Positions 1 to 64,000 of a stretch of 64,000 nucleotides of DNA are shown here, in pieces (positions within the stretch are counted from its first letter, which is position 1; the number at the start of each line of letters is the position of its first letter). Both the position numbers and the translations under genes were made by a program. This stretch comes from Gracilibacillus lacisalsi DSM 19029 (GTDB taxonomy: Bacteria > Bacillota > Bacilli > Bacillales > Amphibacillaceae). Below the pieces are notes generated by a model. The model saw nothing but the letters and a program-made list of their open reading frames with translations. It was not told the DNA's origin and did not search any database. The stretch is from NCBI RefSeq assembly GCF_000377765.1, contig NZ_KB898670.1:1-64000 (forward strand). The letters run 5' to 3'.

Positions 1-606
1 AAAATGTGATGACAAAATCGTATCTAAAATAAACTTTGTACTTGTTTTACCAAAACTACCGGTAATTCCGATTGTTTTCGTATTTTTGGCACTGTTGATC
101 ATTCGTTTTGCATCTTGATAATAGTATTCTTTGATTCTATTTTCAATCGGCTTGTTAATAAGATTAGCCAATAACACTACTCCATATGTGAAGATCGAAC
201 CTAACACCATCACTAACCCAGCATAGCTTAACGGGTAATCATTCCAAATAAAATGCAAGCTCGTTGCGAATAAGAAAAGATAAATAATCGCAATAGTCGT
301 AATCAGACGTTTGACACGTGCGGTAACAGCTAATTTTTTCTTTTCTTGTTTCGTTCTAGGCACGAATAGACCTAGCAATGCGATCACGAATATGAGCCAA
401 TTCCACTCCAAAAATAATAGTAGGGCGAAAATAAGTGCTAACCACTCATGAATAGGTACAACTTTTGACCAATGCTCTGTCATCCATCGCCATAATCGAT
501 TGTTAAAATAACTGTTTAATTGCAGCATATGGATCGATTGTTTCACTCGAAAGAAAGCATATACCATCCATAATACACTGACAATTGAAAATATAATCTC
601 CATCAT
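1..606 (-). CDS. Mur ligase family protein (MurF-like) with N-terminal membrane domain, partial
   Basis: Only the first 202 codons are present; the gene runs off the left edge. The start ATG overlaps the stop of the upstream hydrolase as TGATG, with AAAGGAG 7 bases before it, so the two are translationally coupled. The first ~150 residues hold several hydrophobic segments. They are followed by a GITGSFGKTSTK motif at about residue 183-194, the ATP-binding P-loop of Mur ligases. MurF-type enzymes join an amino acid or dipeptide to a UDP-muramyl peptide in the cytoplasm; the membrane N-terminus marks an atypical paralogue, not the housekeeping enzyme. The substrate cannot be told from this fragment. 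Confidence 0.75.
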   Translation of the reverse strand, partial: MMEIIFSIVSVLWMVYAFFRVKQSIHMLQLNSYFNNRLWRWMTEHWSKVVPIHEWLALIFALLLFLEWNWLIFVIALLGLFVPRTKQEKKKLAVTARVKRLITTIAIIYLFLFATSLHFIWNDYPLSYAGLVMVLGSIFTYGVVLLANLINKPIENRIKEYYYQDAKRMINSAKNTKTIGITGSFGKTSTKFILDTILSSHF

Positions 607-1382
607 CAAACTGCTCCTTTATCCTCTTCTAAAAAAGTATCTACAATCACCGCGACACGACGTTTTTGTTCTAAAAACACATAATGGCCTGCATTCTCAA
701 TTAAAGCTAATCCTGCATTTGGAATTAACTTTTCCATCATTTTCGCATCTTGTACAGGCGTTGCCGCATCATTTGCACCCCAAATTAATAATGTTGGTGC
801 TTTAATATTAGGCATATGGTGCTGTAGATCCTCGTTAACTACTTTACTTAATGTTTGCTGCATCACTCTAGATGCATTTTGATAATCCGAAGATCCAGCT
901 TTACCACGGTATTTTGCAATAATTTCATCTTTATAACGATTTAAAATTGGCAAGCTTAACACTTTTTTCAGTGTTTTATACGTGTATACTTTTACATAAT
1001 AATCTGCTTTACGCTTCGGTTTCACACCAGCACTGCCTATTAATATTATCTTATGTACATTATTCTGGTGTCGGTCTGCATATTTTATTGATACTCTTCC
1101 ACCAAAAGAATGACCGATTAATATCGGATTGTTTATATCTAACTTTGCTAAAAACTGCTCAAAGAAATCTGTGTATCTGCCTACATCCCATGCTTCAGGT
1201 GGTTCATCACTTTGACCAAAGCCAGGAAAGTCCAAGGACGTAACCTGAAAATGAGCACTTAAACTATTTTGTAAATCCTCAAACAAATCGAGGCTCGTTC
1301 CCCAACCATGAAGCATAACGACAGGACGACCCTCACCAGTTTGTTTATAATGTATTTTTAATTGGTCAATATCTGTAAACAC
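606..1382 (-). CDS. Alpha/beta hydrolase
   Basis: A 258-residue alpha/beta-hydrolase-fold protein. The oxyanion HGWG motif is near residue 25, the nucleophile elbow GHSFGG has Ser92, and the acid and base of the triad are likely Asp205 (WGANDAATP) and His233 (NAGHYVFLE). There is no signal peptide, so it is cytoplasmic. I chose the GTG at 1382 because AAGGGAGC lies 8 bases upstream; an in-frame ATG at 1448 has no comparable ribosome site and adds 22 non-homologous-looking residues. The stop overlaps the start of the Mur-ligase-like gene by one base, so they form an operon. The substrate is unknown; esterase, lipase or C-C hydrolase are all possible. Confidence 0.85.
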   Translation of the reverse strand: MFTDIDQLKIHYKQTGEGRPVVMLHGWGTSLDLFEDLQNSLSAHFQVTSLDFPGFGQSDEPPEAWDVGRYTDFFEQFLAKLDINNPILIGHSFGGRVSIKYADRHQNNVHKIILIGSAGVKPKRKADYYVKVYTYKTLKKVLSLPILNRYKDEIIAKYRGKAGSSDYQNASRVMQQTLSKVVNEDLQHHMPNIKAPTLLIWGANDAATPVQDAKMMEKLIPNAGLALIENAGHYVFLEQKRRVAVIVDTFLEEDKGAV

Positions 1383-1503
1383 GAATGAACGCTCCCTTAT
1401 TAATCTCAACTTATAATTTTCGAACATTACTTCTACTATATGACGCAAAACTGCTATTTAGAAAGAAAAATTTCACATCCATTATCATACCATAAAACAA
1501 GAC

Positions 1504-1552
1504 AGAGGGACAGATTTAATGTACCGATATCAGCCCATTAACCTGTCCCTCT
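1504..1552. repeat. Inverted repeat with GGGACAG arms
   Basis: AGAGGGACAG (1504-1513) and CTGTCCCTCT (1543-1552) form a perfect 10-bp stem around a 29-base loop, between bioY and the hydrolase. GGGACAG/CTGTCCC-armed repeats occur widely in Bacillaceae intergenic DNA and are often tied to IS200-like (Y1) transposases. That link is inferred here; no transposase is nearby. It could also stop bioY transcripts, although no clear T tract follows. Confidence 0.5.
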
Positions 1553-1555
1553 TAT

Positions 1556-2095
1556 CTACAATAAATTTGCTTTGATTAATCTATTTCTTATCATAATTCC
1601 AAGCCAGCTTGCAAGAATGGCTTTGATGATTCCTACGATTAGGAATGGATATACGCCTGAAGCCATTGCTGCACTCCAACTTAATTCTGCCACGAATTTA
1701 AGCTGCGTCATGCCAAATGCCAAGGTAACAAACATTCCCACAATATTTGCGATCAATGCCATTCTGAAATTGAAGGATGTTTTTTCTAAAATGAATCCAG
1801 TTATGTACGCAGTCGCAATAAAGCCAAAAATGTAACCTCCGGTTGGCCCGACTAAAACTTGCGGTCCTCCTGATAAACCGGAGAATACTGGAAGTCCGAT
1901 CAGACCGATTAACAAGTAGCCAAACATCGAAAGCGCGCCAAGCTTGCTGCCGATAATCGTTGCTGTCAATCCTACTGCTAAGGTTTGTCCACTGAATGGA
2001 ACAACCCATAATTGTACTTGTAATTGTGCTAAAATAGCTGTAATTGCCGTGAAGATACTTGCTAATATAAGTGCTCGTAATTTACTAGAATGCAT
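1556..2095 (-). CDS. bioY: Biotin transporter BioY
   Basis: A 179-residue, six-helix membrane protein of the BioY (ECF S-component) family, which captures biotin and works alone or with the shared EcfAA'T energising module. Typical signs are the LRALILASIFTAITAIL N-terminus, the Gly-rich QVLVGPTGGYIFGFI segment in the middle and the helical C-terminus. The ATG at 2095 follows AAAGGGAGAGAATC. A longer frame to 2158 would read through the BirA operator and is rejected. Monocistronic, with a BirA box just upstream, so expression should fall when biotin is plentiful. Confidence 0.92.
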   Translation of the reverse strand: MHSSKLRALILASIFTAITAILAQLQVQLWVVPFSGQTLAVGLTATIIGSKLGALSMFGYLLIGLIGLPVFSGLSGGPQVLVGPTGGYIFGFIATAYITGFILEKTSFNFRMALIANIVGMFVTLAFGMTQLKFVAELSWSAAMASGVYPFLIVGIIKAILASWLGIMIRNRLIKANLL

Positions 2096-2109
2096 GATTC
2101 TCTCCCTTT

Positions 2110-2138
2110 CGTTAACCGTTACAAAATAAAAGTTAACA
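2110..2138 (-). promoter_or_regulatory. BirA operator upstream of bioY
   Basis: GTTAAC at 2111-2116 and GTTAAC at 2132-2137 are separated by exactly 15 bases. This matches the Bacillus BirA box (TGTTAAC-N15-GTTAAC type). It lies 15-43 bases before the bioY ATG, where bound BirA-biotinyl-AMP would block the promoter or early transcript. Both half-sites are exact. Confidence 0.82.
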
Positions 2139-2230
2139 CAAAAACTTAAAAGAGACAACTATATTTTTCAAGAAGATGAGACTAGCAACGATTCATTGCA
2201 GTTTTTAGTTCTAATTCATAAATGGAAGAC

Positions 2231-2238
2231 CATACACT
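2231..2238 (+). promoter_or_regulatory. Possible mother-cell sigma factor -10 element
   Basis: CATACACT, followed by A, matches the -10 consensus of SigE (CATACANT) and SigK (CATANNNTA). It lies 22 bases before the ATG of the YaaH-like gene, and B. subtilis yaaH is transcribed in the mother cell. No convincing -35 is visible, so this is tentative. Confidence 0.4.
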
Positions 2239-2259
2239 AGGAACAAGGGGTGAAAACGA

Positions 2260-3525
2260 ATGACCGTTCATGTTGTCCAAAGCGGAGAATCTTTATGGCA
2301 AATTGCAAATCAATACCAACTTTCGGTTTCTACTATTGTTGAAGTGAATGGTTTGTCTAATCCAGATAGTATCATACCTGGTCTAGCTCTTTATATTCCA
2401 GAAGGACTTAATGGTCAGTTGCGACCTTATATCGTCAGAAGAGGAGACACGCTTTGGCAGTTGGCAAATCGTTTTAACACCACAGTAGAAGCAATAATAC
2501 ATGCAAACCCCATAGTAGGACCAGAGCAATTATATATTGGTCAAAGACTCTTGATTCCAACATTATTAAAGCCTCAAATAGAAACATTAGGATTTATTGT
2601 TCCTTACTCACCACAAACCTTTTTACCAATTCTTCAAAATTTATCTGATAAGCTTACATATTTAGCAGTTGTATCTTATTCATTTACTTCAGAAGGCAAT
2701 GCCTATGTATTATTAGATGATACAGAGATCGTAAGAGAAAGTAACCGGCTCGGTGTTACCTCACTATTAATGATTCGTAACTTTACATCGGAAGATTTTG
2801 ACGCAGAGTTAGCTGGGAACGTGTTGGCTAATCCCGTTTATCGGAGAAATTTAATCGATAGTTTATTACAGTTTATTCATGACAAAGAATATGGCGGAGT
2901 TTCCCTGGATATAGAATTTATTCCTCCTGCACAAAGAGATAATTTTAATACATTTTTGAATGAATTAAAAACCGCTCTTGGTACGCTTATTCTACATGTT
3001 AATGTACATGCAAAAACAGAAGACTTGCCAACAAATCCGATTGTGGGAGCCTATGACTATCAGGCAATTGGTGCGATTGCAGACGTAATAGCTGTTATGA
3101 CCATTGATTATGGATATCCAGGTGGTCCACCCGATCCAGTAGCTCCGTTGTGGTGGATGTATGAGGTTGTCCGATATGCAACAAGCTTAATTGATTCTCG
3201 TAAAGTACAAATCGCTTTTCCTTTGTATGGATATGATTGGCGAGTAACCGATAATACGACCGCTGCTTTATCAGTTATAGGTGCCCAAAACCAGGCAATC
3301 TCTGCTCAAACAGTAATTGCCTTTGATCAGGTTGCTGCCTCACCGTGGTATCGATATTGGGAAGAAATGGAGGAGCATATCGTTTGGTTTGAGGACATTA
3401 GGAGTTATCAGGAAAAATATCATGTAGTCGATCAGTATCAATTGTTAGGTGTAACATACTGGCAATTGAATTTGCCGGCACCACAGAATTGGAATTATTT
3501 AAGTAATCATTTTATTATTAGATAA
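2260..3525 (+). CDS. LysM-GH18 spore peptidoglycan hydrolase (YaaH/SleL-like)
   Basis: 421 residues: two LysM domains (about 2-47 and 56-101) and a glycoside hydrolase 18 barrel (about 108-421). The catalytic DxE signature is SLDIEF, with Asp217 and Glu219. Length and order match YaaH/SleL, an N-acetylglucosaminidase that cleaves muramic-delta-lactam cortex during germination. There is no signal peptide, as usual for this family, which is put into the spore from the mother cell. AAGGGGTG lies 8 bases before the ATG. It stands alone, divergent from bioY. Family confident; exact germination role inferred. Confidence 0.88.
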   Translation: MTVHVVQSGESLWQIANQYQLSVSTIVEVNGLSNPDSIIPGLALYIPEGLNGQLRPYIVRRGDTLWQLANRFNTTVEAIIHANPIVGPEQLYIGQRLLIPTLLKPQIETLGFIVPYSPQTFLPILQNLSDKLTYLAVVSYSFTSEGNAYVLLDDTEIVRESNRLGVTSLLMIRNFTSEDFDAELAGNVLANPVYRRNLIDSLLQFIHDKEYGGVSLDIEFIPPAQRDNFNTFLNELKTALGTLILHVNVHAKTEDLPTNPIVGAYDYQAIGAIADVIAVMTIDYGYPGGPPDPVAPLWWMYEVVRYATSLIDSRKVQIAFPLYGYDWRVTDNTTAALSVIGAQNQAISAQTVIAFDQVAASPWYRYWEEMEEHIVWFEDIRSYQEKYHVVDQYQLLGVTYWQLNLPAPQNWNYLSNHFIIR

Positions 3526-3610
3526 ACGCTATCCTCCTTCCCCGGACAGCTGGTTCTGTTCCTTGGATAACTGCGTTTATTCAAGGAAGAATGAATGATT
3601 TTTTCCAAGG

Positions 3611-3645
3611 CAAAAACACGAGCATCCATATTGATGTTCGTGTTT
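3611..3645 (-). terminator. Rho-independent terminator
   Basis: A 13-bp stem (3614-3626 with 3633-3645, one G-U pair) encloses a 6-base loop. Read on the minus strand it ends in five Ts. It ends the transcript of the YozQ-like gene and perhaps the whole nar-TPR unit. On the plus strand it may slow read-through from the YaaH-like gene. Confidence 0.6.
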
Positions 3646-3697
3646 GGTCATAAATCAAATTGTTAGTCTTCATATTTCCCCGGAAACAACTTACTTT

Positions 3698-3853
3698 TTA
3701 TTCAGTCTGTTCTTCGTCGTTGTCCCCGCCCATATAGCTATCTGACACTTGTTCGTGTGTTTCGGCTAAACCTTTGCTCATTTGATCATTTCGTTTATAA
3801 TCTTCTACCTCATAATTTCGTTCTGCAATTTTGGAATTGTTTTTTGGATCCAT
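3698..3853 (-). CDS. YozQ-like (DUF4025) small protein
   Basis: A 51-residue charged protein starting MDPKNNSKIAERNYEVEDYK, with the family's hallmark GLAETHEQVSDSYMGG near residues 28-43. This is the pattern of B. subtilis YozQ and the DUF4025 family. Function is unknown. It is soluble with no cysteines. AGGTGAGG precedes the ATG. It lies 37 bases after the TPR gene on the same strand and could be a passenger of the nar transcript, though YozQ proteins elsewhere have no link to nitrate. Confidence 0.75.
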   Translation of the reverse strand: MDPKNNSKIAERNYEVEDYKRNDQMSKGLAETHEQVSDSYMGGDNDEEQTE

Positions 3854-3890
3854 ACTATCACCTCACCTATAGCATGAACCCACTAGCCAA

Positions 3891-5345
3891 TTATATACTC
3901 TTTTTATTGAATTGAATTAATTTATGTTCGTACTGATATTGTTTTTTCGGTTGATTGGTTTCTTTATAAAATTCTATTAACGCTAAATAGGCTTCTTGTT
4001 TAATCGCTTGATCATTTACTTTTTCAATTGTCTCAGCACCAAGTTCGTAATATTTTTCAGCTTGCTTTATCTCCCCTGCTTGATAATAGCTATAACCTAG
4101 TCTAATGGCCGTTAATCCTTTCTCATTGCGGCAATTGGATCCTAGCTTTTCATAAATCGAAAGTGCTTCATGATAACGTACAATCGCATTATCTACATCA
4201 GCTTGCATTAAAAAGTTATAAGCGATGGCTTGTAATGTATTGGCATACGCTAATGTTCGCATTTTATCTTGTGCTTCTAGACCTTGTAAAAAGTCTGTAT
4301 ACATATCCATTGCTTGCTCATATATTTCTTGTTTAGAATAAATCTTTCCTAAAGCATATAAAAACTGCATGCGAATCTTTGGATATTTATCTGATAATGG
4401 TAAACCTGCTTCTAAAAATCGCTTTGCTTTTTGATCTTCGCCCATTTTTAACGCAATCGTACCTAATTTAGAATACAAAAACACGACAAGAAAATGGTCT
4501 TTTTCATACTTTTGATTGATAATCTCCAAGGCCCGCTCATAATATTTCACTGCACGTGGAAATGCTGTAAGATTTTCTTCAATCTCTGCAAGCAACATAA
4601 ATCCTCTTACAGATAACGGATGCTCTGTATTCACCAGTTTTACAGCTTGATCAATGATCCGGCGAGCCTTTTTTAAATCAATATGAAAATGCAGCTCTCC
4701 TGTTTTCATCAATAGTGTCGCTTTACCCTCATCTGAAAGCAAGGTGTCCTCTCTAGCGATGATGTTATCAAACAATTGAATCGCTAGTGCCGGTTGTTCC
4801 AAAGCGACATAGATATCAGCTAACTGATCGGTAACCTTCATTACCATTGGATCAACTGGTTCTAACTCTTCCAGCAATAGTTTTCGAGCTTGCTCCATTT
4901 GGGTATGGGCCTGATGTAATTCTTCTTCTTGATAAAACAACCAGCCGATCCGTTGATAAACACGGGCAATCTCAGTATTATCCGCTTGTTTCTTTTCAAG
5001 ATATTGCAGTACCTTTGCTAATGTCATTCTTGCCTGACTGAATTGCTTGAACTGTTCATCCAATTTAGCAAAAGCAAGATGTGCCTGCAGCCAAATTTCT
5101 TCCGCTTCCTTGTCACGATAACGGTGCTTCATAGCTTGTTGAAAATGATGAGAAGCTAAGGAATAGTTCTTCTCTGCTTGATAAAATAAAGCTGCTGTGT
5201 GATGAAGAAATAGAAGTTCAGCATTAGACAATTCCTCTATTTTTTTCAACTGTTGTTCGATTTCCACCACTTCTCGTTGTACCAGATGATGTTGACCTTG
5301 TTGGATTTTTTCGATTATGGTATTTGCTTTTTGCTTCCATTCCAT
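3891..5345 (-). CDS. TPR-repeat protein, last gene of the nar unit
   Basis: 484 residues made almost entirely of helical hairpins with tetratricopeptide spacing (for example AVKYYERALEIINQKY and AIVRYHEALSIYEKLG). No signal peptide, membrane segment, HTH or kinase motif, so it is a cytoplasmic protein-interaction scaffold. It starts 16 bases after the narI stop with AAAGGTG before the ATG and therefore should be co-transcribed with narGHJI. A chaperone or regulator of the nitrate reductase is possible by position only. It lacks the N-terminal three-helix bundle of Rap phosphatases as far as I can judge. Confidence 0.7.
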   Translation of the reverse strand: MEWKQKANTIIEKIQQGQHHLVQREVVEIEQQLKKIEELSNAELLFLHHTAALFYQAEKNYSLASHHFQQAMKHRYRDKEAEEIWLQAHLAFAKLDEQFKQFSQARMTLAKVLQYLEKKQADNTEIARVYQRIGWLFYQEEELHQAHTQMEQARKLLLEELEPVDPMVMKVTDQLADIYVALEQPALAIQLFDNIIAREDTLLSDEGKATLLMKTGELHFHIDLKKARRIIDQAVKLVNTEHPLSVRGFMLLAEIEENLTAFPRAVKYYERALEIINQKYEKDHFLVVFLYSKLGTIALKMGEDQKAKRFLEAGLPLSDKYPKIRMQFLYALGKIYSKQEIYEQAMDMYTDFLQGLEAQDKMRTLAYANTLQAIAYNFLMQADVDNAIVRYHEALSIYEKLGSNCRNEKGLTAIRLGYSYYQAGEIKQAEKYYELGAETIEKVNDQAIKQEAYLALIEFYKETNQPKKQYQYEHKLIQFNKKSI

Positions 5346-5361
5346 TTTTTATCACACCTTT

Positions 5362-6051
5362 TTAAGCTTTTCGAACTTGTTTCTTGTAAATCACATAACT
5401 TCTTGACAAGTAACGTATAGGGAAACTGAACACATGCACCATTCTAGTAAACGGCCAAATCGATGCAAAAGCATAATTGGCAAGTAAGTGAATTTTAAAC
5501 CAAACAGGTACTTCCGCCATTAGATGCGGATCAATCCGAAATATGAATAATCCTCTAAACCAAGGTGCAATCGTTGTTCGATAGTCAAACCCATGTGAAT
5601 CGACATTCAAAAACGTTGCTGATAAACCTGATACGACAACAATCAATAAAAAGAATAAGACGGCCCAATCGCCTTTGGATGTTGTTTTTTTAATCCGTTG
5701 TACACTTAAACGACGATAACAGAGTAAAACAAGACCGATCACTGCTGCAATACCTGCTGGAATACCAAATGCAAGTGCGATAATATGGTACTGATGCTCG
5801 GTAACACCGAATGATTCATAAACAGTTATAGGGACTAATATTCCAAGAAAATGACCACCTAAGACAAACAACATTCCCCAATGAAACAAAGTCGAGCCGA
5901 TTCGCAAATGTTTTTTCTCTAAAAATTCACTTGATTTGGAAGACCAGCCAAACTGATCCTTTTGATAGCGATAAATATGACCACCAATGAATATGGTTAA
6001 CACGATATAAGGAAGGATTCCCCATAGAATCCAATCGATGGAGGCACTCAT
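5362..6051 (-). CDS. narI: Respiratory nitrate reductase gamma subunit NarI
   Basis: 229 residues, five predicted membrane helices. The diheme cytochrome b subunit takes electrons from menaquinol and passes them to NarH. The N-terminal GGHIYRYQKDQFGWSSKSSE signature is typical of NarI, with the first axial His in HIYRY and other candidate ligands in the HWGMLFVLGGHFLG segment and the C-terminal helices (KIHLLANYAF). It follows narJ by 19 bases with an AAAGGAGC-type ribosome site. Length is normal (about 225). Confidence 0.95.
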   Translation of the reverse strand: MSASIDWILWGILPYIVLTIFIGGHIYRYQKDQFGWSSKSSEFLEKKHLRIGSTLFHWGMLFVLGGHFLGILVPITVYESFGVTEHQYHIIALAFGIPAGIAAVIGLVLLCYRRLSVQRIKKTTSKGDWAVLFFLLIVVVSGLSATFLNVDSHGFDYRTTIAPWFRGLFIFRIDPHLMAEVPVWFKIHLLANYAFASIWPFTRMVHVFSFPIRYLSRSYVIYKKQVRKA

Positions 6052-6070
6052 TGTTCCGCTCCTTTCTCCT

Positions 6071-6700
6071 TTAACTTAGCTGATTATTAATTAATTGTTC
6101 ACGCATAGATTGCATGATCCGAACATCTTCTAAAGACAATGGCTTTTCTTCTACAGTTAGCGCTTCTTCCTCTACTTCCAAACCTTCAGCCTTTATCAAT
6201 GTGATCAATGCGTTTAATAAAAGATGATAAGCACTTTCGAATTTGACTAACTTATTTTTCGTTTCCACAATCGCTGCGACATGTTTTGCTAATAACTCGA
6301 GCCTTACTTCTTTTCTTACTTCCCCACAAAATTCGAGCATTAAAGGCAAGAAATCAGGAAGTTCCTTATCCGTTACTTCAAAACCAGCCGCTTCATAAAA
6401 TTTCTTCAGCTTTAATAGTTCTAAACCTCTTTCTTTTTGTTCCCCAAGCTTTAAATAAGTCATATATAAGTTAGAAGTTTTGCCGAAATCAAATACTTCG
6501 ATATAATGTTCCACCCATTGATCCTGATCCCATTCTGAGATAGTATCGAGAAAATTTGTGAGCGACTTGTTAATGGATAGCTCCTTGATTTCAGCAACAA
6601 ATCTTTGGGCTTCTTCAACCGCCAACCTATGCTCTTCCGTTGGGTAGCGAAGTAAAAAGCTGATTAACTGATAGGTGGAAGATATCACTTCCTGTTTCAT
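6071..6700 (-). CDS. narJ: Nitrate reductase assembly chaperone NarJ
   Basis: 209-residue, all-helical cytoplasmic protein of the TorD/NarJ family. It holds the NarGH complex for cofactor insertion before attachment to NarI. Visible family features are the LLRYPTEEH N-terminal motif, the FDFGKTSNLYMTYLKLGEQKERG stretch in the middle and the PDFLPLMLEF segment. Placed between narH and narI with a 13-base gap after narH and AAGGAGGG before the ATG. Confidence 0.93.
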   Translation of the reverse strand: MKQEVISSTYQLISFLLRYPTEEHRLAVEEAQRFVAEIKELSINKSLTNFLDTISEWDQDQWVEHYIEVFDFGKTSNLYMTYLKLGEQKERGLELLKLKKFYEAAGFEVTDKELPDFLPLMLEFCGEVRKEVRLELLAKHVAAIVETKNKLVKFESAYHLLLNALITLIKAEGLEVEEEALTVEEKPLSLEDVRIMQSMREQLINNQLS

Positions 6701-6713
6701 ACTATTTCCCTCC

Positions 6714-8189
6714 TTAGGTCAAGACGCCACAGCTTCCTGGTCCACCAGCAAAGTCAAGACCACATGCACCTTGATCCTCATATAAATCACGAACATCTTC
6801 ACGGTGGCTTTTTGGAATCACAAAACGATCATCATACTTCGCAATCGATAATAAACGGAACATCTTTCTTGTTTCTTCTTTCGTTAGACCTAATTCCTTC
6901 ATGATCTCTTCATCAAAAGATTTTCCGGTTGTTTCTGCTCGCATAAAACTTCTCATCACCGCCATTTTTTTCAGTACAGTCCGTATATGATCCGTATTTC
7001 CGGCTGTTAAAAGGTTGGCAAGATACTCAATAGGAATACGCATATCATCAATGGCAGGGAAAATATCGTCAACGTCTGCTACACTGCCCTTTCCTTCAAT
7101 TACGTTCATCACAGGGCTTAGTGGTGGGATGTACCATACCATTGGCATTGTGCGGTATTCGGGATGTAAAGGTAATGCGATTTTCCAATCCATAATCATT
7201 CGATAAATAGGTGACTCTTGTGCTGCTTCGATCCAGTCATCATGGATACCATCTTTTTTCGCTTGTTTGATCACCTCTGGATCATTTGGATCTAAAAATA
7301 TTGTTAATTGTTCTTCATATAATTTATCTTCATCTTCAACAGATGCTGCTTCTAATACGCGATCTGCATCATATAGCATGACACCGATATAGCGGATACG
7401 GCCAACACATGTTTCAGAACAAATCGTCGGCTGGCCATTTTCAATACGTGGATAACACATTGTACATTTTTCCGCTTTATTTGTTTTCCAGTTAAAATAT
7501 ACTTTTTTGTAAGGACAAGATGTTACACAATGACGCCATGCTCGGCATGCATTTTGATCCACTAATACAATACCGTCTTCATCTCGTTTATACATGGCAC
7601 CTGAAGGACAAGAAGATACACATGGTGCATTAATACAATGTTCGCAAATTCGTGGAAGATACATCATAAATACGTCTTCGAACTCCGTTTTGATTGATTC
7701 TTCCATTTGCTCAACGTTAGGGTCACGCAAACCTGTTATATGACCACCAGCCAAGTCATCTTCCCAGTTCGGTCCCCATTCCAGATCCATAAACTCACCA
7801 GTGATAGCTGATTTTGCACGAGCTACCGGTTGATGTTTACGTTCTTCGGAATTCGTTAACTTTTCATAATCATAGTTCCATGGCTCATAGTAATCATCAA
7901 TAGTTGGTTGATATGGATTATAAAAAAGGTTCATCAACCGTTTTGTTTTGGAACCTGATTTTAATTTCAATTCTCCCTTGCTATCTAGCTCCCAACCACC
8001 TTTATAATGGTCCTGATCTTCCCAGCGTTTCGGATAGCCGATACCAGGTTTTGTTTCGACATTGTTAAAGTACATATATTCTGCACCCGGACGATTTGTC
8101 CAGGTGTTTTTACACGTTACACTGCATGTATGACAACCAATACATTTGTCTAAATTCATGACCATCCCGATTTGTGCTTTAATCTTCAA
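6714..8189 (-). CDS. narH: Respiratory nitrate reductase beta subunit NarH
   Basis: 491 residues, iron-sulfur electron-transfer subunit. Four Cys groups are visible: CIGCHTC near residue 16, CEHCINAPC and CRAWRHC in the centre, and CTMCYPR. The Trp in CRAW replaces one Cys, as expected for the [3Fe-4S] centre next to NarI. I chose the TTG at 8189 (MKIKAQIGMVMNLDKC), which matches B. subtilis NarH and has AGAGGAGG 9 bases upstream; a TTG three codons earlier has poor spacing. It overlaps the end of narG by 11 bases, so translation is coupled. Confidence 0.95.
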   Translation of the reverse strand: MKIKAQIGMVMNLDKCIGCHTCSVTCKNTWTNRPGAEYMYFNNVETKPGIGYPKRWEDQDHYKGGWELDSKGELKLKSGSKTKRLMNLFYNPYQPTIDDYYEPWNYDYEKLTNSEERKHQPVARAKSAITGEFMDLEWGPNWEDDLAGGHITGLRDPNVEQMEESIKTEFEDVFMMYLPRICEHCINAPCVSSCPSGAMYKRDEDGIVLVDQNACRAWRHCVTSCPYKKVYFNWKTNKAEKCTMCYPRIENGQPTICSETCVGRIRYIGVMLYDADRVLEAASVEDEDKLYEEQLTIFLDPNDPEVIKQAKKDGIHDDWIEAAQESPIYRMIMDWKIALPLHPEYRTMPMVWYIPPLSPVMNVIEGKGSVADVDDIFPAIDDMRIPIEYLANLLTAGNTDHIRTVLKKMAVMRSFMRAETTGKSFDEEIMKELGLTKEETRKMFRLLSIAKYDDRFVIPKSHREDVRDLYEDQGACGLDFAGGPGSCGVLT

Positions 8190-11100
8190 GCCAATCAACC
8201 TCCTCTAGTTTGCGAATGACGACATGTAAGTCACGTTGATTTCCTGTCGGTCCATAATAGTTAAAGCCGTAGCTAAGCTGTCCGTATCCGCCAATCATAT
8301 GGGTAGGTTTCATATGAATTTTGGTTGGACTATTATGAGTACCTCCGCGATTTTTCGTTAAGTTGGTTCCAGGTACGTGAATATGACGGTCCTGTGCATG
8401 ATGCATAAATGCCATCGTCCTCGGAATCCGGTGTGACACAACTGCTCTGGCAACGACCACACCATTACGGTTAAAGCATTCGATCCAGTCATTATCTTCA
8501 ATACCAGCCTCACTTGCATCATCTTTGTTAAGCCAAATAGTTGGACCGCCTCTGAATAAGGTCAGCATTGGCTGTGCATCATAATACATACTGTGAATCG
8601 ACCATTTGTTGTGTGGAGTCAAGTAATTTAAGGTTATTTCTTTCCCTTCCACTGGCGGGCGATCCTTCTTAAACGGTGTATGGTGAAGCATTGGTTTATA
8701 CGTCGCCATTTCTTCTCCAAATTCTTTCATCATTTCGTGATCTACAAAGTATGACTGTCTTCCGGTTATCGTACGGAACGGAATTAATTTTTCGATATTG
8801 GTAGTAAAAGGGGAGTACCTTCTGCCACCTTTTTCTGAGCCACTAAATGCCGGGGACGTAATGACTGTTTTGGGCTGAGCATTAATTTGCTCAAAGGTAA
8901 ACAGTTCTTCCTCACGTTCTTCCGCTAAATCTTTCAGCTCTAAGTTTGTTTGTTTCTCTAATGCTTCCCACGCTTTCACGGCTACTTTACCGTTTGTCGT
9001 TGATGAAAGCCGTAATATTGCTTCACATGCACCGCGAGCATCGGTGATATTGGGTAAGCCTTTTGATATACCTTCCTCTTCTACTTGACCAATCGCATGC
9101 TTCGTTTGTTCATATTCCTTTTCCATGGACCAGTTGATTCCTTTACCACCGTAAGGATTTTTTGCAATATTATCTCCCAGTGAAGTGAACTTTTTATATA
9201 GTTGTTTATAATCACGTTCTACGACATGAACATTTGGCATAGTTTTACCTGGAATTGGTTCACATTCACCTTTTGACCAGTCTTTGATTTCACCTAATGG
9301 TTGTGCAATTTCTTGTGGTGTATCATGTTGTAATGGGCTTGTGACAATTTCCTTAAATGCTTCAAAATCTACTTCTTCTGCTAAATCAGAGATCCCTTTT
9401 GCTAATGCTTTGAAAATATCCCAATCCGATTTTGCTTCCCATGGTGACGAAATTGCTGGATTGAACGGGTGTACAAACGGGTGCATATCGGTACTGGATA
9501 AATCGTGTTTCTCATACCATGTTGCTGCTGGCAAAATCACATCGGAATAAAGACCGGTTCCTGCCATACGGAAATCTAAGTCAACCAGTAAATCTAACTT
9601 TCCTTCTGGTGCTTGATCACGCCACTTTATTTCTGATGGGCGTAGGCAGTCTTGATCATCATTTAATAATCCATGATCTGCACCTAGTAAATGCTTTAAG
9701 AAATATTCATGACCTTTTCCCGAGCTAGAAATTAAATTGGCTCTCCAGACAAAAAGGGTTCTTGGATAGTTGACCGGATTGTCCGGGTCTTCTATGGAAA
9801 ATTCTAGTTTTTTCTCTTTTAATTGATCGGCCACATATTTACCGATTTCTTCTTGTGTTTGGTTACCAGCTTTCACCGAATCTTCGTATACTTTCGTACT
9901 GTTTTGCTTAAATGTTGGATAAGATGGTAACCAACCTAGCCTTGCTGCTAACACATTATAATCTGCTGGATGTTCGTATCTTGCCTCGTCAACCGTTTTG
10001 GCTGTTAACTCATTGATCGATGTTTCTTCATAGCGCCATTGATCCGTTGCAAAATAGAAAAAGGATGTTCCATTTTGTAGTTTCGGTGGTGCCTGCCAAT
10101 CTTTTGCGGTGGCTATCGTGTTCCATCCTTCGGCAGGACGTAACTTCTCCTGACCGACGTAATGTGCCCAGCCCCCGCCGTTTACACCTTGAGCACCAAC
10201 CATGATCACCAGATTGACTACCGCTCTGTAAATCGCATCGGAATGGAACCAGTGGTTAATGCCTGCTCCGACAATGATCATCGAGCGGCCATTGGTATCA
10301 ATCGCATTTTGCGCAAACTCACGAGCAATTTTGGTTACTAGATTTCGATCGACACCAGTAATTTTCTCTTGCCATGCCGGTGTGAAAGCTTCGATCTCAT
10401 CATAGGATGAAGCAACTTCACCGCCAATGCCACGGTCAATACCATAATTAGCGAGCATTAAATCATAAACCGTTGTAACATACTCGATTTTCCCATTGAT
10501 TGCTACTTGTTTCACCGGAATGTTACGCTTCATCGTTGATCTTGTATTAGCATCGAAATAAGCAATTTCTACTGTTTTGATCGTATCCTCGATTCCTAAA
10601 AAGCCAAGAACTGGTTCGATTTTTTCCCCATTCCGTTCATCAATTAGTTTGAGGTTCCATTTGCCCTCTTTATCCCAGCGACTACCCATCGTTCCTTGCG
10701 GCAAAGCGAAATCTTCTGTTAAAGCATTGTACATTAACGGCTTCCATTCACTATTGGTCGTTTCTAGTGCTAAATCCTTCGCATGTAGAAAACGGTCGGC
10801 AATATAAGTATCTCCTTTTTGCTTTAATTTTACGGTAAAAGGAAAATCAGTATATTGTTTAGCATAGTCTTCAAAATATGGCGTGCGATTTTTTTGATAA
10901 AACTCATTTAAAATCACGTGTCCCATCGCCATCGCAACAGCACCATCTGTACCTTGTTTCACCGACATCCAATCATCTGCGAATTTGGTCGATTCAGCAT
11001 AATCCGGACTAACGGACACTACTTTTGTTCCTTTATATCGTGCTTCCGCCAAAAAGTGTGCATCTGGTGTACGGGTTAGTGGTACATTTGAGCCCCAAGT

Positions 11101-11862
11101 CATAATATAACCGGCATTGTACCAATCTGAGCTTTCCGGTACATCTGTTTGATCTCCCCAAATTTGCGGGGATGCTGGTGGCAAGTCTGCATACCAATCG
11201 TAAAAACTAAGCATTGGTCCACCGAGCAGTGACATAAAGCGACTTCCTGCCGCATGACTAACCATGGACATCGCCGGAATTGGTGAAAAACCAATATTAC
11301 GATCTGATCCATATGTTACCGTTGTGTATAATACAGATGCCGCTACTAATTGAGTGACTTCTTGCCAATCGGAACGGACTAAACCACCTTTGCCTCGTGC
11401 ACTTTTATACATTCGTGCTTTTTCCGGGTCCTCCACAATACTCTTCCATGCATCTAACGGATTTTCATGTATCTTTAAAGCTTCACGCCATAACATTAAT
11501 AATTTTTTTCTGACATAAGGATATTTAACACGCAGCGGACTGTAAATATACCAAGAAAAGCTTGCTCCCCTTGGGCAGCCACGTGGTTCAAAGTCTGGCA
11601 TGTCTGGTCCTGTAGAAGGATAATCAATTGATTGCCCTTCCCATGTTACAATGCCATCTTTTACAAATATATTCCAGCTACAAGAGCCCGTACAATTGAC
11701 ACCATGTGTAGAGCGAATCACTTTGTCATGCTGCCATCTTCTGCGATAGACATTTTCCCAATCCCGATCACCTTCCTGTAATTGGCTATGATCGTTTGCA
11801 TATTTTTCTTTTGGTTTTAGATAATTCATACGTTGCCATAATGGAGATTTTTTGTTTGGCAT
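8179..11862 (-). CDS. narG: Respiratory nitrate reductase alpha subunit NarG
   Basis: 1227 residues, the molybdenum-bisMGD catalytic subunit that reduces nitrate to nitrite at the inner face of the membrane. The N-terminal cluster segment HGVNCTGSCSW (His53, Cys57, Cys61) is the FS0 [4Fe-4S] motif with the His ligand typical of NarG. There is no twin-Arg signal, as usual for Bacillus. The MPNKKSP start at 11862 has GGAGGG 6 bases upstream; a longer frame to 11928 would reach into the promoter. First gene of narGHJI-TPR, behind an FNR box. Confidence 0.96.
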   Translation of the reverse strand: MPNKKSPLWQRMNYLKPKEKYANDHSQLQEGDRDWENVYRRRWQHDKVIRSTHGVNCTGSCSWNIFVKDGIVTWEGQSIDYPSTGPDMPDFEPRGCPRGASFSWYIYSPLRVKYPYVRKKLLMLWREALKIHENPLDAWKSIVEDPEKARMYKSARGKGGLVRSDWQEVTQLVAASVLYTTVTYGSDRNIGFSPIPAMSMVSHAAGSRFMSLLGGPMLSFYDWYADLPPASPQIWGDQTDVPESSDWYNAGYIMTWGSNVPLTRTPDAHFLAEARYKGTKVVSVSPDYAESTKFADDWMSVKQGTDGAVAMAMGHVILNEFYQKNRTPYFEDYAKQYTDFPFTVKLKQKGDTYIADRFLHAKDLALETTNSEWKPLMYNALTEDFALPQGTMGSRWDKEGKWNLKLIDERNGEKIEPVLGFLGIEDTIKTVEIAYFDANTRSTMKRNIPVKQVAINGKIEYVTTVYDLMLANYGIDRGIGGEVASSYDEIEAFTPAWQEKITGVDRNLVTKIAREFAQNAIDTNGRSMIIVGAGINHWFHSDAIYRAVVNLVIMVGAQGVNGGGWAHYVGQEKLRPAEGWNTIATAKDWQAPPKLQNGTSFFYFATDQWRYEETSINELTAKTVDEARYEHPADYNVLAARLGWLPSYPTFKQNSTKVYEDSVKAGNQTQEEIGKYVADQLKEKKLEFSIEDPDNPVNYPRTLFVWRANLISSSGKGHEYFLKHLLGADHGLLNDDQDCLRPSEIKWRDQAPEGKLDLLVDLDFRMAGTGLYSDVILPAATWYEKHDLSSTDMHPFVHPFNPAISSPWEAKSDWDIFKALAKGISDLAEEVDFEAFKEIVTSPLQHDTPQEIAQPLGEIKDWSKGECEPIPGKTMPNVHVVERDYKQLYKKFTSLGDNIAKNPYGGKGINWSMEKEYEQTKHAIGQVEEEGISKGLPNITDARGACEAILRLSSTTNGKVAVKAWEALEKQTNLELKDLAEEREEELFTFEQINAQPKTVITSPAFSGSEKGGRRYSPFTTNIEKLIPFRTITGRQSYFVDHEMMKEFGEEMATYKPMLHHTPFKKDRPPVEGKEITLNYLTPHNKWSIHSMYYDAQPMLTLFRGGPTIWLNKDDASEAGIEDNDWIECFNRNGVVVARAVVSHRIPRTMAFMHHAQDRHIHVPGTNLTKNRGGTHNSPTKIHMKPTHMIGGYGQLSYGFNYYGPTGNQRDLHVVIRKLEEVDWLED

Positions 11863-11928
11863 CTTGATCCCTCCGTGTTCCCAATTTCTATTGCTTATGT
11901 TCATTAAATCACGAACACACCAATACAA

Positions 11929-11948
11929 GGTGTGAACAACATCACACC
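11929..11948 (-). promoter_or_regulatory. FNR box of the nar operon
   Basis: Perfect palindrome with 7-bp arms: GGTGTGA-ACAACA-TCACACC, whose core TGTGA-N6-TCACA (11931-11946) is the Bacillus FNR consensus. The centre is about 33 bases before a TTTAAT -10-like element (11908-11903, minus strand), which puts it near -42, the class II activator position. Anaerobic activation of nar by FNR is established in B. subtilis. Rex sites have a related palindrome, so a Rex contribution cannot be excluded. Confidence 0.83.
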
Positions 11949-11953
11949 AGACC

Positions 11954-11969
11954 GTGACGATTTTGTGAC
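11954..11969. promoter_or_regulatory. GTGAC direct repeat upstream of the FNR box
   Basis: GTGAC occurs at 11954-11958 and 11965-11969, one helical turn (11 bases) apart, just upstream of the nar FNR box. Direct repeats with this phase often bind dimeric response regulators. No regulator can be named. Confidence 0.3.
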
Positions 11970-12124
11970 AAACACCGAGATATCAAGGTTTGATGAATAT
12001 TTATATATTTTGATTGAAAATGTTTCAAAAGTTTATGCAGTTGAAGTAAATATGTAAAGGTGGGATTCTTACTTTGCTATCTTAATGATTCGTTTTACGA
12101 GCAAAACTTCTAAATGAAACTGTA

Positions 12125-12160
12125 AGATTTCCCGGTAATAATTCATTTACCGGGAAATCT
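12125..12160. repeat. Perfect 14-bp hairpin
   Basis: The 14-base arm starting AGATTTCCCGG (12125-12138) is followed by an 8-base loop and its exact complement (12147-12160). It lies in the 700-base spacer between the narG start and the next gene. Neither strand has a T tract right after it, so a terminator is doubtful. It could be a small mobile palindrome or an RNA-processing element. Confidence 0.6.
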
Positions 12161-12266
12161 AACAATTTAAATGTGAGGTTTTCCGTGTAAAAAGTTAGTT
12201 TATGATAGTTCGATGTAAGCTTTACTTTACCTCTTTTAAAGAGATAACTTTTTTATGATGCAGCTG

Positions 12267-12350
12267 TTTATTGCGAAATCACTCTTGTTTATTGCGAAAC
12301 ACCGCTTCTTTATTGCGAAATCGCTCTCGTTTATTGAGAAACTCTGCTTC
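12267..12350. repeat. 21-bp tandem repeat array, four copies
   Basis: Four head-to-tail 21-base units begin at 12267, 12288, 12309 and 12330. Each opens with TTTATTGCGAAA (fourth copy: TTTATTGAGAAA). Units 1 and 3 share one kind of tail (ATCxCTCTxG) and units 2 and 4 another (ACxCxGCTTC), so the higher-order period is 42. No gene covers the array. Confidence 0.85.
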
Positions 12351-12436
12351 TTTGCAATATAGAACAAATTCGACTAGATATTTCGCTTACTTAGGCAACT
12401 CTGTTTAACTTTCTTACGGAAACAACTCCATTAGAA

Positions 12437-12463
12437 AATCCTACAGCAACAAACTGTAGGATT
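12437..12463 (-). terminator. Hairpin downstream of the PEP-synthase-like gene, possible terminator
   Basis: AATCCTACAG (12437-12446) pairs perfectly with CTGTAGGATT (12454-12463) over a 7-base loop. On the minus strand it is followed by a short TTTT. It lies about 110 bases after the stop of the upstream gene, so it may be that gene's terminator. Confidence 0.45.
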
Positions 12464-12575
12464 AACATTACGAGTTATTCAGCACTTTTCCAAATCAGAA
12501 AAAAGCATTTTATAATTTTACTGGAGTTGTCCAATTTCAGTAATACAATTCCAGTCCTTATATTATAGCGTAATA

Positions 12576-15122
12576 CTATCTACACAATAACTTCTGCTTC
12601 ACAATGTCTGATAGTAGTTCCATCCCGGTTACTTTACTAACATGGATCACTTCTTCTGGAATTGTCGGTGTTTCTCCCCAATTCGTTAAGATATTTTCCT
12701 GGCTCGTCACATAAGAAGGTTCAAATCGAACCCCTTCTTCTCCATCAAAAATGGCGGCATAAAAAATATCTGATTCAACAATATCTTGAAAGAAGTGACT
12801 GCCATAGGATAATTCCGGCATAAAACCTTTTTCTTGCGAGGAGACCTCACAGATAGCAGACACATGTTGAATTTCTGAAAAGTGAACCGGAACACCTAGA
12901 GATGGTGTGGACGTCCCCCATCGTCCAGGACCAACCAGAAAAACACGTTCATTTTTGAGATCTCTTGTTATTTTACCTATGGTGCGTGCCACGCTGTATT
13001 TATCTTGTTCACTTAAATCGAGGTAACCATCCATATCTACATAAATACAATAATCGATTGGAATACGTACATTACCTCCCATAAAGTTACCCTCTGTTTG
13101 TATAAAACAGGCTTCATCTGGTTTTGTTTCTGGTATCTCTACTGATTGCCCCAATCCTTTGGTTTGCAATGGTCGACATTGGACAATGTTAATCTTAAAG
13201 TCATCTTTACCACGGAAATTAGCAGTAAACTCTACATCAACAGGATAATCATAAACACGTGCTATTTCTGCTAAAATTTCTCTCATCACTTCTGGAAATG
13301 TAGAATTTTTTAATAAGTTTTTAAAATCGAGAATATATGGTGTCGGCATATTCTTATACCCTAAATCCTTCAAACGAAAAGCTGTTTCGGTATCAATCGA
13401 GGCGAACAAATTACGCTCAACATCCCAAACATTGGCTATTGCCTCATCAACCTTCACACTAGTCAATTGATTTCTCGACATTGATAAAACGTCGACTCCA
13501 TGCTGCGAAAATTTCTTTAAATCATCCATATGCATTAACGGCTTCCTTGTCGGCTGATCTAATGTAACAATCTTGGCATAGTCATCAACGGTTCGGTCCA
13601 CTGCTCTAGTACCTAGCCCGAACACTAAACGAATCATACCTGCATCCATATCAACGCTTTTGTCCCATACATACAGATTGGAAGAGTTACCAACTCCAGC
13701 AACATGCGGGAAGAAGTTATCTTCATAGTGATCACCAGATACTCGCTGAATCAAAATTGCCATTTGTTCATCTTTTTCAAATAACCCACGATTCATTCGA
13801 TATTCCAGTGCATCTTCATTCATTGTACTGGCGTATACAGTACGGATCGCATCTTCTAATGCCTTATAACGCTCTTCCGGTGTGCCCTGATTCACACAAA
13901 AGACGCTATCGTATTTCCCGGCAAATGCATTTCCGAAATTATCTTCCAACAACGAACTGGAACGAATAATAATCGGAGATTGACCGAAATATTCGAGTAC
14001 TTGGACGAATTGTTCCTTAATGTTGGCAGGGAATTCTCCATTTAGTAATTTCTCTCGTAGTTCCCTTGCATACGTATAATAGCCTTCTTTTGTTTTCTGT
14101 TTAACACGCAATTTCCATCCGCCATTTTGCACTATATAGGTATAGAAAATATCAGATCCAATATAAAAAGAATCATGTGCTTCCATATATTTTGCAAAAC
14201 GATTCTTTTTGTCTTCTTTTAATATTTTTCTAGCTAACAGCATCCCGACACTTTTTCCACCGATAAATCCTGTACCAACTTCCCTGGAAGCAATCGTCAG
14301 AATGTCTTGTAATGTAAAGTATTGATCACATAAATCAAACATTCTCGACTTTTCACCAATTAACAGAGTCATCAATAATCTTTTTGTTTTTTCTTGCGTC
14401 ACCTGATCTTTTTGTAAATCGTCATGTGCTCTTGAAAAAATAACATCCCAATAATCCATTCGTTCTTCTACACGATTGATATTAGAAAATAAAGCAGATG
14501 CCTCTGCACTTGCTGTAATACTTTTCACCCGCTCATCTTCAATTAAATGAGGGAAAAACATTGTAGGAGAGTAGCGTTGCCATACTTTTAACGGATGAAT
14601 ATAGTGTTTGCCATCCACTTCATACAAATCTAACAAAACTTGTGTAGTTTCACGTATTCGGGCGATTGTTGCATACGTATGAACATTCCGGTTAATCGCA
14701 AAATATGCTACTGTATCTAATTCATATAAATAAGGACAGCACACTTTAAAAAAGTTGCCGATCATTAAATCCGAACACCAACTTGATAATAAATCCGTCA
14801 AACTATCGAATACATAAAACGTTTTAAATCCTTCATTTTCAATTAACCGATGAATTTCGGTAGCAAAGCTTTCAAATCCTTTTTTAGCATCCACATTGTA
14901 CTGTTGAACTTCTTCTCTTTCAACCAATGGTTCATGTTTACCGAAGCGTACATAGATAACTTTTCGACCATCTCGTAAAGCTTTGTCAACATACGGAGTA
15001 ATAATATCTTTATAGGCATGAATGTTATCCACTTGCCATACTACATTATCTCCTAGTCTCAGCGAGTCAATCGTCTTATCAAACCCAGGAATTCCGGTGG
15101 ATATTTTTAATTCCATTTCCAT
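12576..15122 (-). CDS. PEP/pyruvate-binding (PPDK N-terminal-like) protein with a KaiC/RecA-like N-terminal domain
   Basis: 848 residues. Roughly the first 220 look like a KaiC/RecA core (STGIPGFDKTIDSLRLGDNVV), but the Walker A Gly-Lys-Ser/Thr is missing, so that part probably does not hydrolyse ATP. From about 280 to 640 follows an ATP-grasp region like that of PEP synthase and pyruvate phosphate dikinase (GGKSVGMLLARKIL; PIIIRSSSLLEDNFGNAFAG; AILIQRVSG). The phosphohistidine swivel domain and the PEP/pyruvate barrel of true dikinases are absent; the last ~200 residues are of unknown type. It may phosphorylate or bind another protein. ATG at 15122 follows GGTGATC. Single gene. Confidence 0.7.
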   Translation of the reverse strand: MEMELKISTGIPGFDKTIDSLRLGDNVVWQVDNIHAYKDIITPYVDKALRDGRKVIYVRFGKHEPLVEREEVQQYNVDAKKGFESFATEIHRLIENEGFKTFYVFDSLTDLLSSWCSDLMIGNFFKVCCPYLYELDTVAYFAINRNVHTYATIARIRETTQVLLDLYEVDGKHYIHPLKVWQRYSPTMFFPHLIEDERVKSITASAEASALFSNINRVEERMDYWDVIFSRAHDDLQKDQVTQEKTKRLLMTLLIGEKSRMFDLCDQYFTLQDILTIASREVGTGFIGGKSVGMLLARKILKEDKKNRFAKYMEAHDSFYIGSDIFYTYIVQNGGWKLRVKQKTKEGYYTYARELREKLLNGEFPANIKEQFVQVLEYFGQSPIIIRSSSLLEDNFGNAFAGKYDSVFCVNQGTPEERYKALEDAIRTVYASTMNEDALEYRMNRGLFEKDEQMAILIQRVSGDHYEDNFFPHVAGVGNSSNLYVWDKSVDMDAGMIRLVFGLGTRAVDRTVDDYAKIVTLDQPTRKPLMHMDDLKKFSQHGVDVLSMSRNQLTSVKVDEAIANVWDVERNLFASIDTETAFRLKDLGYKNMPTPYILDFKNLLKNSTFPEVMREILAEIARVYDYPVDVEFTANFRGKDDFKINIVQCRPLQTKGLGQSVEIPETKPDEACFIQTEGNFMGGNVRIPIDYCIYVDMDGYLDLSEQDKYSVARTIGKITRDLKNERVFLVGPGRWGTSTPSLGVPVHFSEIQHVSAICEVSSQEKGFMPELSYGSHFFQDIVESDIFYAAIFDGEEGVRFEPSYVTSQENILTNWGETPTIPEEVIHVSKVTGMELLSDIVKQKLLCR

Positions 15123-15161
15123 CTTGATCACCAACCACTTCTATAAATACCTTATATTCTA

Positions 15162-15170
15162 ATTATAACA
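15162..15170 (-). promoter_or_regulatory. Extended -10 promoter element
   Basis: Reading on the minus strand, TGTTATAAT fits the extended -10 (TGnTATAAT) exactly, about 40 bases before the ATG of the PEP-synthase-like gene. No clear -35, as allowed for extended -10 promoters. Confidence 0.5.
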
Positions 15171-15487
15171 TCATATCATCATAATCCTATATCGATTAGG
15201 CATCAATACATTCCAATAAGTTGATAAGTAATAAAGTGTGTGTGTATTCGTTTGATGAAGTATGGATTTAGTTGTCAGCGATTAGAAACGGTCTAATTGA
15301 CACGAAATGATAGTAAAATAGGCGTTCTTAATGGTTAAGAGACCGCTATACAACACGAGCTACTTGAAATAAGGTGCTTTAGTAGGTTAGAAGAATATGA
15401 ATTGTTTTAGTGACCATTTTGAAATATATCAATCACATAACCATCGCTTCGGCTGCCCACTTCCCTTTCCTTTGAACATATACTCTT
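15171..15487. other. Spacer between two minus-strand genes
   Basis: About 320 bases with no credible gene. It holds upstream promoter DNA of the PEP-synthase-like gene and, at 15412-15470, a truncated copy of the dispersed repeat described separately. No terminator for the upstream SBP gene was recognised, so the repeat stem may serve. Confidence 0.5.
15412..15470 (-). repeat. Truncated copy of a dispersed structured repeat (right end)
   Basis: On the minus strand it reads GGAAAGGGAAGTGGGCAGCC, then GAAGCGATGG, and ends TATTTCAAAATGG. The same order of blocks ends the repeats at 32780-32910 and 50311-50441 (AAAGGGAAG, GGACAGCC or GGGCAGCC, then TTTCAAAAT). Only the right half-arm is present, so the copy is 5'-truncated. 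Confidence 0.65.
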
Positions 15488-16792
15488 TTATTCCCATTTG
15501 GCCTCTTCCTGTGTCTTTGAGTTTAGTAATTTCTGTAATGCTCTCTGATCATATTTGATTCTTTCCTTTATTTCCTCATTTATATTTTCGATTGCTTCAC
15601 TTGTAATAGCCTTTCCACCATGGAAATCTTTCATCGCTACATCCCAAATAAATTTGATGTTTTGATCTAAAGATTGAGGTGTACCTGGGACTTCTTTGTT
15701 CAAGGCAATCCAGTAAAGTTGTTTTAAGTCGGGATTAATGAAATATGGATCATTTTCTACATGTTCATACATATATAGCATGTCATCAGCCATCTTTTTG
15801 GCAAATTCCCATGCCAAGTCCTTATGTTGGCTTTTTTCAGAGATGGCAATAGACATACTTGCCTGTTTGTCCACACCTGCTAATCCAAATGGTAAAGTCG
15901 TGATTCCCCATTTTCCATTTTGCTCTGGAACCCACTCCTGTAAATGACTTGCAACATAACTGGCCATTTGAAACATCACCAATTCATCATTTTGAAATGC
16001 TTCTCTTCCTCTTTCATCCCAAATATTAACATAAGGACTAAGATCTTTTTCGACTACCGCTGTTGCGATATTAAAAGTAGTAACAAAAGGCTCATTTCCC
16101 CCTAAATACTCAAATTCTTCATCCAGAAAATAATTGGTTCTTAAAACCATCTCCAATAACATGTGCTCTGAATCTAAAATATAGTGGCCATTTTCTTTGA
16201 GGTCTTGAGCCATTTCCAGCCAATTTTCATCTTCATTTATATAACTGGACAATTCTAGTGGGTCACTAGGATAGCCATATTCACTTAAAATATCAGCACG
16301 ATAGTAAGTAACATAAGGGAAAAACAATAACGGGATGGCAAACATTTCGGTTCCATCTTCACTTTTATAATGATTTAACAAGCTTTCTGGTCTTCGCTCA
16401 AAAAAACTTTCCTCATAATATCTTTTTTCGTATAAATTTTCAAAACCGCTTATACCAGTAAATTCACCTAAAACATAATCAGGTAAAATATATAGATCAG
16501 GTGTTTTTCCAGCTAACATTCCTTGACGATACTCTTTAATTAGATTATGTTCATCAATCTCTTTTATATTGACATCAACATCTGGATGCATGTCTAAAAA
16601 CTCTGGTAATGAATCTTCAAAGACGTTACGATGTGTCCAAATGACCAATTCGTTCGCTTGTACAGACTCCTCTTCTACCTCAACCAAGTCACTACTTAGA
16701 GAAGATTCCTGAAAGGGCTTAAAACTTGAAGAATGACAACCTACTAAGAACAGTATACTTATTGCCGCTATCCATATTCTGAATGGTTTCAA
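15488..16792 (-). CDS. Extracellular substrate-binding lipoprotein paired with a diguanylate cyclase
   Basis: 434 residues with a lipoprotein signal (ISILFLVGC, Cys19) and the fold pattern of ABC sugar-binding proteins, family 1 (NELVIWTHRN, TPDLYILPDY, YYRADILSEYGYP, GGNEPFV-type core). There are no ABC permease genes beside it. Instead it overlaps the upstream diguanylate cyclase by four bases (TTGA: TTG start inside the TGA stop), with GGGGAGG 6-7 bases before. It probably senses a sugar or peptide outside the cell and passes the signal to the cyclase. Transport with distant permeases is the alternative. Confidence 0.8.
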   Translation of the reverse strand: MKPFRIWIAAISILFLVGCHSSSFKPFQESSLSSDLVEVEEESVQANELVIWTHRNVFEDSLPEFLDMHPDVDVNIKEIDEHNLIKEYRQGMLAGKTPDLYILPDYVLGEFTGISGFENLYEKRYYEESFFERRPESLLNHYKSEDGTEMFAIPLLFFPYVTYYRADILSEYGYPSDPLELSSYINEDENWLEMAQDLKENGHYILDSEHMLLEMVLRTNYFLDEEFEYLGGNEPFVTTFNIATAVVEKDLSPYVNIWDERGREAFQNDELVMFQMASYVASHLQEWVPEQNGKWGITTLPFGLAGVDKQASMSIAISEKSQHKDLAWEFAKKMADDMLYMYEHVENDPYFINPDLKQLYWIALNKEVPGTPQSLDQNIKFIWDVAMKDFHGGKAITSEAIENINEEIKERIKYDQRALQKLLNSKTQEEAKWE

Positions 16793-18633
16793 TCGTTTTC
16801 CTCCCCATATGTCAAATCTTCTAGATCTTGATGACGTTTTTTCTCTTCATACATTAACGAATCAGCATGATGCAATAAGTCATCTAAAGTCCTCCCATTA
16901 TCAGGATAAAAACTTATGCCAATACTAGCTGTCAACGTTATTTCTGTTTGATTAATCATTAAAGGTTGAATAATGGCTTCAAGTAATTGTTTGCATAACC
17001 TTTGTACTTCTTCCTCTGTTGTTAATTCCACAATTGCTACAAATTCATCACCGGCTAAACGATAGAATGTAATAGGCTTTCCTCGTTCAAATCTCTTTAA
17101 CCGTTTAGCAAACAATTTTAGCAATAAATCTCCTCCACTATGTCCAAGCGTATCATTGACTTGTTTAAATTTATCCAAATCAATAAATACAATCGAAAAG
17201 CGATCTTGCTTCGCTTGCTCCTCAAGCATCTCTGTTAAATCAATATGAAATGAATAACGATTTGGCAAATCTGTTAACGTATCAAAGTGTGCTAATCGAT
17301 ATAGTTTTGACTCTGATTCTTTAAGTTGATTGGTCCTTGCCGTAAGTAAGTCATTTTTCTTTTTAGCATCGGCAAACATTTGCTGCAGCTGGTTTGCTAC
17401 TTTTCCAATGTTTTGTCCCAATTTTGAAAATTCATCAATCGGTGTATCTTTCCAATAAAAGGTTTCTTGTCGCTTCATTTTGCCTGGTAAATCGGTCGTC
17501 ATTTGAGTCAGATGTGATAAAGAATTCGATAATATTCGATTCACTAACATACCAAATACTAACGCAATGAATAAAACAAACAATGCGAACAAAAGGTAAT
17601 CAGTAAGGTGAGTAGCTAATGCTAGCACACCACTACTAATAGGAATAATTAATAATGTTGTTTTGTTTAAAAAGGCAGTTTCCCCGATATAATAGCCTTG
17701 ATACCAATCAGATAGAGTTTGGTGACTCGACGGTAGCCAAATAAAACCATGTGAATGAACCTCTTTAACAAATCCAGCTTCCATTTCTAGGTTAGAACTT
17801 GATTCATTTTGATTTTTCGTATCAAGCCATATTTGCTTTTCTTGATCCATAATCAAGATTCGTTTGTTTGAAGTGCCGATAAACTCATCTAAAATCGATT
17901 TAATTTTAGCTTTTTCTAATTCAGCGTCTAATTCATAATTTTGAATGTCATTAGAATCCATTTCTGCTATTTTCCGTTGTAATCTCTCTTCCAACTGTTG
18001 ATATTGAAGGTAATACTCTTGATATATATCATTTTCCATCGCTCTAGCATTAACTAAAATGATAATGAGTAACGGGAATACAGCCGAGAAAATTAGTATG
18101 TGAGAAATCACCTGTCCAAAATATAACTGGTTATGTGCAGGAAACCAGCTTTTTAATTTGGAAATGAGCGGAAGATAATCACATAACATATCTGCAACTA
18201 AAGCAGAAAACAAAGTAGCGGTAATAACTTGAAGGATCATAAAGTTAGTTAAAATCTTTATACTTTCAAAAACCTCTGGAAAGAGTAATTCCACCATAAA
18301 ATATAGTATAAATAGAATGATAGAATAAGCAAAACTCCAGGTAAAAAGGTCTTTTCCTTTTTTAGAATAAAACACTCCTATGATCAGTACTTCAAGAATA
18401 CTAATGAAGACAAATGAATTGCCAATATGAAGAAAATGCGTAAGTAAACTCATACAAATCGTTAACAAAAGTGCAAAACGGAAGCCAAAAATTCGAATGG
18501 ATGCTAAGTATAAAACCGGTGCAAAACATAAGGTTAAACCAAAAATTAATGGAACAGCAAATATTTGCGCAATGACAGATACAGTTAAAATCAATATAAA
18601 CAATGATATTTTTTTACTCATGACATTGCGCAT
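16789..18633 (-). CDS. Membrane diguanylate cyclase (GGDEF)
   Basis: 614 residues. Several helices cover residues 1-190, a probably extracellular domain follows (about 200-330), then one more helix, a HAMP-like linker (about 365-420) and a GGDEF domain (about 440-605). The active-site loop is AGDEF (527-531), a variant of GGDEF that keeps the metal and catalytic Asp-Glu. The FDTLTDLPNR entry motif is present. No RxxD I-site precedes it, so product inhibition through that site is unlikely. It makes c-di-GMP from GTP. GAGGAG precedes the ATG. First gene of a two-gene operon behind a c-di-GMP riboswitch. Confidence 0.88.
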   Translation of the reverse strand: MRNVMSKKISLFILILTVSVIAQIFAVPLIFGLTLCFAPVLYLASIRIFGFRFALLLTICMSLLTHFLHIGNSFVFISILEVLIIGVFYSKKGKDLFTWSFAYSIILFILYFMVELLFPEVFESIKILTNFMILQVITATLFSALVADMLCDYLPLISKLKSWFPAHNQLYFGQVISHILIFSAVFPLLIIILVNARAMENDIYQEYYLQYQQLEERLQRKIAEMDSNDIQNYELDAELEKAKIKSILDEFIGTSNKRILIMDQEKQIWLDTKNQNESSSNLEMEAGFVKEVHSHGFIWLPSSHQTLSDWYQGYYIGETAFLNKTTLLIIPISSGVLALATHLTDYLLFALFVLFIALVFGMLVNRILSNSLSHLTQMTTDLPGKMKRQETFYWKDTPIDEFSKLGQNIGKVANQLQQMFADAKKKNDLLTARTNQLKESESKLYRLAHFDTLTDLPNRYSFHIDLTEMLEEQAKQDRFSIVFIDLDKFKQVNDTLGHSGGDLLLKLFAKRLKRFERGKPITFYRLAGDEFVAIVELTTEEEVQRLCKQLLEAIIQPLMINQTEITLTASIGISFYPDNGRTLDDLLHHADSLMYEEKKRHQDLEDLTYGEEND

Positions 18634-18670
18634 ATGTTTGTCTCCTCACTCAATTCACTCTTTATTTAGG

Positions 18671-18702
18671 TATTAAAAAAACACTATACAAAAAATGTAT
18701 AG
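18671..18702 (-). terminator. Riboswitch expression-platform terminator
   Basis: On the minus strand CTATACA (18702-18696), a five-T loop and TGTATAG (18690-18684) form a hairpin followed by TG and seven Ts. It sits between the c-di-GMP aptamer and the start codon of the cyclase gene, about 50 bases before that ATG, so it would decide whether the operon is read. Confidence 0.75.
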
Positions 18703-18806
18703 GTTTCCTGTTGTTTATATCAGGTAACCCAGCCATCATTGTGATTTTTCACCTTAGATCTGTGGTTTTGCGTCTCTATTTTTCAATAGATTTGCCTTTT
18801 TCTGCT
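18703..18806 (-). promoter_or_regulatory. c-di-GMP-I (GEMM) riboswitch aptamer
   Basis: Read on the minus strand it shows in order GGCAAA (from 18796), the CTATT-GAAA-AATAG hairpin with a GAAA tetraloop, the invariant GACGCAAA followed by ACC, a third hairpin closed by CCA/TGG, and GGGTTACC (18730-18723). These are the conserved blocks of the GEMM-I fold, including the tetraloop that docks into P3. A TATAAT lies just upstream and a terminator just downstream. An alternative stem GGTTaCCTG/CAGGaAACC could compete with the aptamer. It controls the cyclase-SBP operon. Confidence 0.85.
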
Positions 18807-18812
18807 AGTACT

Positions 18813-18818
18813 ATTATA
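18813..18818 (-). promoter_or_regulatory. -10 element of the cyclase operon
   Basis: A consensus TATAAT on the minus strand, which would start RNA near 18806, directly at the 5' side of the riboswitch. The -35 region is poor, so activation by another factor is possible. Confidence 0.5.
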
Positions 18819-19000
18819 TTACGAACATTAACATAACTGGCACAGAACATAAATCTATTTTCCTACAATCATATAACAATCATCTTATAATAATCAATAC
18901 AATTCAAAATTATTTTAATGAATACAATAATTCAGGGGATTAATCATATTTTTTACTACTCATATTATACAATAATTTTCATCTTAGTTTTGATCAAAAA
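18819..19000. other. Spacer upstream of the cyclase promoter
   Basis: AT-rich spacer between the cyclase promoter and the rhodanese terminator. I see no gene or clear operator in it. Confidence 0.4.
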
Positions 19001-19027
19001 AAGAGTAACCCTTTTAAAGATTACTCT
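18996..19027 (-). terminator. Terminator of the rhodanese gene
   Basis: AGAGTAA (19002-19008) and TTACTCT (19021-19027) form a stem with a 12-base loop and end in a T run on the minus strand, about 30 bases after the rhodanese stop. Confidence 0.7.
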
Positions 19028-19056
19028 AATCATTTTATTCAGGCAATTTAGCATCA

Positions 19057-19362
19057 TTACTCAGGTACTTCAGTTTCATCCTCCCAAGCAAGCATGCCAC
19101 CTTCCATATTGGTTGCTCCAATTCCATTTGCCTCTAAATATTCAGTTGCTCTTCCACTTCGAGCTCCAGAACGACATACCATATAGTAATGTTCGTCTTG
19201 ATTAAATTCTTCTAAACGGTCCGGTATTTCTCCTAATCTTATATGCTTTGCGCCCGGAATTATGCCTTGTGCCACTTCATCATCTTCCCGCACATCAATG
19301 ATATTTAATTTCTCGCCATTTTTTAATTTGTTTGCCAATTCTGTTGCTTGTATCTCCTTCAT
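19057..19362 (-). CDS. Single-domain rhodanese-like sulfurtransferase
   Basis: 101 residues, one rhodanese domain. The active-site loop CRSGARS has the persulfide-carrying Cys63; the N-terminal IIDVRE motif and the C-terminal NMEGGMLAW segment are both typical of the YtwF/GlpE-like group. Cytoplasmic. GGAGG lies before the ATG and a terminator follows, so it is a single-gene unit. Likely moves sulfane sulfur; the physiological donor is unknown. Confidence 0.9.
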   Translation of the reverse strand: MKEIQATELANKLKNGEKLNIIDVREDDEVAQGIIPGAKHIRLGEIPDRLEEFNQDEHYYMVCRSGARSGRATEYLEANGIGATNMEGGMLAWEDETEVPE

Positions 19363-19530
19363 GATTATACCTCCAATAAGTTTATACTTCGTATAGAATT
19401 ATACGCTAGTTTCGGTATAGATTAGTATGTGATCAATCTCTCATTGAATCATACCATTATTACGTTTTCTTTTCTAACATTTAATCTAACTTCCTTCTTA
19501 TTAAGAAATCTGTCAATATCCTTTTTTATA

Positions 19531-19559
19531 AAAAAGAGACAGACATACAAGTCTATCTC
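19531..19559 (-). terminator. Terminator of the first chemoreceptor gene
   Basis: GAGACAGAC (19536-19544) pairs with GTCTATCTC (19551-19559), one G-U pair, 6-base loop, and a T run on the minus strand. It begins 8 bases after the stop. Confidence 0.8.
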
Positions 19560-19566
19560 AACAATA

Positions 19567-21357
19567 TTATACAATCTTAAACTTTTGAACTTCTTTTTGT
19601 AATTCCTCTGCTAAGACATCTAATTCACGGGCACTTTTTGATACCTCTTCCATTGAATGATTGGTTTCCTCGGCTGAGGCTGCTGTTTCCTCTACAGCAG
19701 CAGCAGATTGTTCACTTACAGCTGCAATTTCATCCACCGATTTATTCATTTCTTCACTATTTTCATTAACTTCTTCCAAGCTTTTAACCATGTATTTCAC
19801 ACGATCTACCATATCTGTAATGGATTGATTAATTTGTGTAAAGGTCTCACCAGTTCTCTCCATTTGTTCTGTCCCTTTTTCCACTTCTTGAAATCCAGAT
19901 TCTAAGGAGTGAGCCATTTGTGCTGATTCATCTTGAATATTCGCTACAAGTCCAGTTATATCAGCAATTGAGGCTGTCACTTGTTCAGCAAGTTTTCTTA
20001 CCTCATCAGCGACAACAGCAAATCCTTTACCTGCCTCTCCCGCTCTTGCTGCTTCAATGGCGGCATTCAATGCGAGTAAGTTTGTTTGCTCGGCAATCTC
20101 TTTAATAACAATTACAATTTTATCTATTTCTTCCGTACGCTTATCCAAGCCTGATACTTTTTGATAAGAGTCCTGAACCATTTGATAGATGATTCTCATT
20201 TGGCTAACAGACTTTTCTAGTTCCGAACGGCCACCCTGACTTATATTCATAACATCCCGTGACTCATTTGCCACTTGATTACCTTGATCTGCTACTTCTT
20301 TCACTTTTCGATTATATTGTTCAACCGAACCGGATAAGTCAGACGCAGAATTTGCCTGTGATTCACTTCCTGATGATAATTCTTCCATAGTAGCAGCTAT
20401 TTGTTCACTACCTTCACGTACCTGGTCAGCAGATTGATTTAATGTACTGCTTTGCTGCATCACACGCCCAGTAGCTATCATCACCTGATTAACCATTCCA
20501 TATAAATTATCTTTCATTTGATTCATCGCATTTGCTAGTTCAGTGAATTCATCCTTACTTCTTACTTCAACTTCCGCTCCTGATAAATCACCTTGTGCCA
20601 ATCGATTCAATTCATTCTTAATTGTCGAAATATTATAGTTAATCACTCTAACGATCAATGTAACAATTGCTATACCGACAATAACGGCGATAATTCCGGT
20701 GATGAGAGTCGAGGTAACTATATCTTGACGCATACTCGAAGCAATAAGATACATATCAAAATCAATTGCACCTACCCCAATTAATTCATTATCATCGCCA
20801 TAAAATGCTTTGGCCAAAGTTACTACTGGTTTGCCAGAAGCAGTATCAATATACGGTTGAGTCCATATTACATTCTCAGGTGACTGAATAGCCTGATTAT
20901 ACCAGTCCGTTGTTGTCGAATCGTAATCATTTAAATTCACTTCACTAGCAGGAATATTATTTAAATATAAAGCACCCTCAGGTGTTCCTAAGTATAAATT
21001 AATGATATATTCACGATTTTGAACTTGCTCTGATAAGTAACTTTCATAGTAATTCGTTAATTTGGGATCATTAACTGTAGGCATATGAGAATAGTTTGCA
21101 TCTTCGAGATCAGAAGCGGAAACCTTTTCATAGTTTAATTCTTCTGATTCACTAAGTGTAGTTAGAAACGTTTCGTATTCTTCAAAGGTTTCCTGATATT
21201 TTGGTGACATTTCTACAATATCATCTTTTTGTATTATTGCTTTTTCTAATACCGCTGTCTTTGCATAGGCTATGTAACCCACAACCCCCATTGGAATGAC
21301 TAATAATAAAATCATAATAGCAGGTAATTTGTATTTGATTTGCTGAAACTTCTGCAT
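19567..21357 (-). CDS. Methyl-accepting chemotaxis protein (Cache sensor)
   Basis: 596 residues. Helix at about 12-30, an extracellular Cache-type domain (about 35-210, with the [20 protein letters not shown] core), a second helix near 215-237, HAMP (about 240-290) and a methyl-accepting signalling domain. The hairpin tip carries the highly conserved [20 protein letters not shown] block. It signals through CheW/CheA to the flagellar motor. AGGAAGGGG lies before the ATG. Monocistronic. Cache domains bind amino acids or organic acids; the ligand is unknown. Confidence 0.93.
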
Positions 21358-21456
21358 GATTGTCCCCTTCCTCTTGTAGTATATAATTCCCCTTTATATA
21401 TTACCATTAAAAGATTTTCATTACTATCTGCAATAAACAAACAGTCCTAAAGTACT

Positions 21457-21486
21457 AAAAAACTACACTTTTCATTTAAGTGTAGT
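21457..21486 (-). terminator. Terminator of the methyltransferase gene
   Basis: ACTACACTT (21462-21470) and AAGTGTAGT (21478-21486) form a perfect 9-bp stem, 7-base loop, followed by a T run on the minus strand. It starts 4 bases after the stop. Confidence 0.8.
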
Positions 21487-21489
21487 TAG

Positions 21490-22110
21490 TCATTTATATG
21501 CAATTACAATACCAAGAGGTTTATGCTCCATTTGGGAACCTTCCATCGGCTCTATTAATGCGCCTTTTTGATAGAAGAACTTCTTCTTTTGGAACTGATC
21601 AAACATAGACACAAATTCAGTTTCTGTCATTTGATGGACATGGAATGGCGAACCGCACGGCTTGCCTTTACCTTCACCGAAGGGGGTAGATAAAATTAAT
21701 GTTCCTCCGGGCTTAAGAAGATGATAAATATTATCCATAAATTGATCTTCATCTTCTATATGTTCAATCGTTTCAAAACTTAGAATTACATCAAATGCAC
21801 CTAATTGATCAGGTAATGTAGGGTCTGTTACATCTGCCACCTTAAAATCAGATAGTGGGTGATAATAGTTTGCTTTTGCGTACTGAATCGCATTAGAATT
21901 AATATCAACACCGATAATTTCCTCAAGTTCATGTTTGCATTTTTTTGCAATAACATGCGCTCCATAACCAACACCAGTTGCAAAATCCAAAGTTCTACCG
22001 TAAATATGGGGCACCGAAAAATGATAACGTGCTAAATGTTCTATTAATAACTCATTTGTAATGTCCATCTTCTCTGGTATCACACGCTCTCCATTATCCT
22101 TTAACAACAT
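21490..22110 (-). CDS. Class I SAM-dependent methyltransferase
   Basis: 206 residues with a Rossmann-fold methyltransferase core: motif I DFATGVGYGAH near residue 42, the acidic VDIN after strand 2, FETIEHIED near 108 and LKPGGTLILSTPFGEG near 128. The ERVIP-MDITNELLIEHLARY N-terminus is common in Bacillus homologues. I chose the ATG at 22110, preceded by GGTGATT; an upstream ATG at 22143 has no ribosome site. Substrate not evident (small molecule, lipid or quinone possible). Monocistronic. Confidence 0.83.
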   Translation of the reverse strand: MLLKDNGERVIPEKMDITNELLIEHLARYHFSVPHIYGRTLDFATGVGYGAHVIAKKCKHELEEIIGVDINSNAIQYAKANYYHPLSDFKVADVTDPTLPDQLGAFDVILSFETIEHIEDEDQFMDNIYHLLKPGGTLILSTPFGEGKGKPCGSPFHVHQMTETEFVSMFDQFQKKKFFYQKGALIEPMEGSQMEHKPLGIVIAYK

Positions 22111-22182
22111 AATCACCGCTTTTTTAAATTTCCTATCAAGCATAACATATCATGTCTATTTGTTAGAACAGATAAGAAAAAT

Positions 22183-22260
22183 AAGAAAAGCGAACCGATG
22201 ATGACTTATCGGAGGGCGATTCGTGAAGTCGCCTAGTTTTTGGGCGCTCGGAGCTAGACA
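22183..22260. repeat. Bacillaceae-type extragenic structured repeat
   Basis: A 78-base element with GC content above its surroundings: an outer AGCG/CGCT pair and inner hairpins CCGAT-ATCGG and GGCGA-TCGCC, ending GGAGCTAGACA. The AAAAGCG...GGAGCTAGACA frame is familiar as an abundant intergenic repeat in Bacillus and relatives. It would fold as a cloverleaf-like structure. Function unknown. Confidence 0.65.
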
Positions 22261-22290
22261 TCTCGCAAATTTTATACTCTCTTTACAAGT

Positions 22291-22326
22291 AAAAAAAGAT
22301 AACAGGTATAAGTTAAACCTGTTATC
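22291..22326 (-). terminator. Terminator of the sulP-uspA operon
   Basis: GATAACAGGT (22298-22307) and ACCTGTTATC (22317-22326) form a perfect 10-bp stem with a 9-base loop, followed by seven Ts on the minus strand, 7 bases after the uspA stop. Confidence 0.88.
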
Positions 22327-22333
22327 TCTAAGA

Positions 22334-22750
22334 TTATTTCACTATTAAAACTGGGCAATGTACTCGTTTTGCAATTTTGTGACTGACACTACCTAGTATC
22401 ATTGTTTGTACTTGATTTAATCCACGGCTTCCTACTACAACAAAATCATATTCATTTCGGTTCGCAAAATCGACAATTGCAGGACCTGGTTCGCCGTGCA
22501 CTACATGTGTTTCACATTCGAGACCAGCTTCTTCAATTACTTCTATAACTGGTAACAATTTTTCTTGTCGTTCTTTTTTTACTTCATATTTATCTAAACC
22601 GTGTAAAACATCCTCTTTTGAGGTTTTACCATCTACTGCATAAACAATATCTATTTTACCTTGATCAATCTGAGCAACCTTTACTGCATGAGAAGCTGCT
22701 CGAATAGAGTGATCTGATCCATCAGCTGCTAATAATATCTTTTGATACAT
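22334..22750 (-). CDS. Universal stress protein UspA family
   Basis: 138 residues, one Usp domain. The N-terminal ILLAADGSDHS and the ATP-binding GSRGLNQVQTMILGSVSHKI (GxxGx9GSVS) are both intact, so it should bind ATP. It lies 20 bases after the SulP gene with CGAGGTG before its ATG. A Usp gene next to a SulP anion transporter is a frequent pairing and suggests that the stress protein controls or reports on the transporter. Confidence 0.92.
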   Translation of the reverse strand: MYQKILLAADGSDHSIRAASHAVKVAQIDQGKIDIVYAVDGKTSKEDVLHGLDKYEVKKERQEKLLPVIEVIEEAGLECETHVVHGEPGPAIVDFANRNEYDFVVVGSRGLNQVQTMILGSVSHKIAKRVHCPVLIVK

Positions 22751-22770
22751 CTCTACACCTCGTTTACCGA

Positions 22771-24231
22771 TTAATGACCTGAAGCTTTGGATAAGCCGCC
22801 AATTTTCTGCTTCAATTGTTTACTTTCCGCATTTAACCCTGTATAAGTTACTTTAACATGGTTTTGCTCAAATTTCGACTCGATTTTGTCCAAAGCACCA
22901 ATTGCAGAATCATCCCATAAATGGGCTAGACTTAAATCAATTTCAACCTCTTCGATTGCTTCATTAAAATCGAACTTAGCTACTAAGTCATTAACGGAAG
23001 CGAAGAAGATCTGACCATCTACTTTATAAACCTTTTTCTTACCCTCAACAGCTACAATTTGGGTCACTTTCACTTTTGAAATCTTAGCTGCAAAGAAGAT
23101 AGCACTTAAAAGTACACCCGCTAATACACCTATAGATAAATCATGCGTCACCACTACAGTACCAACTGTAATTACCATAACAGCAGCATCTGATCTAGGG
23201 ACTTTATGGATATTTTTCACAGAAGACCAATCAAAAGTACTGATGGATACCATAATCATAACACCGGCAAGTGCAGCCATCGGTATTTGAACTACAATAT
23301 TTCCTAAAACAAAGATTAAAAACATCAAAAATACACCAGCAACTAATGCAGATAATCGACCTCGACCACCAGATTTTACGTTAATGACGGATTGACCGAT
23401 CATTGCACAACCAGCCATACCACCAAAGAAACCTGATACAATATTAGCAATACCTTGTCCACGGCTTTCTTTGTTTTTATCACTCTCAGTATCAGTCATA
23501 TCATCCACGATATTTGCCGTTAACAATGATTCTAGTAAACCAACAATAGCAAGTGATAATGAATAAGGAAAAATGATTGCTAATGTTTCAAAGTTCAATG
23601 GAATATCCGGAATTAAAAAGACCGGAAGATCAGAACTTAAATTACCCAAGTCACCGACAGCACGTACATCAAAACCAAAATAAATGGCTAAAGCTGTCAC
23701 TACTATGATTGCTACTAAAGTAGAAGGCACAACTTTCGTTAATCGAGGAAAAATATAAATGATTGCTAGAGTTAAAGCTACTAAGCCATACATTACCCAA
23801 CTTTCTCCTTCAAAATGTTCCAATTGTGAAGTAAAGATGAGAATGGCCAGCGCGTTAACAAAACCTACCATCACCGAACGTGGTACGAATTTCATCACTG
23901 CTGCTAATTTGAAGACACCGAACAAAATTTGTAGTACACCTGTCAAAATTGTGGCTGCTAGTAAATACTGCAAACCATAATCAGCTACTAGGGTAACCAT
24001 CAACAACGCCATTGCACCTGTAGCCGCAGAAATCATACCTGGTCTACCACCGACAAAGGCAATCACTACTGCAATACAAAACGATGCGTACAATCCTACC
24101 ATCGGGTCAACACCAGCGATAATCGAAAAGGCAATAGCCTCCGGAATTAACGCTAACGCTACTACTATACCGGCTAGAACGTCTCCTCTGACGTTTCCAA
24201 ACCAATCTTGTTTAATTTTTGCTACGTTCAT
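22771..24231 (-). CDS. SulP family inorganic anion transporter with STAS domain
   Basis: 486 residues. About 10-12 membrane helices up to residue 380, with the SulP signature region [27 protein letters not shown], then a cytoplasmic STAS domain (about 395-480). The family carries sulfate, bicarbonate or related anions; the short bacterial type with a Usp partner is often a sodium-bicarbonate or sulfate importer. I chose the ATG at 24231 ([11 protein letters not shown]) with AGAGGTG before it; a longer frame to 24297 adds a hydrophilic stretch with no ribosome site. Confidence 0.9.
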
Positions 24232-24259
24232 GAAGCACCTCTTTCTAATTTTTTTGGCT

Positions 24260-24278
24260 TCTCTGATCCCCTCAGAGA
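24260..24278. repeat. Small perfect hairpin in the sulP leader
   Basis: TCTCTGA and TCAGAGA (7 bp) around a 5-base loop, 29-47 bases before the SulP ATG. No T tract follows on the minus strand, so it may affect leader RNA stability rather than terminate. Confidence 0.4.
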
Positions 24279-24470
24279 AATTTTCCGAAATGAACAAAAC
24301 GAATCATAACACAATTCACAAAATCGCCAAAACTCAAAGAAAACGTGAACATCCATGTTATACTTTCATTTTCATGTACATACTCTTTCATTCTTCTATT
24401 TATACTAAACCAAATAAAAAGTTTATTTTTCTATGTATTCCTTTCAAGTAGAAAATATATCTATCAAAAC

Positions 24471-24498
24471 AAAAAACTGACTTTTATAAAGCCAGTTT
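24471..24498 (-). terminator. Terminator of the MFS gene
   Basis: AAACTGACTTT (24474-24484) pairs with AAAGCCAGTTT (24488-24498) over a 3-base loop, with a T run on the minus strand. The stem begins at the stop codon itself. Confidence 0.75.
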
Positions 24499-25769
24499 CA
24501 TAGATACTCCGCTTTATTTGGTTTTTTAGCAAGTAGTGCACTTAATATCCCAATAATCGGAAATATAAGTGATAAAATAATGATTGGATTATAGCTACCA
24601 AACGCGTCATATCCAACACCAAATGGTAAAGGTCCTAATGAAGACCCGATAACACCTACAGTCACACCGACACCATTTATACTTCCAATATATTTTCTCC
24701 CAAAATAATTGGGCCATATTACGTTGAGACCGATCCGTTCTAAGCCTCCAGCTAATCCCCATAAAACACCAAAGAGAATAGCCAGTAAGAAATTATCAGT
24801 TACTAATAATAGAAGTAATACGAAAAATTCGACTATAAAAATGGCTAGTAACACATAGTTAGATTTGATTTTATCTATAATATACCCTGAAGCAAGTGAC
24901 ATCGGAATACCTACAAAAGCCATTAAACTTAAGACCATTGCTGCTACTTCAAGTGATAAACCATTTGTTTTGAAAATCGAGGCAATATGAAACGTAATAC
25001 CGGTATTGACCATGGCCGGGATACCGACACAGATTAAAATAGCCCAAAAAGCTTTTGTTTTCATTGCTTCTTTAAGTGTCCAATCCTCTTCTGCTTCTTC
25101 AATAGTTGGTGCTAATGGATTTCCGCTATCACTTTCATTTTTTCTGCTAAAACCGTCAGGCTCCAAACCGATCATTTCAGGTTTATTTTTTACACCGAAG
25201 AAGGCTAAAGGAACAAAAAACGCTAGTAATAAAATCCCCCAAAATCTCCAGGCGACTTGCCAATCCCACGTTTGGATTAACCATGTATTGACAATCGGAA
25301 ATACCATGGCGCTGGCAAAAGAAAAAAGTGTGACTAAACTGAAAGCACGACCTCGCTTCTTAATAAACCATTGTGCAACAAGCGTATTCGGAATGAGCGA
25401 CATACTTCCCTGACCTAATAACCTAACTAAAAAGAATCCGATTGCTAACATCCAGATAGATGTGATCAAGCTGTTAAAAAAACAAGCAATAGCAAATAAT
25501 GTACCAATCGTCACCATCATAAATCGTTGTCCAAAACGATCTATAAAGCGCCCGATAAATATCATTAATAAACCTGCTATTAGAGTTGCTACAGAATAAA
25601 CACCAGAGACTTCAGAACGTGTCCAACCAAAGTCATTGATGTACTCGTCAATAAACTGTGAATTGGAATATGTTTGGCCAGGACCAGAAAAAAAGATGCC
25701 AAACCCGCCAATGATTAGGATAAACCAACCGTAATAAATTTTGTCAAAAATTCTTAGTTTAGAAAGCAT
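24498..25769 (-). CDS. MFS transporter (monocarboxylate/oxalate-formate antiporter-like)
   Basis: 423 residues, 12 membrane helices. The loop 2-3 motif GRFIDRFGQR is the MFS signature. The YYGWFILIIGGFGIFFSGPG first helix and the WTRSEVSGVYSVATL segment are typical of the OFA/monocarboxylate-porter group. Charged central loop near residues 205-230. The ATG at 25769 follows TAGGAGTG; a start at 25796 is less likely. Single gene with its own terminator. Substrate probably an organic acid, by family only. Confidence 0.83.
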   Translation of the reverse strand: MLSKLRIFDKIYYGWFILIIGGFGIFFSGPGQTYSNSQFIDEYINDFGWTRSEVSGVYSVATLIAGLLMIFIGRFIDRFGQRFMMVTIGTLFAIACFFNSLITSIWMLAIGFFLVRLLGQGSMSLIPNTLVAQWFIKKRGRAFSLVTLFSFASAMVFPIVNTWLIQTWDWQVAWRFWGILLLAFFVPLAFFGVKNKPEMIGLEPDGFSRKNESDSGNPLAPTIEEAEEDWTLKEAMKTKAFWAILICVGIPAMVNTGITFHIASIFKTNGLSLEVAAMVLSLMAFVGIPMSLASGYIIDKIKSNYVLLAIFIVEFFVLLLLLVTDNFLLAILFGVLWGLAGGLERIGLNVIWPNYFGRKYIGSINGVGVTVGVIGSSLGPLPFGVGYDAFGSYNPIIILSLIFPIIGILSALLAKKPNKAEYL

Positions 25770-25835
25770 GGCTACACTCCTAGTTGTAAAACGCAATCTT
25801 CAAACAATAATATCTAACCACACCGACATATCACA

Positions 25836-25849
25836 TGCAAACGTTTTGA
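25836..25849. promoter_or_regulatory. Possible CcpA cre site upstream of the MFS gene
   Basis: TGCAAACGTTTTGA matches 12 of 14 positions of the cre consensus TGWAANCGNTNWCA and lies 67-80 bases before the MFS start. It would put the carrier under carbon catabolite control. Confidence 0.4.
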
Positions 25850-25872
25850 TTGATCAAATTCCTTTTCACAAG

Positions 25873-25898
25873 AAAAAAAGGAGGTCTCCCTCCCTTTA
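25873..25898 (-). terminator. Terminator of the holin-endolysin cassette
   Basis: A GC-rich stem (AAAGGAGG with CCTCCCTTT, one bulged base) followed by seven Ts on the minus strand, overlapping the stop of the peptidase gene. Confidence 0.65.
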
Positions 25899-26756
25899 AA
25901 ATAACTTTTGCCATGTTTCTGGACCTACGATTCCATCCACTATCAAATTATGCCGTCTTTGGTATTGCTTCACTTTTCGCTCTGTCTCTGGTCCGAAAAT
26001 GCCATCGACTTTAGCACCTACTCTACGTTGTATAATTTCAACAATATCTCCTTTGCTTCCTCTTTTGATAATGCCAGGATAATTAGCTACTAGTGTGGTA
26101 TTTTTGTCCAGTCTCGCTCTTGTTACTGGACCTACAATTCCATCTACTTTTATACCTTCAGATCGCTGAAAAGCTTTTACAGCTGATTCTGTTTCATCTC
26201 CAAACACGCCGTCTGCCCCATATTTATTTAAGTTAAAACCAAGTTTTATTAACTCTCTTTGCAGATTTCTTACTTCTGTTCCATTACTTCTTTCTCTAAG
26301 TGTCTTATTTGAACTAAACTGATTCAAATAAGAAATCGGATTTACGGTAGATGATGGTTTGTCAGCACGATATCCATATGGTGGAGCTGTTTCTACCTTT
26401 TTACGTACTTCAAAATGCAAATGTGATCCTGTTACATATCCGGTTTGTCCTTGATAACCAATTATTTGATTGTATGATACTGTTTGGCCACTCTTTACGG
26501 CAGCAGAATCGAGATGTGCGTAAAGCTGGGCTCTGTTATTTCTATCTCGGATTAACACTACATTCCCGTATCCTCCTAAGCCTGTACCACTTTTACCAAA
26601 GCCAGCATAAATAACGGTTCCAGAAGTAAAAGCATGTATCGGTGCTCGATGTGATTTTACTAAATCAACACCGGCATGAAAATCTCTTGATCCCCTTATC
26701 GGATGAGTTCTGTAACCATATGAACTCGTAATTCGATATCCTCGAAATTCCGCCAT
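25896..26756 (-). CDS. M23 peptidase with two peptidoglycan-binding domains (endolysin-like)
   Basis: 286 residues: a LytM/M23 zinc endopeptidase (about 8-125) and two peptidoglycan_binding_1 domains (about 145-210 and 222-284). The metal-site residues are visible in FHAGVD (His and Asp) and in the HLHFE motif near 113-117. There is no signal peptide; with a holin gene one base upstream (TAATG overlap) it is arranged like a phage endolysin released through a holin. AGGGAGGGG precedes the ATG. It could serve a prophage remnant, a tailocin or a host lysis cassette. Confidence 0.87.
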   Translation of the reverse strand: MAEFRGYRITSSYGYRTHPIRGSRDFHAGVDLVKSHRAPIHAFTSGTVIYAGFGKSGTGLGGYGNVVLIRDRNNRAQLYAHLDSAAVKSGQTVSYNQIIGYQGQTGYVTGSHLHFEVRKKVETAPPYGYRADKPSSTVNPISYLNQFSSNKTLRERSNGTEVRNLQRELIKLGFNLNKYGADGVFGDETESAVKAFQRSEGIKVDGIVGPVTRARLDKNTTLVANYPGIIKRGSKGDIVEIIQRRVGAKVDGIFGPETERKVKQYQRRHNLIVDGIVGPETWQKLF

Positions 26757-27034
26757 TAACTCCCCTCCCTTATAGTATCCTTTGCTCTATTACAAGTTTG
26801 CTTTACTATTTGATGACTAAATACAGCCAACCCAGTTGCAATAATTCCTTCCGCAATGGATCGTATGTTCCAACCATACAAATTACACGCTGCTAGGACT
26901 CCAATCGTTAATAAAATCCAAATAATCAGCCAATCAGGTATAAACGGTGTTCTTTTGCAGGCGTATCCGATAAACCAGAGTGCCGGTATAATAAAGTGAA
27001 AATCCTCTGGTAGCAAATGCCATAAATCATCCAT
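26756..27034 (-). CDS. Phage holin family protein
   Basis: 92 residues with three hydrophobic segments (about 14-28, 34-50 and 62-80) and a charged C-terminus (NRAKDTIREGS), the profile of small phage holins that make pores for an endolysin. Strong AGAGGAGGTG lies 8 bases before the ATG. Its stop overlaps the peptidase start by one base. No structural phage genes flank it, so it is a stand-alone lysis pair. Confidence 0.78.
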   Translation of the reverse strand: MDDLWHLLPEDFHFIIPALWFIGYACKRTPFIPDWLIIWILLTIGVLAACNLYGWNIRSIAEGIIATGLAVFSHQIVKQTCNRAKDTIREGS

Positions 27035-27322
27035 CGAGCGAACACCTCCTCTGATTTCTTCATTCGAGCCACTAAGCAGTTGAGTTCTTCCGCTTCCAAC
27101 AGCGCAAAGTAAGGACTCATATTACAATATGTATCGACCTCCAATCATGACTTGGCGTTTGACATGGATATTGTCTTATTTTTATAATCGGTGAGATACA
27201 AAAGAAAGTGTCTAAATTAATTTATTATTTTCAAAAAAATGTCTATGCTAAAAAATAATAGATTAAATGTTATAAAATGAGGGAATACCTATTAAAATTA
27301 ACCGCAACATAGAAAGGGGGAA
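27035..27322. other. Divergent spacer between holin and BCCT genes
   Basis: About 290 bases with AT-rich promoter DNA for both directions. An open frame at 26926-27120 enters the region but overlaps the holin out of frame and has no well-spaced ribosome site. I see no convincing -35/-10 pair. Confidence 0.4.
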
Positions 27323-27349
27323 CTATGTCAGTAATTGACATAGGTACAT
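27323..27349 (+). promoter_or_regulatory. Hairpin between Shine-Dalgarno and start codon of the BCCT gene
   Basis: GAAAGGGGG ends at 27320, but the BCCT ATG is at 27350, far too distant. Between them CTATGTCA (27323-27330) and TGACATAG (27336-27343) form a perfect 8-bp hairpin with a 5-base loop. With the hairpin folded, the spacer from the G run to the ATG is 8 bases (aa plus gtacat), which is ideal. A folded-leader start site that could respond to salt or temperature is an inference. Confidence 0.6.
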
Positions 27350-27372
27350 ATGAAAAAAGAGGACTCAATTAG
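27325..27372 (+). CDS. Possible 15-residue upstream ORF overlapping the BCCT start
   Basis: ATG at 27325, only 4 bases after the GGGGG ribosome site, opens a frame MSVIDIGTYEKRGLN that ends at 27370-27372, inside the BCCT gene in another frame. It may act as a leader peptide that competes with or couples to BCCT translation. Its start codon lies in the hairpin above, so the two structures exclude each other. Not a recognised family. Confidence 0.35.
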   Translation: MSVIDIGTYEKRGLN

Positions 27373-29161
27373 TGATAAAGTTGGAAAAGTTGGTATTGTA
27401 TTTATTATTTCGGCTATCTTCGTTGCTATTTTCGTATTATGGGGGGCTATATCACCTTCATCCCTGAGCGATGCTGCAAACTCAGGTCTAGAATGGATGA
27501 TCACTAACTTTGGTTGGTTCTATATGCTAATCACTGCCCTGTTCGTTTTATTTGTTATAGGTTTAGCTGTTAGTCCTTATGGAAAAATACGATTAGGTAA
27601 AACCGATGATAGGCCAGAGTATTCTTGGTTTTCGTGGATTGGCATGTTATTTGCAGCTGGTATAGGGGTTGGTTTTGTATTCTGGGGAGTTGCTGAACCA
27701 GTTCTATATTATATGGACCCACCTCTCGGATATGAGCCAGGAACAAGGGAATCCGCATTAGCCGGTTTGCGTTACGGTTCTTATCACTGGGCTTTACATC
27801 CTTGGGCTATTTTTTCAATCGTTGGGATGACATTAGCCTATGTTCAATACCGAAAGGACCGACCAGCATTAATCAGTTCAGCATTTTACCCGATCTTGGG
27901 TGACAGAGTGAATGGTTGGGCTGGTAAAACGATCGATACATTAGCTGTATTAGCTACATGTACAGGGGTTGCGACTACATTTGGCCTAAGTGCTATGCAA
28001 ATCACAGGTGGATTATCTCATATCACACCAATCCCTAACTCACCTTGGACACAACTTGTCATTATATGTATCGTTACCGTATTATTTATGCTTTCAGCAG
28101 CTCGCGGCCTTGACCGTGGAATCAAAATATTAAGTAATATTAACCTAGTTGTGGCTGGATTACTTCTACTATTTGTTATTATCGTCGGACCGACATTATT
28201 TATTGCAGAAAGTTTTGTTACGACATTAGGTGGTTACATAACAAATGTCGTTCCAATGGCACTTACTTTAACACCATTCTCAGAAAGTGAATGGTTAGGG
28301 ACAAATACCATCTTCTTTTGGGCATGGCATATTGCATGGGCTCCATTTATGGGAATTTTCATTGCACGTATTTCCAAAGGGAGAACGATTCGAGAATTTA
28401 TGGCTGGTGTACTGATTGTCCCTTCTCTGCTTGCGATTATTTGGTTTACTACATTTGGTGGTACAGCGTTAAATATCGAAATGTACGGTGCAGGAGGTCT
28501 AGCAGAATTAATTAATTCGGAAGTTGAATTAGCCTTATTTGCAACACTTGCTGAACTTCCGTTAAGTTTTATTACTAACACTTTAGCGATACTGTTAATC
28601 TTGATTTTCTTTATAACTTCTGCAGATTCAGCTTCATTTGTACTCGGGTCCATGACATCTAATGGCGATTTAGAACCAAAAAACTCAGTAAAGTTAACGT
28701 GGGGTTTCTTGATAGCTGGTGCCGCAAGTGTACTACTCTTCAGCGGAGGCGGTGGTTTGAATGCACTGCAAACCGCTTCGATTATTGCTGCATTACCTTT
28801 CGCGATTGTGATGGTGCTCATGATCATCTCCATTGTTATTACACTAGGAAAGGATTGGAAGCTTGATCAAAGGCTCCATAGAAGAAGACGAGAAAAACGT
28901 GTAAAAACGGAGTTCAAAGACGAGTTTAAGGATGAGGTAAAAGAAGATATCCGTGATGATTTTAAGGACGACGTAAAAGAGGATATTTATCAAGATATGA
29001 AAAATGACTTCTATGATGACTTCAAAGAAGAAATTTACGATGAAATGAAGGAAGAGTTATATGATGATTTCAAAGAAAAAATATATGATGAAATGAAGGA
29101 CGAAATAATCGAAGAAATAACAGACGAAGATACCATAGAGAAAGATAAACCCGACAAATAA
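27350..29161 (+). CDS. BCCT family betaine/choline-type transporter with long tetrad-repeat tail
   Basis: 603 residues, 12 membrane helices. The glycine-rich AAGIGVGFVFWGVAEP helix and the FFWAWHIAWAPFMGIFIARISKGRTIREF segment are diagnostic of BCCT carriers of the OpuD type, which import glycine betaine with sodium during osmotic stress. After the last helix a cytoplasmic tail of about 90 residues has 18 tandem four-residue units of the form acidic-hydrophobic-Lys/Tyr-acidic (residues 521-592), much longer than in OpuD (512 residues). In BetP the C-terminal tail senses osmotic state. The only near start is the ATG at 27350; its ribosome site is unusual (see the leader hairpin). Confidence 0.9.
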   Translation: MKKEDSISDKVGKVGIVFIISAIFVAIFVLWGAISPSSLSDAANSGLEWMITNFGWFYMLITALFVLFVIGLAVSPYGKIRLGKTDDRPEYSWFSWIGMLFAAGIGVGFVFWGVAEPVLYYMDPPLGYEPGTRESALAGLRYGSYHWALHPWAIFSIVGMTLAYVQYRKDRPALISSAFYPILGDRVNGWAGKTIDTLAVLATCTGVATTFGLSAMQITGGLSHITPIPNSPWTQLVIICIVTVLFMLSAARGLDRGIKILSNINLVVAGLLLLFVIIVGPTLFIAESFVTTLGGYITNVVPMALTLTPFSESEWLGTNTIFFWAWHIAWAPFMGIFIARISKGRTIREFMAGVLIVPSLLAIIWFTTFGGTALNIEMYGAGGLAELINSEVELALFATLAELPLSFITNTLAILLILIFFITSADSASFVLGSMTSNGDLEPKNSVKLTWGFLIAGAASVLLFSGGGGLNALQTASIIAALPFAIVMVLMIISIVITLGKDWKLDQRLHRRRREKRVKTEFKDEFKDEVKEDIRDDFKDDVKEDIYQDMKNDFYDDFKEEIYDEMKEELYDDFKEKIYDEMKDEIIEEITDEDTIEKDKPDK

Positions 29162-29276
29162 GTCTGATAGTCCAACAGTGCTGTATTAACAAGTATACAC
29201 CTCCTTAAGCAAATTGCTTTCTTTGACAGATGCATTTATGTCAGAATAAGATAGAAGCTTAAGAGAGGTGTTTTTT

Positions 29277-29978
29277 ATGCAAATTGAAATATGGTCCGAT
29301 TTTGTTTGCCCATTTTGTTATATTGGTAAAACAAGATTAGAACAAGCTTTGGAAAGATTTCCACAGAATTTAGATGTTTCGATTCAATATAAAAGCTTTG
29401 AATTAGATCCGAATGCAGCTAAATATTCAGGAAAAAATATACATGAATCTTTGGCAGCTAAATACAATATGACAATCGATCAAGCAAAAGAAGCTAATCA
29501 ACAAATTGGTGAACAAGCAAAAGCTGTAGGTTTGGATTTTGTTTTTGACACGATGAAACCAGGTAATACGTTTGATGCACATCGGTTAAGTAAATATGCT
29601 CGCACATTGAACCGTGAGGCAGAATATATAGATACGATGCTTTATCAATATTTTACTTTATCAAAAGATCTTAGTGATAAAGAAACACTTCAATCTATTA
29701 CGAATGAGCTTGGTTTTGATCAAAAAGAAGTTCAACGTATTTTAGAGGATGAAACAATCCATGCTGATTTAGTCAGACGCGATGAAACAGAAGCACAACA
29801 ATTAGGTGTAACTGGTGTTCCATTTTTTGTAATCAACAAAAAATATGCTATTTCAGGGGCCCAACCTATCGAAACATTTATGCAAGCATTAGAAAAAGTA
29901 GCAGAAGAGGAAAATAATCAATTAGAAAATTTAAACCTTCAACAAGGTAGTTTTTGCGACGGAGATCATTGCAAATAA
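29277..29978 (+). CDS. DsbA family oxidoreductase (FrnE-like)
   Basis: 233 residues. A thioredoxin fold with a helical insert: MQIEIWSDFVCPFCYIGK has the active-site Cys11-Pro-Phe-Cys14, the insert spans about 60-150, and the cis-Pro loop TGVPFFVINKKYAISGAQP follows. No signal peptide, so it is cytoplasmic, like FrnE proteins that act as disulfide isomerases or glutathione-S-transferase-like enzymes. GAGAGGTG lies 6-7 bases before the ATG at 29277; a GTG at 29268 lies inside the ribosome site. An extra CDGDHC tail is odd and could bind metal. Confidence 0.88.
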   Translation: MQIEIWSDFVCPFCYIGKTRLEQALERFPQNLDVSIQYKSFELDPNAAKYSGKNIHESLAAKYNMTIDQAKEANQQIGEQAKAVGLDFVFDTMKPGNTFDAHRLSKYARTLNREAEYIDTMLYQYFTLSKDLSDKETLQSITNELGFDQKEVQRILEDETIHADLVRRDETEAQQLGVTGVPFFVINKKYAISGAQPIETFMQALEKVAEEENNQLENLNLQQGSFCDGDHCK

Positions 29979-29994
29979 ACCATCGCTATAGTGC

Positions 29995-30039
29995 AAAAAT
30001 AGGCTCTTTCCTTTTGAATGGAACAGAGCCTATTTTTTT
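29995..30039 (+). terminator. Terminator of the DsbA-like gene
   Basis: The arm AAATAGGCTCT and its complement AGAGCCTATTT enclose a partly paired loop and are followed by seven Ts on the plus strand, 17 bases after the stop. Confidence 0.85.
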
Positions 30040-30120
30040 GTGTTAATCTTAGTCCTTTAGTCCTGATTTTATGGTTAGATAAAAAGTTTGCTATTTCTTG
30101 TCGTTTCCTGAATGAAAACA

Positions 30121-30129
30121 TGTTATAAT
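30121..30129 (+). promoter_or_regulatory. Extended -10 promoter of the second chemoreceptor
   Basis: TGTTATAAT is a perfect extended -10 (TGnTATAAT), about 110 bases before the chemoreceptor ATG. The usual SigD motility promoter was not seen, so SigA transcription is likely. Confidence 0.5.
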
Positions 30130-30240
30130 CTATTTGAACTAATTCTTAATGATTATAGACCATTTATCCACCAAGAATATTTACCTACACCCATTATGAA
30201 AACCCTTACTAATAATACTTGAAGTACGGAGGATTTGATT

Positions 30241-32403
30241 ATGACAAACAAATTTATACGCAGAACTAAAAGCGTTTTCAACAAAACGAGACAAGTATTT
30301 CTAAACACATCGAAAAAAATAGGCAAAGGCGCAAGTAAACTAAAAATAAAAATTCCAAGCAAGAAATCTAAAGATGGACAACAAGTACTGCAAAATAGTA
30401 GTGTTTCTAAAAAAGATTCAATTAGCACCAAAATACTAATTAGTATTTTAGCAACAGTACTAATCAGTGTTTTGATCGTTGGAATTGCTTCTTATTTTAT
30501 TTCTAATAATATTATTAAAGATAAAGTAACAGAAGCTTCTGAACAAACCATTGTCCAATCTGGAGATAAACTCGACTATTTGATGAATCAATATAAAGAT
30601 CGGGTAACAGAAATATTAATGGCTGATAATTTCAGCAATACATTAGCCGAACTAGATCGTTTCGAAGAAACAAATAATTTTGATTATTTCAATTTAAAAA
30701 GTACGATTGATGATGCGCTAACCCAAATTACTATGATTGATAACAATGTGAGTCTCTATCTGTTACATACCGAAAAAGAAAGATTAATTTCTTCTTCGGA
30801 AACGCTTCCTGAGGAAACTGTCTTTAGTTCTGATTGGTATCAGAGTGCTATGGAAGCGGAAGGTTCGACTGCCTGGATTGGTGGTCTTGCACAAGGGGTT
30901 AATGGTACCTCAGATGATCCTAAAGTTGCTTTTGGACAGAAGTTAAGAATTAGTGGTACAGAATATGTTTTAATAGTTGAATTAGATACTGCCGTATTTG
31001 AAGATGCTCTACAAGATGTTAGATTTGGTGAAGAAGGCCTCGTGAGCATGGTAGATCGAAATAATGAAGTTGTCTTTTCTTTTGATCATGAAGAAATAAC
31101 ACAACCATATGCTTACCAAATTGCAGTAGATTCTGAAGAGAACATGACCGAAGATAATGGGCAACTCGTTTTTCAACATGATTCTGAAGTAACAGATTGG
31201 TATTTAGTGGGCTCTGTTCCTGAAGCAGAATTAACAAAAGATACAACCATTATTTTTTATGTAACAGCAGGTATTGTCTTATTGTCGTTAATTATCTCTC
31301 TTATCATTGCAAATGGAATAGTTAAAACAATTGCTCGGCCAATTGCTGATGTTTCCAGTTTGATGGCTTCTGCCGAACAAGGTGATCTTACAGTGAGATC
31401 GAATCATACGTCTCGCAAGGATGAAATTGGAGAATTGGCAGAAAGCTTTAATGAAATGCTTGAAAATATCTCAGGAATGATGCATCAAACAAGAGAATCT
31501 GCCAACAAAGTATTACATGCTGCGATAGAATTAACTGATATTTCTCAAATGCAATCACAATCAGCGAAAGAAGTCGCTGCTGCATCTGAAGAAATTGCTA
31601 GTGGTGCTACAGGCTTAACAGATGAAGCTGAAAAAGGTAATTCCTTAGCATCCAACATACATGATGAAGTGGAAAATGTCTTCGAAAACAATAGTGATAT
31701 GGAGAATCATGCGGTAGAAGTGCTAGAGCGAAGTCATGAAGGTTTAGAAAAGATGGACGAGTTAGTAACCAAAACAAAAGACGGCGAGCAAATGACAAAT
31801 GCACTTGTCGAAAAAGTAGATACATTGAAAGAAAGCACAGAGCAAATCAATCAAGTAATGGAAATGCTCACGAATATTGCACAGCAAACCAACCTACTTT
31901 CACTCAATGCTGCAATTGAAGCTGCACGTGCAGGAGAAGCTGGTCAAGGCTTCGCAGTAGTTGCAGACGAAATCAGAAAGCTTTCTACTCAATCTAAAGA
32001 TTCGATTGATAAAGTGGAAGAAATTACAACAGGTATTGTAAATGAGGTTAATGAAACGTTAGAGGTTTTAGAGGAAGCTACACCTCGTTTCAAAGAACAA
32101 GTAACGCAAGCAGAAGATACACAGATAATACTAAATGGTGTTGGAGAAAGTATGGGTACGTTTACTGGTAAGATTCAGCAAGTTACTCAATCTATCCAGC
32201 AATTAAGAGATTCACAGGAAGTATTAACTTCTACCATTCACCAAGTAAGTGCAACAGCACAACAGTCTTCTGCGATTAGTGAAGAAGTGTCAGCCACTAC
32301 AGAGGAGCAATTAAAAGTAAGTGAGTCGCTAGTTACTACTTCCGATGAACTAAAACAACTTTCTGAAGAATTACAAGAAATGATGAAGAAATTTCAGGTG
32401 TAG
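30241..32403 (+). CDS. Methyl-accepting chemotaxis protein (dCache sensor)
   Basis: 720 residues. A Lys/Arg-rich cytoplasmic N-terminus of about 60 residues (many K, odd for this family), helix at about 65-87, extracellular double-Cache region (about 95-330) with [17 protein letters not shown], helix near 340-362, HAMP (about 362-415) and a signalling domain with the [20 protein letters not shown] tip. AGTACGGAGG lies 8 bases before the ATG at 30241; a TTG two codons upstream is possible. The long basic leader could bind nucleic acid or lipid; a role is not known. Confidence 0.92.
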
Positions 32404-32498
32404 GAGTAGCATATGATTCAAAAGTAGATACAAACTGCGAAGTAATGAGAATTTGACTTGATGTAGCTTCTCCCATTCTGAATTAAGGTGAGTGCTAG
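32404..32498. other. Start of a ~590-base spacer holding dispersed repeats
   Basis: The region 32404-32997 has no credible gene. It holds two GC-richer structured blocks (32499-32630 and 32780-32910) separated by about 150 AT-rich bases. Short open frames within it lie wholly inside the repeats. Confidence 0.5.
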
Positions 32499-32630
32499 CA
32501 TCCGCTACGGCAGAGTACTGCGCTTTCCATGGGCACGGCTTCAGCTTCCTCGGAAAGCGAAAATCACTTTCCTGCGGGATCTTCAGCTCGCGCTGTTCCC
32601 ATAAGAGTCTCCGTACTCTGCCTCCGCTAT
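32499..32630. repeat. Dispersed structured repeat, left block, copy B
   Basis: A block opening CCGCTACGGCAGAGTAC and closing with GTACTCTGCCTCCGCTA. GGCAGAGTAC (32509-32518) and GTACTCTGCC (32613-32622) are perfect complements at its ends; the middle has the common Bacillaceae repeat phrase CGCTTTCC-GGGCACGGCTTCAGC. A related left block occurs at 50098-50205. Confidence 0.7.
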
Positions 32631-32779
32631 TTTTGTTATCTGATTATAGAAAAAAATGAACTCATGGAACAAAACTTTTCTACAGTACTAACCCTTTTAG
32701 CATAGTCGTACCCTACGCTACAATAGTGGAGAAATCGACTGGCTGATTTCGGATAAGTGTTGTGGAGCATAGCTTAACG

Positions 32780-32910
32780 AAGGCCGCCCACTTCCACTCC
32801 TGTGGGACCTGTTTGACCTGAAGATCCACTTTTTCGAGTGGTTTTTGCTCGAAAAAGTTAGCTGAAGGGCAAACCCCACGGAAAGGGAAGTGGGCAGCCG
32901 GAGTGGTAGT
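32780..32910. repeat. Dispersed structured repeat, right block, copy B
   Basis: Opens GGCCGCCCACTTCCACTCC and closes GGAAAGGGAAGTGGGCAGCC, so its ends are complementary with one mismatch. An inner hairpin is made by CACTTTTTCGAG and CTCGAAAAAGT. Same architecture as 50311-50441. Confidence 0.75.
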
Positions 32911-32997
32911 TAACATCATGATATATTTCAAAATTATCTTTTAATGCAGTACGAGTAAGGGAAGAGAGCAAATCCATGTCCAGTTACTTCGCAGTTT

Positions 32998-33660
32998 TTA
33001 GATATTGTGCATTAAACTATCTTTATTTTTTGGATGATCAAGCAAAGCTTCAAATTGCAGCGCTATTATTCTAGCTATTTGATCGGCACCTTTTTCTGTA
33101 AAGTGCGTATGATCTTCTCCATTATGCGCAACCATAAAATAAGTTTTAGCAGCTTGATAGCCAATTGATTGTAAATGAGTATTGCTAAGTTTCATTAAAT
33201 CTATTAAAGCTACATCTTCTTCAGCTGCTACTTCTTTCATAGCATTACAATAATCACCGAAATCCTGCAAAAATTCTCCCTTAACGTAATGTAACCTAGT
33301 TACAGGTGTCAACAGTAATGGTATAGCTTGCTTTGCTCTTGCTCCTTCTATATACTGACGAAGAAAATGCTTGTATTCTTGATATGGCTCTGTATACCTG
33401 GCAGGTTTTTCTTTAGTAGAATCATTATGCCCCATCTGAATAAACAAATAATCCTTCTCCCTTATTTCTACTAATATTTCATTTAGCCTTCCTTCTTCTA
33501 TAAAAGTCTTGGAGCTTCTTCCGCCAATAGCATGATTATGAATATTATATCCCTTCAAATACAGGCCAAGAAACTGTCCCCAACCTGCTTGAGGGTAATC
33601 TTGCTTTTGATACGTCTGACATGTAGAATCACTTGCTAGATAAATACTCGTTTTATTCAT
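32998..33660 (-). CDS. SGNH/GDSL esterase, rhamnogalacturonan acetylesterase-like (YesT/RhgT)
   Basis: 220 residues, SGNH hydrolase. Block I is SDST with nucleophile Ser12, block II has Gly46 (AIGGRSSKTF), block III GHND has Asn79, and block V DHTHFTEKG gives Asp183 and His186. The YLASDSTCQTY opening is that of rhamnogalacturonan acetylesterases, which remove acetyl groups from RG-I pectin. No signal peptide, so it acts inside on imported oligosaccharides. Last gene of the pectin operon; start overlaps the yesL-like stop by 8 bases. Confidence 0.88.
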   Translation of the reverse strand: MNKTSIYLASDSTCQTYQKQDYPQAGWGQFLGLYLKGYNIHNHAIGGRSSKTFIEEGRLNEILVEIREKDYLFIQMGHNDSTKEKPARYTEPYQEYKHFLRQYIEGARAKQAIPLLLTPVTRLHYVKGEFLQDFGDYCNAMKEVAAEEDVALIDLMKLSNTHLQSIGYQAAKTYFMVAHNGEDHTHFTEKGADQIARIIALQFEALLDHPKNKDSLMHNI

Positions 33661-34333
33661 AACTCCATTCCCTTTTCTTCGTTTTCGATTCTTCTTCCAG
33701 TTGTTCTTCTATCCTTTTTTGTTTATATTCAATCTTCACAAACGTAACATACGTAATATACATGACGACCATACTCGTTAAACTCCCGCCAAATAAAAAG
33801 ATAAAGATCGGAAATGTTGCAAGTAAATAATACAATGTAAAAAGTGCCGCTAAAGCATAGATCGTCCTTAAAGGTTGATAAATGGCAATTAAAAAGGCAT
33901 TCTTAAAATATTGTTGAAAACTATTTTGATAATGGACATATAAAGGAAATAAGTATACTACCATTATGAAAAATAGAAATGCAAAAAATAGAAACACACC
34001 TTTTACTATCAGATTCCATATGGGATCTGATAACGAGAAATACTGTAAATTCGTTAACAGCATTAAACCAAACAAACCGGTAATCCATGTTATGCCATTG
34101 GCTCTTAAGAATTCTTTTCGGTATGTTTGCCAAAATAACTTCCCAATATGGTAGCCTTGCTCTCCCATCACCCATTTACGAAACACGGTAAACATGGCTA
34201 CAGTACTCGGACCTAAACCAAATAAAATCAGCCCAATACAGGAAAAGACGATCCACAAAAAATTGACATATAATAAGAAAAGTACTGCTTCACCAAATTG
34301 ATAAAATTTCCCTATCCAGCTATCACTATTCAT
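33653..34333 (-). CDS. YesL-like DUF624 membrane protein
   Basis: 226 residues with five or six membrane helices. The FSCIGLILFGLGPSTVAMF and FRKWVMGEQGY segments are the DUF624 signature. Function is unproven, but the family nearly always sits in carbohydrate-uptake operons next to ABC transporters, as yesL does in B. subtilis. The ATG at 34333 (MNSDSWIGKFY) follows GGTGATC and lies 14 bases after the GH106-like stop; longer frames to 34507 overlap that gene and are rejected. Confidence 0.85.
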   Translation of the reverse strand: MNSDSWIGKFYQFGEAVLFLLYVNFLWIVFSCIGLILFGLGPSTVAMFTVFRKWVMGEQGYHIGKLFWQTYRKEFLRANGITWITGLFGLMLLTNLQYFSLSDPIWNLIVKGVFLFFAFLFFIMVVYLFPLYVHYQNSFQQYFKNAFLIAIYQPLRTIYALAALFTLYYLLATFPIFIFLFGGSLTSMVVMYITYVTFVKIEYKQKRIEEQLEEESKTKKREWSYE

Positions 34334-34347
34334 TTGATCACCAACTT

Positions 34348-36864
34348 TTAAGTATGTTCTATGATTAATTGTACTGGGCCAAGTAACCCCGATGGTAATG
34401 CTAATTGATCCATTTGATTTGCACTGTTGTTTGTTACTTTCACTTCTAATTGGTTCGCCCCTTCCTTTAAAACATGTATTGGAATGCTCATCTGATAAGG
34501 AGCCCAAAATTGTACATCTGTAAAATGATCATTTAAAATAATTTCCGCTATTTCATAAACTTCTCCTAAGTCAAGGATTGCATCCGCTATCGGAAAAATA
34601 TCTTGTTTTAAATCAAACTCAAAATAGTAACTCATCGTTCCAGAATAATAACGGAGCTCTTCGAATGTAGTCCAACTAACTAATTGATCCTTTGACCACT
34701 GGCGACAATTTGCCTTATTCGGTATTTTATTAGGATTCCATTTAATAGGTAATTGACGAATCAAATTTTCGTTGAGTAACTCGTTTTTTACCATTGATTT
34801 ATTAGGATCTACCGCAATGATCAGCGAAGCTCTTCTTCCTAACTCTAAATATAGTTCGTCATTTTGAAAATACGCTTCTTTTTGTTTTCCAGTCCATGGA
34901 TCCCATATTGCGGTTGCGCCTTCTTCTTTCAAGTCAACTGTACCTTTAAATTTTTCTTCACCTTCATTGACTATCAAATAGAAATATTGCCCTAGTTTTT
35001 CTACTAAACTCACTCTGATATCAGGACAGTATTCAGCCAATTGTACCGTTTGATACTGTTTAATATGCTCTATCATCTCAATCGAATGATCTAATTGAGT
35101 GATACCGTCCACTTCAGCTTCTCCACCAATACTGATAAGTTCCCCGCCTTGATTAACCCATTCCAATAATGTATTCCTTACTTTAGGATGACATTTTCTC
35201 CAAGATAACTGATCTAATATAACAACCTTATAATACTGATGGGCAATCTTTAAACTGTCACTTATTTCTACTAATTCATCAACAAATAATTTTTCATTTA
35301 CATAATTAAATTCAATCTGGTTTTGAAATAATTCCTTTGCTGCTTGCCATGGTAAATGGTCATCTTTTGTAAGTATGGCCACCTCAGCTTGATTGACACT
35401 ATCTGCCAAGAGCCAGCTCAACCTTTTCATGTAGGTGCTAAAATATTGATAATATGGCCACCACACATTATTAGGGCCCACATCTGGCGGTCGTTCATGA
35501 CTTCTATGCTGACCATCTATCGAATAATAAAAAGCATGTGGGCAAAACAAATTAACACCCCGAACCGCTAACCAGTCGATGTACCATTTCATATCAGCTG
35601 CAGACAAATTCCAATTATTATCTACGCCACAAACACCTAAAAATTCATTTATATTTCTTCTGCGACGATAATGTCTTGCAATATCTGCACCACATTTTCC
35701 TGCAGTAGAATGGGCACCTTGTATTCCCTTCTCTTCTTCAGGAGCTACCCATCGCCAAACTACGTCCTGTCCTGGTATATGAAATGGTTTTAACAAACCA
35801 ATGTCATCACTTGCTGCTGGATGACCAGTCAATGACAGGTTATTTTGCTCACACCATTCACTTATAGGACGGTAATAACTATCGAGCAGTCTTTTATGAA
35901 GCGCACGTTTATACCCTTCTTCCACTTCTTCTACTTTTCCATCTAGCTCAAAAAATAATGCAAGTAAGTCCTCAATATGAAAACCTTCGACAAAGAAATT
36001 ATTTTCAAAACCAGATGTCCATGGTATTAATCCTTCTTTGGCATTTCTTCCTAGCATATCTGGTTCATCGGTAAACACCGCAAATATAGTAGTACCAAAA
36101 TAGCTTCCTACCACTTCTTTGTAACGCTCATGCGTTATATCTATAAATGTTCTAACAGCTTCCGGGTTCAACAAATCAGCTGATCTTGGCGCATGAATTT
36201 CACCGTCGTCTTGACCTTCATGAACCCCTCTTATCGTACCATGTGATTCCGTCTCAACAAGGCCAACTAACGCCCATTCGTCTATGTTTCGATTGTTACT
36301 TTGGAAAAATTGGTCAATAAGTTCATCTCGTAATGTAACCTCTATCTTATCCTCAACATGTTTCTGTTCTACAATTTCCACATTTAATGGATACTGACAA
36401 TAAATATTGTTACGATCGATCACTCGCTCTATTTTTCGTACTAAAAATAAAGCTACTAACCGATCTGATTGCTTCATTGTAAGTTTATTATTTTGGAATG
36501 TCAGTTGCTGCTCAATAGCTTTTAAACCTTTGCTAGCGAAATGTGGATTTCTTTCTACTACTTTACCATTAGCTGCACCTGATGGATACATTGCTTCATC
36601 GTATAAAATAACATGCATACCTAGTTTATCTGCTTCGTTAACAGCAAATTTTACAAATTCCATAAATGAATCCGATAAATATTCCAAATTATCTGGCAAC
36701 CCTATCCGTGGATGGAGTACGAACCCTTCAACACCTTTCTCTTTAAAATCGTGTATTTGCTTTTTTAGTTCGGTTTTGGATAATTGATCATTCCAGAACC
36801 AAAATGGCATTGGTGAGTACTCAGATCCTGGATTATTAAATTGGTTCCATAATAGCTGACTCAA
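34348..36864 (-). CDS. GH106-like glycoside hydrolase (putative alpha-L-rhamnosidase)
   Basis: 838 residues. The N-terminal PMPFWFWNDQLSKTELKKQI with GVEGFVLHPRIGLP, and the catalytic-barrel segments LYDEAMYPSGAANG and AVFTDEPDM, are typical of GH106 and close relatives. The C-terminal ~130 residues form a beta-sandwich of GH2 type (AEIILNDHFTDVQFWAPYQM). It should release L-rhamnose from pectic oligosaccharides inside the cell; no signal peptide. TTG start with GAGGGGG 7 bases before. A different specificity within the clan is possible. Confidence 0.75.
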   Translation of the reverse strand: MSQLLWNQFNNPGSEYSPMPFWFWNDQLSKTELKKQIHDFKEKGVEGFVLHPRIGLPDNLEYLSDSFMEFVKFAVNEADKLGMHVILYDEAMYPSGAANGKVVERNPHFASKGLKAIEQQLTFQNNKLTMKQSDRLVALFLVRKIERVIDRNNIYCQYPLNVEIVEQKHVEDKIEVTLRDELIDQFFQSNNRNIDEWALVGLVETESHGTIRGVHEGQDDGEIHAPRSADLLNPEAVRTFIDITHERYKEVVGSYFGTTIFAVFTDEPDMLGRNAKEGLIPWTSGFENNFFVEGFHIEDLLALFFELDGKVEEVEEGYKRALHKRLLDSYYRPISEWCEQNNLSLTGHPAASDDIGLLKPFHIPGQDVVWRWVAPEEEKGIQGAHSTAGKCGADIARHYRRRRNINEFLGVCGVDNNWNLSAADMKWYIDWLAVRGVNLFCPHAFYYSIDGQHRSHERPPDVGPNNVWWPYYQYFSTYMKRLSWLLADSVNQAEVAILTKDDHLPWQAAKELFQNQIEFNYVNEKLFVDELVEISDSLKIAHQYYKVVILDQLSWRKCHPKVRNTLLEWVNQGGELISIGGEAEVDGITQLDHSIEMIEHIKQYQTVQLAEYCPDIRVSLVEKLGQYFYLIVNEGEEKFKGTVDLKEEGATAIWDPWTGKQKEAYFQNDELYLELGRRASLIIAVDPNKSMVKNELLNENLIRQLPIKWNPNKIPNKANCRQWSKDQLVSWTTFEELRYYSGTMSYYFEFDLKQDIFPIADAILDLGEVYEIAEIILNDHFTDVQFWAPYQMSIPIHVLKEGANQLEVKVTNNSANQMDQLALPSGLLGPVQLIIEHT

Positions 36865-36885
36865 ATTAATTCCCCCTCTATATAT

Positions 36886-39213
36886 TTAAGAGCTATTTGA
36901 TTTTATTTTTCTATACTGACTTGGAGGTACACCTATATGTTTTTTGAAAATACGATTAAAATAACTGTGGCGATATCCTACACTTTCTGCTATTTCATTA
37001 ATTTTCGAGTTGGAATTCAATAATAATTCTTTCGCTTGATCAAGGCGTATCCTTGTTAGGTAGTCAATAAAATTAATACCTAACACTTTTTTAAATGCTT
37101 TACTTAATGTATATGCAGTCGTATCAGCTTGATCCGCACAACTTTCTAAGGAGATATCTTCCATATAATGTTCATGTATATATAATGTAACCTCATCTAC
37201 TAGCTGTTTCATTTCAATATTCATATTATTCTCTACAAAATCAACATATGGTTGTATCACCTTATCTACTAACCATCTAACAATCCATTCTCTTTCTCGT
37301 ATTTGTGCAAGCTCTTCATACATATTTCTCCCATTATACAGTACAGTAGGATCAATGCCAGAATGTAATATTTCATGTTGAATCGTACTATATAATTGCA
37401 TAATACTAGCTTGCACATTTAATTCTTTATTACCGTTTTCAACTAAATAATTGAAAAATTGACGAATAAATGCTTCCGCTTCCTTCGTACGACCTCTTCT
37501 TATACATTGAATAATCTCCTTTTCCAATTCGAACGGATAATACAACTTCTTCTTATATTCTCTTTCCTGCAATTCATTTAAATGGATAATTTGATTTTGA
37601 TTTTCAAACTCCCGGTATCTTTTTCCACGCCCTATTTCCTCAAACAAATGACTGATTTGTTTCACTTGCTCTGTTTTAGAACTAATCGTTATCGTCACCT
37701 TCAAGGCTAACACCTTATTTATAGCTTCTGTAATATTCTCTGCTAACTTATGCAGCGATGTTGGTAAACTCTCTTTAGTGTTAGGAACGATTAGAAAGAT
37801 TCCCGCTGATAGGTCATAATTATTTAAAATGGTGTATTGTTGAAATTGTTCTTTCGTAATATCTTCTGCGATATTAGCCATTGCGAATGTTAACAAGCTG
37901 TCATCCTCTTCATTTATTTTATCTGCGTCATACATCCCTGTAAGCTGAATATCTAAAAGGACAAACGTATGATCCTTCACATTCCAACCGTATTTCGCCA
38001 TCCTTTGTTTTAAAGCGTTTTCGCTGTAATCGTATAAGTATCCCTTTGTTAATTGAACTAAGAAATTTTGCCTTAATTGTGGTATTTGTTCTGATAACCT
38101 TTTTTCTAAATGACGCCTTTCGTCTGTCAAGGCATGAAACTGCTCATGAATTTGTTTAAACTCATCTGTCTTTACTTTCTGTTTGTCTGGGGTTGTAAGT
38201 GAATTGACCAAATTACGAACCGGTTTATATAATCGATTAGATGCAAACCAAGTCATCAAAAATGCTAAAATTAATATCGACAAGCTAGCGACCATGATTA
38301 CTTTCGATATGGTAACGATAGGGGATGTAATAGCAGTTATTGGCGCCGCCGAAACATAAGTCCATGTTGAGCCAATTCGATCAAACTGCCCGGATGAAAC
38401 CGAAAAAGTTTCATCCTCCCAATCTAATTGAAAGGAACTACTACTATGTTGGTTTTTGTTAAGTTCATTAGATAAAACATTCGCTAAATCCTCATGATTA
38501 CTTTCTGCCGTAGATAGTAGTACTTCATTTTCCTGATTAAATAACATTGTAAAACCGTCGCTATATGGAGTTAACGTTTCGATTAATGAAGCCAACTTCT
38601 GTTTATCAATTTTCACAATAATAGCACCGAATGGATGATTAGCAACACCAGGTATTTGGTGTGTTAGAACAATATCATTCGTGTACTTAGTATTTTCAAT
38701 AAACTGTTCTTCCTGGTCCCAGGTAACATTCTGACTGCCCAATAGTAATGATTGGTAAGCATCTTCCATATTGTGATCCTTGATAAAACTTAAGTATGGT
38801 GACAATAATATCGGTTCTCGACCATTTACGAAAAGCTCTACTTCATCAATTAACGGATGACTCCCTTGTAATATCAGTAACTTTTGCTTCAAGTCTCTCG
38901 TTTTCTGAAATTCGCTGACATAATCCATATTTGTTAACTGAGAATTAAAAATCGGTTCAAAAGCCCAATAACTTAATGATTCTTCTAGATAGTTAAATTG
39001 ATCATCAATGTTCTGGGCACGATCAGTAATTTCCTCCACATGAATTTTTCGTAATTCTTCTTCCGTAGAATATAATCCAAACGTATAAATTCCAATGGCG
39101 GAAACAATACCTGGTATGGAAGTGATAAAAAGAATCATTAAAAAGCTTCTGCGAAAATACTTACTACTCCACCGGTTAACGATCCAACTTCTAATCTTTG
39201 TCCAAAAATTCAT
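36886..39213 (-). CDS. Membrane-bound AraC-family regulator with Cache sensor (YesS-like)
   Basis: 775 residues: helix at about 20-42, extracellular Cache-type domain (about 45-290), helix near 295-318, a central cytoplasmic region, and a C-terminal AraC HTH pair (about 675-772) with SLESCADQADTTAYTLSKAFK and the second helix pair INEIAESVGYRHSYFNRIFK. The order matches B. subtilis YesS (761 residues), activator of rhamnogalacturonan genes. It senses a sugar outside and activates transcription directly from the membrane. GAGGTGGG before the ATG. It lies inside the operon it probably controls. Confidence 0.88.
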   Translation of the reverse strand: MNFWTKIRSWIVNRWSSKYFRRSFLMILFITSIPGIVSAIGIYTFGLYSTEEELRKIHVEEITDRAQNIDDQFNYLEESLSYWAFEPIFNSQLTNMDYVSEFQKTRDLKQKLLILQGSHPLIDEVELFVNGREPILLSPYLSFIKDHNMEDAYQSLLLGSQNVTWDQEEQFIENTKYTNDIVLTHQIPGVANHPFGAIIVKIDKQKLASLIETLTPYSDGFTMLFNQENEVLLSTAESNHEDLANVLSNELNKNQHSSSSFQLDWEDETFSVSSGQFDRIGSTWTYVSAAPITAITSPIVTISKVIMVASLSILILAFLMTWFASNRLYKPVRNLVNSLTTPDKQKVKTDEFKQIHEQFHALTDERRHLEKRLSEQIPQLRQNFLVQLTKGYLYDYSENALKQRMAKYGWNVKDHTFVLLDIQLTGMYDADKINEEDDSLLTFAMANIAEDITKEQFQQYTILNNYDLSAGIFLIVPNTKESLPTSLHKLAENITEAINKVLALKVTITISSKTEQVKQISHLFEEIGRGKRYREFENQNQIIHLNELQEREYKKKLYYPFELEKEIIQCIRRGRTKEAEAFIRQFFNYLVENGNKELNVQASIMQLYSTIQHEILHSGIDPTVLYNGRNMYEELAQIREREWIVRWLVDKVIQPYVDFVENNMNIEMKQLVDEVTLYIHEHYMEDISLESCADQADTTAYTLSKAFKKVLGINFIDYLTRIRLDQAKELLLNSNSKINEIAESVGYRHSYFNRIFKKHIGVPPSQYRKIKSNSS

Positions 39214-39300
39214 TTACGCCCACCTCTTATTCCTATAAGCATATCACATTTTGTAAGCGTTATCATGGTATAAAGAAGAATTAAGGAAAATTGAACTATA

Positions 39301-40176
39301 TTATCCTTTCACAGATCCTAGTAAAATTCCTTTTGCGAAATGTTTTTGCAAAAATGGGTAGAACACAAGAATCGGAAGTGTTGCTACTACTACTACTGCC
39401 ATTTTCAAAGACTCTTCCGGTGGATCCGTTAACATCGTATCCATTGTACCAAAATCTACATTGGCGACCATTATTAATTGTTGTAATAATAATTGTACCG
39501 GCCATTTTGCACTATCACTAATATATAGTAAGGCATTGAAGAAATCATTCCAGTAAAATACCGCATAGAACAGCGTAAATGTGGCGATTACTGGTTTGGA
39601 TAGCGGAATGACAATTCTCCAAAACACCCCCATATCTGAACAGCCATCAATACGAGCTGCCTCTTCCAATTCTGTTGGAAGGTTTTGAAAGAAACTTTTG
39701 ACAATGATCAGATAAAATGGATTGATCGCGACCGGTAATATTAATGCCCATAATGAATCTAATAATCCTAAACTTCGAACAACGATATAGGTTGGAATCA
39801 TACCACCATTGAATACCATCGTAAACACAACCAAATTTAAGATAATATTACGCCCTAACAAATTTTTTCTAGATATTGGATAAGCCATAGACATCGTTAA
39901 TAACAAACTTACTAATGTACCTAATACGGTGACTAGCACAGAAACCCCGATACTACGAACAAATGTATTGGTCGAAAATATATAATCATATGCCGCAGTA
40001 GTAATCGTTTCAGGTACTAGAAAAAAAGGTCTGGCTGCTATTTCTGCCTCAGTAGCAAACGATGCAGCGATTACATAAACAAATGGTATAAATGTTACTA
40101 ACCCCATTAATATTAATACGATATGGTTAAACACATCAAATACTCGTCCTAATGGAGTATTGTGCATTTTGTGCAT
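39301..40176 (-). CDS. ABC sugar transporter permease (LplC/YtcP-like)
   Basis: 291 residues, six helices, MalG-type permease. The EAA loop reads EAARIDGCSDMGVFWRIVIPLSKP near residue 180-203. The C-terminal FAKGILLGSVKG is typical of the LplC/YtcP branch. AAAGGGGG lies 8 bases before the ATG, 30 bases after the partner permease. No ATPase gene is nearby; these systems normally share MsmX encoded elsewhere. Likely imports rhamnogalacturonan oligosaccharides. Confidence 0.9.
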   Translation of the reverse strand: MHKMHNTPLGRVFDVFNHIVLILMGLVTFIPFVYVIAASFATEAEIAARPFFLVPETITTAAYDYIFSTNTFVRSIGVSVLVTVLGTLVSLLLTMSMAYPISRKNLLGRNIILNLVVFTMVFNGGMIPTYIVVRSLGLLDSLWALILPVAINPFYLIIVKSFFQNLPTELEEAARIDGCSDMGVFWRIVIPLSKPVIATFTLFYAVFYWNDFFNALLYISDSAKWPVQLLLQQLIMVANVDFGTMDTMLTDPPEESLKMAVVVVATLPILVFYPFLQKHFAKGILLGSVKG

Positions 40177-40206
40177 GCGAGCTTCCCCCTTTGATTGACA
40201 CTTCTA

Positions 40207-41172
40207 TTAGAATAGACCTGTTTGCCCCATTTTCTTGGCAAAATAATCTGCACCATATATCAGGATAATCCCAACAACTGCTTTAAACAGGCCAACAGCT
40301 GTACTATAACTAAACATACCTTGAGTTATACCAACAAAATAAACATACGTGTCAAATACATCTGCAACATCTCTGTTTAATGAATTGGTCATTAAGTAGA
40401 TTTGCTGGAAACCTTGGTCTAAAAAATTCCCTAATCGTAATATTAATAAAATGACAATGGTACTTCTTAATGCTGGTAAGGTGACGTGCCACATTCTTCT
40501 GAAGCGACCCGCACCATCCATGATTGCTGCCTCATATTGTTCGGCACTAACACTTGCTAGTGCAGCTAAAAAGATAACCGTTCCCCAGCCTGTTTCTTTC
40601 CAAATAACTTGCGCAATAATCATGGGCCGGAACCAGTCTGGACTCGAAAGAAAATTAATTTTCTCACCGGTAAAAAATTCTACCACTGCGTTGACCGCGC
40701 CACCACTAGTAGTTAAAAAAACGTACGTAATACTAGCAATAATAACCCATGACATAAAGTGAGGTACATAAACCAATGTTTGTATTGTCCGTTTAAAAAA
40801 TTGCATTCTGACTTCATTTAATAGTAAAGCTACAATAATGGGAGCGGGAAAGAAGAATATCAGATCATATAGAGCTAAAATTAAGGTGTTACGTAGAAGC
40901 CTTATAAAGTCAGGGTTCTGAAAGAAGTTGATAAAATGGTCAAAACCAACCCAATCACTAGCCCAAAAGCCTCTAAATGGTGAATAGTCTTGAAAGGCCA
41001 TCAATACTCCCCACATGGGTAAATATTTAAAGAGAATAAAATATAAAGCACCTGGAATTAATAAAAAATATAGCCATTTATCACGCAATATTCTTTGCAT
41101 ATTCGTTAATTGACTTGCCGAGACAACGACATCGTTTTTTGCTTTTTTAGACTTCATACTTAGCTGTGCCAA
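40207..41172 (-). CDS. ABC sugar transporter permease (LplB-like)
   Basis: 321 residues, six helices, MalF-type permease of the LplB branch. The EAA loop is YEAAIMDGAGRFRRMWHVTLP near 215-235, and the C-terminus ends GADYFAKKMGQTGLF. I chose the TTG at 41172, 6 bases after GGGGGG; an in-frame ATG five codons later is too far from it. Partner of the next permease and of the lipoprotein 84 bases upstream. Confidence 0.9.
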   Translation of the reverse strand: MAQLSMKSKKAKNDVVVSASQLTNMQRILRDKWLYFLLIPGALYFILFKYLPMWGVLMAFQDYSPFRGFWASDWVGFDHFINFFQNPDFIRLLRNTLILALYDLIFFFPAPIIVALLLNEVRMQFFKRTIQTLVYVPHFMSWVIIASITYVFLTTSGGAVNAVVEFFTGEKINFLSSPDWFRPMIIAQVIWKETGWGTVIFLAALASVSAEQYEAAIMDGAGRFRRMWHVTLPALRSTIVILLILRLGNFLDQGFQQIYLMTNSLNRDVADVFDTYVYFVGITQGMFSYSTAVGLFKAVVGIILIYGADYFAKKMGQTGLF

Positions 41173-41256
41173 TGGTTTCCCCCCTTAATAAGCGGATATC
41201 TGTTATTTACGCTATCAAGCGTAGACAACAGATATCCAATCCAACATTATAAGAAA

Positions 41257-42795
41257 TTATTGTGTTGCTTGATATAGTTCATTTATTTCTTCTATATACT
41301 CTTTACCACCTGAATTCATCCACAATTCTTCCGCTTCATCTAATCCGGCTTCATCAATTTGGCCAACAATATATTGGATTTTTGCATCTAAGATAATGTT
41401 ATCCAATTGTTCACCTTGACGACTATAAATCTCAGAAACGAACGGTTCAGCAGGGTTTCCGACAACTATTTCTTCATTTGCTTCTAATACTTCTTCTTCT
41501 TTTTCTTCCAGTTCTTGAAGTGGTTTTTCTAAATAACGATCTTCTGGCACAAAGGTTAACAATTGATTGGTATCTTCATGTTCATAAATCAATGACTGAT
41601 CAGTCGTTGGTGTGTAAACACCATCTTCCATTTCATAATGTCTACCTTCAATACCATTAAACGCTAGAGTTTGACCTTCTTCGGTACTCATATCATCCAT
41701 AAATTGTAATACTTTATGCAGCTCTTCTTCCGTTTCAACAGCCTGTTTAGAAATAGCATACATCATGTTATATCCGGAAGTAGGCAGATTAAATAATCCA
41801 TTTGGTCCCTCTACAGTGCCAAATACATCAACCGCCCCTTCTAATGATGGGTCTGCATCAATCATTTGATCTTGGTTTCTACTTGCAGCATCTACTACGT
41901 CGACAATGGTTCCTGCTTCTCCGTTCACAAATGCATCATGCCATTTGGCTGGGTCCATTACCGCAAAATCTTCATTTACTAACCCTTCATCATACATTTT
42001 TTTAAAGAAATCTAAGGCATCTCGATAGTTAGGATCTTGGAAGTGAGGATAGAGTGAACCATCATCTGCAATCCCCCATTTATTAGGAACACCAAACCAT
42101 GTTTGCATGATATCCCATGGGCCTTCATATTCTGAAACAATTGTACCGAGTGTATCGTCTTGTCCATTTCCATCAGGATCATCATGTGTAAAGGCATACA
42201 TCACATCATAGAATTCATCAATAGTAGTCGGTGTTTCCAGCCCTAAGTTATCGAGCCAATCTTGTCTAATTGAAACAGCCATACGTCCTAATGGTCTGGA
42301 ACGGTAAATTCCATAAATTCGCCCATCAATGGAGATATTATTAAGCACAATATCATTCATTTGACTTAAATTTTCATAATCGTCAAGATAATCTGTTAAA
42401 TCCCAAAATGCACCATCATGAACAGCATTTATAAAACTCGAAGTTTTTCCTGTTAAGATTAATGATGGTAGATCTCCAGATGCAAGTGTGATATTAAAGC
42501 GTTCATCATAATTACTATTTGGAACAAAGGTAATATCTAAATTGGTATTAGTAAATTCTCCTATCGCTTCTACAACAGGACTATCATTTCCTGGAGGTTC
42601 TGGTGAATGAGATGTCGTCATAATGGAGATGTCGAATGCATCTTCAGATCCATCACCTGAGTTGGTTTCAGATGGTGCATCGTCTCCACTCTCATCTGTA
42701 GAACTACTAGTATCACTATCGTCACTACACGCTACTAATATGGAACTAAGAAATAAACTAAATAATAACAATAAAAGACTCTTTTTCATTTTCAA
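41257..42795 (-). CDS. ABC sugar-binding lipoprotein (LplA-like)
   Basis: 512 residues with a lipoprotein signal (LSSILVACSDD, Cys23), an acidic Ser/Thr/Asp-rich linker (about 25-50) and a large periplasmic-binding fold. This size, about 500 residues, is typical of LplA/YtcQ proteins that bind pectin-derived oligosaccharides. GGGGAGG is 8 bases before the TTG at 42795; an ATG two codons later is 14 bases away. First gene of a ~9.8-kb operon with a cre site across its promoter. The acidic linker fits a salt-adapted exported protein. Confidence 0.9.
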   Translation of the reverse strand: MKMKKSLLLLLFSLFLSSILVACSDDSDTSSSTDESGDDAPSETNSGDGSEDAFDISIMTTSHSPEPPGNDSPVVEAIGEFTNTNLDITFVPNSNYDERFNITLASGDLPSLILTGKTSSFINAVHDGAFWDLTDYLDDYENLSQMNDIVLNNISIDGRIYGIYRSRPLGRMAVSIRQDWLDNLGLETPTTIDEFYDVMYAFTHDDPDGNGQDDTLGTIVSEYEGPWDIMQTWFGVPNKWGIADDGSLYPHFQDPNYRDALDFFKKMYDEGLVNEDFAVMDPAKWHDAFVNGEAGTIVDVVDAASRNQDQMIDADPSLEGAVDVFGTVEGPNGLFNLPTSGYNMMYAISKQAVETEEELHKVLQFMDDMSTEEGQTLAFNGIEGRHYEMEDGVYTPTTDQSLIYEHEDTNQLLTFVPEDRYLEKPLQELEEKEEEVLEANEEIVVGNPAEPFVSEIYSRQGEQLDNIILDAKIQYIVGQIDEAGLDEAEELWMNSGGKEYIEEINELYQATQ

Positions 42796-42910
42796 TTCTA
42801 ATTCCTCCCCTTTTTCATCATAATTAAATAATAAACTCTTTAGTGAAATCGTGATGAGTTATTCACCCCCACCTATTTAATCTCGTCACATCCTGTAACG
42901 GCTTAAATAA

Positions 42911-42939
42911 AATATAAAACGCTTTCATTTTTCCTACAA
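42911..42939 (-). promoter_or_regulatory. Promoter with overlapping CcpA cre site, pectin operon
   Basis: On the minus strand TTGTAG (42939-42934), a 17-base spacer and TATATT (42916-42911) make a SigA-type promoter. The cre-like sequence TGAAAGCGTTTTAT (42927-42914) covers the spacer and -10, matching 12 of 14 consensus positions. Bound CcpA would block RNA polymerase, so the operon should be off in glucose. Confidence 0.75.
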
Positions 42940-43198
42940 TATTCATTTTTTGTCATTAAACTGATTAATGGCGAAAGACCTATTCTTATCAGGATTATAG
43001 CAGTTTTTTATCACTTTTTTATCCTTTTATCACTTTTTTGCAAGCAAATAAAATAATTAATTTTGAGCACCTGATCACATATAGCTACCTTTGATTAATG
43101 CTATTGTTGGGAAGGATCTTTATACCAGTTGTTTGCCTTCATCATAATCGGCTGCAATGCTATCAAAACAGATCCACACAACAACTGTTTTTATCGAT
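42940..43198. other. Spacer between pectin promoter and ykuI terminator
   Basis: About 260 AT-rich bases. It is the natural place for YesS-like activator binding upstream of the -35, but I cannot define a repeat that would prove it. No gene seen. Confidence 0.35.
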
Positions 43199-43225
43199 AA
43201 AAAACCTCCATTTTGCATGGAGGTT
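43199..43225 (-). terminator. Terminator of ykuI
   Basis: AACCTCCAT (43203-43211) and ATGGAGGTT (43217-43225) form a perfect 9-bp stem with a 5-base loop and end in six Ts on the minus strand. Confidence 0.88.
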
Positions 43226-43272
43226 TATCAGTTGATTATCTTGTGTACTACTTTGTCCTTTGATGGTTTCAG

Positions 43273-44490
43273 TTACCACAACAAATCTTCATTCTCATCC
43301 ATATACATCGGCGAAACATCCATAAATAAATACAAGGAATCAGCTAACGGATAGGAAAAAGTACGAATCCTGTCACCTGTTTCGATATCATTGTAAAGAT
43401 CAGAAAGAATCCCAGCTTGATCTTCTTTCATACGAATAACATTTTCAATAAAATACGGACGCCAACTCCAATTTTTCCCTTTAATCGTCTCATCCCAGAC
43501 CCAGCCTTGATCCATATGAACAAGGTTAACAGTTTTCTGAAACCCATCTTCATCTGTTACATAAATTCGAAAAAAGATATGTTCCATTTCTTTTGCTAGA
43601 CTATCAACTTGTTCATCTAAACTCTTATTCTTCTTCACTAGCTGCCATTTTTCTTGAACCTGTTGATTTAGTGTGGCTGTCAGCTGATATTTAGTAGTTA
43701 GTTTGGATCTTTCCACCTCAATAAACTGTTGAATATTTTGACGAAAACGTTCTTTCAATACGTCTTTTGCCACGAAGGTATCAGAAGTTTCGGCGAGAAA
43801 GCTTCCTTGGTAAAACCGGCCATTATTCCTCCATGCATAATGAAAGTGATAATTGGACGTAATACCGTCAAATAATAATTCGGCTCCAAGTTTACGCGCA
43901 AGTAATGATAGGGAATAAATGATGCCATGAAAACCATTAGAATTTGATTCACTTTGAAGGGCTTGCAAATCAACTTTTAAAATATCTGGTTCCATGAGGC
44001 TAATCCGATCTAAATTACTTGTTCCTGTTCCTAGATCATCAATAGCTACTTTCACACCCATCGTTTTTAAATATTTGAATGTGTGTGTCACCAGTTCAAT
44101 ATCTCCTCGAAATTGATGCTCCGTTATTTCGATTACAATTTTGGAAAGATCAAGACCTTTTTCCTGATACTTTAACAGATGATTTAGAAACTGATCTTCC
44201 TTATCTAAGAGAAAATAATTCGCATGCACGTTCAAATACAAGTGCTCATCCATTCCTTGCTCAACATACTGTTTTAATGCCATGTCTTGAACCTTTTGAT
44301 CGATTTCCATTTTGAAATCATCGGGAACATTCGTATCATGGAAAAATGAACCTAAAGGAATAACTTGATTATCTATTTCCAATCTACCTAACACTTCATA
44401 ACCAGTCACTTCATGACTATCCGCACTGAAAATTGCTTGGAAATAAGGCTTCACTTTATCTACATGCATCATTATATCTAAAGGATCCAT
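43273..44490 (-). CDS. ykuI: EAL-domain c-di-GMP-binding protein YkuI
   Basis: 405 residues. EAL domain at about 1-250 with the MDPLDIMMHVD opening, EVL in place of the EAL triplet, EITEHQF, and the AIDDLGTGTSNLDRISLMEPDILKVD core; then the YkuI C-terminal PAS-like domain (NWSWRPYFIENVIRM, IRTFSYPLADSLYLFMDV). B. subtilis YkuI binds c-di-GMP with doubtful hydrolysis. The core keeps the DD of the metal site. GAGAGGGG before the ATG. With the cyclase at 16.8 kb it gives the window both ends of c-di-GMP signalling. Confidence 0.92.
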   Translation of the reverse strand: MDPLDIMMHVDKVKPYFQAIFSADSHEVTGYEVLGRLEIDNQVIPLGSFFHDTNVPDDFKMEIDQKVQDMALKQYVEQGMDEHLYLNVHANYFLLDKEDQFLNHLLKYQEKGLDLSKIVIEITEHQFRGDIELVTHTFKYLKTMGVKVAIDDLGTGTSNLDRISLMEPDILKVDLQALQSESNSNGFHGIIYSLSLLARKLGAELLFDGITSNYHFHYAWRNNGRFYQGSFLAETSDTFVAKDVLKERFRQNIQQFIEVERSKLTTKYQLTATLNQQVQEKWQLVKKNKSLDEQVDSLAKEMEHIFFRIYVTDEDGFQKTVNLVHMDQGWVWDETIKGKNWSWRPYFIENVIRMKEDQAGILSDLYNDIETGDRIRTFSYPLADSLYLFMDVSPMYMDENEDLLW

Positions 44491-44541
44491 CTTGATTCCC
44501 CTCTCTTTACATTAATTGTAACCGCACATATTGTTTTATTC

Positions 44542-44580
44542 AAAAAAAATAGTCTGAATCCGATTGGAATTCAGACTATT
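44542..44580 (-). terminator. Terminator of glnA
   Basis: AATAGTCTGAA and TTCAGACTATT form the stem, extended by weaker pairs, and eight Ts follow on the minus strand. It starts 11 bases after the glnA stop. Confidence 0.88.
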
Positions 44581-44591
44581 CACTACTTCGA

Positions 44592-45962
44592 TTAAAATTT
44601 CGCTTGATATCGATCTAATTCCCATTCTGTAACGGCTATACGATAACTATCCCACTCATCTTGTTTCAATGATAAGTATTCATTTAACGCATAGTCACCA
44701 AGAACTTTTTTACCAATTTCACCCGTTTTTAATGCTTGAATGGACTCACCTAATGTTGTCGGTAAGTTTTCAATACCACGCTCTTCACGTTCTTCATCAC
44801 TCATGCTAAAGATATCATCTACTGTTTCTGTAGGTGCTTGTAATGATTTTTCTACACCATCGATACCAGCCGCTGCAATACTAGCATAAGCGTAGTAAGG
44901 GTTAGCGCTTGGATCTGGACAACGAATTTCAACACGAGTTCCCGCGCCACGCGTAGCTGGAATACGAACTAATGCAGAACGGTTAGACGCAGACCATGCG
45001 ATATAACAAGGTGCTTCATAACCTGGTACTAGACGTTTATAAGAGTTTACTAACGGATTTGTAAATGCAACAAATGATGGTACGTGATGTAACAAACCAG
45101 CGATAAATGAATAGGCTGTTTCAGATAACTCACGAGAATCAGACTCATCATAAAAAGCATTCTTCCCTGCTTTCTCATCGAATAGCGACATGTTCACGTG
45201 CATGCCGTTACCATTTTCACCAAATACCGGTTTTGGCATGAATGTAGCGCGTAGACCGAATTGCTGTGCTACAGTTTTTACAACCCATTTAAATGTAGTA
45301 GCATTATCTGCAGTTGTCAGTGCATCATCGAATTTAAAGTTAATTTCGTGTTGCCCTTGCGCCACTTCATGGTGAGAAGCTTCAATGGTAAAGCCCATCT
45401 TTTTCAAAGTTTTATAGATTTCCAAACGAACACGTTCACCTAAATCGTATGGAGCTGGTTCGAAATAGCCACCTTGGTCATGTACTTGTTGAGTTGGCTG
45501 TCCTTTTTCATCTGCTTCAAATAAAAAGAACTCTAATTCTGGACCTACATTAACCGAAAAGCCTTTTTCTTTAGCGTCATCTATTGTTTTTTTTAGAATA
45601 TTTCGCGGATCTCCTTCGAACAAAGAACCATCAGGATTTGTGACACTGCATAAAAAACGTGCTTCTGAGTAATCTGGTTCTTCTGTCCACGGTAATACTG
45701 CGAATGAGTTTAGATCTGGTAATAGGTATAAGTCTGATTTATTAATCGGTGTAAACCCTGTAATAGATGAACCGTCGAACATCGTTTTTCCTTCGACAAC
45801 ATCATCTAATTGTTCTGCTGTTACCGTCACCTGTTTTAATGTTCCTTCGATATCAACAAATTGTAAATGTAGTAATTCTACATGTTTTGTTTTGATTTCT
45901 TCTTTAATCGTTTCTAGTTGCGAGACAGTGTCCACTGTTTTCTCTGGAGCAATTGTTGCCAT
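44592..45962 (-). CDS. glnA: Glutamine synthetase, type I
   Basis: 456 residues, slightly longer than B. subtilis GlnA (444) because of a N-terminal extension of about 15 residues. Motifs: the FDGSSITGF loop, the PELEFF metal-site segment, NGNGMHVNMSL, and YEAPCYIAWSASNRSALVRIP. It makes glutamine from glutamate, ammonia and ATP. GGGGAAATGAAAA before the ATG. No glnR is adjacent, unlike in B. subtilis; two GlnR/TnrA boxes lie upstream. Confidence 0.96.
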   Translation of the reverse strand: MATIAPEKTVDTVSQLETIKEEIKTKHVELLHLQFVDIEGTLKQVTVTAEQLDDVVEGKTMFDGSSITGFTPINKSDLYLLPDLNSFAVLPWTEEPDYSEARFLCSVTNPDGSLFEGDPRNILKKTIDDAKEKGFSVNVGPELEFFLFEADEKGQPTQQVHDQGGYFEPAPYDLGERVRLEIYKTLKKMGFTIEASHHEVAQGQHEINFKFDDALTTADNATTFKWVVKTVAQQFGLRATFMPKPVFGENGNGMHVNMSLFDEKAGKNAFYDESDSRELSETAYSFIAGLLHHVPSFVAFTNPLVNSYKRLVPGYEAPCYIAWSASNRSALVRIPATRGAGTRVEIRCPDPSANPYYAYASIAAAGIDGVEKSLQAPTETVDDIFSMSDEEREERGIENLPTTLGESIQALKTGEIGKKVLGDYALNEYLSLKQDEWDSYRIAVTEWELDRYQAKF

Positions 45963-45982
45963 TTTTCATTTCCCCTTTTCCA

Positions 45983-45999
45983 TGTAACTTTATTTAACA
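45983..45999 (-). promoter_or_regulatory. GlnR/TnrA box 1 upstream of glnA
   Basis: On the minus strand TGTTA-N7-TTACA, an exact match to TGTNAN7TNACA, 21-37 bases before the glnA ATG. So close to the start codon it would act as a repressor site on the early transcript or promoter. Confidence 0.75.
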
Positions 46000-46051
46000 T
46001 CTTTTGTTATTAACAATCCTACAATAGACCGAAATAAATCGTCATGACTTT

Positions 46052-46068
46052 TGTAAGAAAATCTGACA
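46052..46068 (-). promoter_or_regulatory. GlnR/TnrA box 2 upstream of glnA
   Basis: On the minus strand TGTCA-N7-TTACA, exact consensus, 69 bases upstream of box 1. Two exact boxes in 90 bases argue strongly for nitrogen control by GlnR and/or TnrA. Confidence 0.75.
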
Positions 46069-46222
46069 AACTTTTTTTGATGTTTTGAAAGTATTAAATG
46101 CTTCTAATCACTGGCAAATCGCCTATCATGACCTTTGTACGATAGCTTAATTTTTTTTGCAGAAAATTATATTATGTAAAGTGTAGCTGTATACGTATTA
46201 CAAAACATAGATAATGGTTACA

Positions 46223-46257
46223 GAAAAAAACCGGTTCCTTTTTTAGGAGACCGGATT
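46223..46257 (-). terminator. Terminator of the PC4-like gene
   Basis: ACCGGT-containing stem with partner ACCGG, loop rich in T/A, and seven Ts on the minus strand, 6 bases after the stop. Confidence 0.75.
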
Positions 46258-46263
46258 AAACAA

Positions 46264-46479
46264 TCATTGCTCTTTCACAAATAATTTTAAAGCTTGCCAT
46301 TCCTCTGATGTCAGAGTTATGCCTTTGCCCATTTTTTCATGATCTGGCGACCAATCACGAATATCATACTTTGGTTCACGATCATTCCAACTGATAAGAT
46401 TAACTTCTTTTCGCCATCCTTTTGGTGATTCTGAAAGAACAGCGACTTCTTCTATAATCTCATATTTAATACCTGCCAA
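46264..46479 (-). CDS. YdbC/PC4-like single-stranded DNA-binding protein
   Basis: 71 residues beginning MAGIKYEIIEEVAVLSESPK, with WRKEVNLISWNDREPKYDIR and WSPDHEKMGKGITLTSEEW. This is the bacterial PC4 (YdbC) family: a small beta-sheet dimer that binds single-stranded DNA or RNA. I chose TTG at 46479 because GGGGG is 7 bases upstream; an ATG at 46503 lacks a ribosome site. Monocistronic. A role in replication or transcription is inferred from structure of relatives. Confidence 0.82.
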   Translation of the reverse strand: MAGIKYEIIEEVAVLSESPKGWRKEVNLISWNDREPKYDIRDWSPDHEKMGKGITLTSEEWQALKLFVKEQ

Positions 46480-46551
46480 TTTAAGACCCCCTATTAAATT
46501 CATTTGCTTCTAATGATAATTTTAATAGAAGATACAGGGAAAAACAATTTA

Positions 46552-47712
46552 TCATGCTCTCCGATTAAGATAGAAAAATAGAAACAGAATCAATCCTACA
46601 AAAACAGCTAACATAATAAACATATTGGTAAAGCCCATTAGACTAACAACTATACCGAGGATATAAGAGCCTAATGCGATCCCTAAATCATATAAAGTAT
46701 AAAAGGTTGCTGTTGCATGTCCAGTACGATGTTGCTTCACCCTAGAGACAGCTATCGTTAAGAAAAACGGCAACAATGAGCCATAACCGACGCCAATTAT
46801 AGCAGCAGCAATCAAAAACGTTACCGCTTGATTAGAAAAGCTTAGCATGAATAACCCTAAAGAAAATAAAACCATACAAGGAATAATGACTGGCTTTGGT
46901 CCTCGAAGATCGAACTGTTTCCCTAAAAATGGTCTTGATAAAAGCATCGTTACTGCAAACACAACAAAGAAGTAATTGGATACATGATCTAATTCACGTG
47001 CATTACCATAAACAGATATAAAGGAAACAATGCTTGCATAAGCAAAAGCAATCAATAAGCCAATAAAGGAAATAGAGACTGCTTCTTTTTCAAGTAATTC
47101 TTTCAACTTAAATGATGATGTTCCTTTTGGCTGATCGGTAGGTTTTACCTCATTCGCTTGAACGAACAAGCTAGAGATCACACTTAAAACCGTAAACAGG
47201 TTAAGCATAAGAAATAAGTTATGATACGAAGTAAATTGGATTACGGTAAGACCTATAAAGGGACCAAAAACAACCGCTAAATTCATTGCCATTGTAAAGT
47301 ATCCAAGTCCTTCTCCACGCCTTTTGGCTGGTACAATATCTGCAGCAATTGCGGATGTTACGGTTGTAACAATTGCAAATGATAATCCGTGAATAAAACG
47401 AAGTATCAGCATTGTCATAAAAGTGTCTACAAATAAATAAAAAATCATCGTTATCGCAAATAGAATACTACTGATTAATAACATTTTGCGTTTGCCAAAT
47501 ATATCGAGAATGGTACCTGAAAATGGTCTTAACAATATCGCAGCCAACAGCATGGCAGTGACAACGAGACCACCTTGCGCTTCCGTAGCTCCCCACTTAT
47601 CAATCACATACAATGGTAATGTGGTTAGTAACGTATAAAATGTAATAAAAATAAACAGATTCACTGCCGCTATACTTATAAAATTCTTCGTCCATATTTT
47701 TGGTTGGGACAT
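46552..47712 (-). CDS. MFS efflux transporter under MarR control
   Basis: 386 residues, 12 helices, drug:proton antiporter type. GTILDIFGKRKML is the loop 2-3 motif, and GLGYFTMAMNLAVVFGPFIGL is like the antiporter motif C. It starts 2 bases after the marR stop, so the two are one operon. A short acidic loop splits the two halves near 190-200. Probably exports a toxic compound sensed by the MarR protein. Confidence 0.87.
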   Translation of the reverse strand: MSQPKIWTKNFISIAAVNLFIFITFYTLLTTLPLYVIDKWGATEAQGGLVVTAMLLAAILLRPFSGTILDIFGKRKMLLISSILFAITMIFYLFVDTFMTMLILRFIHGLSFAIVTTVTSAIAADIVPAKRRGEGLGYFTMAMNLAVVFGPFIGLTVIQFTSYHNLFLMLNLFTVLSVISSLFVQANEVKPTDQPKGTSSFKLKELLEKEAVSISFIGLLIAFAYASIVSFISVYGNARELDHVSNYFFVVFAVTMLLSRPFLGKQFDLRGPKPVIIPCMVLFSLGLFMLSFSNQAVTFLIAAAIIGVGYGSLLPFFLTIAVSRVKQHRTGHATATFYTLYDLGIALGSYILGIVVSLMGFTNMFIMLAVFVGLILFLFFYLNRRA

Positions 47713-47714
47713 AC

Positions 47715-48131
47715 TTATTCATCTCTTTCTATTGATAGTTTTTCTAGAAGGTGTTGTAGAGTAAGTTTTTCCTGTTCTGTTAATGGTCCCAAAAATAATT
47801 CTTCTGTTTGTTTCACTGCTTGAATAATTTCCGGATAGGTTGATGTTGCTTTCTCCGTTAATGTGACAATCCGTTCTCGTTTGTCGGTTCCGATTTTCCG
47901 CTCAACCCAACCGCTTTGCTCCATCCTTACTAATGTTCTCGTGATGGTTGGAGCTTCGACCTTTAAATATTGCCATATTTCAGTCTGTGTCATCTTCCCC
48001 TTTTGATATAAGGTATATAGAATTGTCCATTGAGAATGATACAGTCCAAACTGTTTTAACGTTATGTTTAATTCATTTTGAAACATTCGCAGTTTTTGAT
48101 GATATAAGTGCAACAAACGACTCGTATCCAT
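47715..48131 (-). CDS. MarR family transcriptional regulator
   Basis: 138 residues, winged helix. Recognition region KMTQTEIWQYLKVEAPTITRTLVRMEQSGWVERKIGTDKRERIV, with the wing DKRERIV. AGAAGGGAG before the ATG. A 20-bp perfect palindrome lies 20 bases upstream, so it should repress itself and the MFS pump and let go when a ligand binds. No cysteine pattern of the OhrR type. Confidence 0.92.
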   Translation of the reverse strand: MDTSRLLHLYHQKLRMFQNELNITLKQFGLYHSQWTILYTLYQKGKMTQTEIWQYLKVEAPTITRTLVRMEQSGWVERKIGTDKRERIVTLTEKATSTYPEIIQAVKQTEELFLGPLTEQEKLTLQHLLEKLSIERDE

Positions 48132-48150
48132 GTTCTTACTCCCTTCTATT

Positions 48151-48170
48151 TTATTTACCTAGGTAAATAA
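48151..48170. promoter_or_regulatory. MarR operator
   Basis: TTATTTACCT followed directly by its complement AGGTAAATAA: a perfect 20-bp palindrome 20-39 bases before the marR ATG. Size and place fit a MarR dimer site. Confidence 0.8.
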
Positions 48171-48207
48171 ATAACTTTACAAGTATAAGATATAACTGAT
48201 AAAAAGT

Positions 48208-48240
48208 AAAGAAGCAGCCAGTAATAACTGACTACTTCTT
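48208..48240 (-). terminator. Terminator of the symporter operon
   Basis: AAGAAGCAGCCAGT (48209-48222) pairs with ACTGACTACTTCTT (48227-48240) with two G-U pairs; TTTACTTTTT follows on the minus strand. It overlaps the last codons of the symporter gene. Confidence 0.65.
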
Positions 48241-49701
48241 GCTTTTCATTCGTTCTTTTACATATTCAATAAATTCATTTGCTTTTTGTTCGGGTGGTTG
48301 TGTCATTAAACTAACTACTATAAATAAAGCTGTTGCAACCACAATTCCCCAGATACCAGATTTCAAACTGAGTAATAATCCGCCAGTTGCCTCTATATAA
48401 ATCACCAAAATACTACTAATGGTAACACTGACGATAACTCCAGCTGCTGTACCTCTTTTCCAAAAGAAAGTCCCGATGATCGCCGGAACAACCACAATTA
48501 ATCCGGCAGATGAAGCAACTGAAAGAACAGCAATTAAATCAAGCTCCAATTGAGCAAATAAAAAGGCTAATACAGCAATTACCGGAATAACGATTTTACC
48601 GATTAATAATTGCTTACGATCGTCTGCGTCCCCCTTCACATTACGATATACGTCTCGTGAAAATAAAGATGATAATGTTAGTAAAATCGAATCAATGGTT
48701 GAAATTGCAGCAGCCATAATTCCAACCATTACGATCACACCTAAAATCGGTGGAACGACTTCAGAAGATAACAACATCGGAGTCGCTAAATCCGCATTTT
48801 CTAAACCAGGGAATAGAATAGATGCTGAGAAGCCCCAGACAACAGACACAACCGTATATATAAGTCCAAATACTAAAAATCCCATTAACATATGACGCAT
48901 ACTTTTTAAAGAAGCTGGCATAAACAATCGCTGACTTACTTGTGGGTTGGAAATACTAAAGAAAAACCACGGTATCGTTAAACCTAAAAACGTCCAAAAA
49001 TTAAAAAAACCATTGCCCGGAACGGCTAATGCTTGTGGATCATTTGCTTCAATTGATGCAAAAAATCCACTCACACCACCTAAACTATTGACAATTAGAA
49101 TGACGACAATAGTAGAAGTAATAATCATGATTAATGATTGTAAGGAATCGGTCCATGCCACCGATCGAATCCCCGCAATATAAGAAAAGATCAGTGCTAA
49201 TACCGTTGCAATAATAACACCTGTAGTATAAGGGATCGCATCATTCGTCACACCTTGCAGCAAATAGCCGATTCCTGTTAACTGAACAGCGCTGTATGGA
49301 ATTAAAAATAAACAACTAGCAATCGCCGAAACGATAGCTACCCATCTATTCTGATAACGGTCACCTAACATTTCGGATGGTGTTACATAGCCATACTTAT
49401 TACCTACTAGCCAAAAGCGTGGACCGAATATAGCAACAAGGGAAACCCCCATAAAATAAATAATTTCAAACCCTAAGGCACCGACACCACCATTGTAAGT
49501 GAGGCCTGCCAGTCCTACTAACATAAAAGCACTATAAGTCGTAGCACTATAACTTAAAGCTGATACAAAACCATTTAATTTTCGTTCTCCTAAAAAGTAT
49601 CCAGACATACTGTTTTGTCTGCCATTTCTTGATAAATAAGCAATGACAATAGCAATCACCACATAAATAGTAATCGTTGACCAAACCAATGTTGTGCTCA
49701 T
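48232..49701 (-). CDS. Sodium:solute symporter family transporter (YhjB-like)
   Basis: 489 residues, about 13 helices, SSF fold. LSYSATTYSAFMLVGLAGLTYNGG is the TM1-2 region, the sodium-site Ser-Thr stretch is AAAISTIDSILLTLSSLFSRDVYR. Substrate is unclear (proline, pantothenate, carboxylates all occur). Its start overlaps the stop of the small membrane protein by 4 bases (ATGA), an arrangement like B. subtilis yhjC-yhjB, so both are probably parts of one carrier. Confidence 0.88.
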   Translation of the reverse strand: MSTTLVWSTITIYVVIAIVIAYLSRNGRQNSMSGYFLGERKLNGFVSALSYSATTYSAFMLVGLAGLTYNGGVGALGFEIIYFMGVSLVAIFGPRFWLVGNKYGYVTPSEMLGDRYQNRWVAIVSAIASCLFLIPYSAVQLTGIGYLLQGVTNDAIPYTTGVIIATVLALIFSYIAGIRSVAWTDSLQSLIMIITSTIVVILIVNSLGGVSGFFASIEANDPQALAVPGNGFFNFWTFLGLTIPWFFFSISNPQVSQRLFMPASLKSMRHMLMGFLVFGLIYTVVSVVWGFSASILFPGLENADLATPMLLSSEVVPPILGVIVMVGIMAAAISTIDSILLTLSSLFSRDVYRNVKGDADDRKQLLIGKIVIPVIAVLAFLFAQLELDLIAVLSVASSAGLIVVVPAIIGTFFWKRGTAAGVIVSVTISSILVIYIEATGGLLLSLKSGIWGIVVATALFIVVSLMTQPPEQKANEFIEYVKERMKSKK

Positions 49702-49886
49702 TCCTCGTCACTCCAATCCGTCGTTAAGAAGTAATTCGCCAAAATGGTGATAACTGCTAAGATTGACCAAACTAAAAAGCTGCCATACCATTTCGTGACA
49801 TCACTGAGGAATGTGTAAGGAATCACATAACCAAGAATAACAACAAGCAAAATAATAAGTCCCCAAAACTTCTCTTTTTGATTCAC
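49698..49886 (-). CDS. Small membrane partner of the symporter (DUF3311/YhjC-like)
   Basis: 62 residues with two helices (about 6-24 and 32-52) and an acidic DWSDEE end that overlaps the symporter start. Proteins of this size always sit directly before SSF symporters in Bacilli and are thought to be accessory subunits. The GTG at 49886 follows AGGTGAG; a GTG at 49895 is the alternative. Confidence 0.72.
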   Translation of the reverse strand: MNQKEKFWGLIILLVVILGYVIPYTFLSDVTKWYGSFLVWSILAVITILANYFLTTDWSDEE

Positions 49887-50013
49887 TTCTCTCACCTATC
49901 CTTTCGTGTCATGATTCTTATTATACAGATAATCATACATGTGTAAAGACACCTGTTAAAAATTTTCTTTCTTATAAAGAGCGGCTATGATCAATGTTAA
50001 GCACCACAATAAG
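49887..50013. other. First part of a ~670-base spacer with dispersed repeats
   Basis: The region 49887-50559 has no credible gene. It holds promoter DNA for the symporter operon, a terminator-like hairpin, two structured repeat blocks and the terminator of the next gene. An open frame at 50075-50398 lies within repeat sequence and is not supported. Confidence 0.45.
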
Positions 50014-50038
50014 AAAAACCGGGAAAAGCCCACCCGGT
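50014..50038 (-). terminator. Orphan terminator-like hairpin
   Basis: ACCGGG (50018-50023) and CCCGGT (50033-50038), 9-base loop, five Ts after it on the minus strand. It is ~500 bases beyond the nearest upstream stop, so it may mark the end of a longer repeat transcript or protect the symporter operon. Confidence 0.5.
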
Positions 50039-50097
50039 CCTTTTCATTGACCAACAAAATATAAAGTAGTTATTTTGAGATGGATATTGGGCGTAAC

Positions 50098-50205
50098 AAC
50101 CGCTACGGCTTGCCCACTTCGCTTTCCGTGGGGCGTTTCTTCAGCTAACTTTTGTAAAGAAGATCACGCTGATCCCACAGGAGTCGAAACGGACGCCTAC
50201 GCTAA
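50098..50205. repeat. Dispersed structured repeat, left block, copy A
   Basis: Opens ACCGCTACGGC and closes CGCCTACGCTA, with the inner phrase CGCTTTCCGTGGGGCG and TCCCACAGGAGTCG. Same order as the left block at 32499-32630 but with divergent arms. Confidence 0.6.
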
Positions 50206-50310
50206 TTCATGCTCTACAATGAATGTACTCGCTGACATTTCAATTTTATTACACAGGTTAAGAAAGCTCGAGAAGTTAGCAGTCACAATCGTTGTAGAAC
50301 AGTTTCATAG

Positions 50311-50441
50311 CGGAGGCCGTCCACTTCCACTCCTACGGGATGATTTTCGACTAAGATCCACTTTGGTCAGCGCTCTTTGCTTACCAAAGTTAGCTTAGGC
50401 GAAAATCCCGTGGAAAGGGAAGCGGACAGCCGCAGCGATGG
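50311..50441. repeat. Dispersed structured repeat, right block, copy A
   Basis: Opens GGCCGTCCACTTCCACTCC and closes AAAGGGAAGCGGACAGCC. Compared with the 32.8-kb copy the base pair CCC/GGG has become TCC/GGA on both sides, i.e. paired changes that keep the stem. An inner hairpin CACTTTGG / CCAAAGT is also kept in place. Confidence 0.75.
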
Positions 50442-50522
50442 GTTTCCTATACAAGCTATTTCAAAATGGCTACTCTGCTTACAAATGCGTTGATACCGCG
50501 GATTATAGCTTTCCTATATTAT

Positions 50523-50552
50523 AAAAAACACGACCAGCCTCAGAGCTGATCG
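50523..50552 (-). terminator. Terminator of the second BCCT gene
   Basis: CGACCAGC (50531-50538) and GCTGATCG (50545-50552) pair with one G-U; six Ts follow on the minus strand. It lies 8 bases after the stop. Confidence 0.8.
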
Positions 50553-50559
50553 CAACTTT

Positions 50560-52188
50560 TTAATCTTCTGGTGGATCTGGATTTTGGTCTTTTAATACTT
50601 CTAACGGGGAACGTTTTTTCTTTTTCTTTTTCCAACGTTTAATATAAATGGTTGGTGATTCATAATCATCGGATGCGGTAATATCACGATTCGATGCTCG
50701 CATAAATGACCATGCTAATAAGAACATAATGAAAATTAATGGAAAACCTCCCACAATACTAGCTGTCTGCAAAGTATCCAAACCACCAAGGAACATTAAT
50801 GTAAGTGGCATAATACATAATGTAAATGCCCAGAATAGTCGGTTCCATCTCAGTGGTTCATTTTCTACTTCTTTTTGTGCAACAGATGCTAAGATAAACG
50901 AAGATGAATCAAACGTCGTTGCTAGAAAAATGATTGCAAGAATTGTAAAGGCTGCAACCATTAATCCTGGAAGCGGAAGTTGGCCAATAATCGCGATAAT
51001 TGTTGCTGGTGCACCAAAGTCATTAATATAACTCATTGCGTCAAATTGTCCTGTTAACTGTAAATGCAAGCCAAAGTTGCCCATGATCCCGAAGAAAAGT
51101 ACACAACCTAACGTGCCGTATACCATCGTACCAAATATCATCTCACGGATCGTACGCCCTCTCGAGATACGGGCCACAAACAATCCAACAAACGGTGCAT
51201 ATACTAGCCACCATGCCCAATAAAAGACAGTCCATGCTTCTGGGAAACCAGATTCAGTGAACTCATCCAAATTTCCGAACGGTTCTACCCATGTTGCCAT
51301 TTTAAAGAAGTTATCTAACAAAATCCCTAAAGAGTTGAAGGTTGTCTCCACAATGAAACGGGTAGGACCAAGTACGAGAATAAAGGCTAGAATAAAAAGT
51401 GCTAGCCATAAGTTAATATCACTTAACAGCTTAATACCTTTCCGTAGACCAGAGTAGGCACTTACCGCAAAAATGGTCGTACAGACAAGCATGATAACTG
51501 CTTGTAACCATAAGGTAACAGGCCAGCCTGTCAAATAGTGAACTCCTTCTGCAATCATTGGAGTTCCCAAAGCTAGTGTAGTTCCTGCTCCACCTAACAA
51601 TCCAAAAATAAAGAAAATATCGATAATTTTCCCTAATGGTCCATCTACCAAACCGCCTAAAACTGGTCTTACTGCTTCACTTACTTTTAATACAGGTTTC
51701 TTACGAACATAGAAAAAGTACGCGATTGGTAATGCCGGTAATGTATAAATCGCCCAAGCTATCGGTCCCCAGTGAAAAATACCATAGGCAGTCGCCCACT
51801 GAATTGCCTCCGTTGATTCTCCTGCCAAACCGAATGGAGGACCTTGATAGTAATATACCCATTCAATAACAGACCAGTACAAAATACTAGAACCAATACC
51901 TGCTGCAAATAACATTGCGGCCCATGAAAAAGAATTAAATTCAGGTTCTTGACCTTCATCTCCCAATTTCACGTGACCATTCTTACTAAATGCAACATAT
52001 AAAAGAAAAGCAAATATAATGAGACCCATCGCTAAATACAGCACACCAAAATTAGTGGTCATAAAAGTATTAGCCATACCAACAATTTCTTTTCCTTCTT
52101 CCGGAAATAAAACAAGCGGTAGTACTACTGCTAGTAACAGTAAAAATGCTCCAATAAATGTCGGCCAATCAATCAGTCGATGTCTCAT
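50560..52188 (-). CDS. BCCT family transporter (second subfamily)
   Basis: 542 residues, 12 helices. AAGIGSSILYWSVIEWVYYYQGPP and TVFYWAWWLVYAPFVGLFVARISRGRTIREM are BCCT signatures. The first glycine motif differs from the OpuD-like gene at 27 kb (GIGSSILYWSVIEW against GIGVGFVFWGVAEP), so it belongs to another branch and may carry choline, carnitine or ectoine. The tail is short and basic (WKKKKKKRSP) with no tetrad repeat. AGGAAGGTG before the ATG; own terminator. Confidence 0.9.
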   Translation of the reverse strand: MRHRLIDWPTFIGAFLLLLAVVLPLVLFPEEGKEIVGMANTFMTTNFGVLYLAMGLIIFAFLLYVAFSKNGHVKLGDEGQEPEFNSFSWAAMLFAAGIGSSILYWSVIEWVYYYQGPPFGLAGESTEAIQWATAYGIFHWGPIAWAIYTLPALPIAYFFYVRKKPVLKVSEAVRPVLGGLVDGPLGKIIDIFFIFGLLGGAGTTLALGTPMIAEGVHYLTGWPVTLWLQAVIMLVCTTIFAVSAYSGLRKGIKLLSDINLWLALFILAFILVLGPTRFIVETTFNSLGILLDNFFKMATWVEPFGNLDEFTESGFPEAWTVFYWAWWLVYAPFVGLFVARISRGRTIREMIFGTMVYGTLGCVLFFGIMGNFGLHLQLTGQFDAMSYINDFGAPATIIAIIGQLPLPGLMVAAFTILAIIFLATTFDSSSFILASVAQKEVENEPLRWNRLFWAFTLCIMPLTLMFLGGLDTLQTASIVGGFPLIFIMFLLAWSFMRASNRDITASDDYESPTIYIKRWKKKKKKRSPLEVLKDQNPDPPED

Positions 52189-52252
52189 TGTTTTTCACAC
52201 CTTCCTATTCGATATTATTTTTTAACTTTCCCATATTAGCCAAAAACAAACT

Positions 52253-52283
52253 AAAAAGAGGACAATTTTTTGATTGTCCTCTT
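52253..52283 (-). terminator. Terminator of the small membrane protein gene
   Basis: AAGAGGACAAT and ATTGTCCTCTT form a perfect 11-bp stem with a 6-base loop, followed by Ts on the minus strand, 2 bases after the stop. Confidence 0.85.
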
Positions 52284-52284
52284 C

Positions 52285-52470
52285 TTACTTTTTCTTATTT
52301 TTATTATGTTGATTCGATACATTTCTTCGAATATGGATGTTATACCACAGTAACGCAATTGCAATAATAAAAATAACAATAGCTGGAACATGAATAACAC
52401 CTGTTAAGTCTAATATCATCATCACAACTAATACCGTCAGCAATGGTATTCGAATTTTATTATAGTTCAT
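52285..52470 (-). CDS. Small two-helix membrane protein
   Basis: 61 residues starting MNYNKIRIPLLTVLVVMMIL; two helices (about 8-24 and 27-45) and a basic tail (NIHIRRNVSNQHNKNKKK). AAAGGGGGATGTC precedes the ATG at 52470. It has its own terminator, so it is expressed alone. No family recognised. Confidence 0.6.
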   Translation of the reverse strand: MNYNKIRIPLLTVLVVMMILDLTGVIHVPAIVIFIIAIALLWYNIHIRRNVSNQHNKNKKK

Positions 52471-52495
52471 GACATCCCCCTTTAAGTGCGTGTTC

Positions 52496-52518
52496 AAAAA
52501 GTTTAGAAGTAACTTTTT
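52496..52518 (-). terminator. Hairpin after the DUF59 gene, possible terminator
   Basis: AAAAAGTT and AACTTTTT, 7-base loop, 64 bases after the DUF59 stop on the minus strand. The T run is part of the stem. Confidence 0.45.
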
Positions 52519-52581
52519 AAACAAACTCTTTAACCGCTTTCATCCATTAATCCTACCATAAGTAGCGGGGAATTCATAATG

Positions 52582-52878
52582 TTAACCAAATAATTGCTTT
52601 TTGGCTTCTAAACTCATCTGTGAGGGATTCCATACAGGCTCCCATACTAATTCAACGGTAACATTCTCTATTTCATCTATTTGCAGTAATCGGTTTTTGA
52701 CACCATTTACAATACTATCATGCATAGGACATCCTGGTGTCGTTAATGTCATTTTTATAAAAACATCATTCGATTCAGCTATTTGAATGTCATAGACCAA
52801 CCCTAAATCAACAATATTTATTGCTAATTCCGGATCTATTACCTCATACAAAGCTTCTTCTATCACTTCACGATCCAT
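52582..52878 (-). CDS. DUF59/MIP18 family metal-sulfur cluster assembly factor
   Basis: 98 residues. YEVIDPELAINIVDLGLVYDI and TLTTPGCPMHDSIVNGV are the DUF59 signature, with the conserved Cys in TPGCP. Relatives (SufT, PaaD) help mature Fe-S proteins. I chose ATG at 52878, 8 bases after GAGGAG; the GTG 3 codons earlier overlaps the site. Last gene of the DUF2249 operon, 13 bases after the membrane protein, which suggests it serves a cluster protein of nitrogen-oxide metabolism. Confidence 0.87.
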   Translation of the reverse strand: MDREVIEEALYEVIDPELAINIVDLGLVYDIQIAESNDVFIKMTLTTPGCPMHDSIVNGVKNRLLQIDEIENVTVELVWEPVWNPSQMSLEAKKQLFG

Positions 52879-52891
52879 CGCTTCCACTCCT

Positions 52892-54139
52892 CTATTTAAA
52901 TAAAACCAATATCATCGATAGCGCATAGACCATTGACACAATCATCATAACGCCTTGTGCTATCCACACACCTACTCCAATTTGAGCTAACAACGATCCA
53001 ATCAATACCACTACACTAATTGTTAAAATCACAAAAAGGATTACTGCTAATTTTTCATTGATCATCTCTTTTAAAGTCGGTACTTTTTCTTTCCCAATAT
53101 TGTCTGCGTATTGTTTGGTCCACCATAAAAAAGGGACAATTTTATATAAATAACCTAAAATACTGAAAATAATCCAACACATAATATAACTAAATAAAAG
53201 AATACCCCAATGAAAGACTGATTGTAGATCGATAACAACTAAAATCACAGCAATAATATGGATAACGTTCCCAAGTAAAATGGCAAACAAGGAAAAAACA
53301 AAGGCTTTATCCAACTTTCTTTTCAAACGATTTCGGTAGATGATGTACATATTATAGGTAAATAATGTGAAGCCAATTGCTAATAACAAAAAACCGATTA
53401 CTTGTACATAGGCTATTTGTATCCAAAACGAAACAGATACAAATAGTAATCCCATGCTATAACTGCAGATCGCATATTTGCCGTAATGAGTAGGATAATC
53501 ATGTGATAAACTGAACATAGGGACCAATTTATAAGAAAAGCCGAAAATCAACAGGCTAAACCATCCCGCTACTCCGAACAAGATATGGGTGTAAAAAATC
53601 GATTCATGGAACGGTATACCTTTTGTTGCAAAACTATAAGCAAGCAAAAAACCTGCTGCTATGGTCAAAAAGAGCATAACTAGTGCTGTCTTTACAAAGG
53701 CATACATAATTGATTTTTTCTCTGTTTGACGAAGTGTAATAACCATTTGGAGCAAAAACATACAAATCCCTATTACAACCATGACTGCTCCATAAATGGA
53801 TTGAGCGGGACTTATTGCTAATAAAACGACAAAGATGACCACACCAGAACAACTGAATAGTAATGGGAAATACGCTAGCTTTTGTCGGCAAATACTCGCT
53901 AAAAACACAACAGGAACAAGTTGGTACATTGCCCCCATCGCAACAATCATCGCAAATCCTAATAGCAATAGATGGGCTGCAGACCAAATTCCAGGTATGC
54001 GAAAATGTCCTTGTAAAATGGATGTACTGTTCCAAAAAATGATAATCTGTGCAACTACAAAAGCGACTATGCCAAAAACAATAAAACTTAATGGTAATCG
54101 AATATCGGTCGTACTCTTGATGTTTCCAGTTGTCATCAT
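52892..54139 (-). CDS. Twelve-helix membrane protein, NnrS/heme-copper subunit I-like
   Basis: 415 residues, about 12 helices. Two similar segments carry a His and an LVP turn: AAHLLLLGFAMIVAMGAMYQLVPV and THILFGVAGWFSLLIFGFSYKLVPMF; further His are in GNVIHIIAV and FHWGILLFSY. This resembles NnrS and subunit I-like proteins that bind heme in nitrogen-oxide metabolism, but not a full catalytic site: the His-His pairs of oxidases are absent. It starts one base after the DUF2249 stop; ATG at 54139 or 54136. Confidence 0.6.
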   Translation of the reverse strand: MMTTGNIKSTTDIRLPLSFIVFGIVAFVVAQIIIFWNSTSILQGHFRIPGIWSAAHLLLLGFAMIVAMGAMYQLVPVVFLASICRQKLAYFPLLFSCSGVVIFVVLLAISPAQSIYGAVMVVIGICMFLLQMVITLRQTEKKSIMYAFVKTALVMLFLTIAAGFLLAYSFATKGIPFHESIFYTHILFGVAGWFSLLIFGFSYKLVPMFSLSHDYPTHYGKYAICSYSMGLLFVSVSFWIQIAYVQVIGFLLLAIGFTLFTYNMYIIYRNRLKRKLDKAFVFSLFAILLGNVIHIIAVILVVIDLQSVFHWGILLFSYIMCWIIFSILGYLYKIVPFLWWTKQYADNIGKEKVPTLKEMINEKLAVILFVILTISVVVLIGSLLAQIGVGVWIAQGVMMIVSMVYALSMILVLFK

Positions 54140-54140
54140 T

Positions 54141-54359
54141 TTACTCACCACGCTTTGTAATCATTATCTTAAAACTGCCATCCTGTTGGGGTTCTGTTAC
54201 ATAATCAAAGCCCAGTTCATCTAATTCTTCATATAAAAACATTGGTCTTCGATCATTGATAATGGTCAACACTTCACCAACTGTCATCGTTTCTAATTGA
54301 TTCAAGGTGCGAATCATCGGTTGAGGCGGCTCCATCCCTCTGTTATCTAATATGATCAT
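54141..54359 (-). CDS. DUF2249 domain protein (TusA-like fold), first of the pair after the long one
   Basis: 72 residues. LDNRGMEPPQPMIRTLNQLETM gives the Pro-Pro motif of the TusA/DUF2249 fold and the end is the FDYVTEPQQDGSFKIMI strand. The catalytic Cys of TusA is replaced (PPQPM instead of CPxP), so sulfur transfer is unlikely. DUF2249 genes cluster with nitrite, NO and hemerythrin genes. It overlaps the preceding DUF2249 gene by 17 bases, GAGGTG before its ATG. Confidence 0.8.
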   Translation of the reverse strand: MIILDNRGMEPPQPMIRTLNQLETMTVGEVLTIINDRRPMFLYEELDELGFDYVTEPQQDGSFKIMITKRGE

Positions 54360-54597
54360 CAGCCTTCACCTCTTTTCGATAGATGACTTTCCAATGTTTC
54401 CTTTCGATTTTCTCAGCTTGATAGATATATCCCTTACGTCCTAATAGTTTATGCAATGGTATCGGATTAAATGGCGTATGTAGTATAAAAGCTTGATTCT
54501 CTTTTAACCCTTTGACAGTTCCCATAATTTTATCGAATGGTTCTTTTTTTAACGCTAAATCTTCACGGACGTCTAGTTCCACATATTCTTCCGTCAT
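54343..54597 (-). CDS. DUF2249 domain protein
   Basis: 84 residues: LDVREDLALKKEPFDKIMGTV, LHTPFNPIPLHKLLGRKGY and ERKHWKVIYRK show the DUF2249 pattern. First gene of a four-gene operon with the next DUF2249, a membrane protein and a DUF59 factor. ATG at 54597 is 7 bases after GGAGG; the adjacent ATG at 54600 is equally possible. An FNR-like box lies about 100 bases upstream. Function unknown; by context linked to nitrogen oxides or respiratory enzyme maturation. Confidence 0.8.
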   Translation of the reverse strand: MTEEYVELDVREDLALKKEPFDKIMGTVKGLKENQAFILHTPFNPIPLHKLLGRKGYIYQAEKIERKHWKVIYRKEVKADDHIR

Positions 54598-54695
54598 CAT
54601 TATCCCTCCTTCCCTCTTTATCACAATGCTAATCGTCGATAAGACATCCACCAATGGAAGTCTATCTATATGATAGTCATTATCAATTAAAAGAG

Positions 54696-54713
54696 AAGTG
54701 ATTTTGGTCACTT
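54696..54713. promoter_or_regulatory. FNR-type box between the DUF2249 operon and ctaA
   Basis: AAGTGA-N6-TCACTT, a perfect 6+6 palindrome with the FNR spacing and the GTGA/TCAC core. Its centre is 32 bases from a TATCAT -10-like element (54675-54670, minus strand), the class II position for the DUF2249 operon. It could also influence ctaA. Confidence 0.6.
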
Positions 54714-54789
54714 TTTTACACTATGAGTGTTTGATATCACATTTTTGTTTATCAAAACATGATATGTTATCGCAGAAGGAGGGAATGAT

Positions 54790-55602
54790 TTGTTGAAGAC
54801 TAAATTACTTGTAGTGATTGTCCTAACGTATATGTTGATTGTTTTTGGAGGTTATGTAGCATCATCCGAATCAGGAATGGGATGTGGACCGGAATGGCCG
54901 TTATGTAATGGAGCGGTGATACCCGAATTACAGGGTGATACTTTAATCGAGTTTGCCCACCGTGTGATTGGACTTATTTTGTTTTTATTGTTCAGCCAGA
55001 TTGTCCTACAAATTCATAAGAAGAAACGATATCAGCATCTTAAAACTATTTCGTTACACAGTTATTTGTTACTCCTATTTCAAATTATAGCGGGGGCTGT
55101 CGTAGTGATTCTGGATTTGCCTGCTCTTGTTGTGACACTGCATCTTGTGTTAGCCATGATTTTTTCTGGGTTATTACTTTATCTCTATCATCATACAAAT
55201 GACACCCTTTTTTATGAAAAGAAGCCCATACATTTGCCATTATTGTTATTAGTCCTACTCATCACAATAGGATTGGGCGCCTATATCAAGCACACATCGA
55301 TTGGTCTAGCATGTAGTTGGTTGGATTGTCACGGAACATTTATGCCGACCTCCTTAGTAGAATGGATACAAACGATCCATAGAGTTTTTGCTCTTATTAG
55401 TTTTGTATATCTCATTTTTGTCACTTTTATTTATCGCAACCGTTCTATACTGATTGCGCTCGTTTTATTTGTTATCCAAGTGACAGTTGGTATTATCACC
55501 ATCTTAACCAAGATAGATATGTTCTGGAGTGTATTACATTTAGCCTTTGCCACTGCTGTTTACTATCTTGTGTTAGATGCATGGCTGCAACCAAGAAAAT
55601 AA
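54790..55602 (+). CDS. ctaA: Heme A synthase CtaA (COX15 family)
   Basis: 270 residues, seven or eight helices. The four conserved His are visible in EFAHRVIG, TLHLVLAM, TIHRVFAL and VLHLAFAT, and two Cys pairs in CGPEWPLC and CSWLDCHG. It converts heme O to heme A for terminal oxidases. TTG at 54790 is 6 bases after AAGGAGGG; a second TTG follows directly. Shorter than B. subtilis CtaA (306). It stands alone, with no ctaB, and is divergent from the DUF2249 operon. Confidence 0.88.
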   Translation: MLKTKLLVVIVLTYMLIVFGGYVASSESGMGCGPEWPLCNGAVIPELQGDTLIEFAHRVIGLILFLLFSQIVLQIHKKKRYQHLKTISLHSYLLLLFQIIAGAVVVILDLPALVVTLHLVLAMIFSGLLLYLYHHTNDTLFYEKKPIHLPLLLLVLLITIGLGAYIKHTSIGLACSWLDCHGTFMPTSLVEWIQTIHRVFALISFVYLIFVTFIYRNRSILIALVLFVIQVTVGIITILTKIDMFWSVLHLAFATAVYYLVLDAWLQPRK

Positions 55603-55619
55603 AGGATAGCATAACAGTA

Positions 55620-55650
55620 AACGCTCAAGTTCACGGTGAACTTGAGCGTT
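55620..55650. terminator. Perfect 14-bp hairpin between convergent genes
   Basis: AACGCTCAAGTTCA (55620-55633) and its exact complement (55637-55650) enclose a 3-base loop. It lies between the ctaA stop and the stop of the LLM gene, so it probably ends both transcripts, although the T tracts are weak. Confidence 0.65.
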
Positions 55651-55663
55651 ATTGCCGAATCCA

Positions 55664-56701
55664 TTATTTATTTGTTGTATCTTTCAATCTTCTATTTACT
55701 TCAGGTATAACTTTATGGACTAATAAATCCATCGTTTCTTTGATTGATTCGATCGGTTGTCCACCAAAATCAACTTGTGCGTAAAATCGATCATGATGAA
55801 ACAATTGATGTTGGTAGATTATTTTTTCTACGATTTGTTCTGGTGTTCCTACAAATAACGTCGATTCATTACTTGTGATAAATTCTAAATCTGTTCGAGC
55901 AGCGCCCATTGCTCCACCAATCCCTTGTTTCGTTAAATGTTTCCAATAGTTAGCATAATAGGGATAGAAGTCCTGTTCTAACTCCGTTTCTGTTTCACGA
56001 ATCATTGTATGACCAGCAATCGCAACTACTGGACTTTCCCCTTGATAGACTTCATGATAACGGTGCACTAATCGTTGATACTTTTTAGCAATTCCACCAA
56101 TCATCACAATGGTTAAACCACAGCCGTTGCGCCCTGCTCGCTCGGCACTCTCGAGCGTTCCACCAACTCCGATCGAAATCGGTAACGTGTTCTGTAGTGG
56201 ACGTGGCGCAATCTCTGCCGCTTGTATAGCTGGTCGGTATCTACCTTCCCATGTTACTCTTTCTTGTTGATTCAGCTGTAAAAATAGTTGTAAATGTTCG
56301 TCAAAGAGTTCATCATAATCCTTTTCACTGTAACCAAACAATGGAAAAGATTCGACAAATGCACCTCTCCCTGCCGTGAATTCCACACGACCGCCCGCTA
56401 ACAAATCTAAGGTCGCAAAATCTTCGAATAATCGTACGGGATCCGCTGTATTTAATAAGGAGGTCAAGGCTGTTAATTTGATCTTACTCGTTTGCTGAGA
56501 AATAGCAGCAAGCAGCATTTGCGGCGAGGAAACAGCGTAATCCAGACGATGATGCTCTCCTACACCAAATAGGTCTAAGCCTATTTGATCTGCATATCGA
56601 GCCATTTCCACTAACATATCGACTCGTTCTTTTGTTGTTATTGTTTCTTTTGCTTTCGGATCTTCTAAGATTTCAGATAAACTATACACACCAAACTCCA
56701 T
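55664..56701 (-). CDS. LLM-class (luciferase-like) flavin monooxygenase
   Basis: 345 residues, bacterial luciferase fold. The N-terminus MEFGVYSLSEI, the segment GLDLFGVGEHHRLDYAVSSP, and GGRVEFTAGRGAFVESF are typical of FMN-dependent LLM proteins; TPEQIVEKI is the late helix. Substrate unknown. It starts one base after the RluA stop, so they form an operon with no clear functional link. Confidence 0.88.
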   Translation of the reverse strand: MEFGVYSLSEILEDPKAKETITTKERVDMLVEMARYADQIGLDLFGVGEHHRLDYAVSSPQMLLAAISQQTSKIKLTALTSLLNTADPVRLFEDFATLDLLAGGRVEFTAGRGAFVESFPLFGYSEKDYDELFDEHLQLFLQLNQQERVTWEGRYRPAIQAAEIAPRPLQNTLPISIGVGGTLESAERAGRNGCGLTIVMIGGIAKKYQRLVHRYHEVYQGESPVVAIAGHTMIRETETELEQDFYPYYANYWKHLTKQGIGGAMGAARTDLEFITSNESTLFVGTPEQIVEKIIYQHQLFHHDRFYAQVDFGGQPIESIKETMDLLVHKVIPEVNRRLKDTTNK

Positions 56702-56702
56702 A

Positions 56703-57401
56703 CTATTCTACCTCTCTCTCTTTTGTAAGCAGAGTTTTCCAATTTGACCATGGGAATTGATTAGGCGGAAAGGACACCGCACTGATTTCCTCTTTACGAA
56801 CCGGATGAATAAGTCGTAATTCGTGCGACCATAACGCAATTTGCTGACCAGGCTTGTTTACCTTTTTCCCGTATTTCTGATCGCCATATAGTGGATATCC
56901 ACGTGAAGCAAACTGAACTCGAATTTGATGTGGGCGTCCGGTATGTAAATTAATTTTTACCAAGCTCAAACCTTTATCACTAGCTAAAAGCTGATAATCA
57001 AGCACCGCTTTTTTTGCTTTTGAATTATTTTTTGACGAAACCGTGACAATATTGTGACGACGATCTTTCCACAAAAAATCGACCCATTCCTCAGCTGGTG
57101 ACGGAACCCCTCTGACAACAGCTAAATATGTTTTATCTAATTCATTTTTTCGGATTGTATCAGATAATCGGGATGCAGCCTTTGATGTTTTCGCAAATAC
57201 CATCACACCACCAACTGGTCGATCTAACCGATGGACTAGCCCTAAATAAACATTACCAGGCTTCTGATAACGGATTTTGATATCTTCCTTTAAAATAGTG
57301 AGAAAATCCTCATCATTACTTCGATCTTTCTGTACAGGTACATTGACTGGTTTTTCCACCATTAACAAGTGATTGTCTTCATATAAAATATGGATATTCA
57401 T
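56703..57401 (-). CDS. RluA family pseudouridine synthase
   Basis: 232 residues. HRLDRPVGGVMVFAKT holds the catalytic Asp of the RluA family near residue 65, followed by KTYLAVVRG and the HTGRPHQIRVQFASRGYPLYGD motif. No S4 domain, as in the short RluA branch. It modifies uridine in tRNA or rRNA; target not known. AAAGGGG before the ATG. Confidence 0.92.
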   Translation of the reverse strand: MNIHILYEDNHLLMVEKPVNVPVQKDRSNDEDFLTILKEDIKIRYQKPGNVYLGLVHRLDRPVGGVMVFAKTSKAASRLSDTIRKNELDKTYLAVVRGVPSPAEEWVDFLWKDRRHNIVTVSSKNNSKAKKAVLDYQLLASDKGLSLVKINLHTGRPHQIRVQFASRGYPLYGDQKYGKKVNKPGQQIALWSHELRLIHPVRKEEISAVSFPPNQFPWSNWKTLLTKEREVE

Positions 57402-57509
57402 AAGAAACCCCTTTTTTGTAGATAATCATTCGTACTACATATTCTAACATAAGAAAAGTGCAAAGCGCCCACTTCAAAATTTCCAGTTTCTCATAAGTTT
57501 CCTAAAGCC

Positions 57510-57540
57510 AAAAAAAGATCCCCTAATACTAGGAGACCTT
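57510..57540 (-). terminator. Terminator of the CuA lipoprotein gene
   Basis: An 11-bp stem with two G-U pairs around a 4-base loop and seven Ts on the minus strand, 10 bases after the stop. Confidence 0.8.
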
Positions 57541-57550
57541 GTATGCTTTA

Positions 57551-57931
57551 TTATTCAACGATCAATGTTGCCACCATATCTTCATGACCAGCACCACAAG
57601 GAACTGAACATCTGATCGTATACTCGCCTGCTTCTAAAGTTGCTGTTTCAGAACCTGCATCATCCAATGCAATATCAGTACCTTCTATTTCAATACCGTG
57701 GAAACCTTCTTCGTTCGTTAGGTTTACTGTAACTTCACCAGCTGGTACCGTATATTCTTCTTGATCAAATTGCCAGTTAGATGCCTGAATATCTACTGTT
57801 TCACCATCACCGCTTGCAGTTTCTCCAGCTTCTCCATCGTTATTTGAACTTCCTTCATCATCACCGCCACCACAAGCTGCAAGCACAAGTGCTAATGATA
57901 ATGTCATCATGCTTAAAAGAATTTTTTTCAT
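57551..57931 (-). CDS. CuA-type cupredoxin lipoprotein
   Basis: 126 residues. Lipoprotein signal LALVLAACGGG, an acidic Gly/Ser linker (about 20-45), then a cupredoxin domain. GFHGIEI and CSVPCGAGHEDM supply every CuA ligand (His, Cys, Cys, His, Met), as in oxidase subunit II, but there is no anchoring helix. It is an extracytoplasmic one-electron carrier held by lipid. Start at 57931 follows AAAGGGG. It is divergent from the heme-copper operon with two FNR-type boxes between; it may be its electron donor or a copper-loading partner. Confidence 0.87.
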   Translation of the reverse strand: MKKILLSMMTLSLALVLAACGGGDDEGSSNNDGEAGETASGDGETVDIQASNWQFDQEEYTVPAGEVTVNLTNEEGFHGIEIEGTDIALDDAGSETATLEAGEYTIRCSVPCGAGHEDMVATLIVE

Positions 57932-58004
57932 GATTGTTTTTCCCCTTTCTATTCCATTTAGTTTGTCAACCACTTACATCATAAACGATTGCTCAAGACA
58001 TTCA

Positions 58005-58020
58005 TATGATTTTAATCACA
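58005..58020. promoter_or_regulatory. FNR-type box 1 of the heme-copper region
   Basis: TATGA-N6-TCACA, 9 of 10 FNR consensus positions. Its centre is about 30 bases from a TTTATG -10-like element for the CuA lipoprotein gene on the minus strand. Confidence 0.6.
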
Positions 58021-58027
58021 CTCAGAT

Positions 58028-58043
58028 TGTGATATGGCTCACT
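58028..58043. promoter_or_regulatory. FNR-type box 2 of the heme-copper region
   Basis: TGTGA-N6-TCACT, 9 of 10 consensus positions, centred 32 bases before TATGCT (58065-58070), the likely -10 of the plus-strand operon. This is the class II activator distance. Confidence 0.65.
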
Positions 58044-58102
58044 ATATAACCAAACAAAATATCCTATGCTTGAGTCAAATCCAATAGATAGGAGGTCACA
58101 AA

Positions 58103-58228
58103 ATGTATTCCAATACAAAGAAATCAAAGTATTCCATGTCAGGAACGATCGCCTCTGTCACTATTGTTGCTCTAGTCATTATTTTGATGTGGGCAGGTGT
58201 ATTCGCTATTTATATGGCTAGAGTGTGA
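58103..58228 (+). CDS. Single-helix small subunit of a ba3-like heme-copper enzyme
   Basis: 41 residues, MYSNTKKSKYSMSG then one helix of about 22 residues. GGAGGTCACAAA precedes the ATG. It sits directly before subunits II and I, the same place and size as the subunit IIa of Thermus ba3 oxidase (34 residues). The assignment rests on size, topology and position, not on a motif. Confidence 0.7.
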   Translation: MYSNTKKSKYSMSGTIASVTIVALVIILMWAGVFAIYMARV

Positions 58229-58323
58229 TCTATGACTCCATTATAACGATTGGTTTCTTTATTTATCTACTATTACGTTATATTCTTCACAAAACATTCA
58301 TATTTGAAGGAGGGAATAAATCA

Positions 58324-58785
58324 ATGAGTAAATTAGAAGAAATTTGGATGACAGTAAGTATTGGGATTCTCGTTATCTTTATGGTGATTGTTGGTTACCA
58401 AACCTATGCCTTAGGAATGGGACCACCAAGTCATAAAGAAACGATCGATCCACAAGAAGTTGAACAAACCGCTCCATTTGATAACCCGGGTCTAATTGAT
58501 CTTGGAGACAACCAATACGAACTAGTTATGACGTTAGAAGCGTTTGCGTTTAACCCAGGAAATGTCGAAGTGCCTGTTGGAGCAGAGGTCGAATTTACGA
58601 TGACCTCAAAAGATGTATCACATGGTATTCAAATTCCAGGAACAAATGTAAATGCGATGGTGTTACCTGGTCATATTCAAAAAATCACTCAAACATTTGA
58701 TGAACCTGGCGAATATTTAGTTGTATGTAATGAATATTGTGGTGTTGGTCATCAAGCAATGTTTACCACCATTACAGTGAAATAA
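58324..58785 (+). CDS. Heme-copper enzyme subunit II with CuA site (ba3 type)
   Basis: 153 residues. One N-terminal helix (about 8-30) and a cupredoxin domain. CuA ligands: His100 (DVSHGIQI), Cys135, Cys139, His143 and Met146 (CNEYCGVGHQAM). One anchor helix and short length mark the ba3 group. It accepts electrons from a cytochrome c or cupredoxin and passes them to subunit I. The ATG at 58324 follows AAGGAGGG; an earlier ATG at 58225 adds a stretch without ribosome site. Confidence 0.92.
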   Translation: MSKLEEIWMTVSIGILVIFMVIVGYQTYALGMGPPSHKETIDPQEVEQTAPFDNPGLIDLGDNQYELVMTLEAFAFNPGNVEVPVGAEVEFTMTSKDVSHGIQIPGTNVNAMVLPGHIQKITQTFDEPGEYLVVCNEYCGVGHQAMFTTITVK

Positions 58786-58797
58786 GGAGGGGCAAAA

Positions 58798-60477
58798 ATG
58801 GAACAGGCAAAACATATTGGATTGAGAGAAAATGTAATAAGTAAATTAGGAGTTAACCCTCAAGATGCTATAATTGCACTCACTTATTTTACCATTTCAT
58901 TTGCAACATTATTAATTGGTGGGTTATTAGGGTTAATTCAAGGATTAGAGCGCGCCGGTCTGTATTCATTACCGGCAGGATTTAATTATTATCAAGTCTT
59001 ATCTGCACACGGACTTTTATTGTTAGTTGTTTTTACTGCTACATTCACGATTGGGTACCAACTTGCAAATCTTTCCCATTCATTTAATGGATTACTACCT
59101 AAAGTCCGCAAAATGATATGGGTTGGTATTGTATTAAAGGTAATTGGTGTTGTGCTTGCCGTAACCATGATTGTTTTAGGTGAAGCATCAGTATTATACA
59201 CTTTCTATCCACCTTTGGCAGCACACCCCATATTTTACATCGGATTAGTTCTACTAGTGTTAGGTATTTGGTCTGTAGCTTTTGGTGTATTTATCAACTA
59301 TCGTCATTGGCGAAAAGAAAATCCAGGGCAACCAACACCAATTCTTGCTTTCTTTGCAATGGGTGTGTTTGTACTATGGTTCTTTGCAAGTCTCGGTGTA
59401 ACGATTGAAGTATTTATGATTATCCCATGGGTTTTAGGATGGGTAGAGACGATTAATGTAATGGTTACAAGAACACTGTTTTGGTGGTTTGGTCACACTC
59501 TCGTTAATATTTGGTATCTTGTTGCTACTTCTGCATGGTATATTATTGTACCGAAAATAGTAGGTGGTAAACATTTCAATGAGAAACTAATTCGTTTAGT
59601 GGTTATTTTACTTGTTGTATTGAATATTCCAGGTGGTTTCCACCATCAAATTATCGATCCTGCTATCTCATTATCAATTAAATTCTTACACGTCTTCATG
59701 AGCCTGTCGATTGCAGTTCCATCCTTGATGACTGCCTTTGCCATGTTCTATGTACTAGAAAAAGCAGGACGTAAAAAAGGTGGCAAAGGATTATTTGGAT
59801 GGTTTAAAAAGCTGCCATGGGGCGATGTTCGTTTTCTTGCACCAATGATTGCCATGATTGCCTTTATTCCAGGTGGTGCAGGTGGCATTGTCAACACTAG
59901 TAACCAAATGAATCAAGTCGTTCATAATACGATGTGGGTTGTCGGACACTTCCACGTCACCGTAGGGGTATCTGTTGTACTTACATTCTTTGGCATTTGT
60001 TATTGGTTAATTCCACATTTATCTAAGCGTCAATTAACAGCTAAAATGAATAAGGTTGGTGTGATTCAAACTTGGATTTGGACAATTGGCATGACCATTA
60101 TGGCCGGTTCGATGCATCTAGCTGGCTTAGTCGGAGATCCTCGTCGTACTTCTGATACAACATATGCTGGTCATGAAACGGCATTAAGCTGGTTGCCATA
60201 TGAGTATGTCTTTGCAACTGGCGCAACCTTACTGTTGATAGGTGTCATTATTCAGGTATATGCCGTGTTTAACATGATGTTCTTTGCTCCAAAAGGGAAA
60301 ACAGAATATCCAGTGGCAGAGCCGGAGGATGATCAACCAAAAGTGCCGATGTGGACAGAACGCTGGGGGCTATGGGCCATTGTTCTACTTGCTGTTGTTG
60401 CAATGGCATATGTGATTCCAATTGTAGACATGATTGTTAATGCACCTCCAGGTTCTCCACCGATCAAAACATGGTAA
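58798..60477 (+). CDS. ba3-like heme-copper subunit I lacking the catalytic Tyr (candidate NO reductase)
   Basis: 559 residues, about 13 helices. Heme and copper ligands are all present and, by chance, almost numbered as in Thermus ba3: His71 (SAHG), His233 (WWFGHTLVN), His282 and His283 (GGFHHQ), His384 and His386 (GHFHV). But the segment after His233, which is HPIVY in ba3, reads HTLVN: Asn237 stands where the cross-linked, catalytic Tyr237 belongs. Oxygen-reducing members need that Tyr; NO reductases of the superfamily lack it. So NO reduction to N2O is likelier. GGAGGGG before the ATG; 12 bases after subunit II. Confidence 0.85.
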   Translation: MEQAKHIGLRENVISKLGVNPQDAIIALTYFTISFATLLIGGLLGLIQGLERAGLYSLPAGFNYYQVLSAHGLLLLVVFTATFTIGYQLANLSHSFNGLLPKVRKMIWVGIVLKVIGVVLAVTMIVLGEASVLYTFYPPLAAHPIFYIGLVLLVLGIWSVAFGVFINYRHWRKENPGQPTPILAFFAMGVFVLWFFASLGVTIEVFMIIPWVLGWVETINVMVTRTLFWWFGHTLVNIWYLVATSAWYIIVPKIVGGKHFNEKLIRLVVILLVVLNIPGGFHHQIIDPAISLSIKFLHVFMSLSIAVPSLMTAFAMFYVLEKAGRKKGGKGLFGWFKKLPWGDVRFLAPMIAMIAFIPGGAGGIVNTSNQMNQVVHNTMWVVGHFHVTVGVSVVLTFFGICYWLIPHLSKRQLTAKMNKVGVIQTWIWTIGMTIMAGSMHLAGLVGDPRRTSDTTYAGHETALSWLPYEYVFATGATLLLIGVIIQVYAVFNMMFFAPKGKTEYPVAEPEDDQPKVPMWTERWGLWAIVLLAVVAMAYVIPIVDMIVNAPPGSPPIKTW

Positions 60478-60514
60478 CTATTTAATAATATGCGGGAAGG
60501 ACATACTTCCCCTT

Positions 60515-60755
60515 GAATATCTTCATTTATCCATGGAAGAGAGGGCTTTTCCAGGGAGCAGAATTTCTCTTCATGGGATATCTGTTCCACTTCCCGGGAT
60601 ATCTTCACTTATCCATGGAAGAGAGAGCTTTTTCCAGGGAGCAGAATTTCTCTTCATGGGATATCTGTTCCGCTTCCCGGGATATCTTCACTTATCCATG
60701 GAAGAGAGAGCTTTTTCCATGGAGCAGAATTTCTCTTCCATGGATATGGATTAGG
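60515..60755. repeat. 83-bp tandem repeat array, nearly three copies
   Basis: Units start at about 60515, 60598 and 60681 (period 83; the first has one base less). Each opens ATATCTTCA-TTATCCATGGAAGAGAG, then CTTTTTCCAGGGAGCAG, then TTTCTCTTCATGGGATATC. The first and last blocks are near complements (TCCATGGAAGAGA against TCTCTTCATGGGA), so each unit can fold as a hairpin. Frames through it shift between copies, so it is not coding. It lies between subunit I and sco. Confidence 0.85.
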
Positions 60756-60820
60756 GAAAGTTCTAATCAAAGAGTTCTTCTCAGCCTCTACTCAATCTAT
60801 AGCAAAAGGTGGTGCTTGGT

Positions 60821-61447
60821 TTGACTAAGCATGAAAGAATCGCAGTTAGTGTTATCATACTTTTTGGGTTAGTTGTTTTCTTGGTTGGCACAGATGGCTT
60901 TCAAGCTTTTACAACAGAACAAGCACGCACTAATCAATTAATTAAAGAACAACCTCAGGTTCCAAACGTAGAACTAGAAGACAGTAAAAGTCGTACTTAT
61001 TCGATTGAGGAGTTACAACAAAATAAATATTTATTTATTACTTTTATGTATACTAATTGTGCTACTGTCTGTCCACAATTAGAACGTAACATGCAAGAAG
61101 TTTATCAGCAATTGCCTGTTTCCATGATCAAAGATGATATTCAATTTTTAAGTATTAGCTTTGACACCGAACATGATGATCCAGAAACACTGGAAAAATA
61201 TCGGAGCTATTTTGACAGTGATGGAGAAACATGGCGCATGGCACGAATAAATGATCAAGAAGAATTAACGAGTTTGCTAGATCAACTTGGTGTTATTGTG
61301 ATCCCAGATGATTATGGTAATTTCCAACACAATACAGCTTTTTATTTAGTTGACAAGGATGGCTATTTAATCGATGTGATGGATTACACCGAAATTGATC
61401 AGGCAGTTGAACGAATTAAATCTGTGATCGGAGGAGATTCCGCATGA
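60821..61447 (+). CDS. SCO1/SenC family copper chaperone
   Basis: 208 residues with one N-terminal anchor helix (about 10-26) and a thioredoxin-like domain outside. Copper-site CATVC (Cys-x3-Cys) near residue 79-83 and the distant His in FQHNTAFYLV. It loads copper into CuA of subunit II. TTG at 60821 is 7 bases after AAAGGTGG; an in-frame GTG at 60809 is the alternative. 340 bases after subunit I, beyond the tandem repeats. Confidence 0.87.
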   Translation: MTKHERIAVSVIILFGLVVFLVGTDGFQAFTTEQARTNQLIKEQPQVPNVELEDSKSRTYSIEELQQNKYLFITFMYTNCATVCPQLERNMQEVYQQLPVSMIKDDIQFLSISFDTEHDDPETLEKYRSYFDSDGETWRMARINDQEELTSLLDQLGVIVIPDDYGNFQHNTAFYLVDKDGYLIDVMDYTEIDQAVERIKSVIGGDSA

Positions 61448-61998
61448 AACAGACAAGGTATGGTCTACTATTATTTATTTTTTTAATCCTACCTCCTGTT
61501 GCCGATTTATTAGAGTCGATTATGATCTTTCATATGCATACGCAAATGCCTTTAATTGTTTTTGCTGGTTTTCTGATGACACCTTTTTTCCAAAAAAAGT
61601 TCCCAAATTTTTTTATGAAATGGAATCGTTCAGGAATTCCAGGCATCTTGTTAGTAATCTTAATCTGGTCCTATTGGCAAATTCCTCGAGCAATGGATGA
61701 TGCCTTAACCCATTCCCATGTGGAAATCTTTAAGTTTATCAGTCTACCTTTTTTAGCGGGAATACCACTTCGTGATAGCTGGCGAAAGATCAAAAACAAT
61801 GGGCAATTTATATTTTTAGTCTATTTACTTGCTACATTGATTGTCACTGGTTTTCTTTATATTTGGGTAGATGAGCAAATTTGCAATAATTATTTAATCA
61901 TTGAACAGCAAACTCTCGGTTGGGGTTCCTTAGCAATGGCTGCCTGTTTGTTGTTATATTTAGTTTACCGTCAGTTTGAGAAAGATGAAGGAGTTTAG
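61444..61998 (+). CDS. Membrane protein of the heme-copper cluster (DUF1404/CtaG-like, uncertain)
   Basis: 184 residues, five helices. HMHTQMPLIVFAGFLM near residue 30 and the TFSHVEIF-like LTHSHVEIFKFISLPFLAGIPLRDSW segment have His residues suited to copper or heme binding. Small His-bearing membrane proteins like this follow subunit genes of ba3-type enzymes and are thought to assist assembly. ATG overlaps the sco stop (ATGA). The name is a guess from context. Confidence 0.6.
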   Translation: MKQTRYGLLLFIFLILPPVADLLESIMIFHMHTQMPLIVFAGFLMTPFFQKKFPNFFMKWNRSGIPGILLVILIWSYWQIPRAMDDALTHSHVEIFKFISLPFLAGIPLRDSWRKIKNNGQFIFLVYLLATLIVTGFLYIWVDEQICNNYLIIEQQTLGWGSLAMAACLLLYLVYRQFEKDEGV

Positions 61999-62561
61999 AA
62001 CATAAGATATTTATAAAAGGCAGGAAATTCGCGAATGGTTGAGTAAACATCTCGCCATTCAAAATATTCTGCGTGTGAACCGTATACTTCCTCAAAACCT
62101 TGTTGTTTCATAGCCAATTTAGTTCTAGAAATATGAAAAAATTGCGTGATAACCGTTATATGATCTGTTGATAAGTTATGTTTTTGAGCAATCTCCAAAC
62201 TATTCTCTGCTGTCATTTCGGTATTATAGCCATTGTTATCAGTGATGATCGATGATTCAGGTACTCCTTTTTCAATTAAATAACCTTTCATTACTTTTGC
62301 TTCATCAAATCCTTCCATACCAATGCCACCACTGACAATAATCGTTTCTAGTAAGTTATTGATATACAAATTGTAGGCTTTATCAAGACGAGCTTGTAGT
62401 CTGGCTGAAGGCGTGCCGTCTTCGTTCACTTTATTACCAAGGACTACACCAACTTCTGACCGTTCATTTTCATCAGTTAATCCATCAATAGTAATAACGA
62501 TTGTATGTATAACAAAAAAAGTAAACGTTAGTCCAATCAAAATGATAACTCTTTTTTTCAT
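61995..62561 (-). CDS. YdcF family (DUF218) protein
   Basis: 188 residues. One N-terminal helix (about 5-24), then a DUF218 domain: GVVLGNKVNEDGTPSARLQARLDKA, IIVSGGIGMEGFDEAKVMKGYL and DNNGYNTEMTAENSL. Members include SanA and YdcF, linked to envelope integrity and SAM binding; the reaction is not known. It converges on the membrane gene with a 4-base overlap of stops. AAAGGAGT before the ATG. Confidence 0.88.
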   Translation of the reverse strand: MKKRVIILIGLTFTFFVIHTIVITIDGLTDENERSEVGVVLGNKVNEDGTPSARLQARLDKAYNLYINNLLETIIVSGGIGMEGFDEAKVMKGYLIEKGVPESSIITDNNGYNTEMTAENSLEIAQKHNLSTDHITVITQFFHISRTKLAMKQQGFEEVYGSHAEYFEWRDVYSTIREFPAFYKYLMF

Positions 62562-62661
62562 AGAATACTCCTTTCCCTTCCTATCATAACTAAAAAAAAG
62601 CTTTTAAACTATCCCTTCATATAGTAAACTTATTTTCCAAAAGACAACTGGGGGATACATC

Positions 62662-63456
62662 ATGTTGATGAAAAAATGGCTGATCAGTTTACTTTTTGTG
62701 ATGACCATACTAGCCGGGTGTGGAACTGCAACAATCGAAGAGCAACAAACTGATCCAACAGCAGCAGACAGTACTACTGAAGAAACAATGTCTCAGGAAA
62801 GCAAGACACCGTCAGAAAAGCCTGAGCATGCAGAAACACCAGATGATGAACATTTCGCCACGGCTACTGTCAGTCGTGTAGTCGATGGTGATACGGTCCG
62901 TATTGAATTAGATGGTCAGGAAGAAACAGTAAGACTTTTATTAGTCGATACACCTGAAACAAAACACCCTAACCTTCCTGTTCAACCTTTTGGTCCGGAA
63001 GCATCTGAATTTGCAGTGGAAAAACTGGCAGGAAAAGAAATTCAAATCGAATTCGATGGGCCAGAACGAGATAATTATGATCGACTTCTTGGCTATATTT
63101 GGGTGGATGGAGAAAATTTTAATCAACTATTATTAGAAGAAGGCTTTGCACGTTATGCTTATGTCTATGATCCTCCTTATATCCACCAGGATGAAATGAA
63201 GCAAGCGGAACAACGAGCACGTGAAGCAGAGATTGGAATCTGGAGTATCGATGGGTACGTAACTGATGATGGTTTCAACCATGAAGGAGTCAAAGATGAC
63301 CCTCAAGAAAATCAAGAAACTGAACCACCAGATGAAGATGTTTATTATGCTAATTGTACAGAGGCACGCGAAGCTGGTGTAACTCCTTTGCATGAAGGTG
63401 ATCCTGGTTATGGAAGTCACATGGATGGCGATGGTGATGGCGTAGCTTGTGAGTAA
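62662..63456 (+). CDS. Thermonuclease-like lipoprotein with excalibur domain
   Basis: 264 residues. Lipoprotein signal ILAGCGT (Cys20), acidic linker, SNase domain (about 68-195) with VVDGDTVRIELDG, LLLVDTPETKHP and the catalytic Arg-Glu area GPERDNYDRLLGYIWVDG, then an excalibur calcium-binding end DGDGDGVACE. Secreted nuclease tied to the membrane; needs calcium. GGGGG 7 bases before the ATG. Confidence 0.92.
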   Translation: MLMKKWLISLLFVMTILAGCGTATIEEQQTDPTAADSTTEETMSQESKTPSEKPEHAETPDDEHFATATVSRVVDGDTVRIELDGQEETVRLLLVDTPETKHPNLPVQPFGPEASEFAVEKLAGKEIQIEFDGPERDNYDRLLGYIWVDGENFNQLLLEEGFARYAYVYDPPYIHQDEMKQAEQRAREAEIGIWSIDGYVTDDGFNHEGVKDDPQENQETEPPDEDVYYANCTEAREAGVTPLHEGDPGYGSHMDGDGDGVACE

Positions 63457-63463
63457 TGAAGGA

Positions 63464-63504
63464 AAGCCCGAAAGGTCAGATGTGACCATTCGGGCTTATT
63501 TTTA
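63464..63504 (+). terminator. Terminator of the nuclease gene
   Basis: AAGCCCGAA...TTCGGGCTT with an inner GGTCA/TGACC stem and a T-rich tail on the plus strand. It may also stop the convergent TatD-like gene. Confidence 0.85.
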
Positions 63505-63513
63505 TCATTGATT

Positions 63514-64000
63514 TTATACGCGATAAAATAATTTCGTATTCTGTTCTACTTGTTCTTTTATATGTTGTATTGGTAACTGTTTCACTTTTGCTATTTGTTT
63601 AATCACTTCTCTTATCATATTGGGATGTGTCATTTCCCCTTTAAATCGTCCTTCAAACGGCCATGGACCATCTGTTTCTACCATCATCAATTCAATAGGA
63701 TAGCTTTTAATTAAATCCTGAATCTCTTTTTCATAAAAACAATCTGGTGTCACGGAAATCATACATTGTGCCTCGATCATCCGCTTAATCGTGATGTCAT
63801 CTCCTTTAAACCAATGAAAATGTGCACGTTTCACCCCATACTTTGCCAATAAATTACATACTAATGCAGCATCATCATATACTGCATGCAACACAATCGG
63901 CAAATCATATTGTACAGCGAGGACCATGAACCGCTCTAATATGTCGATGTATGGTTGAAGATCGAGAATAGGTTCTTCTTTTCTTTTGTAAAATGGAAGC
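63514..64000 (-). CDS. TatD family hydrolase, partial (5' end beyond window)
   Basis: The open frame continues past the right edge; 162 codons are visible. The visible part contains LPFYKRKEEP near the edge, LPIVLHAVYDDA (His metal ligand), FHWFKGDD and the late MMVETDGPWPFEGRF with the metal-binding Asp. These are TatD-type metal-dependent DNase signatures. An inner ATG at 63927 is not the true start because homology runs upstream of it. Substrate not known (DNase or other phosphoesterase). Confidence 0.85.
   Translation of the reverse strand, partial: LPFYKRKEEPILDLQPYIDILERFMVLAVQYDLPIVLHAVYDDAALVCNLLAKYGVKRAHFHWFKGDDITIKRMIEAQCMISVTPDCFYEKEIQDLIKSYPIELMMVETDGPWPFEGRFKGEMTHPNMIREVIKQIAKVKQLPIQHIKEQVEQNTKLFYRV

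Follow-up and report, generated by a model that had tools for sequence, protein, structure and literature searches.

The closest described relatives of the locus considered here are the CuA-dependent nitric oxide (NO) reductases first characterized in Bacillus azotoformans. A complex purified from that organism as an NO reductase was linked in 2012, through the N-termini of its subunit II and small peptide, to a gene cluster with the order cbaC1-cbaB1-cbaA1-senC1-cbaD1, in which a Tyr-to-Asn change marks the catalytic subunit; cytochrome c551 was described as its specific electron donor (PMC3475470). The same report assigns to this family, by sequence, a gene of Neobacillus bataviensis, BABA_00225 (printed as 46749_45067). 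Reduction of NO by CuANOR is electrogenic, with many features of the proton path kept (PMC5826923). The family, formerly qCuANOR type I, is now named bNOR and occurs in 123 of 433 Bacillota genomes bearing a NOR or NosZ; KEGG labels it coxA (PMC11388526). An earlier note on this DNA had expected automated annotation to call the gene a cytochrome c oxidase subunit I. Both the family and the Tyr-to-Asn change that marks it have been in print since 2012 (PMC3475470), and the enzyme described here is a further member. A literature search on Gracilibacillus and nitric oxide reductase returned no paper.

We analysed a stretch of 64,000 nucleotides (the window) from a Gracilibacillus-like bacterium, in which the catalytic subunit (subunit I, cbaA) is encoded on the plus strand at 58798-60477 by an open frame of 559 residues without internal stop. 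The tree, the published gene order, the residue at position 237 and the upstream FNR-type boxes agree in making a CuA-dependent NO reductase the best reading, as the earlier note had proposed; a gene that general annotation calls cytochrome c oxidase very probably specifies an NO reductase, and we are highly confident that the locus is a bNOR operon, with a predicted activity of converting NO to N2O. Preceding subunit I, also on the plus strand, are a small single-helix subunit of 41 residues resembling cbaC (58103-58228; CoxIIa, E 7.2e-4, 19.8 bits, just below the 20.7 cut-off) and a CuA subunit II of 153 residues, cbaB (58324-58785; E 1.1e-39 to 1ehk chain B); following it on the same strand are a Sco/SenC protein with a putative role in copper insertion (60809-61447; PF02630, E 6.9e-16) and a multi-helix membrane protein like cbaD, a member of the published cluster (61444-61998). 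The order small peptide, subunit II, subunit I, Sco, membrane protein corresponds to cbaC-cbaB-cbaA-senC-cbaD, and the small subunit, CuA subunit II and Sco protein are all present where the note had placed them, near subunit I. Subunit II keeps the CuA ligands (His, Cys-x3-Cys, His, Met), has Glu at the residue aligned with Thermus Glu15(II) and, as judged by eye, contains one N-terminal helix; its start is probably at 58324 (RBS GGAGG) rather than at an upstream GTG.

With the published type I systems of B. azotoformans and N. bataviensis the locus shares gene order, an upstream small helix peptide (about 41-46 residues in this family), Sco protein, membrane protein, six metal-ligand His residues and the Tyr-to-Asn change (PMC3475470, PMC11388526), as well as the length of subunit II, for which 462 bases are printed in the case of cbaB1 (PMC3475470). 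Subunit I is 65% identical to BABA_00225. The same arrangement recurs widely among 80 related loci, kept from 135 confirmed by scan: cbaB is a neighbour in all 80, Sco in 76 and cbaD in 75, and a loose search found a similar small peptide in 54. Missing flank genes are explained by a contig end in two loci (L072 and L009); in three others of the 80 (L014, L070 and L081) neither gene was found in the flank although the locus continues.

The feature that sets subunit I apart is a single codon, AAT at 59506-59508 (plus strand), which reads Asn237 in the context GHTLVNIWY, opposite the cross-linking Tyr of the ba3 oxidases, as claimed from the first reading of this DNA. A sequence search of the PDB returned Thermus ba3 subunit I as top relative, and in the alignment with Thermus thermophilus ba3 (1xme chain A, E 8.6e-106) Asn237 pairs with the Tyr of HPIVY, the chain numbering of 1xme running about 6 ahead of the literature Tyr237. 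The six metal-ligand His residues named in the note (71, 233, 282, 283, 384 and 386) are all present. Position 237 is Asn, and each of the six His is conserved, in 80/80 of the related loci. A subunit I match was found in 69 of 120 genomes of the window's own family, and in 46 of those 69 at 60% identity or more; Asn237 was present in 31/31 orthologues read of these 46 (including the window's own copy and that of genome G106), and Tyr in 20/20 lower-identity paralogues read. The orthologue and 80-locus counts overlap, some representing the same species, and are not independent. The Asn is not due to chance. A structural model of subunit I, built on 22 sequences (mean pLDDT 78.8, pTM 0.84), has Thermus ba3 as best structural match (TM 0.84), so that PDB alignment, the 80 loci and model all indicate the B-family heme-copper fold with its six metal-ligand His residues. 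Seven NCBIfam families matched subunit I, none at its cut-off.

In a tree of 56 sequences the 24 Asn-bearing bNOR proteins form one clade (SH-aLRT 100), separate from 22 Tyr-bearing oxidases, and 10 type II proteins occupy a distant long branch; the tree was a quick build, and its long branches drew a warning from the tool. The tree test that the note had proposed thereby comes out in favour of an NO reductase. The bNOR clade contains a published member, the N. bataviensis LMG 21833 gene at contig02 46749-45070 (L027), which by its coordinates is BABA_00225 (PMC3475470). The gene of the purified B. azotoformans enzyme, BAZO_06399, lies outside the loci compared, so the link to that enzyme runs via a homologue assigned by sequence. 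The protein does not fall with cNOR or qNOR, the C-family-like NORs of the NorB sequence family that have no CuA subunit II, as its best PDB relatives are ba3 and a CuA subunit II is present, and at position 237 it departs from the O2-reducing ba3 oxidases in having no cross-linking Tyr.

From these features we infer, on the evidence of sequence, conservation, phylogeny, gene order, upstream boxes and the gene content covered by the search, the catalysis, the metal and heme content, the electron and proton routes and the regulation of the enzyme. Type I enzymes are further characterized by menaquinol and cytochrome c551 as donors for the reduction of NO to N2O, and by their heme b and metal content. 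Electrons would pass from CuA of subunit II to a low-spin heme of subunit I (His71, His386) and on to a high-spin heme (His384), which would pair with a metal whose ligands are His233, His282 and His283; these ligand roles we take to be those of ba3. At the site formed by the high-spin heme and this metal, two NO molecules would be joined and reduced to N2O. Four-electron reduction of O2 relies on a redox-active Tyr that is cross-linked to one of the metal-ligand His residues. Asn237 cannot fill that place, and the two-electron reduction of NO needs no such residue. Tyr248, Ser309 and Thr312, which belong to the K-type proton path of Thermus, are kept in 24/24 bNOR sequences of the tree. Since the K-type path (Glu of subunit II, Tyr248, Thr312, Ser309) is retained except at position 237, protons would probably be drawn from the cytoplasm and NO reduction would probably be electrogenic, in line with what is reported of the B. 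azotoformans enzyme.

Two FNR-type boxes, each with one mismatch to the consensus, lie upstream of the operon on the plus strand, at 58005-58020 and 58028-58043, bearing out the note's mention of such boxes here. The window alone contains six FNR-type sites against 2.86 expected, a weak excess reached by 9 of 100 shuffles; the strong evidence comes instead from conservation across loci, where a box occurs within 250 bases upstream in 62 of the 80, with 67 sites in total against 0.63 expected from single-base shuffles. In the 26 of the 80 loci with no detected small peptide, the stretch scanned was placed by estimate from subunit II. A scan for promoters and terminators yielded no more than shuffled sequence did. 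FNR would probably switch on transcription of the operon when oxygen is absent. The nitrate reductase genes that the note had counted among the neighbours are present in the window, as narGHJI on the minus strand at 5362-11928 (narG and narI identified through a family search, narH and narJ by visual inspection), at a distance of about 46 kb, and are context rather than neighbours of the operon. An exact FNR-type box lies directly upstream of narG, at 11931-11946.

The gene-content search covered NirK, NosZ and NarG. It returned no NosZ match in the genome beyond CuA-domain stretches and no NirK-like protein, the best candidate being a 600-residue protein at 66 bits against a curated cut-off of 296; NirK-like frames of relatives (354-387 residues), at 188-207 bits, also fall under that cut-off. 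With narG present and NirK-like and NosZ genes not found, the probable role of the enzyme is to respire or remove NO, either formed from nitrite or released by neighbouring organisms, and the release of N2O by a bacterium in which the search detected no NirK-like or NosZ gene is a prediction of this analysis. NarG was above cut-off in 10 of the 15 bNOR genomes examined and not above it in the remaining five, so that bNOR is not always set in a context of nitrate respiration. It is quite conceivable, at somewhat less than even chances in our judgement, that the enzyme serves mainly in detoxification of outside NO or in its removal under microoxic conditions rather than in energy-conserving denitrification: the missing NirK-like and NosZ matches and the five genomes without NarG above cut-off are in keeping with such a role, and aerobic NO reduction in microoxic places has been suggested for B. 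azotoformans (PMC11388526). The FNR-type boxes and the kept proton path, on the other hand, fit anaerobic, energy-conserving use. Detoxification and the bNOR assignment entail the same chemistry and differ in physiology only, so that confidence in one does not come at the expense of the other.

Far less probable, indeed very unlikely in our estimation, is that subunit I still belongs to an O2-reducing oxidase of the ba3 type, working either with no cross-linked Tyr or with a Tyr supplied from elsewhere. The fold, the six His residues and most of the K-type path are as in ba3, and a bNOR-specific Tyr240, present in 79/80 loci and in 23/24 bNOR sequences of the tree, is two turns from His233 and shares with it and Asn237 the helix modelled at 221-254. 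Tyr240 is, however, seven residues from His233, by geometry presumably too far for the known cross-link; the Asn is invariant, the clade is distinct, a true ba3 with its Tyr coexists in the genome, and the B. azotoformans complex was purified as an NO reductase (PMC3475470). A Tyr that at least 76 of the 80 bNORs keep, and that the genome's own ba3 lacks, occurs only at positions 30, 87 and 240. Asn276 and Ile277 stand six and five residues ahead of the HH pair's first His, and of these Asn276 is bNOR-specific (24/24 sequences of the tree), and Tyr244, kept in 22/22 of the Tyr-bearing sequences, is missing from 24/24 bNORs. On conservation, then, no Tyr visibly takes over the part of Tyr237; a Tyr supplied from another helix belonged to the outcome that the note had named as refuting an NO reductase. 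An O2 reductase with a Tyr from elsewhere is rejected on this pattern rather than on coordinates. Thermus-type ba3 oxidases reportedly reduce NO slowly as well, so NO activity alone could not separate bNOR from ba3. That Asn237 reflects a pseudogene or a sequencing error is ruled out by the confinement of the change to a single codon in an open frame and by the Asn in 80/80 loci.

A PF00115 search identified five heme-copper subunits I in the genome, including copies on contigs C7 and C14, and two of the five bear directly on the comparison. The ba3 on contig C15 keeps HPLVY and is 49% identical to the window's subunit I. With this oxidase and Thermus 1xme, representing the B-family ba3 / b(o/a)3 type, the window enzyme has in common the fold, the His ligands, a CuA subunit II and most of the K-type path, and it differs in having Asn where they, like the 20 family copies read, have Tyr237. 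With a bNOR and a true ba3 side by side in one genome, the role of Tyr237 can be addressed in a natural pair. The second relevant gene (C9:72652-74109, or 8649-10109, minus strand, of locus L093) lies about 12 kb beyond the window's subunit I on the same contig and encodes an Asn-type subunit I with the motif HVFAN, which is accompanied by a separate set of genes for a CuA subunit II, a Sco protein and a membrane protein. This paralogue resembles qCuANOR type II, of the kind of BAZO_04705-04710 (PMC3475470). Type II and the window enzyme both have Asn at the Tyr position and adjoining genes for a CuA subunit II, Sco and membrane protein, whereas the C9 subunit has 486 residues, is 22% identical to that of the window over 234 residues and sits on the distant branch of the tree, where Asn occurs in 10/10 type II sequences. 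Type II subunit I was found in 21 of the 120 family genomes; a c551 gene lies about 7-9 kb from it in at least 10 genomes.

The window operon differs from the published type I clusters in adjoining a divergent gene for a CuA lipoprotein, a possible electron donor, and in belonging to a genome in which no c551-type lipoprotein was found. The gene (57551-57931, minus strand) specifies a lipobox, LAAC, followed by the ligand set His, Cys-x3-Cys, His, Met; its product best matches, in the PDB, the CuA domains of ba3 (E 3.3e-10), and the lipobox Cys and all five CuA ligands are kept in 29/29 copies examined. Its placement varies: the gene is divergent in Gracilibacillus, lies downstream of cbaD in both Aquibacillus and Salirhabdus, and in Halobacillus andaensis comes directly after cbaA. 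In genome G106 it is located upstream of a gene for a NirK-like protein, and an Asn-type bNOR lies about 4 kb further along. No c551-like lipoprotein is among the three c-type domains found in the genome by PF13442, which occur in a 274-residue frame, in a small c550-like protein that has an N-terminal helix and lacks a lipobox, and in a stretch of a 389-residue frame on C7. No such CuA lipoprotein was found described in the literature searched, most subscription journals being outside that search.

Comparison of the 46 bNOR genomes (at least 60% identity) suggests a change of donor. Thirteen have no c551-type match, and all 13 have the CuA gene, 12 of them within about 3 kb of bNOR; all 18 that lack the CuA gene have c551, and 15 have both. 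Each of the 13 has a c550-like protein with no lipobox, and in 12 of them PF13442 detects no other small cytochrome, genome G040 adding a c-type lipoprotein of 103 residues. These counts include CuA matches at E 2.3e-19 or better (50 of the 120 genomes, three weaker ones having been dropped) and c551 matches that start at query residue 1 or 2 (at least 69 genomes), the latter listed to about E 5e-17, so that weaker ones may have escaped notice in genomes other than the 13 whose cytochromes were read. One explanation, possible but in our view rather doubtful, is that a clade of Gracilibacillus, Aquibacillus and Salirhabdus lost c551 and that the adjoining lipid-anchored CuA protein took over, with electrons passing from CuA to CuA. 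The association among the 46 genomes (p = 0.0005) is uncorrected for kinship and rests on one or two changes on the tree; over 30 genomes, adjacency to bNOR changes once, c551 twice and the CuA gene seven times, so that the pattern is essentially one event. Against a change of donor stand also the 22 of 50 CuA-gene genomes that have no bNOR and four genomes of one genus in which the gene is instead close to a Tyr-type ba3. Alternatively, the lipoprotein may deliver copper to subunit II. Two stricter proposals were rejected: that c551 and the CuA lipoprotein are mutually exclusive in general, by their distribution over all 120 genomes (Fisher p 1.0), and that the lipoprotein is strictly a NOR partner, by its matches in 53 of 120 genomes at E 1e-8 (some of them weak and to other proteins) and its position near the Tyr-type ba3 in the four just mentioned. 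The CuA lipoprotein poses a small, testable question about the supply of electrons to bNOR.

Several further features of the region were recorded. About 2.5 kb upstream of the operon, at 54790-55602 on the plus strand, is a gene for a CtaA/COX15-like protein (E 1.7e-29), found near bNOR in 1 of the 80 loci. A set of genes on the minus strand at 52582-54711, near bNOR in 2 of the 80, encodes two DUF2249 proteins, a protein with a FeS_assembly_P domain and a multi-helix membrane protein of 419 residues (52892-54151) that has no Pfam match even at E 1. Two bNOR loci come from records named for other groups, one as Arthrobacter (L022; 40% G+C, grouping with Sporosarcina in the tree) and one as Pseudomonas (L058; a contig of 7,986 bases, 46% G+C); misnaming or contamination of these records is more likely than spread of bNOR beyond Bacillota. 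The gap between subunit I and Sco contains, at 60517-60747, an 83-base tandem repeat in 2.8 copies with long imperfect inverted repeats, and a related array is present in another of the loci (L006, 8758-8974).
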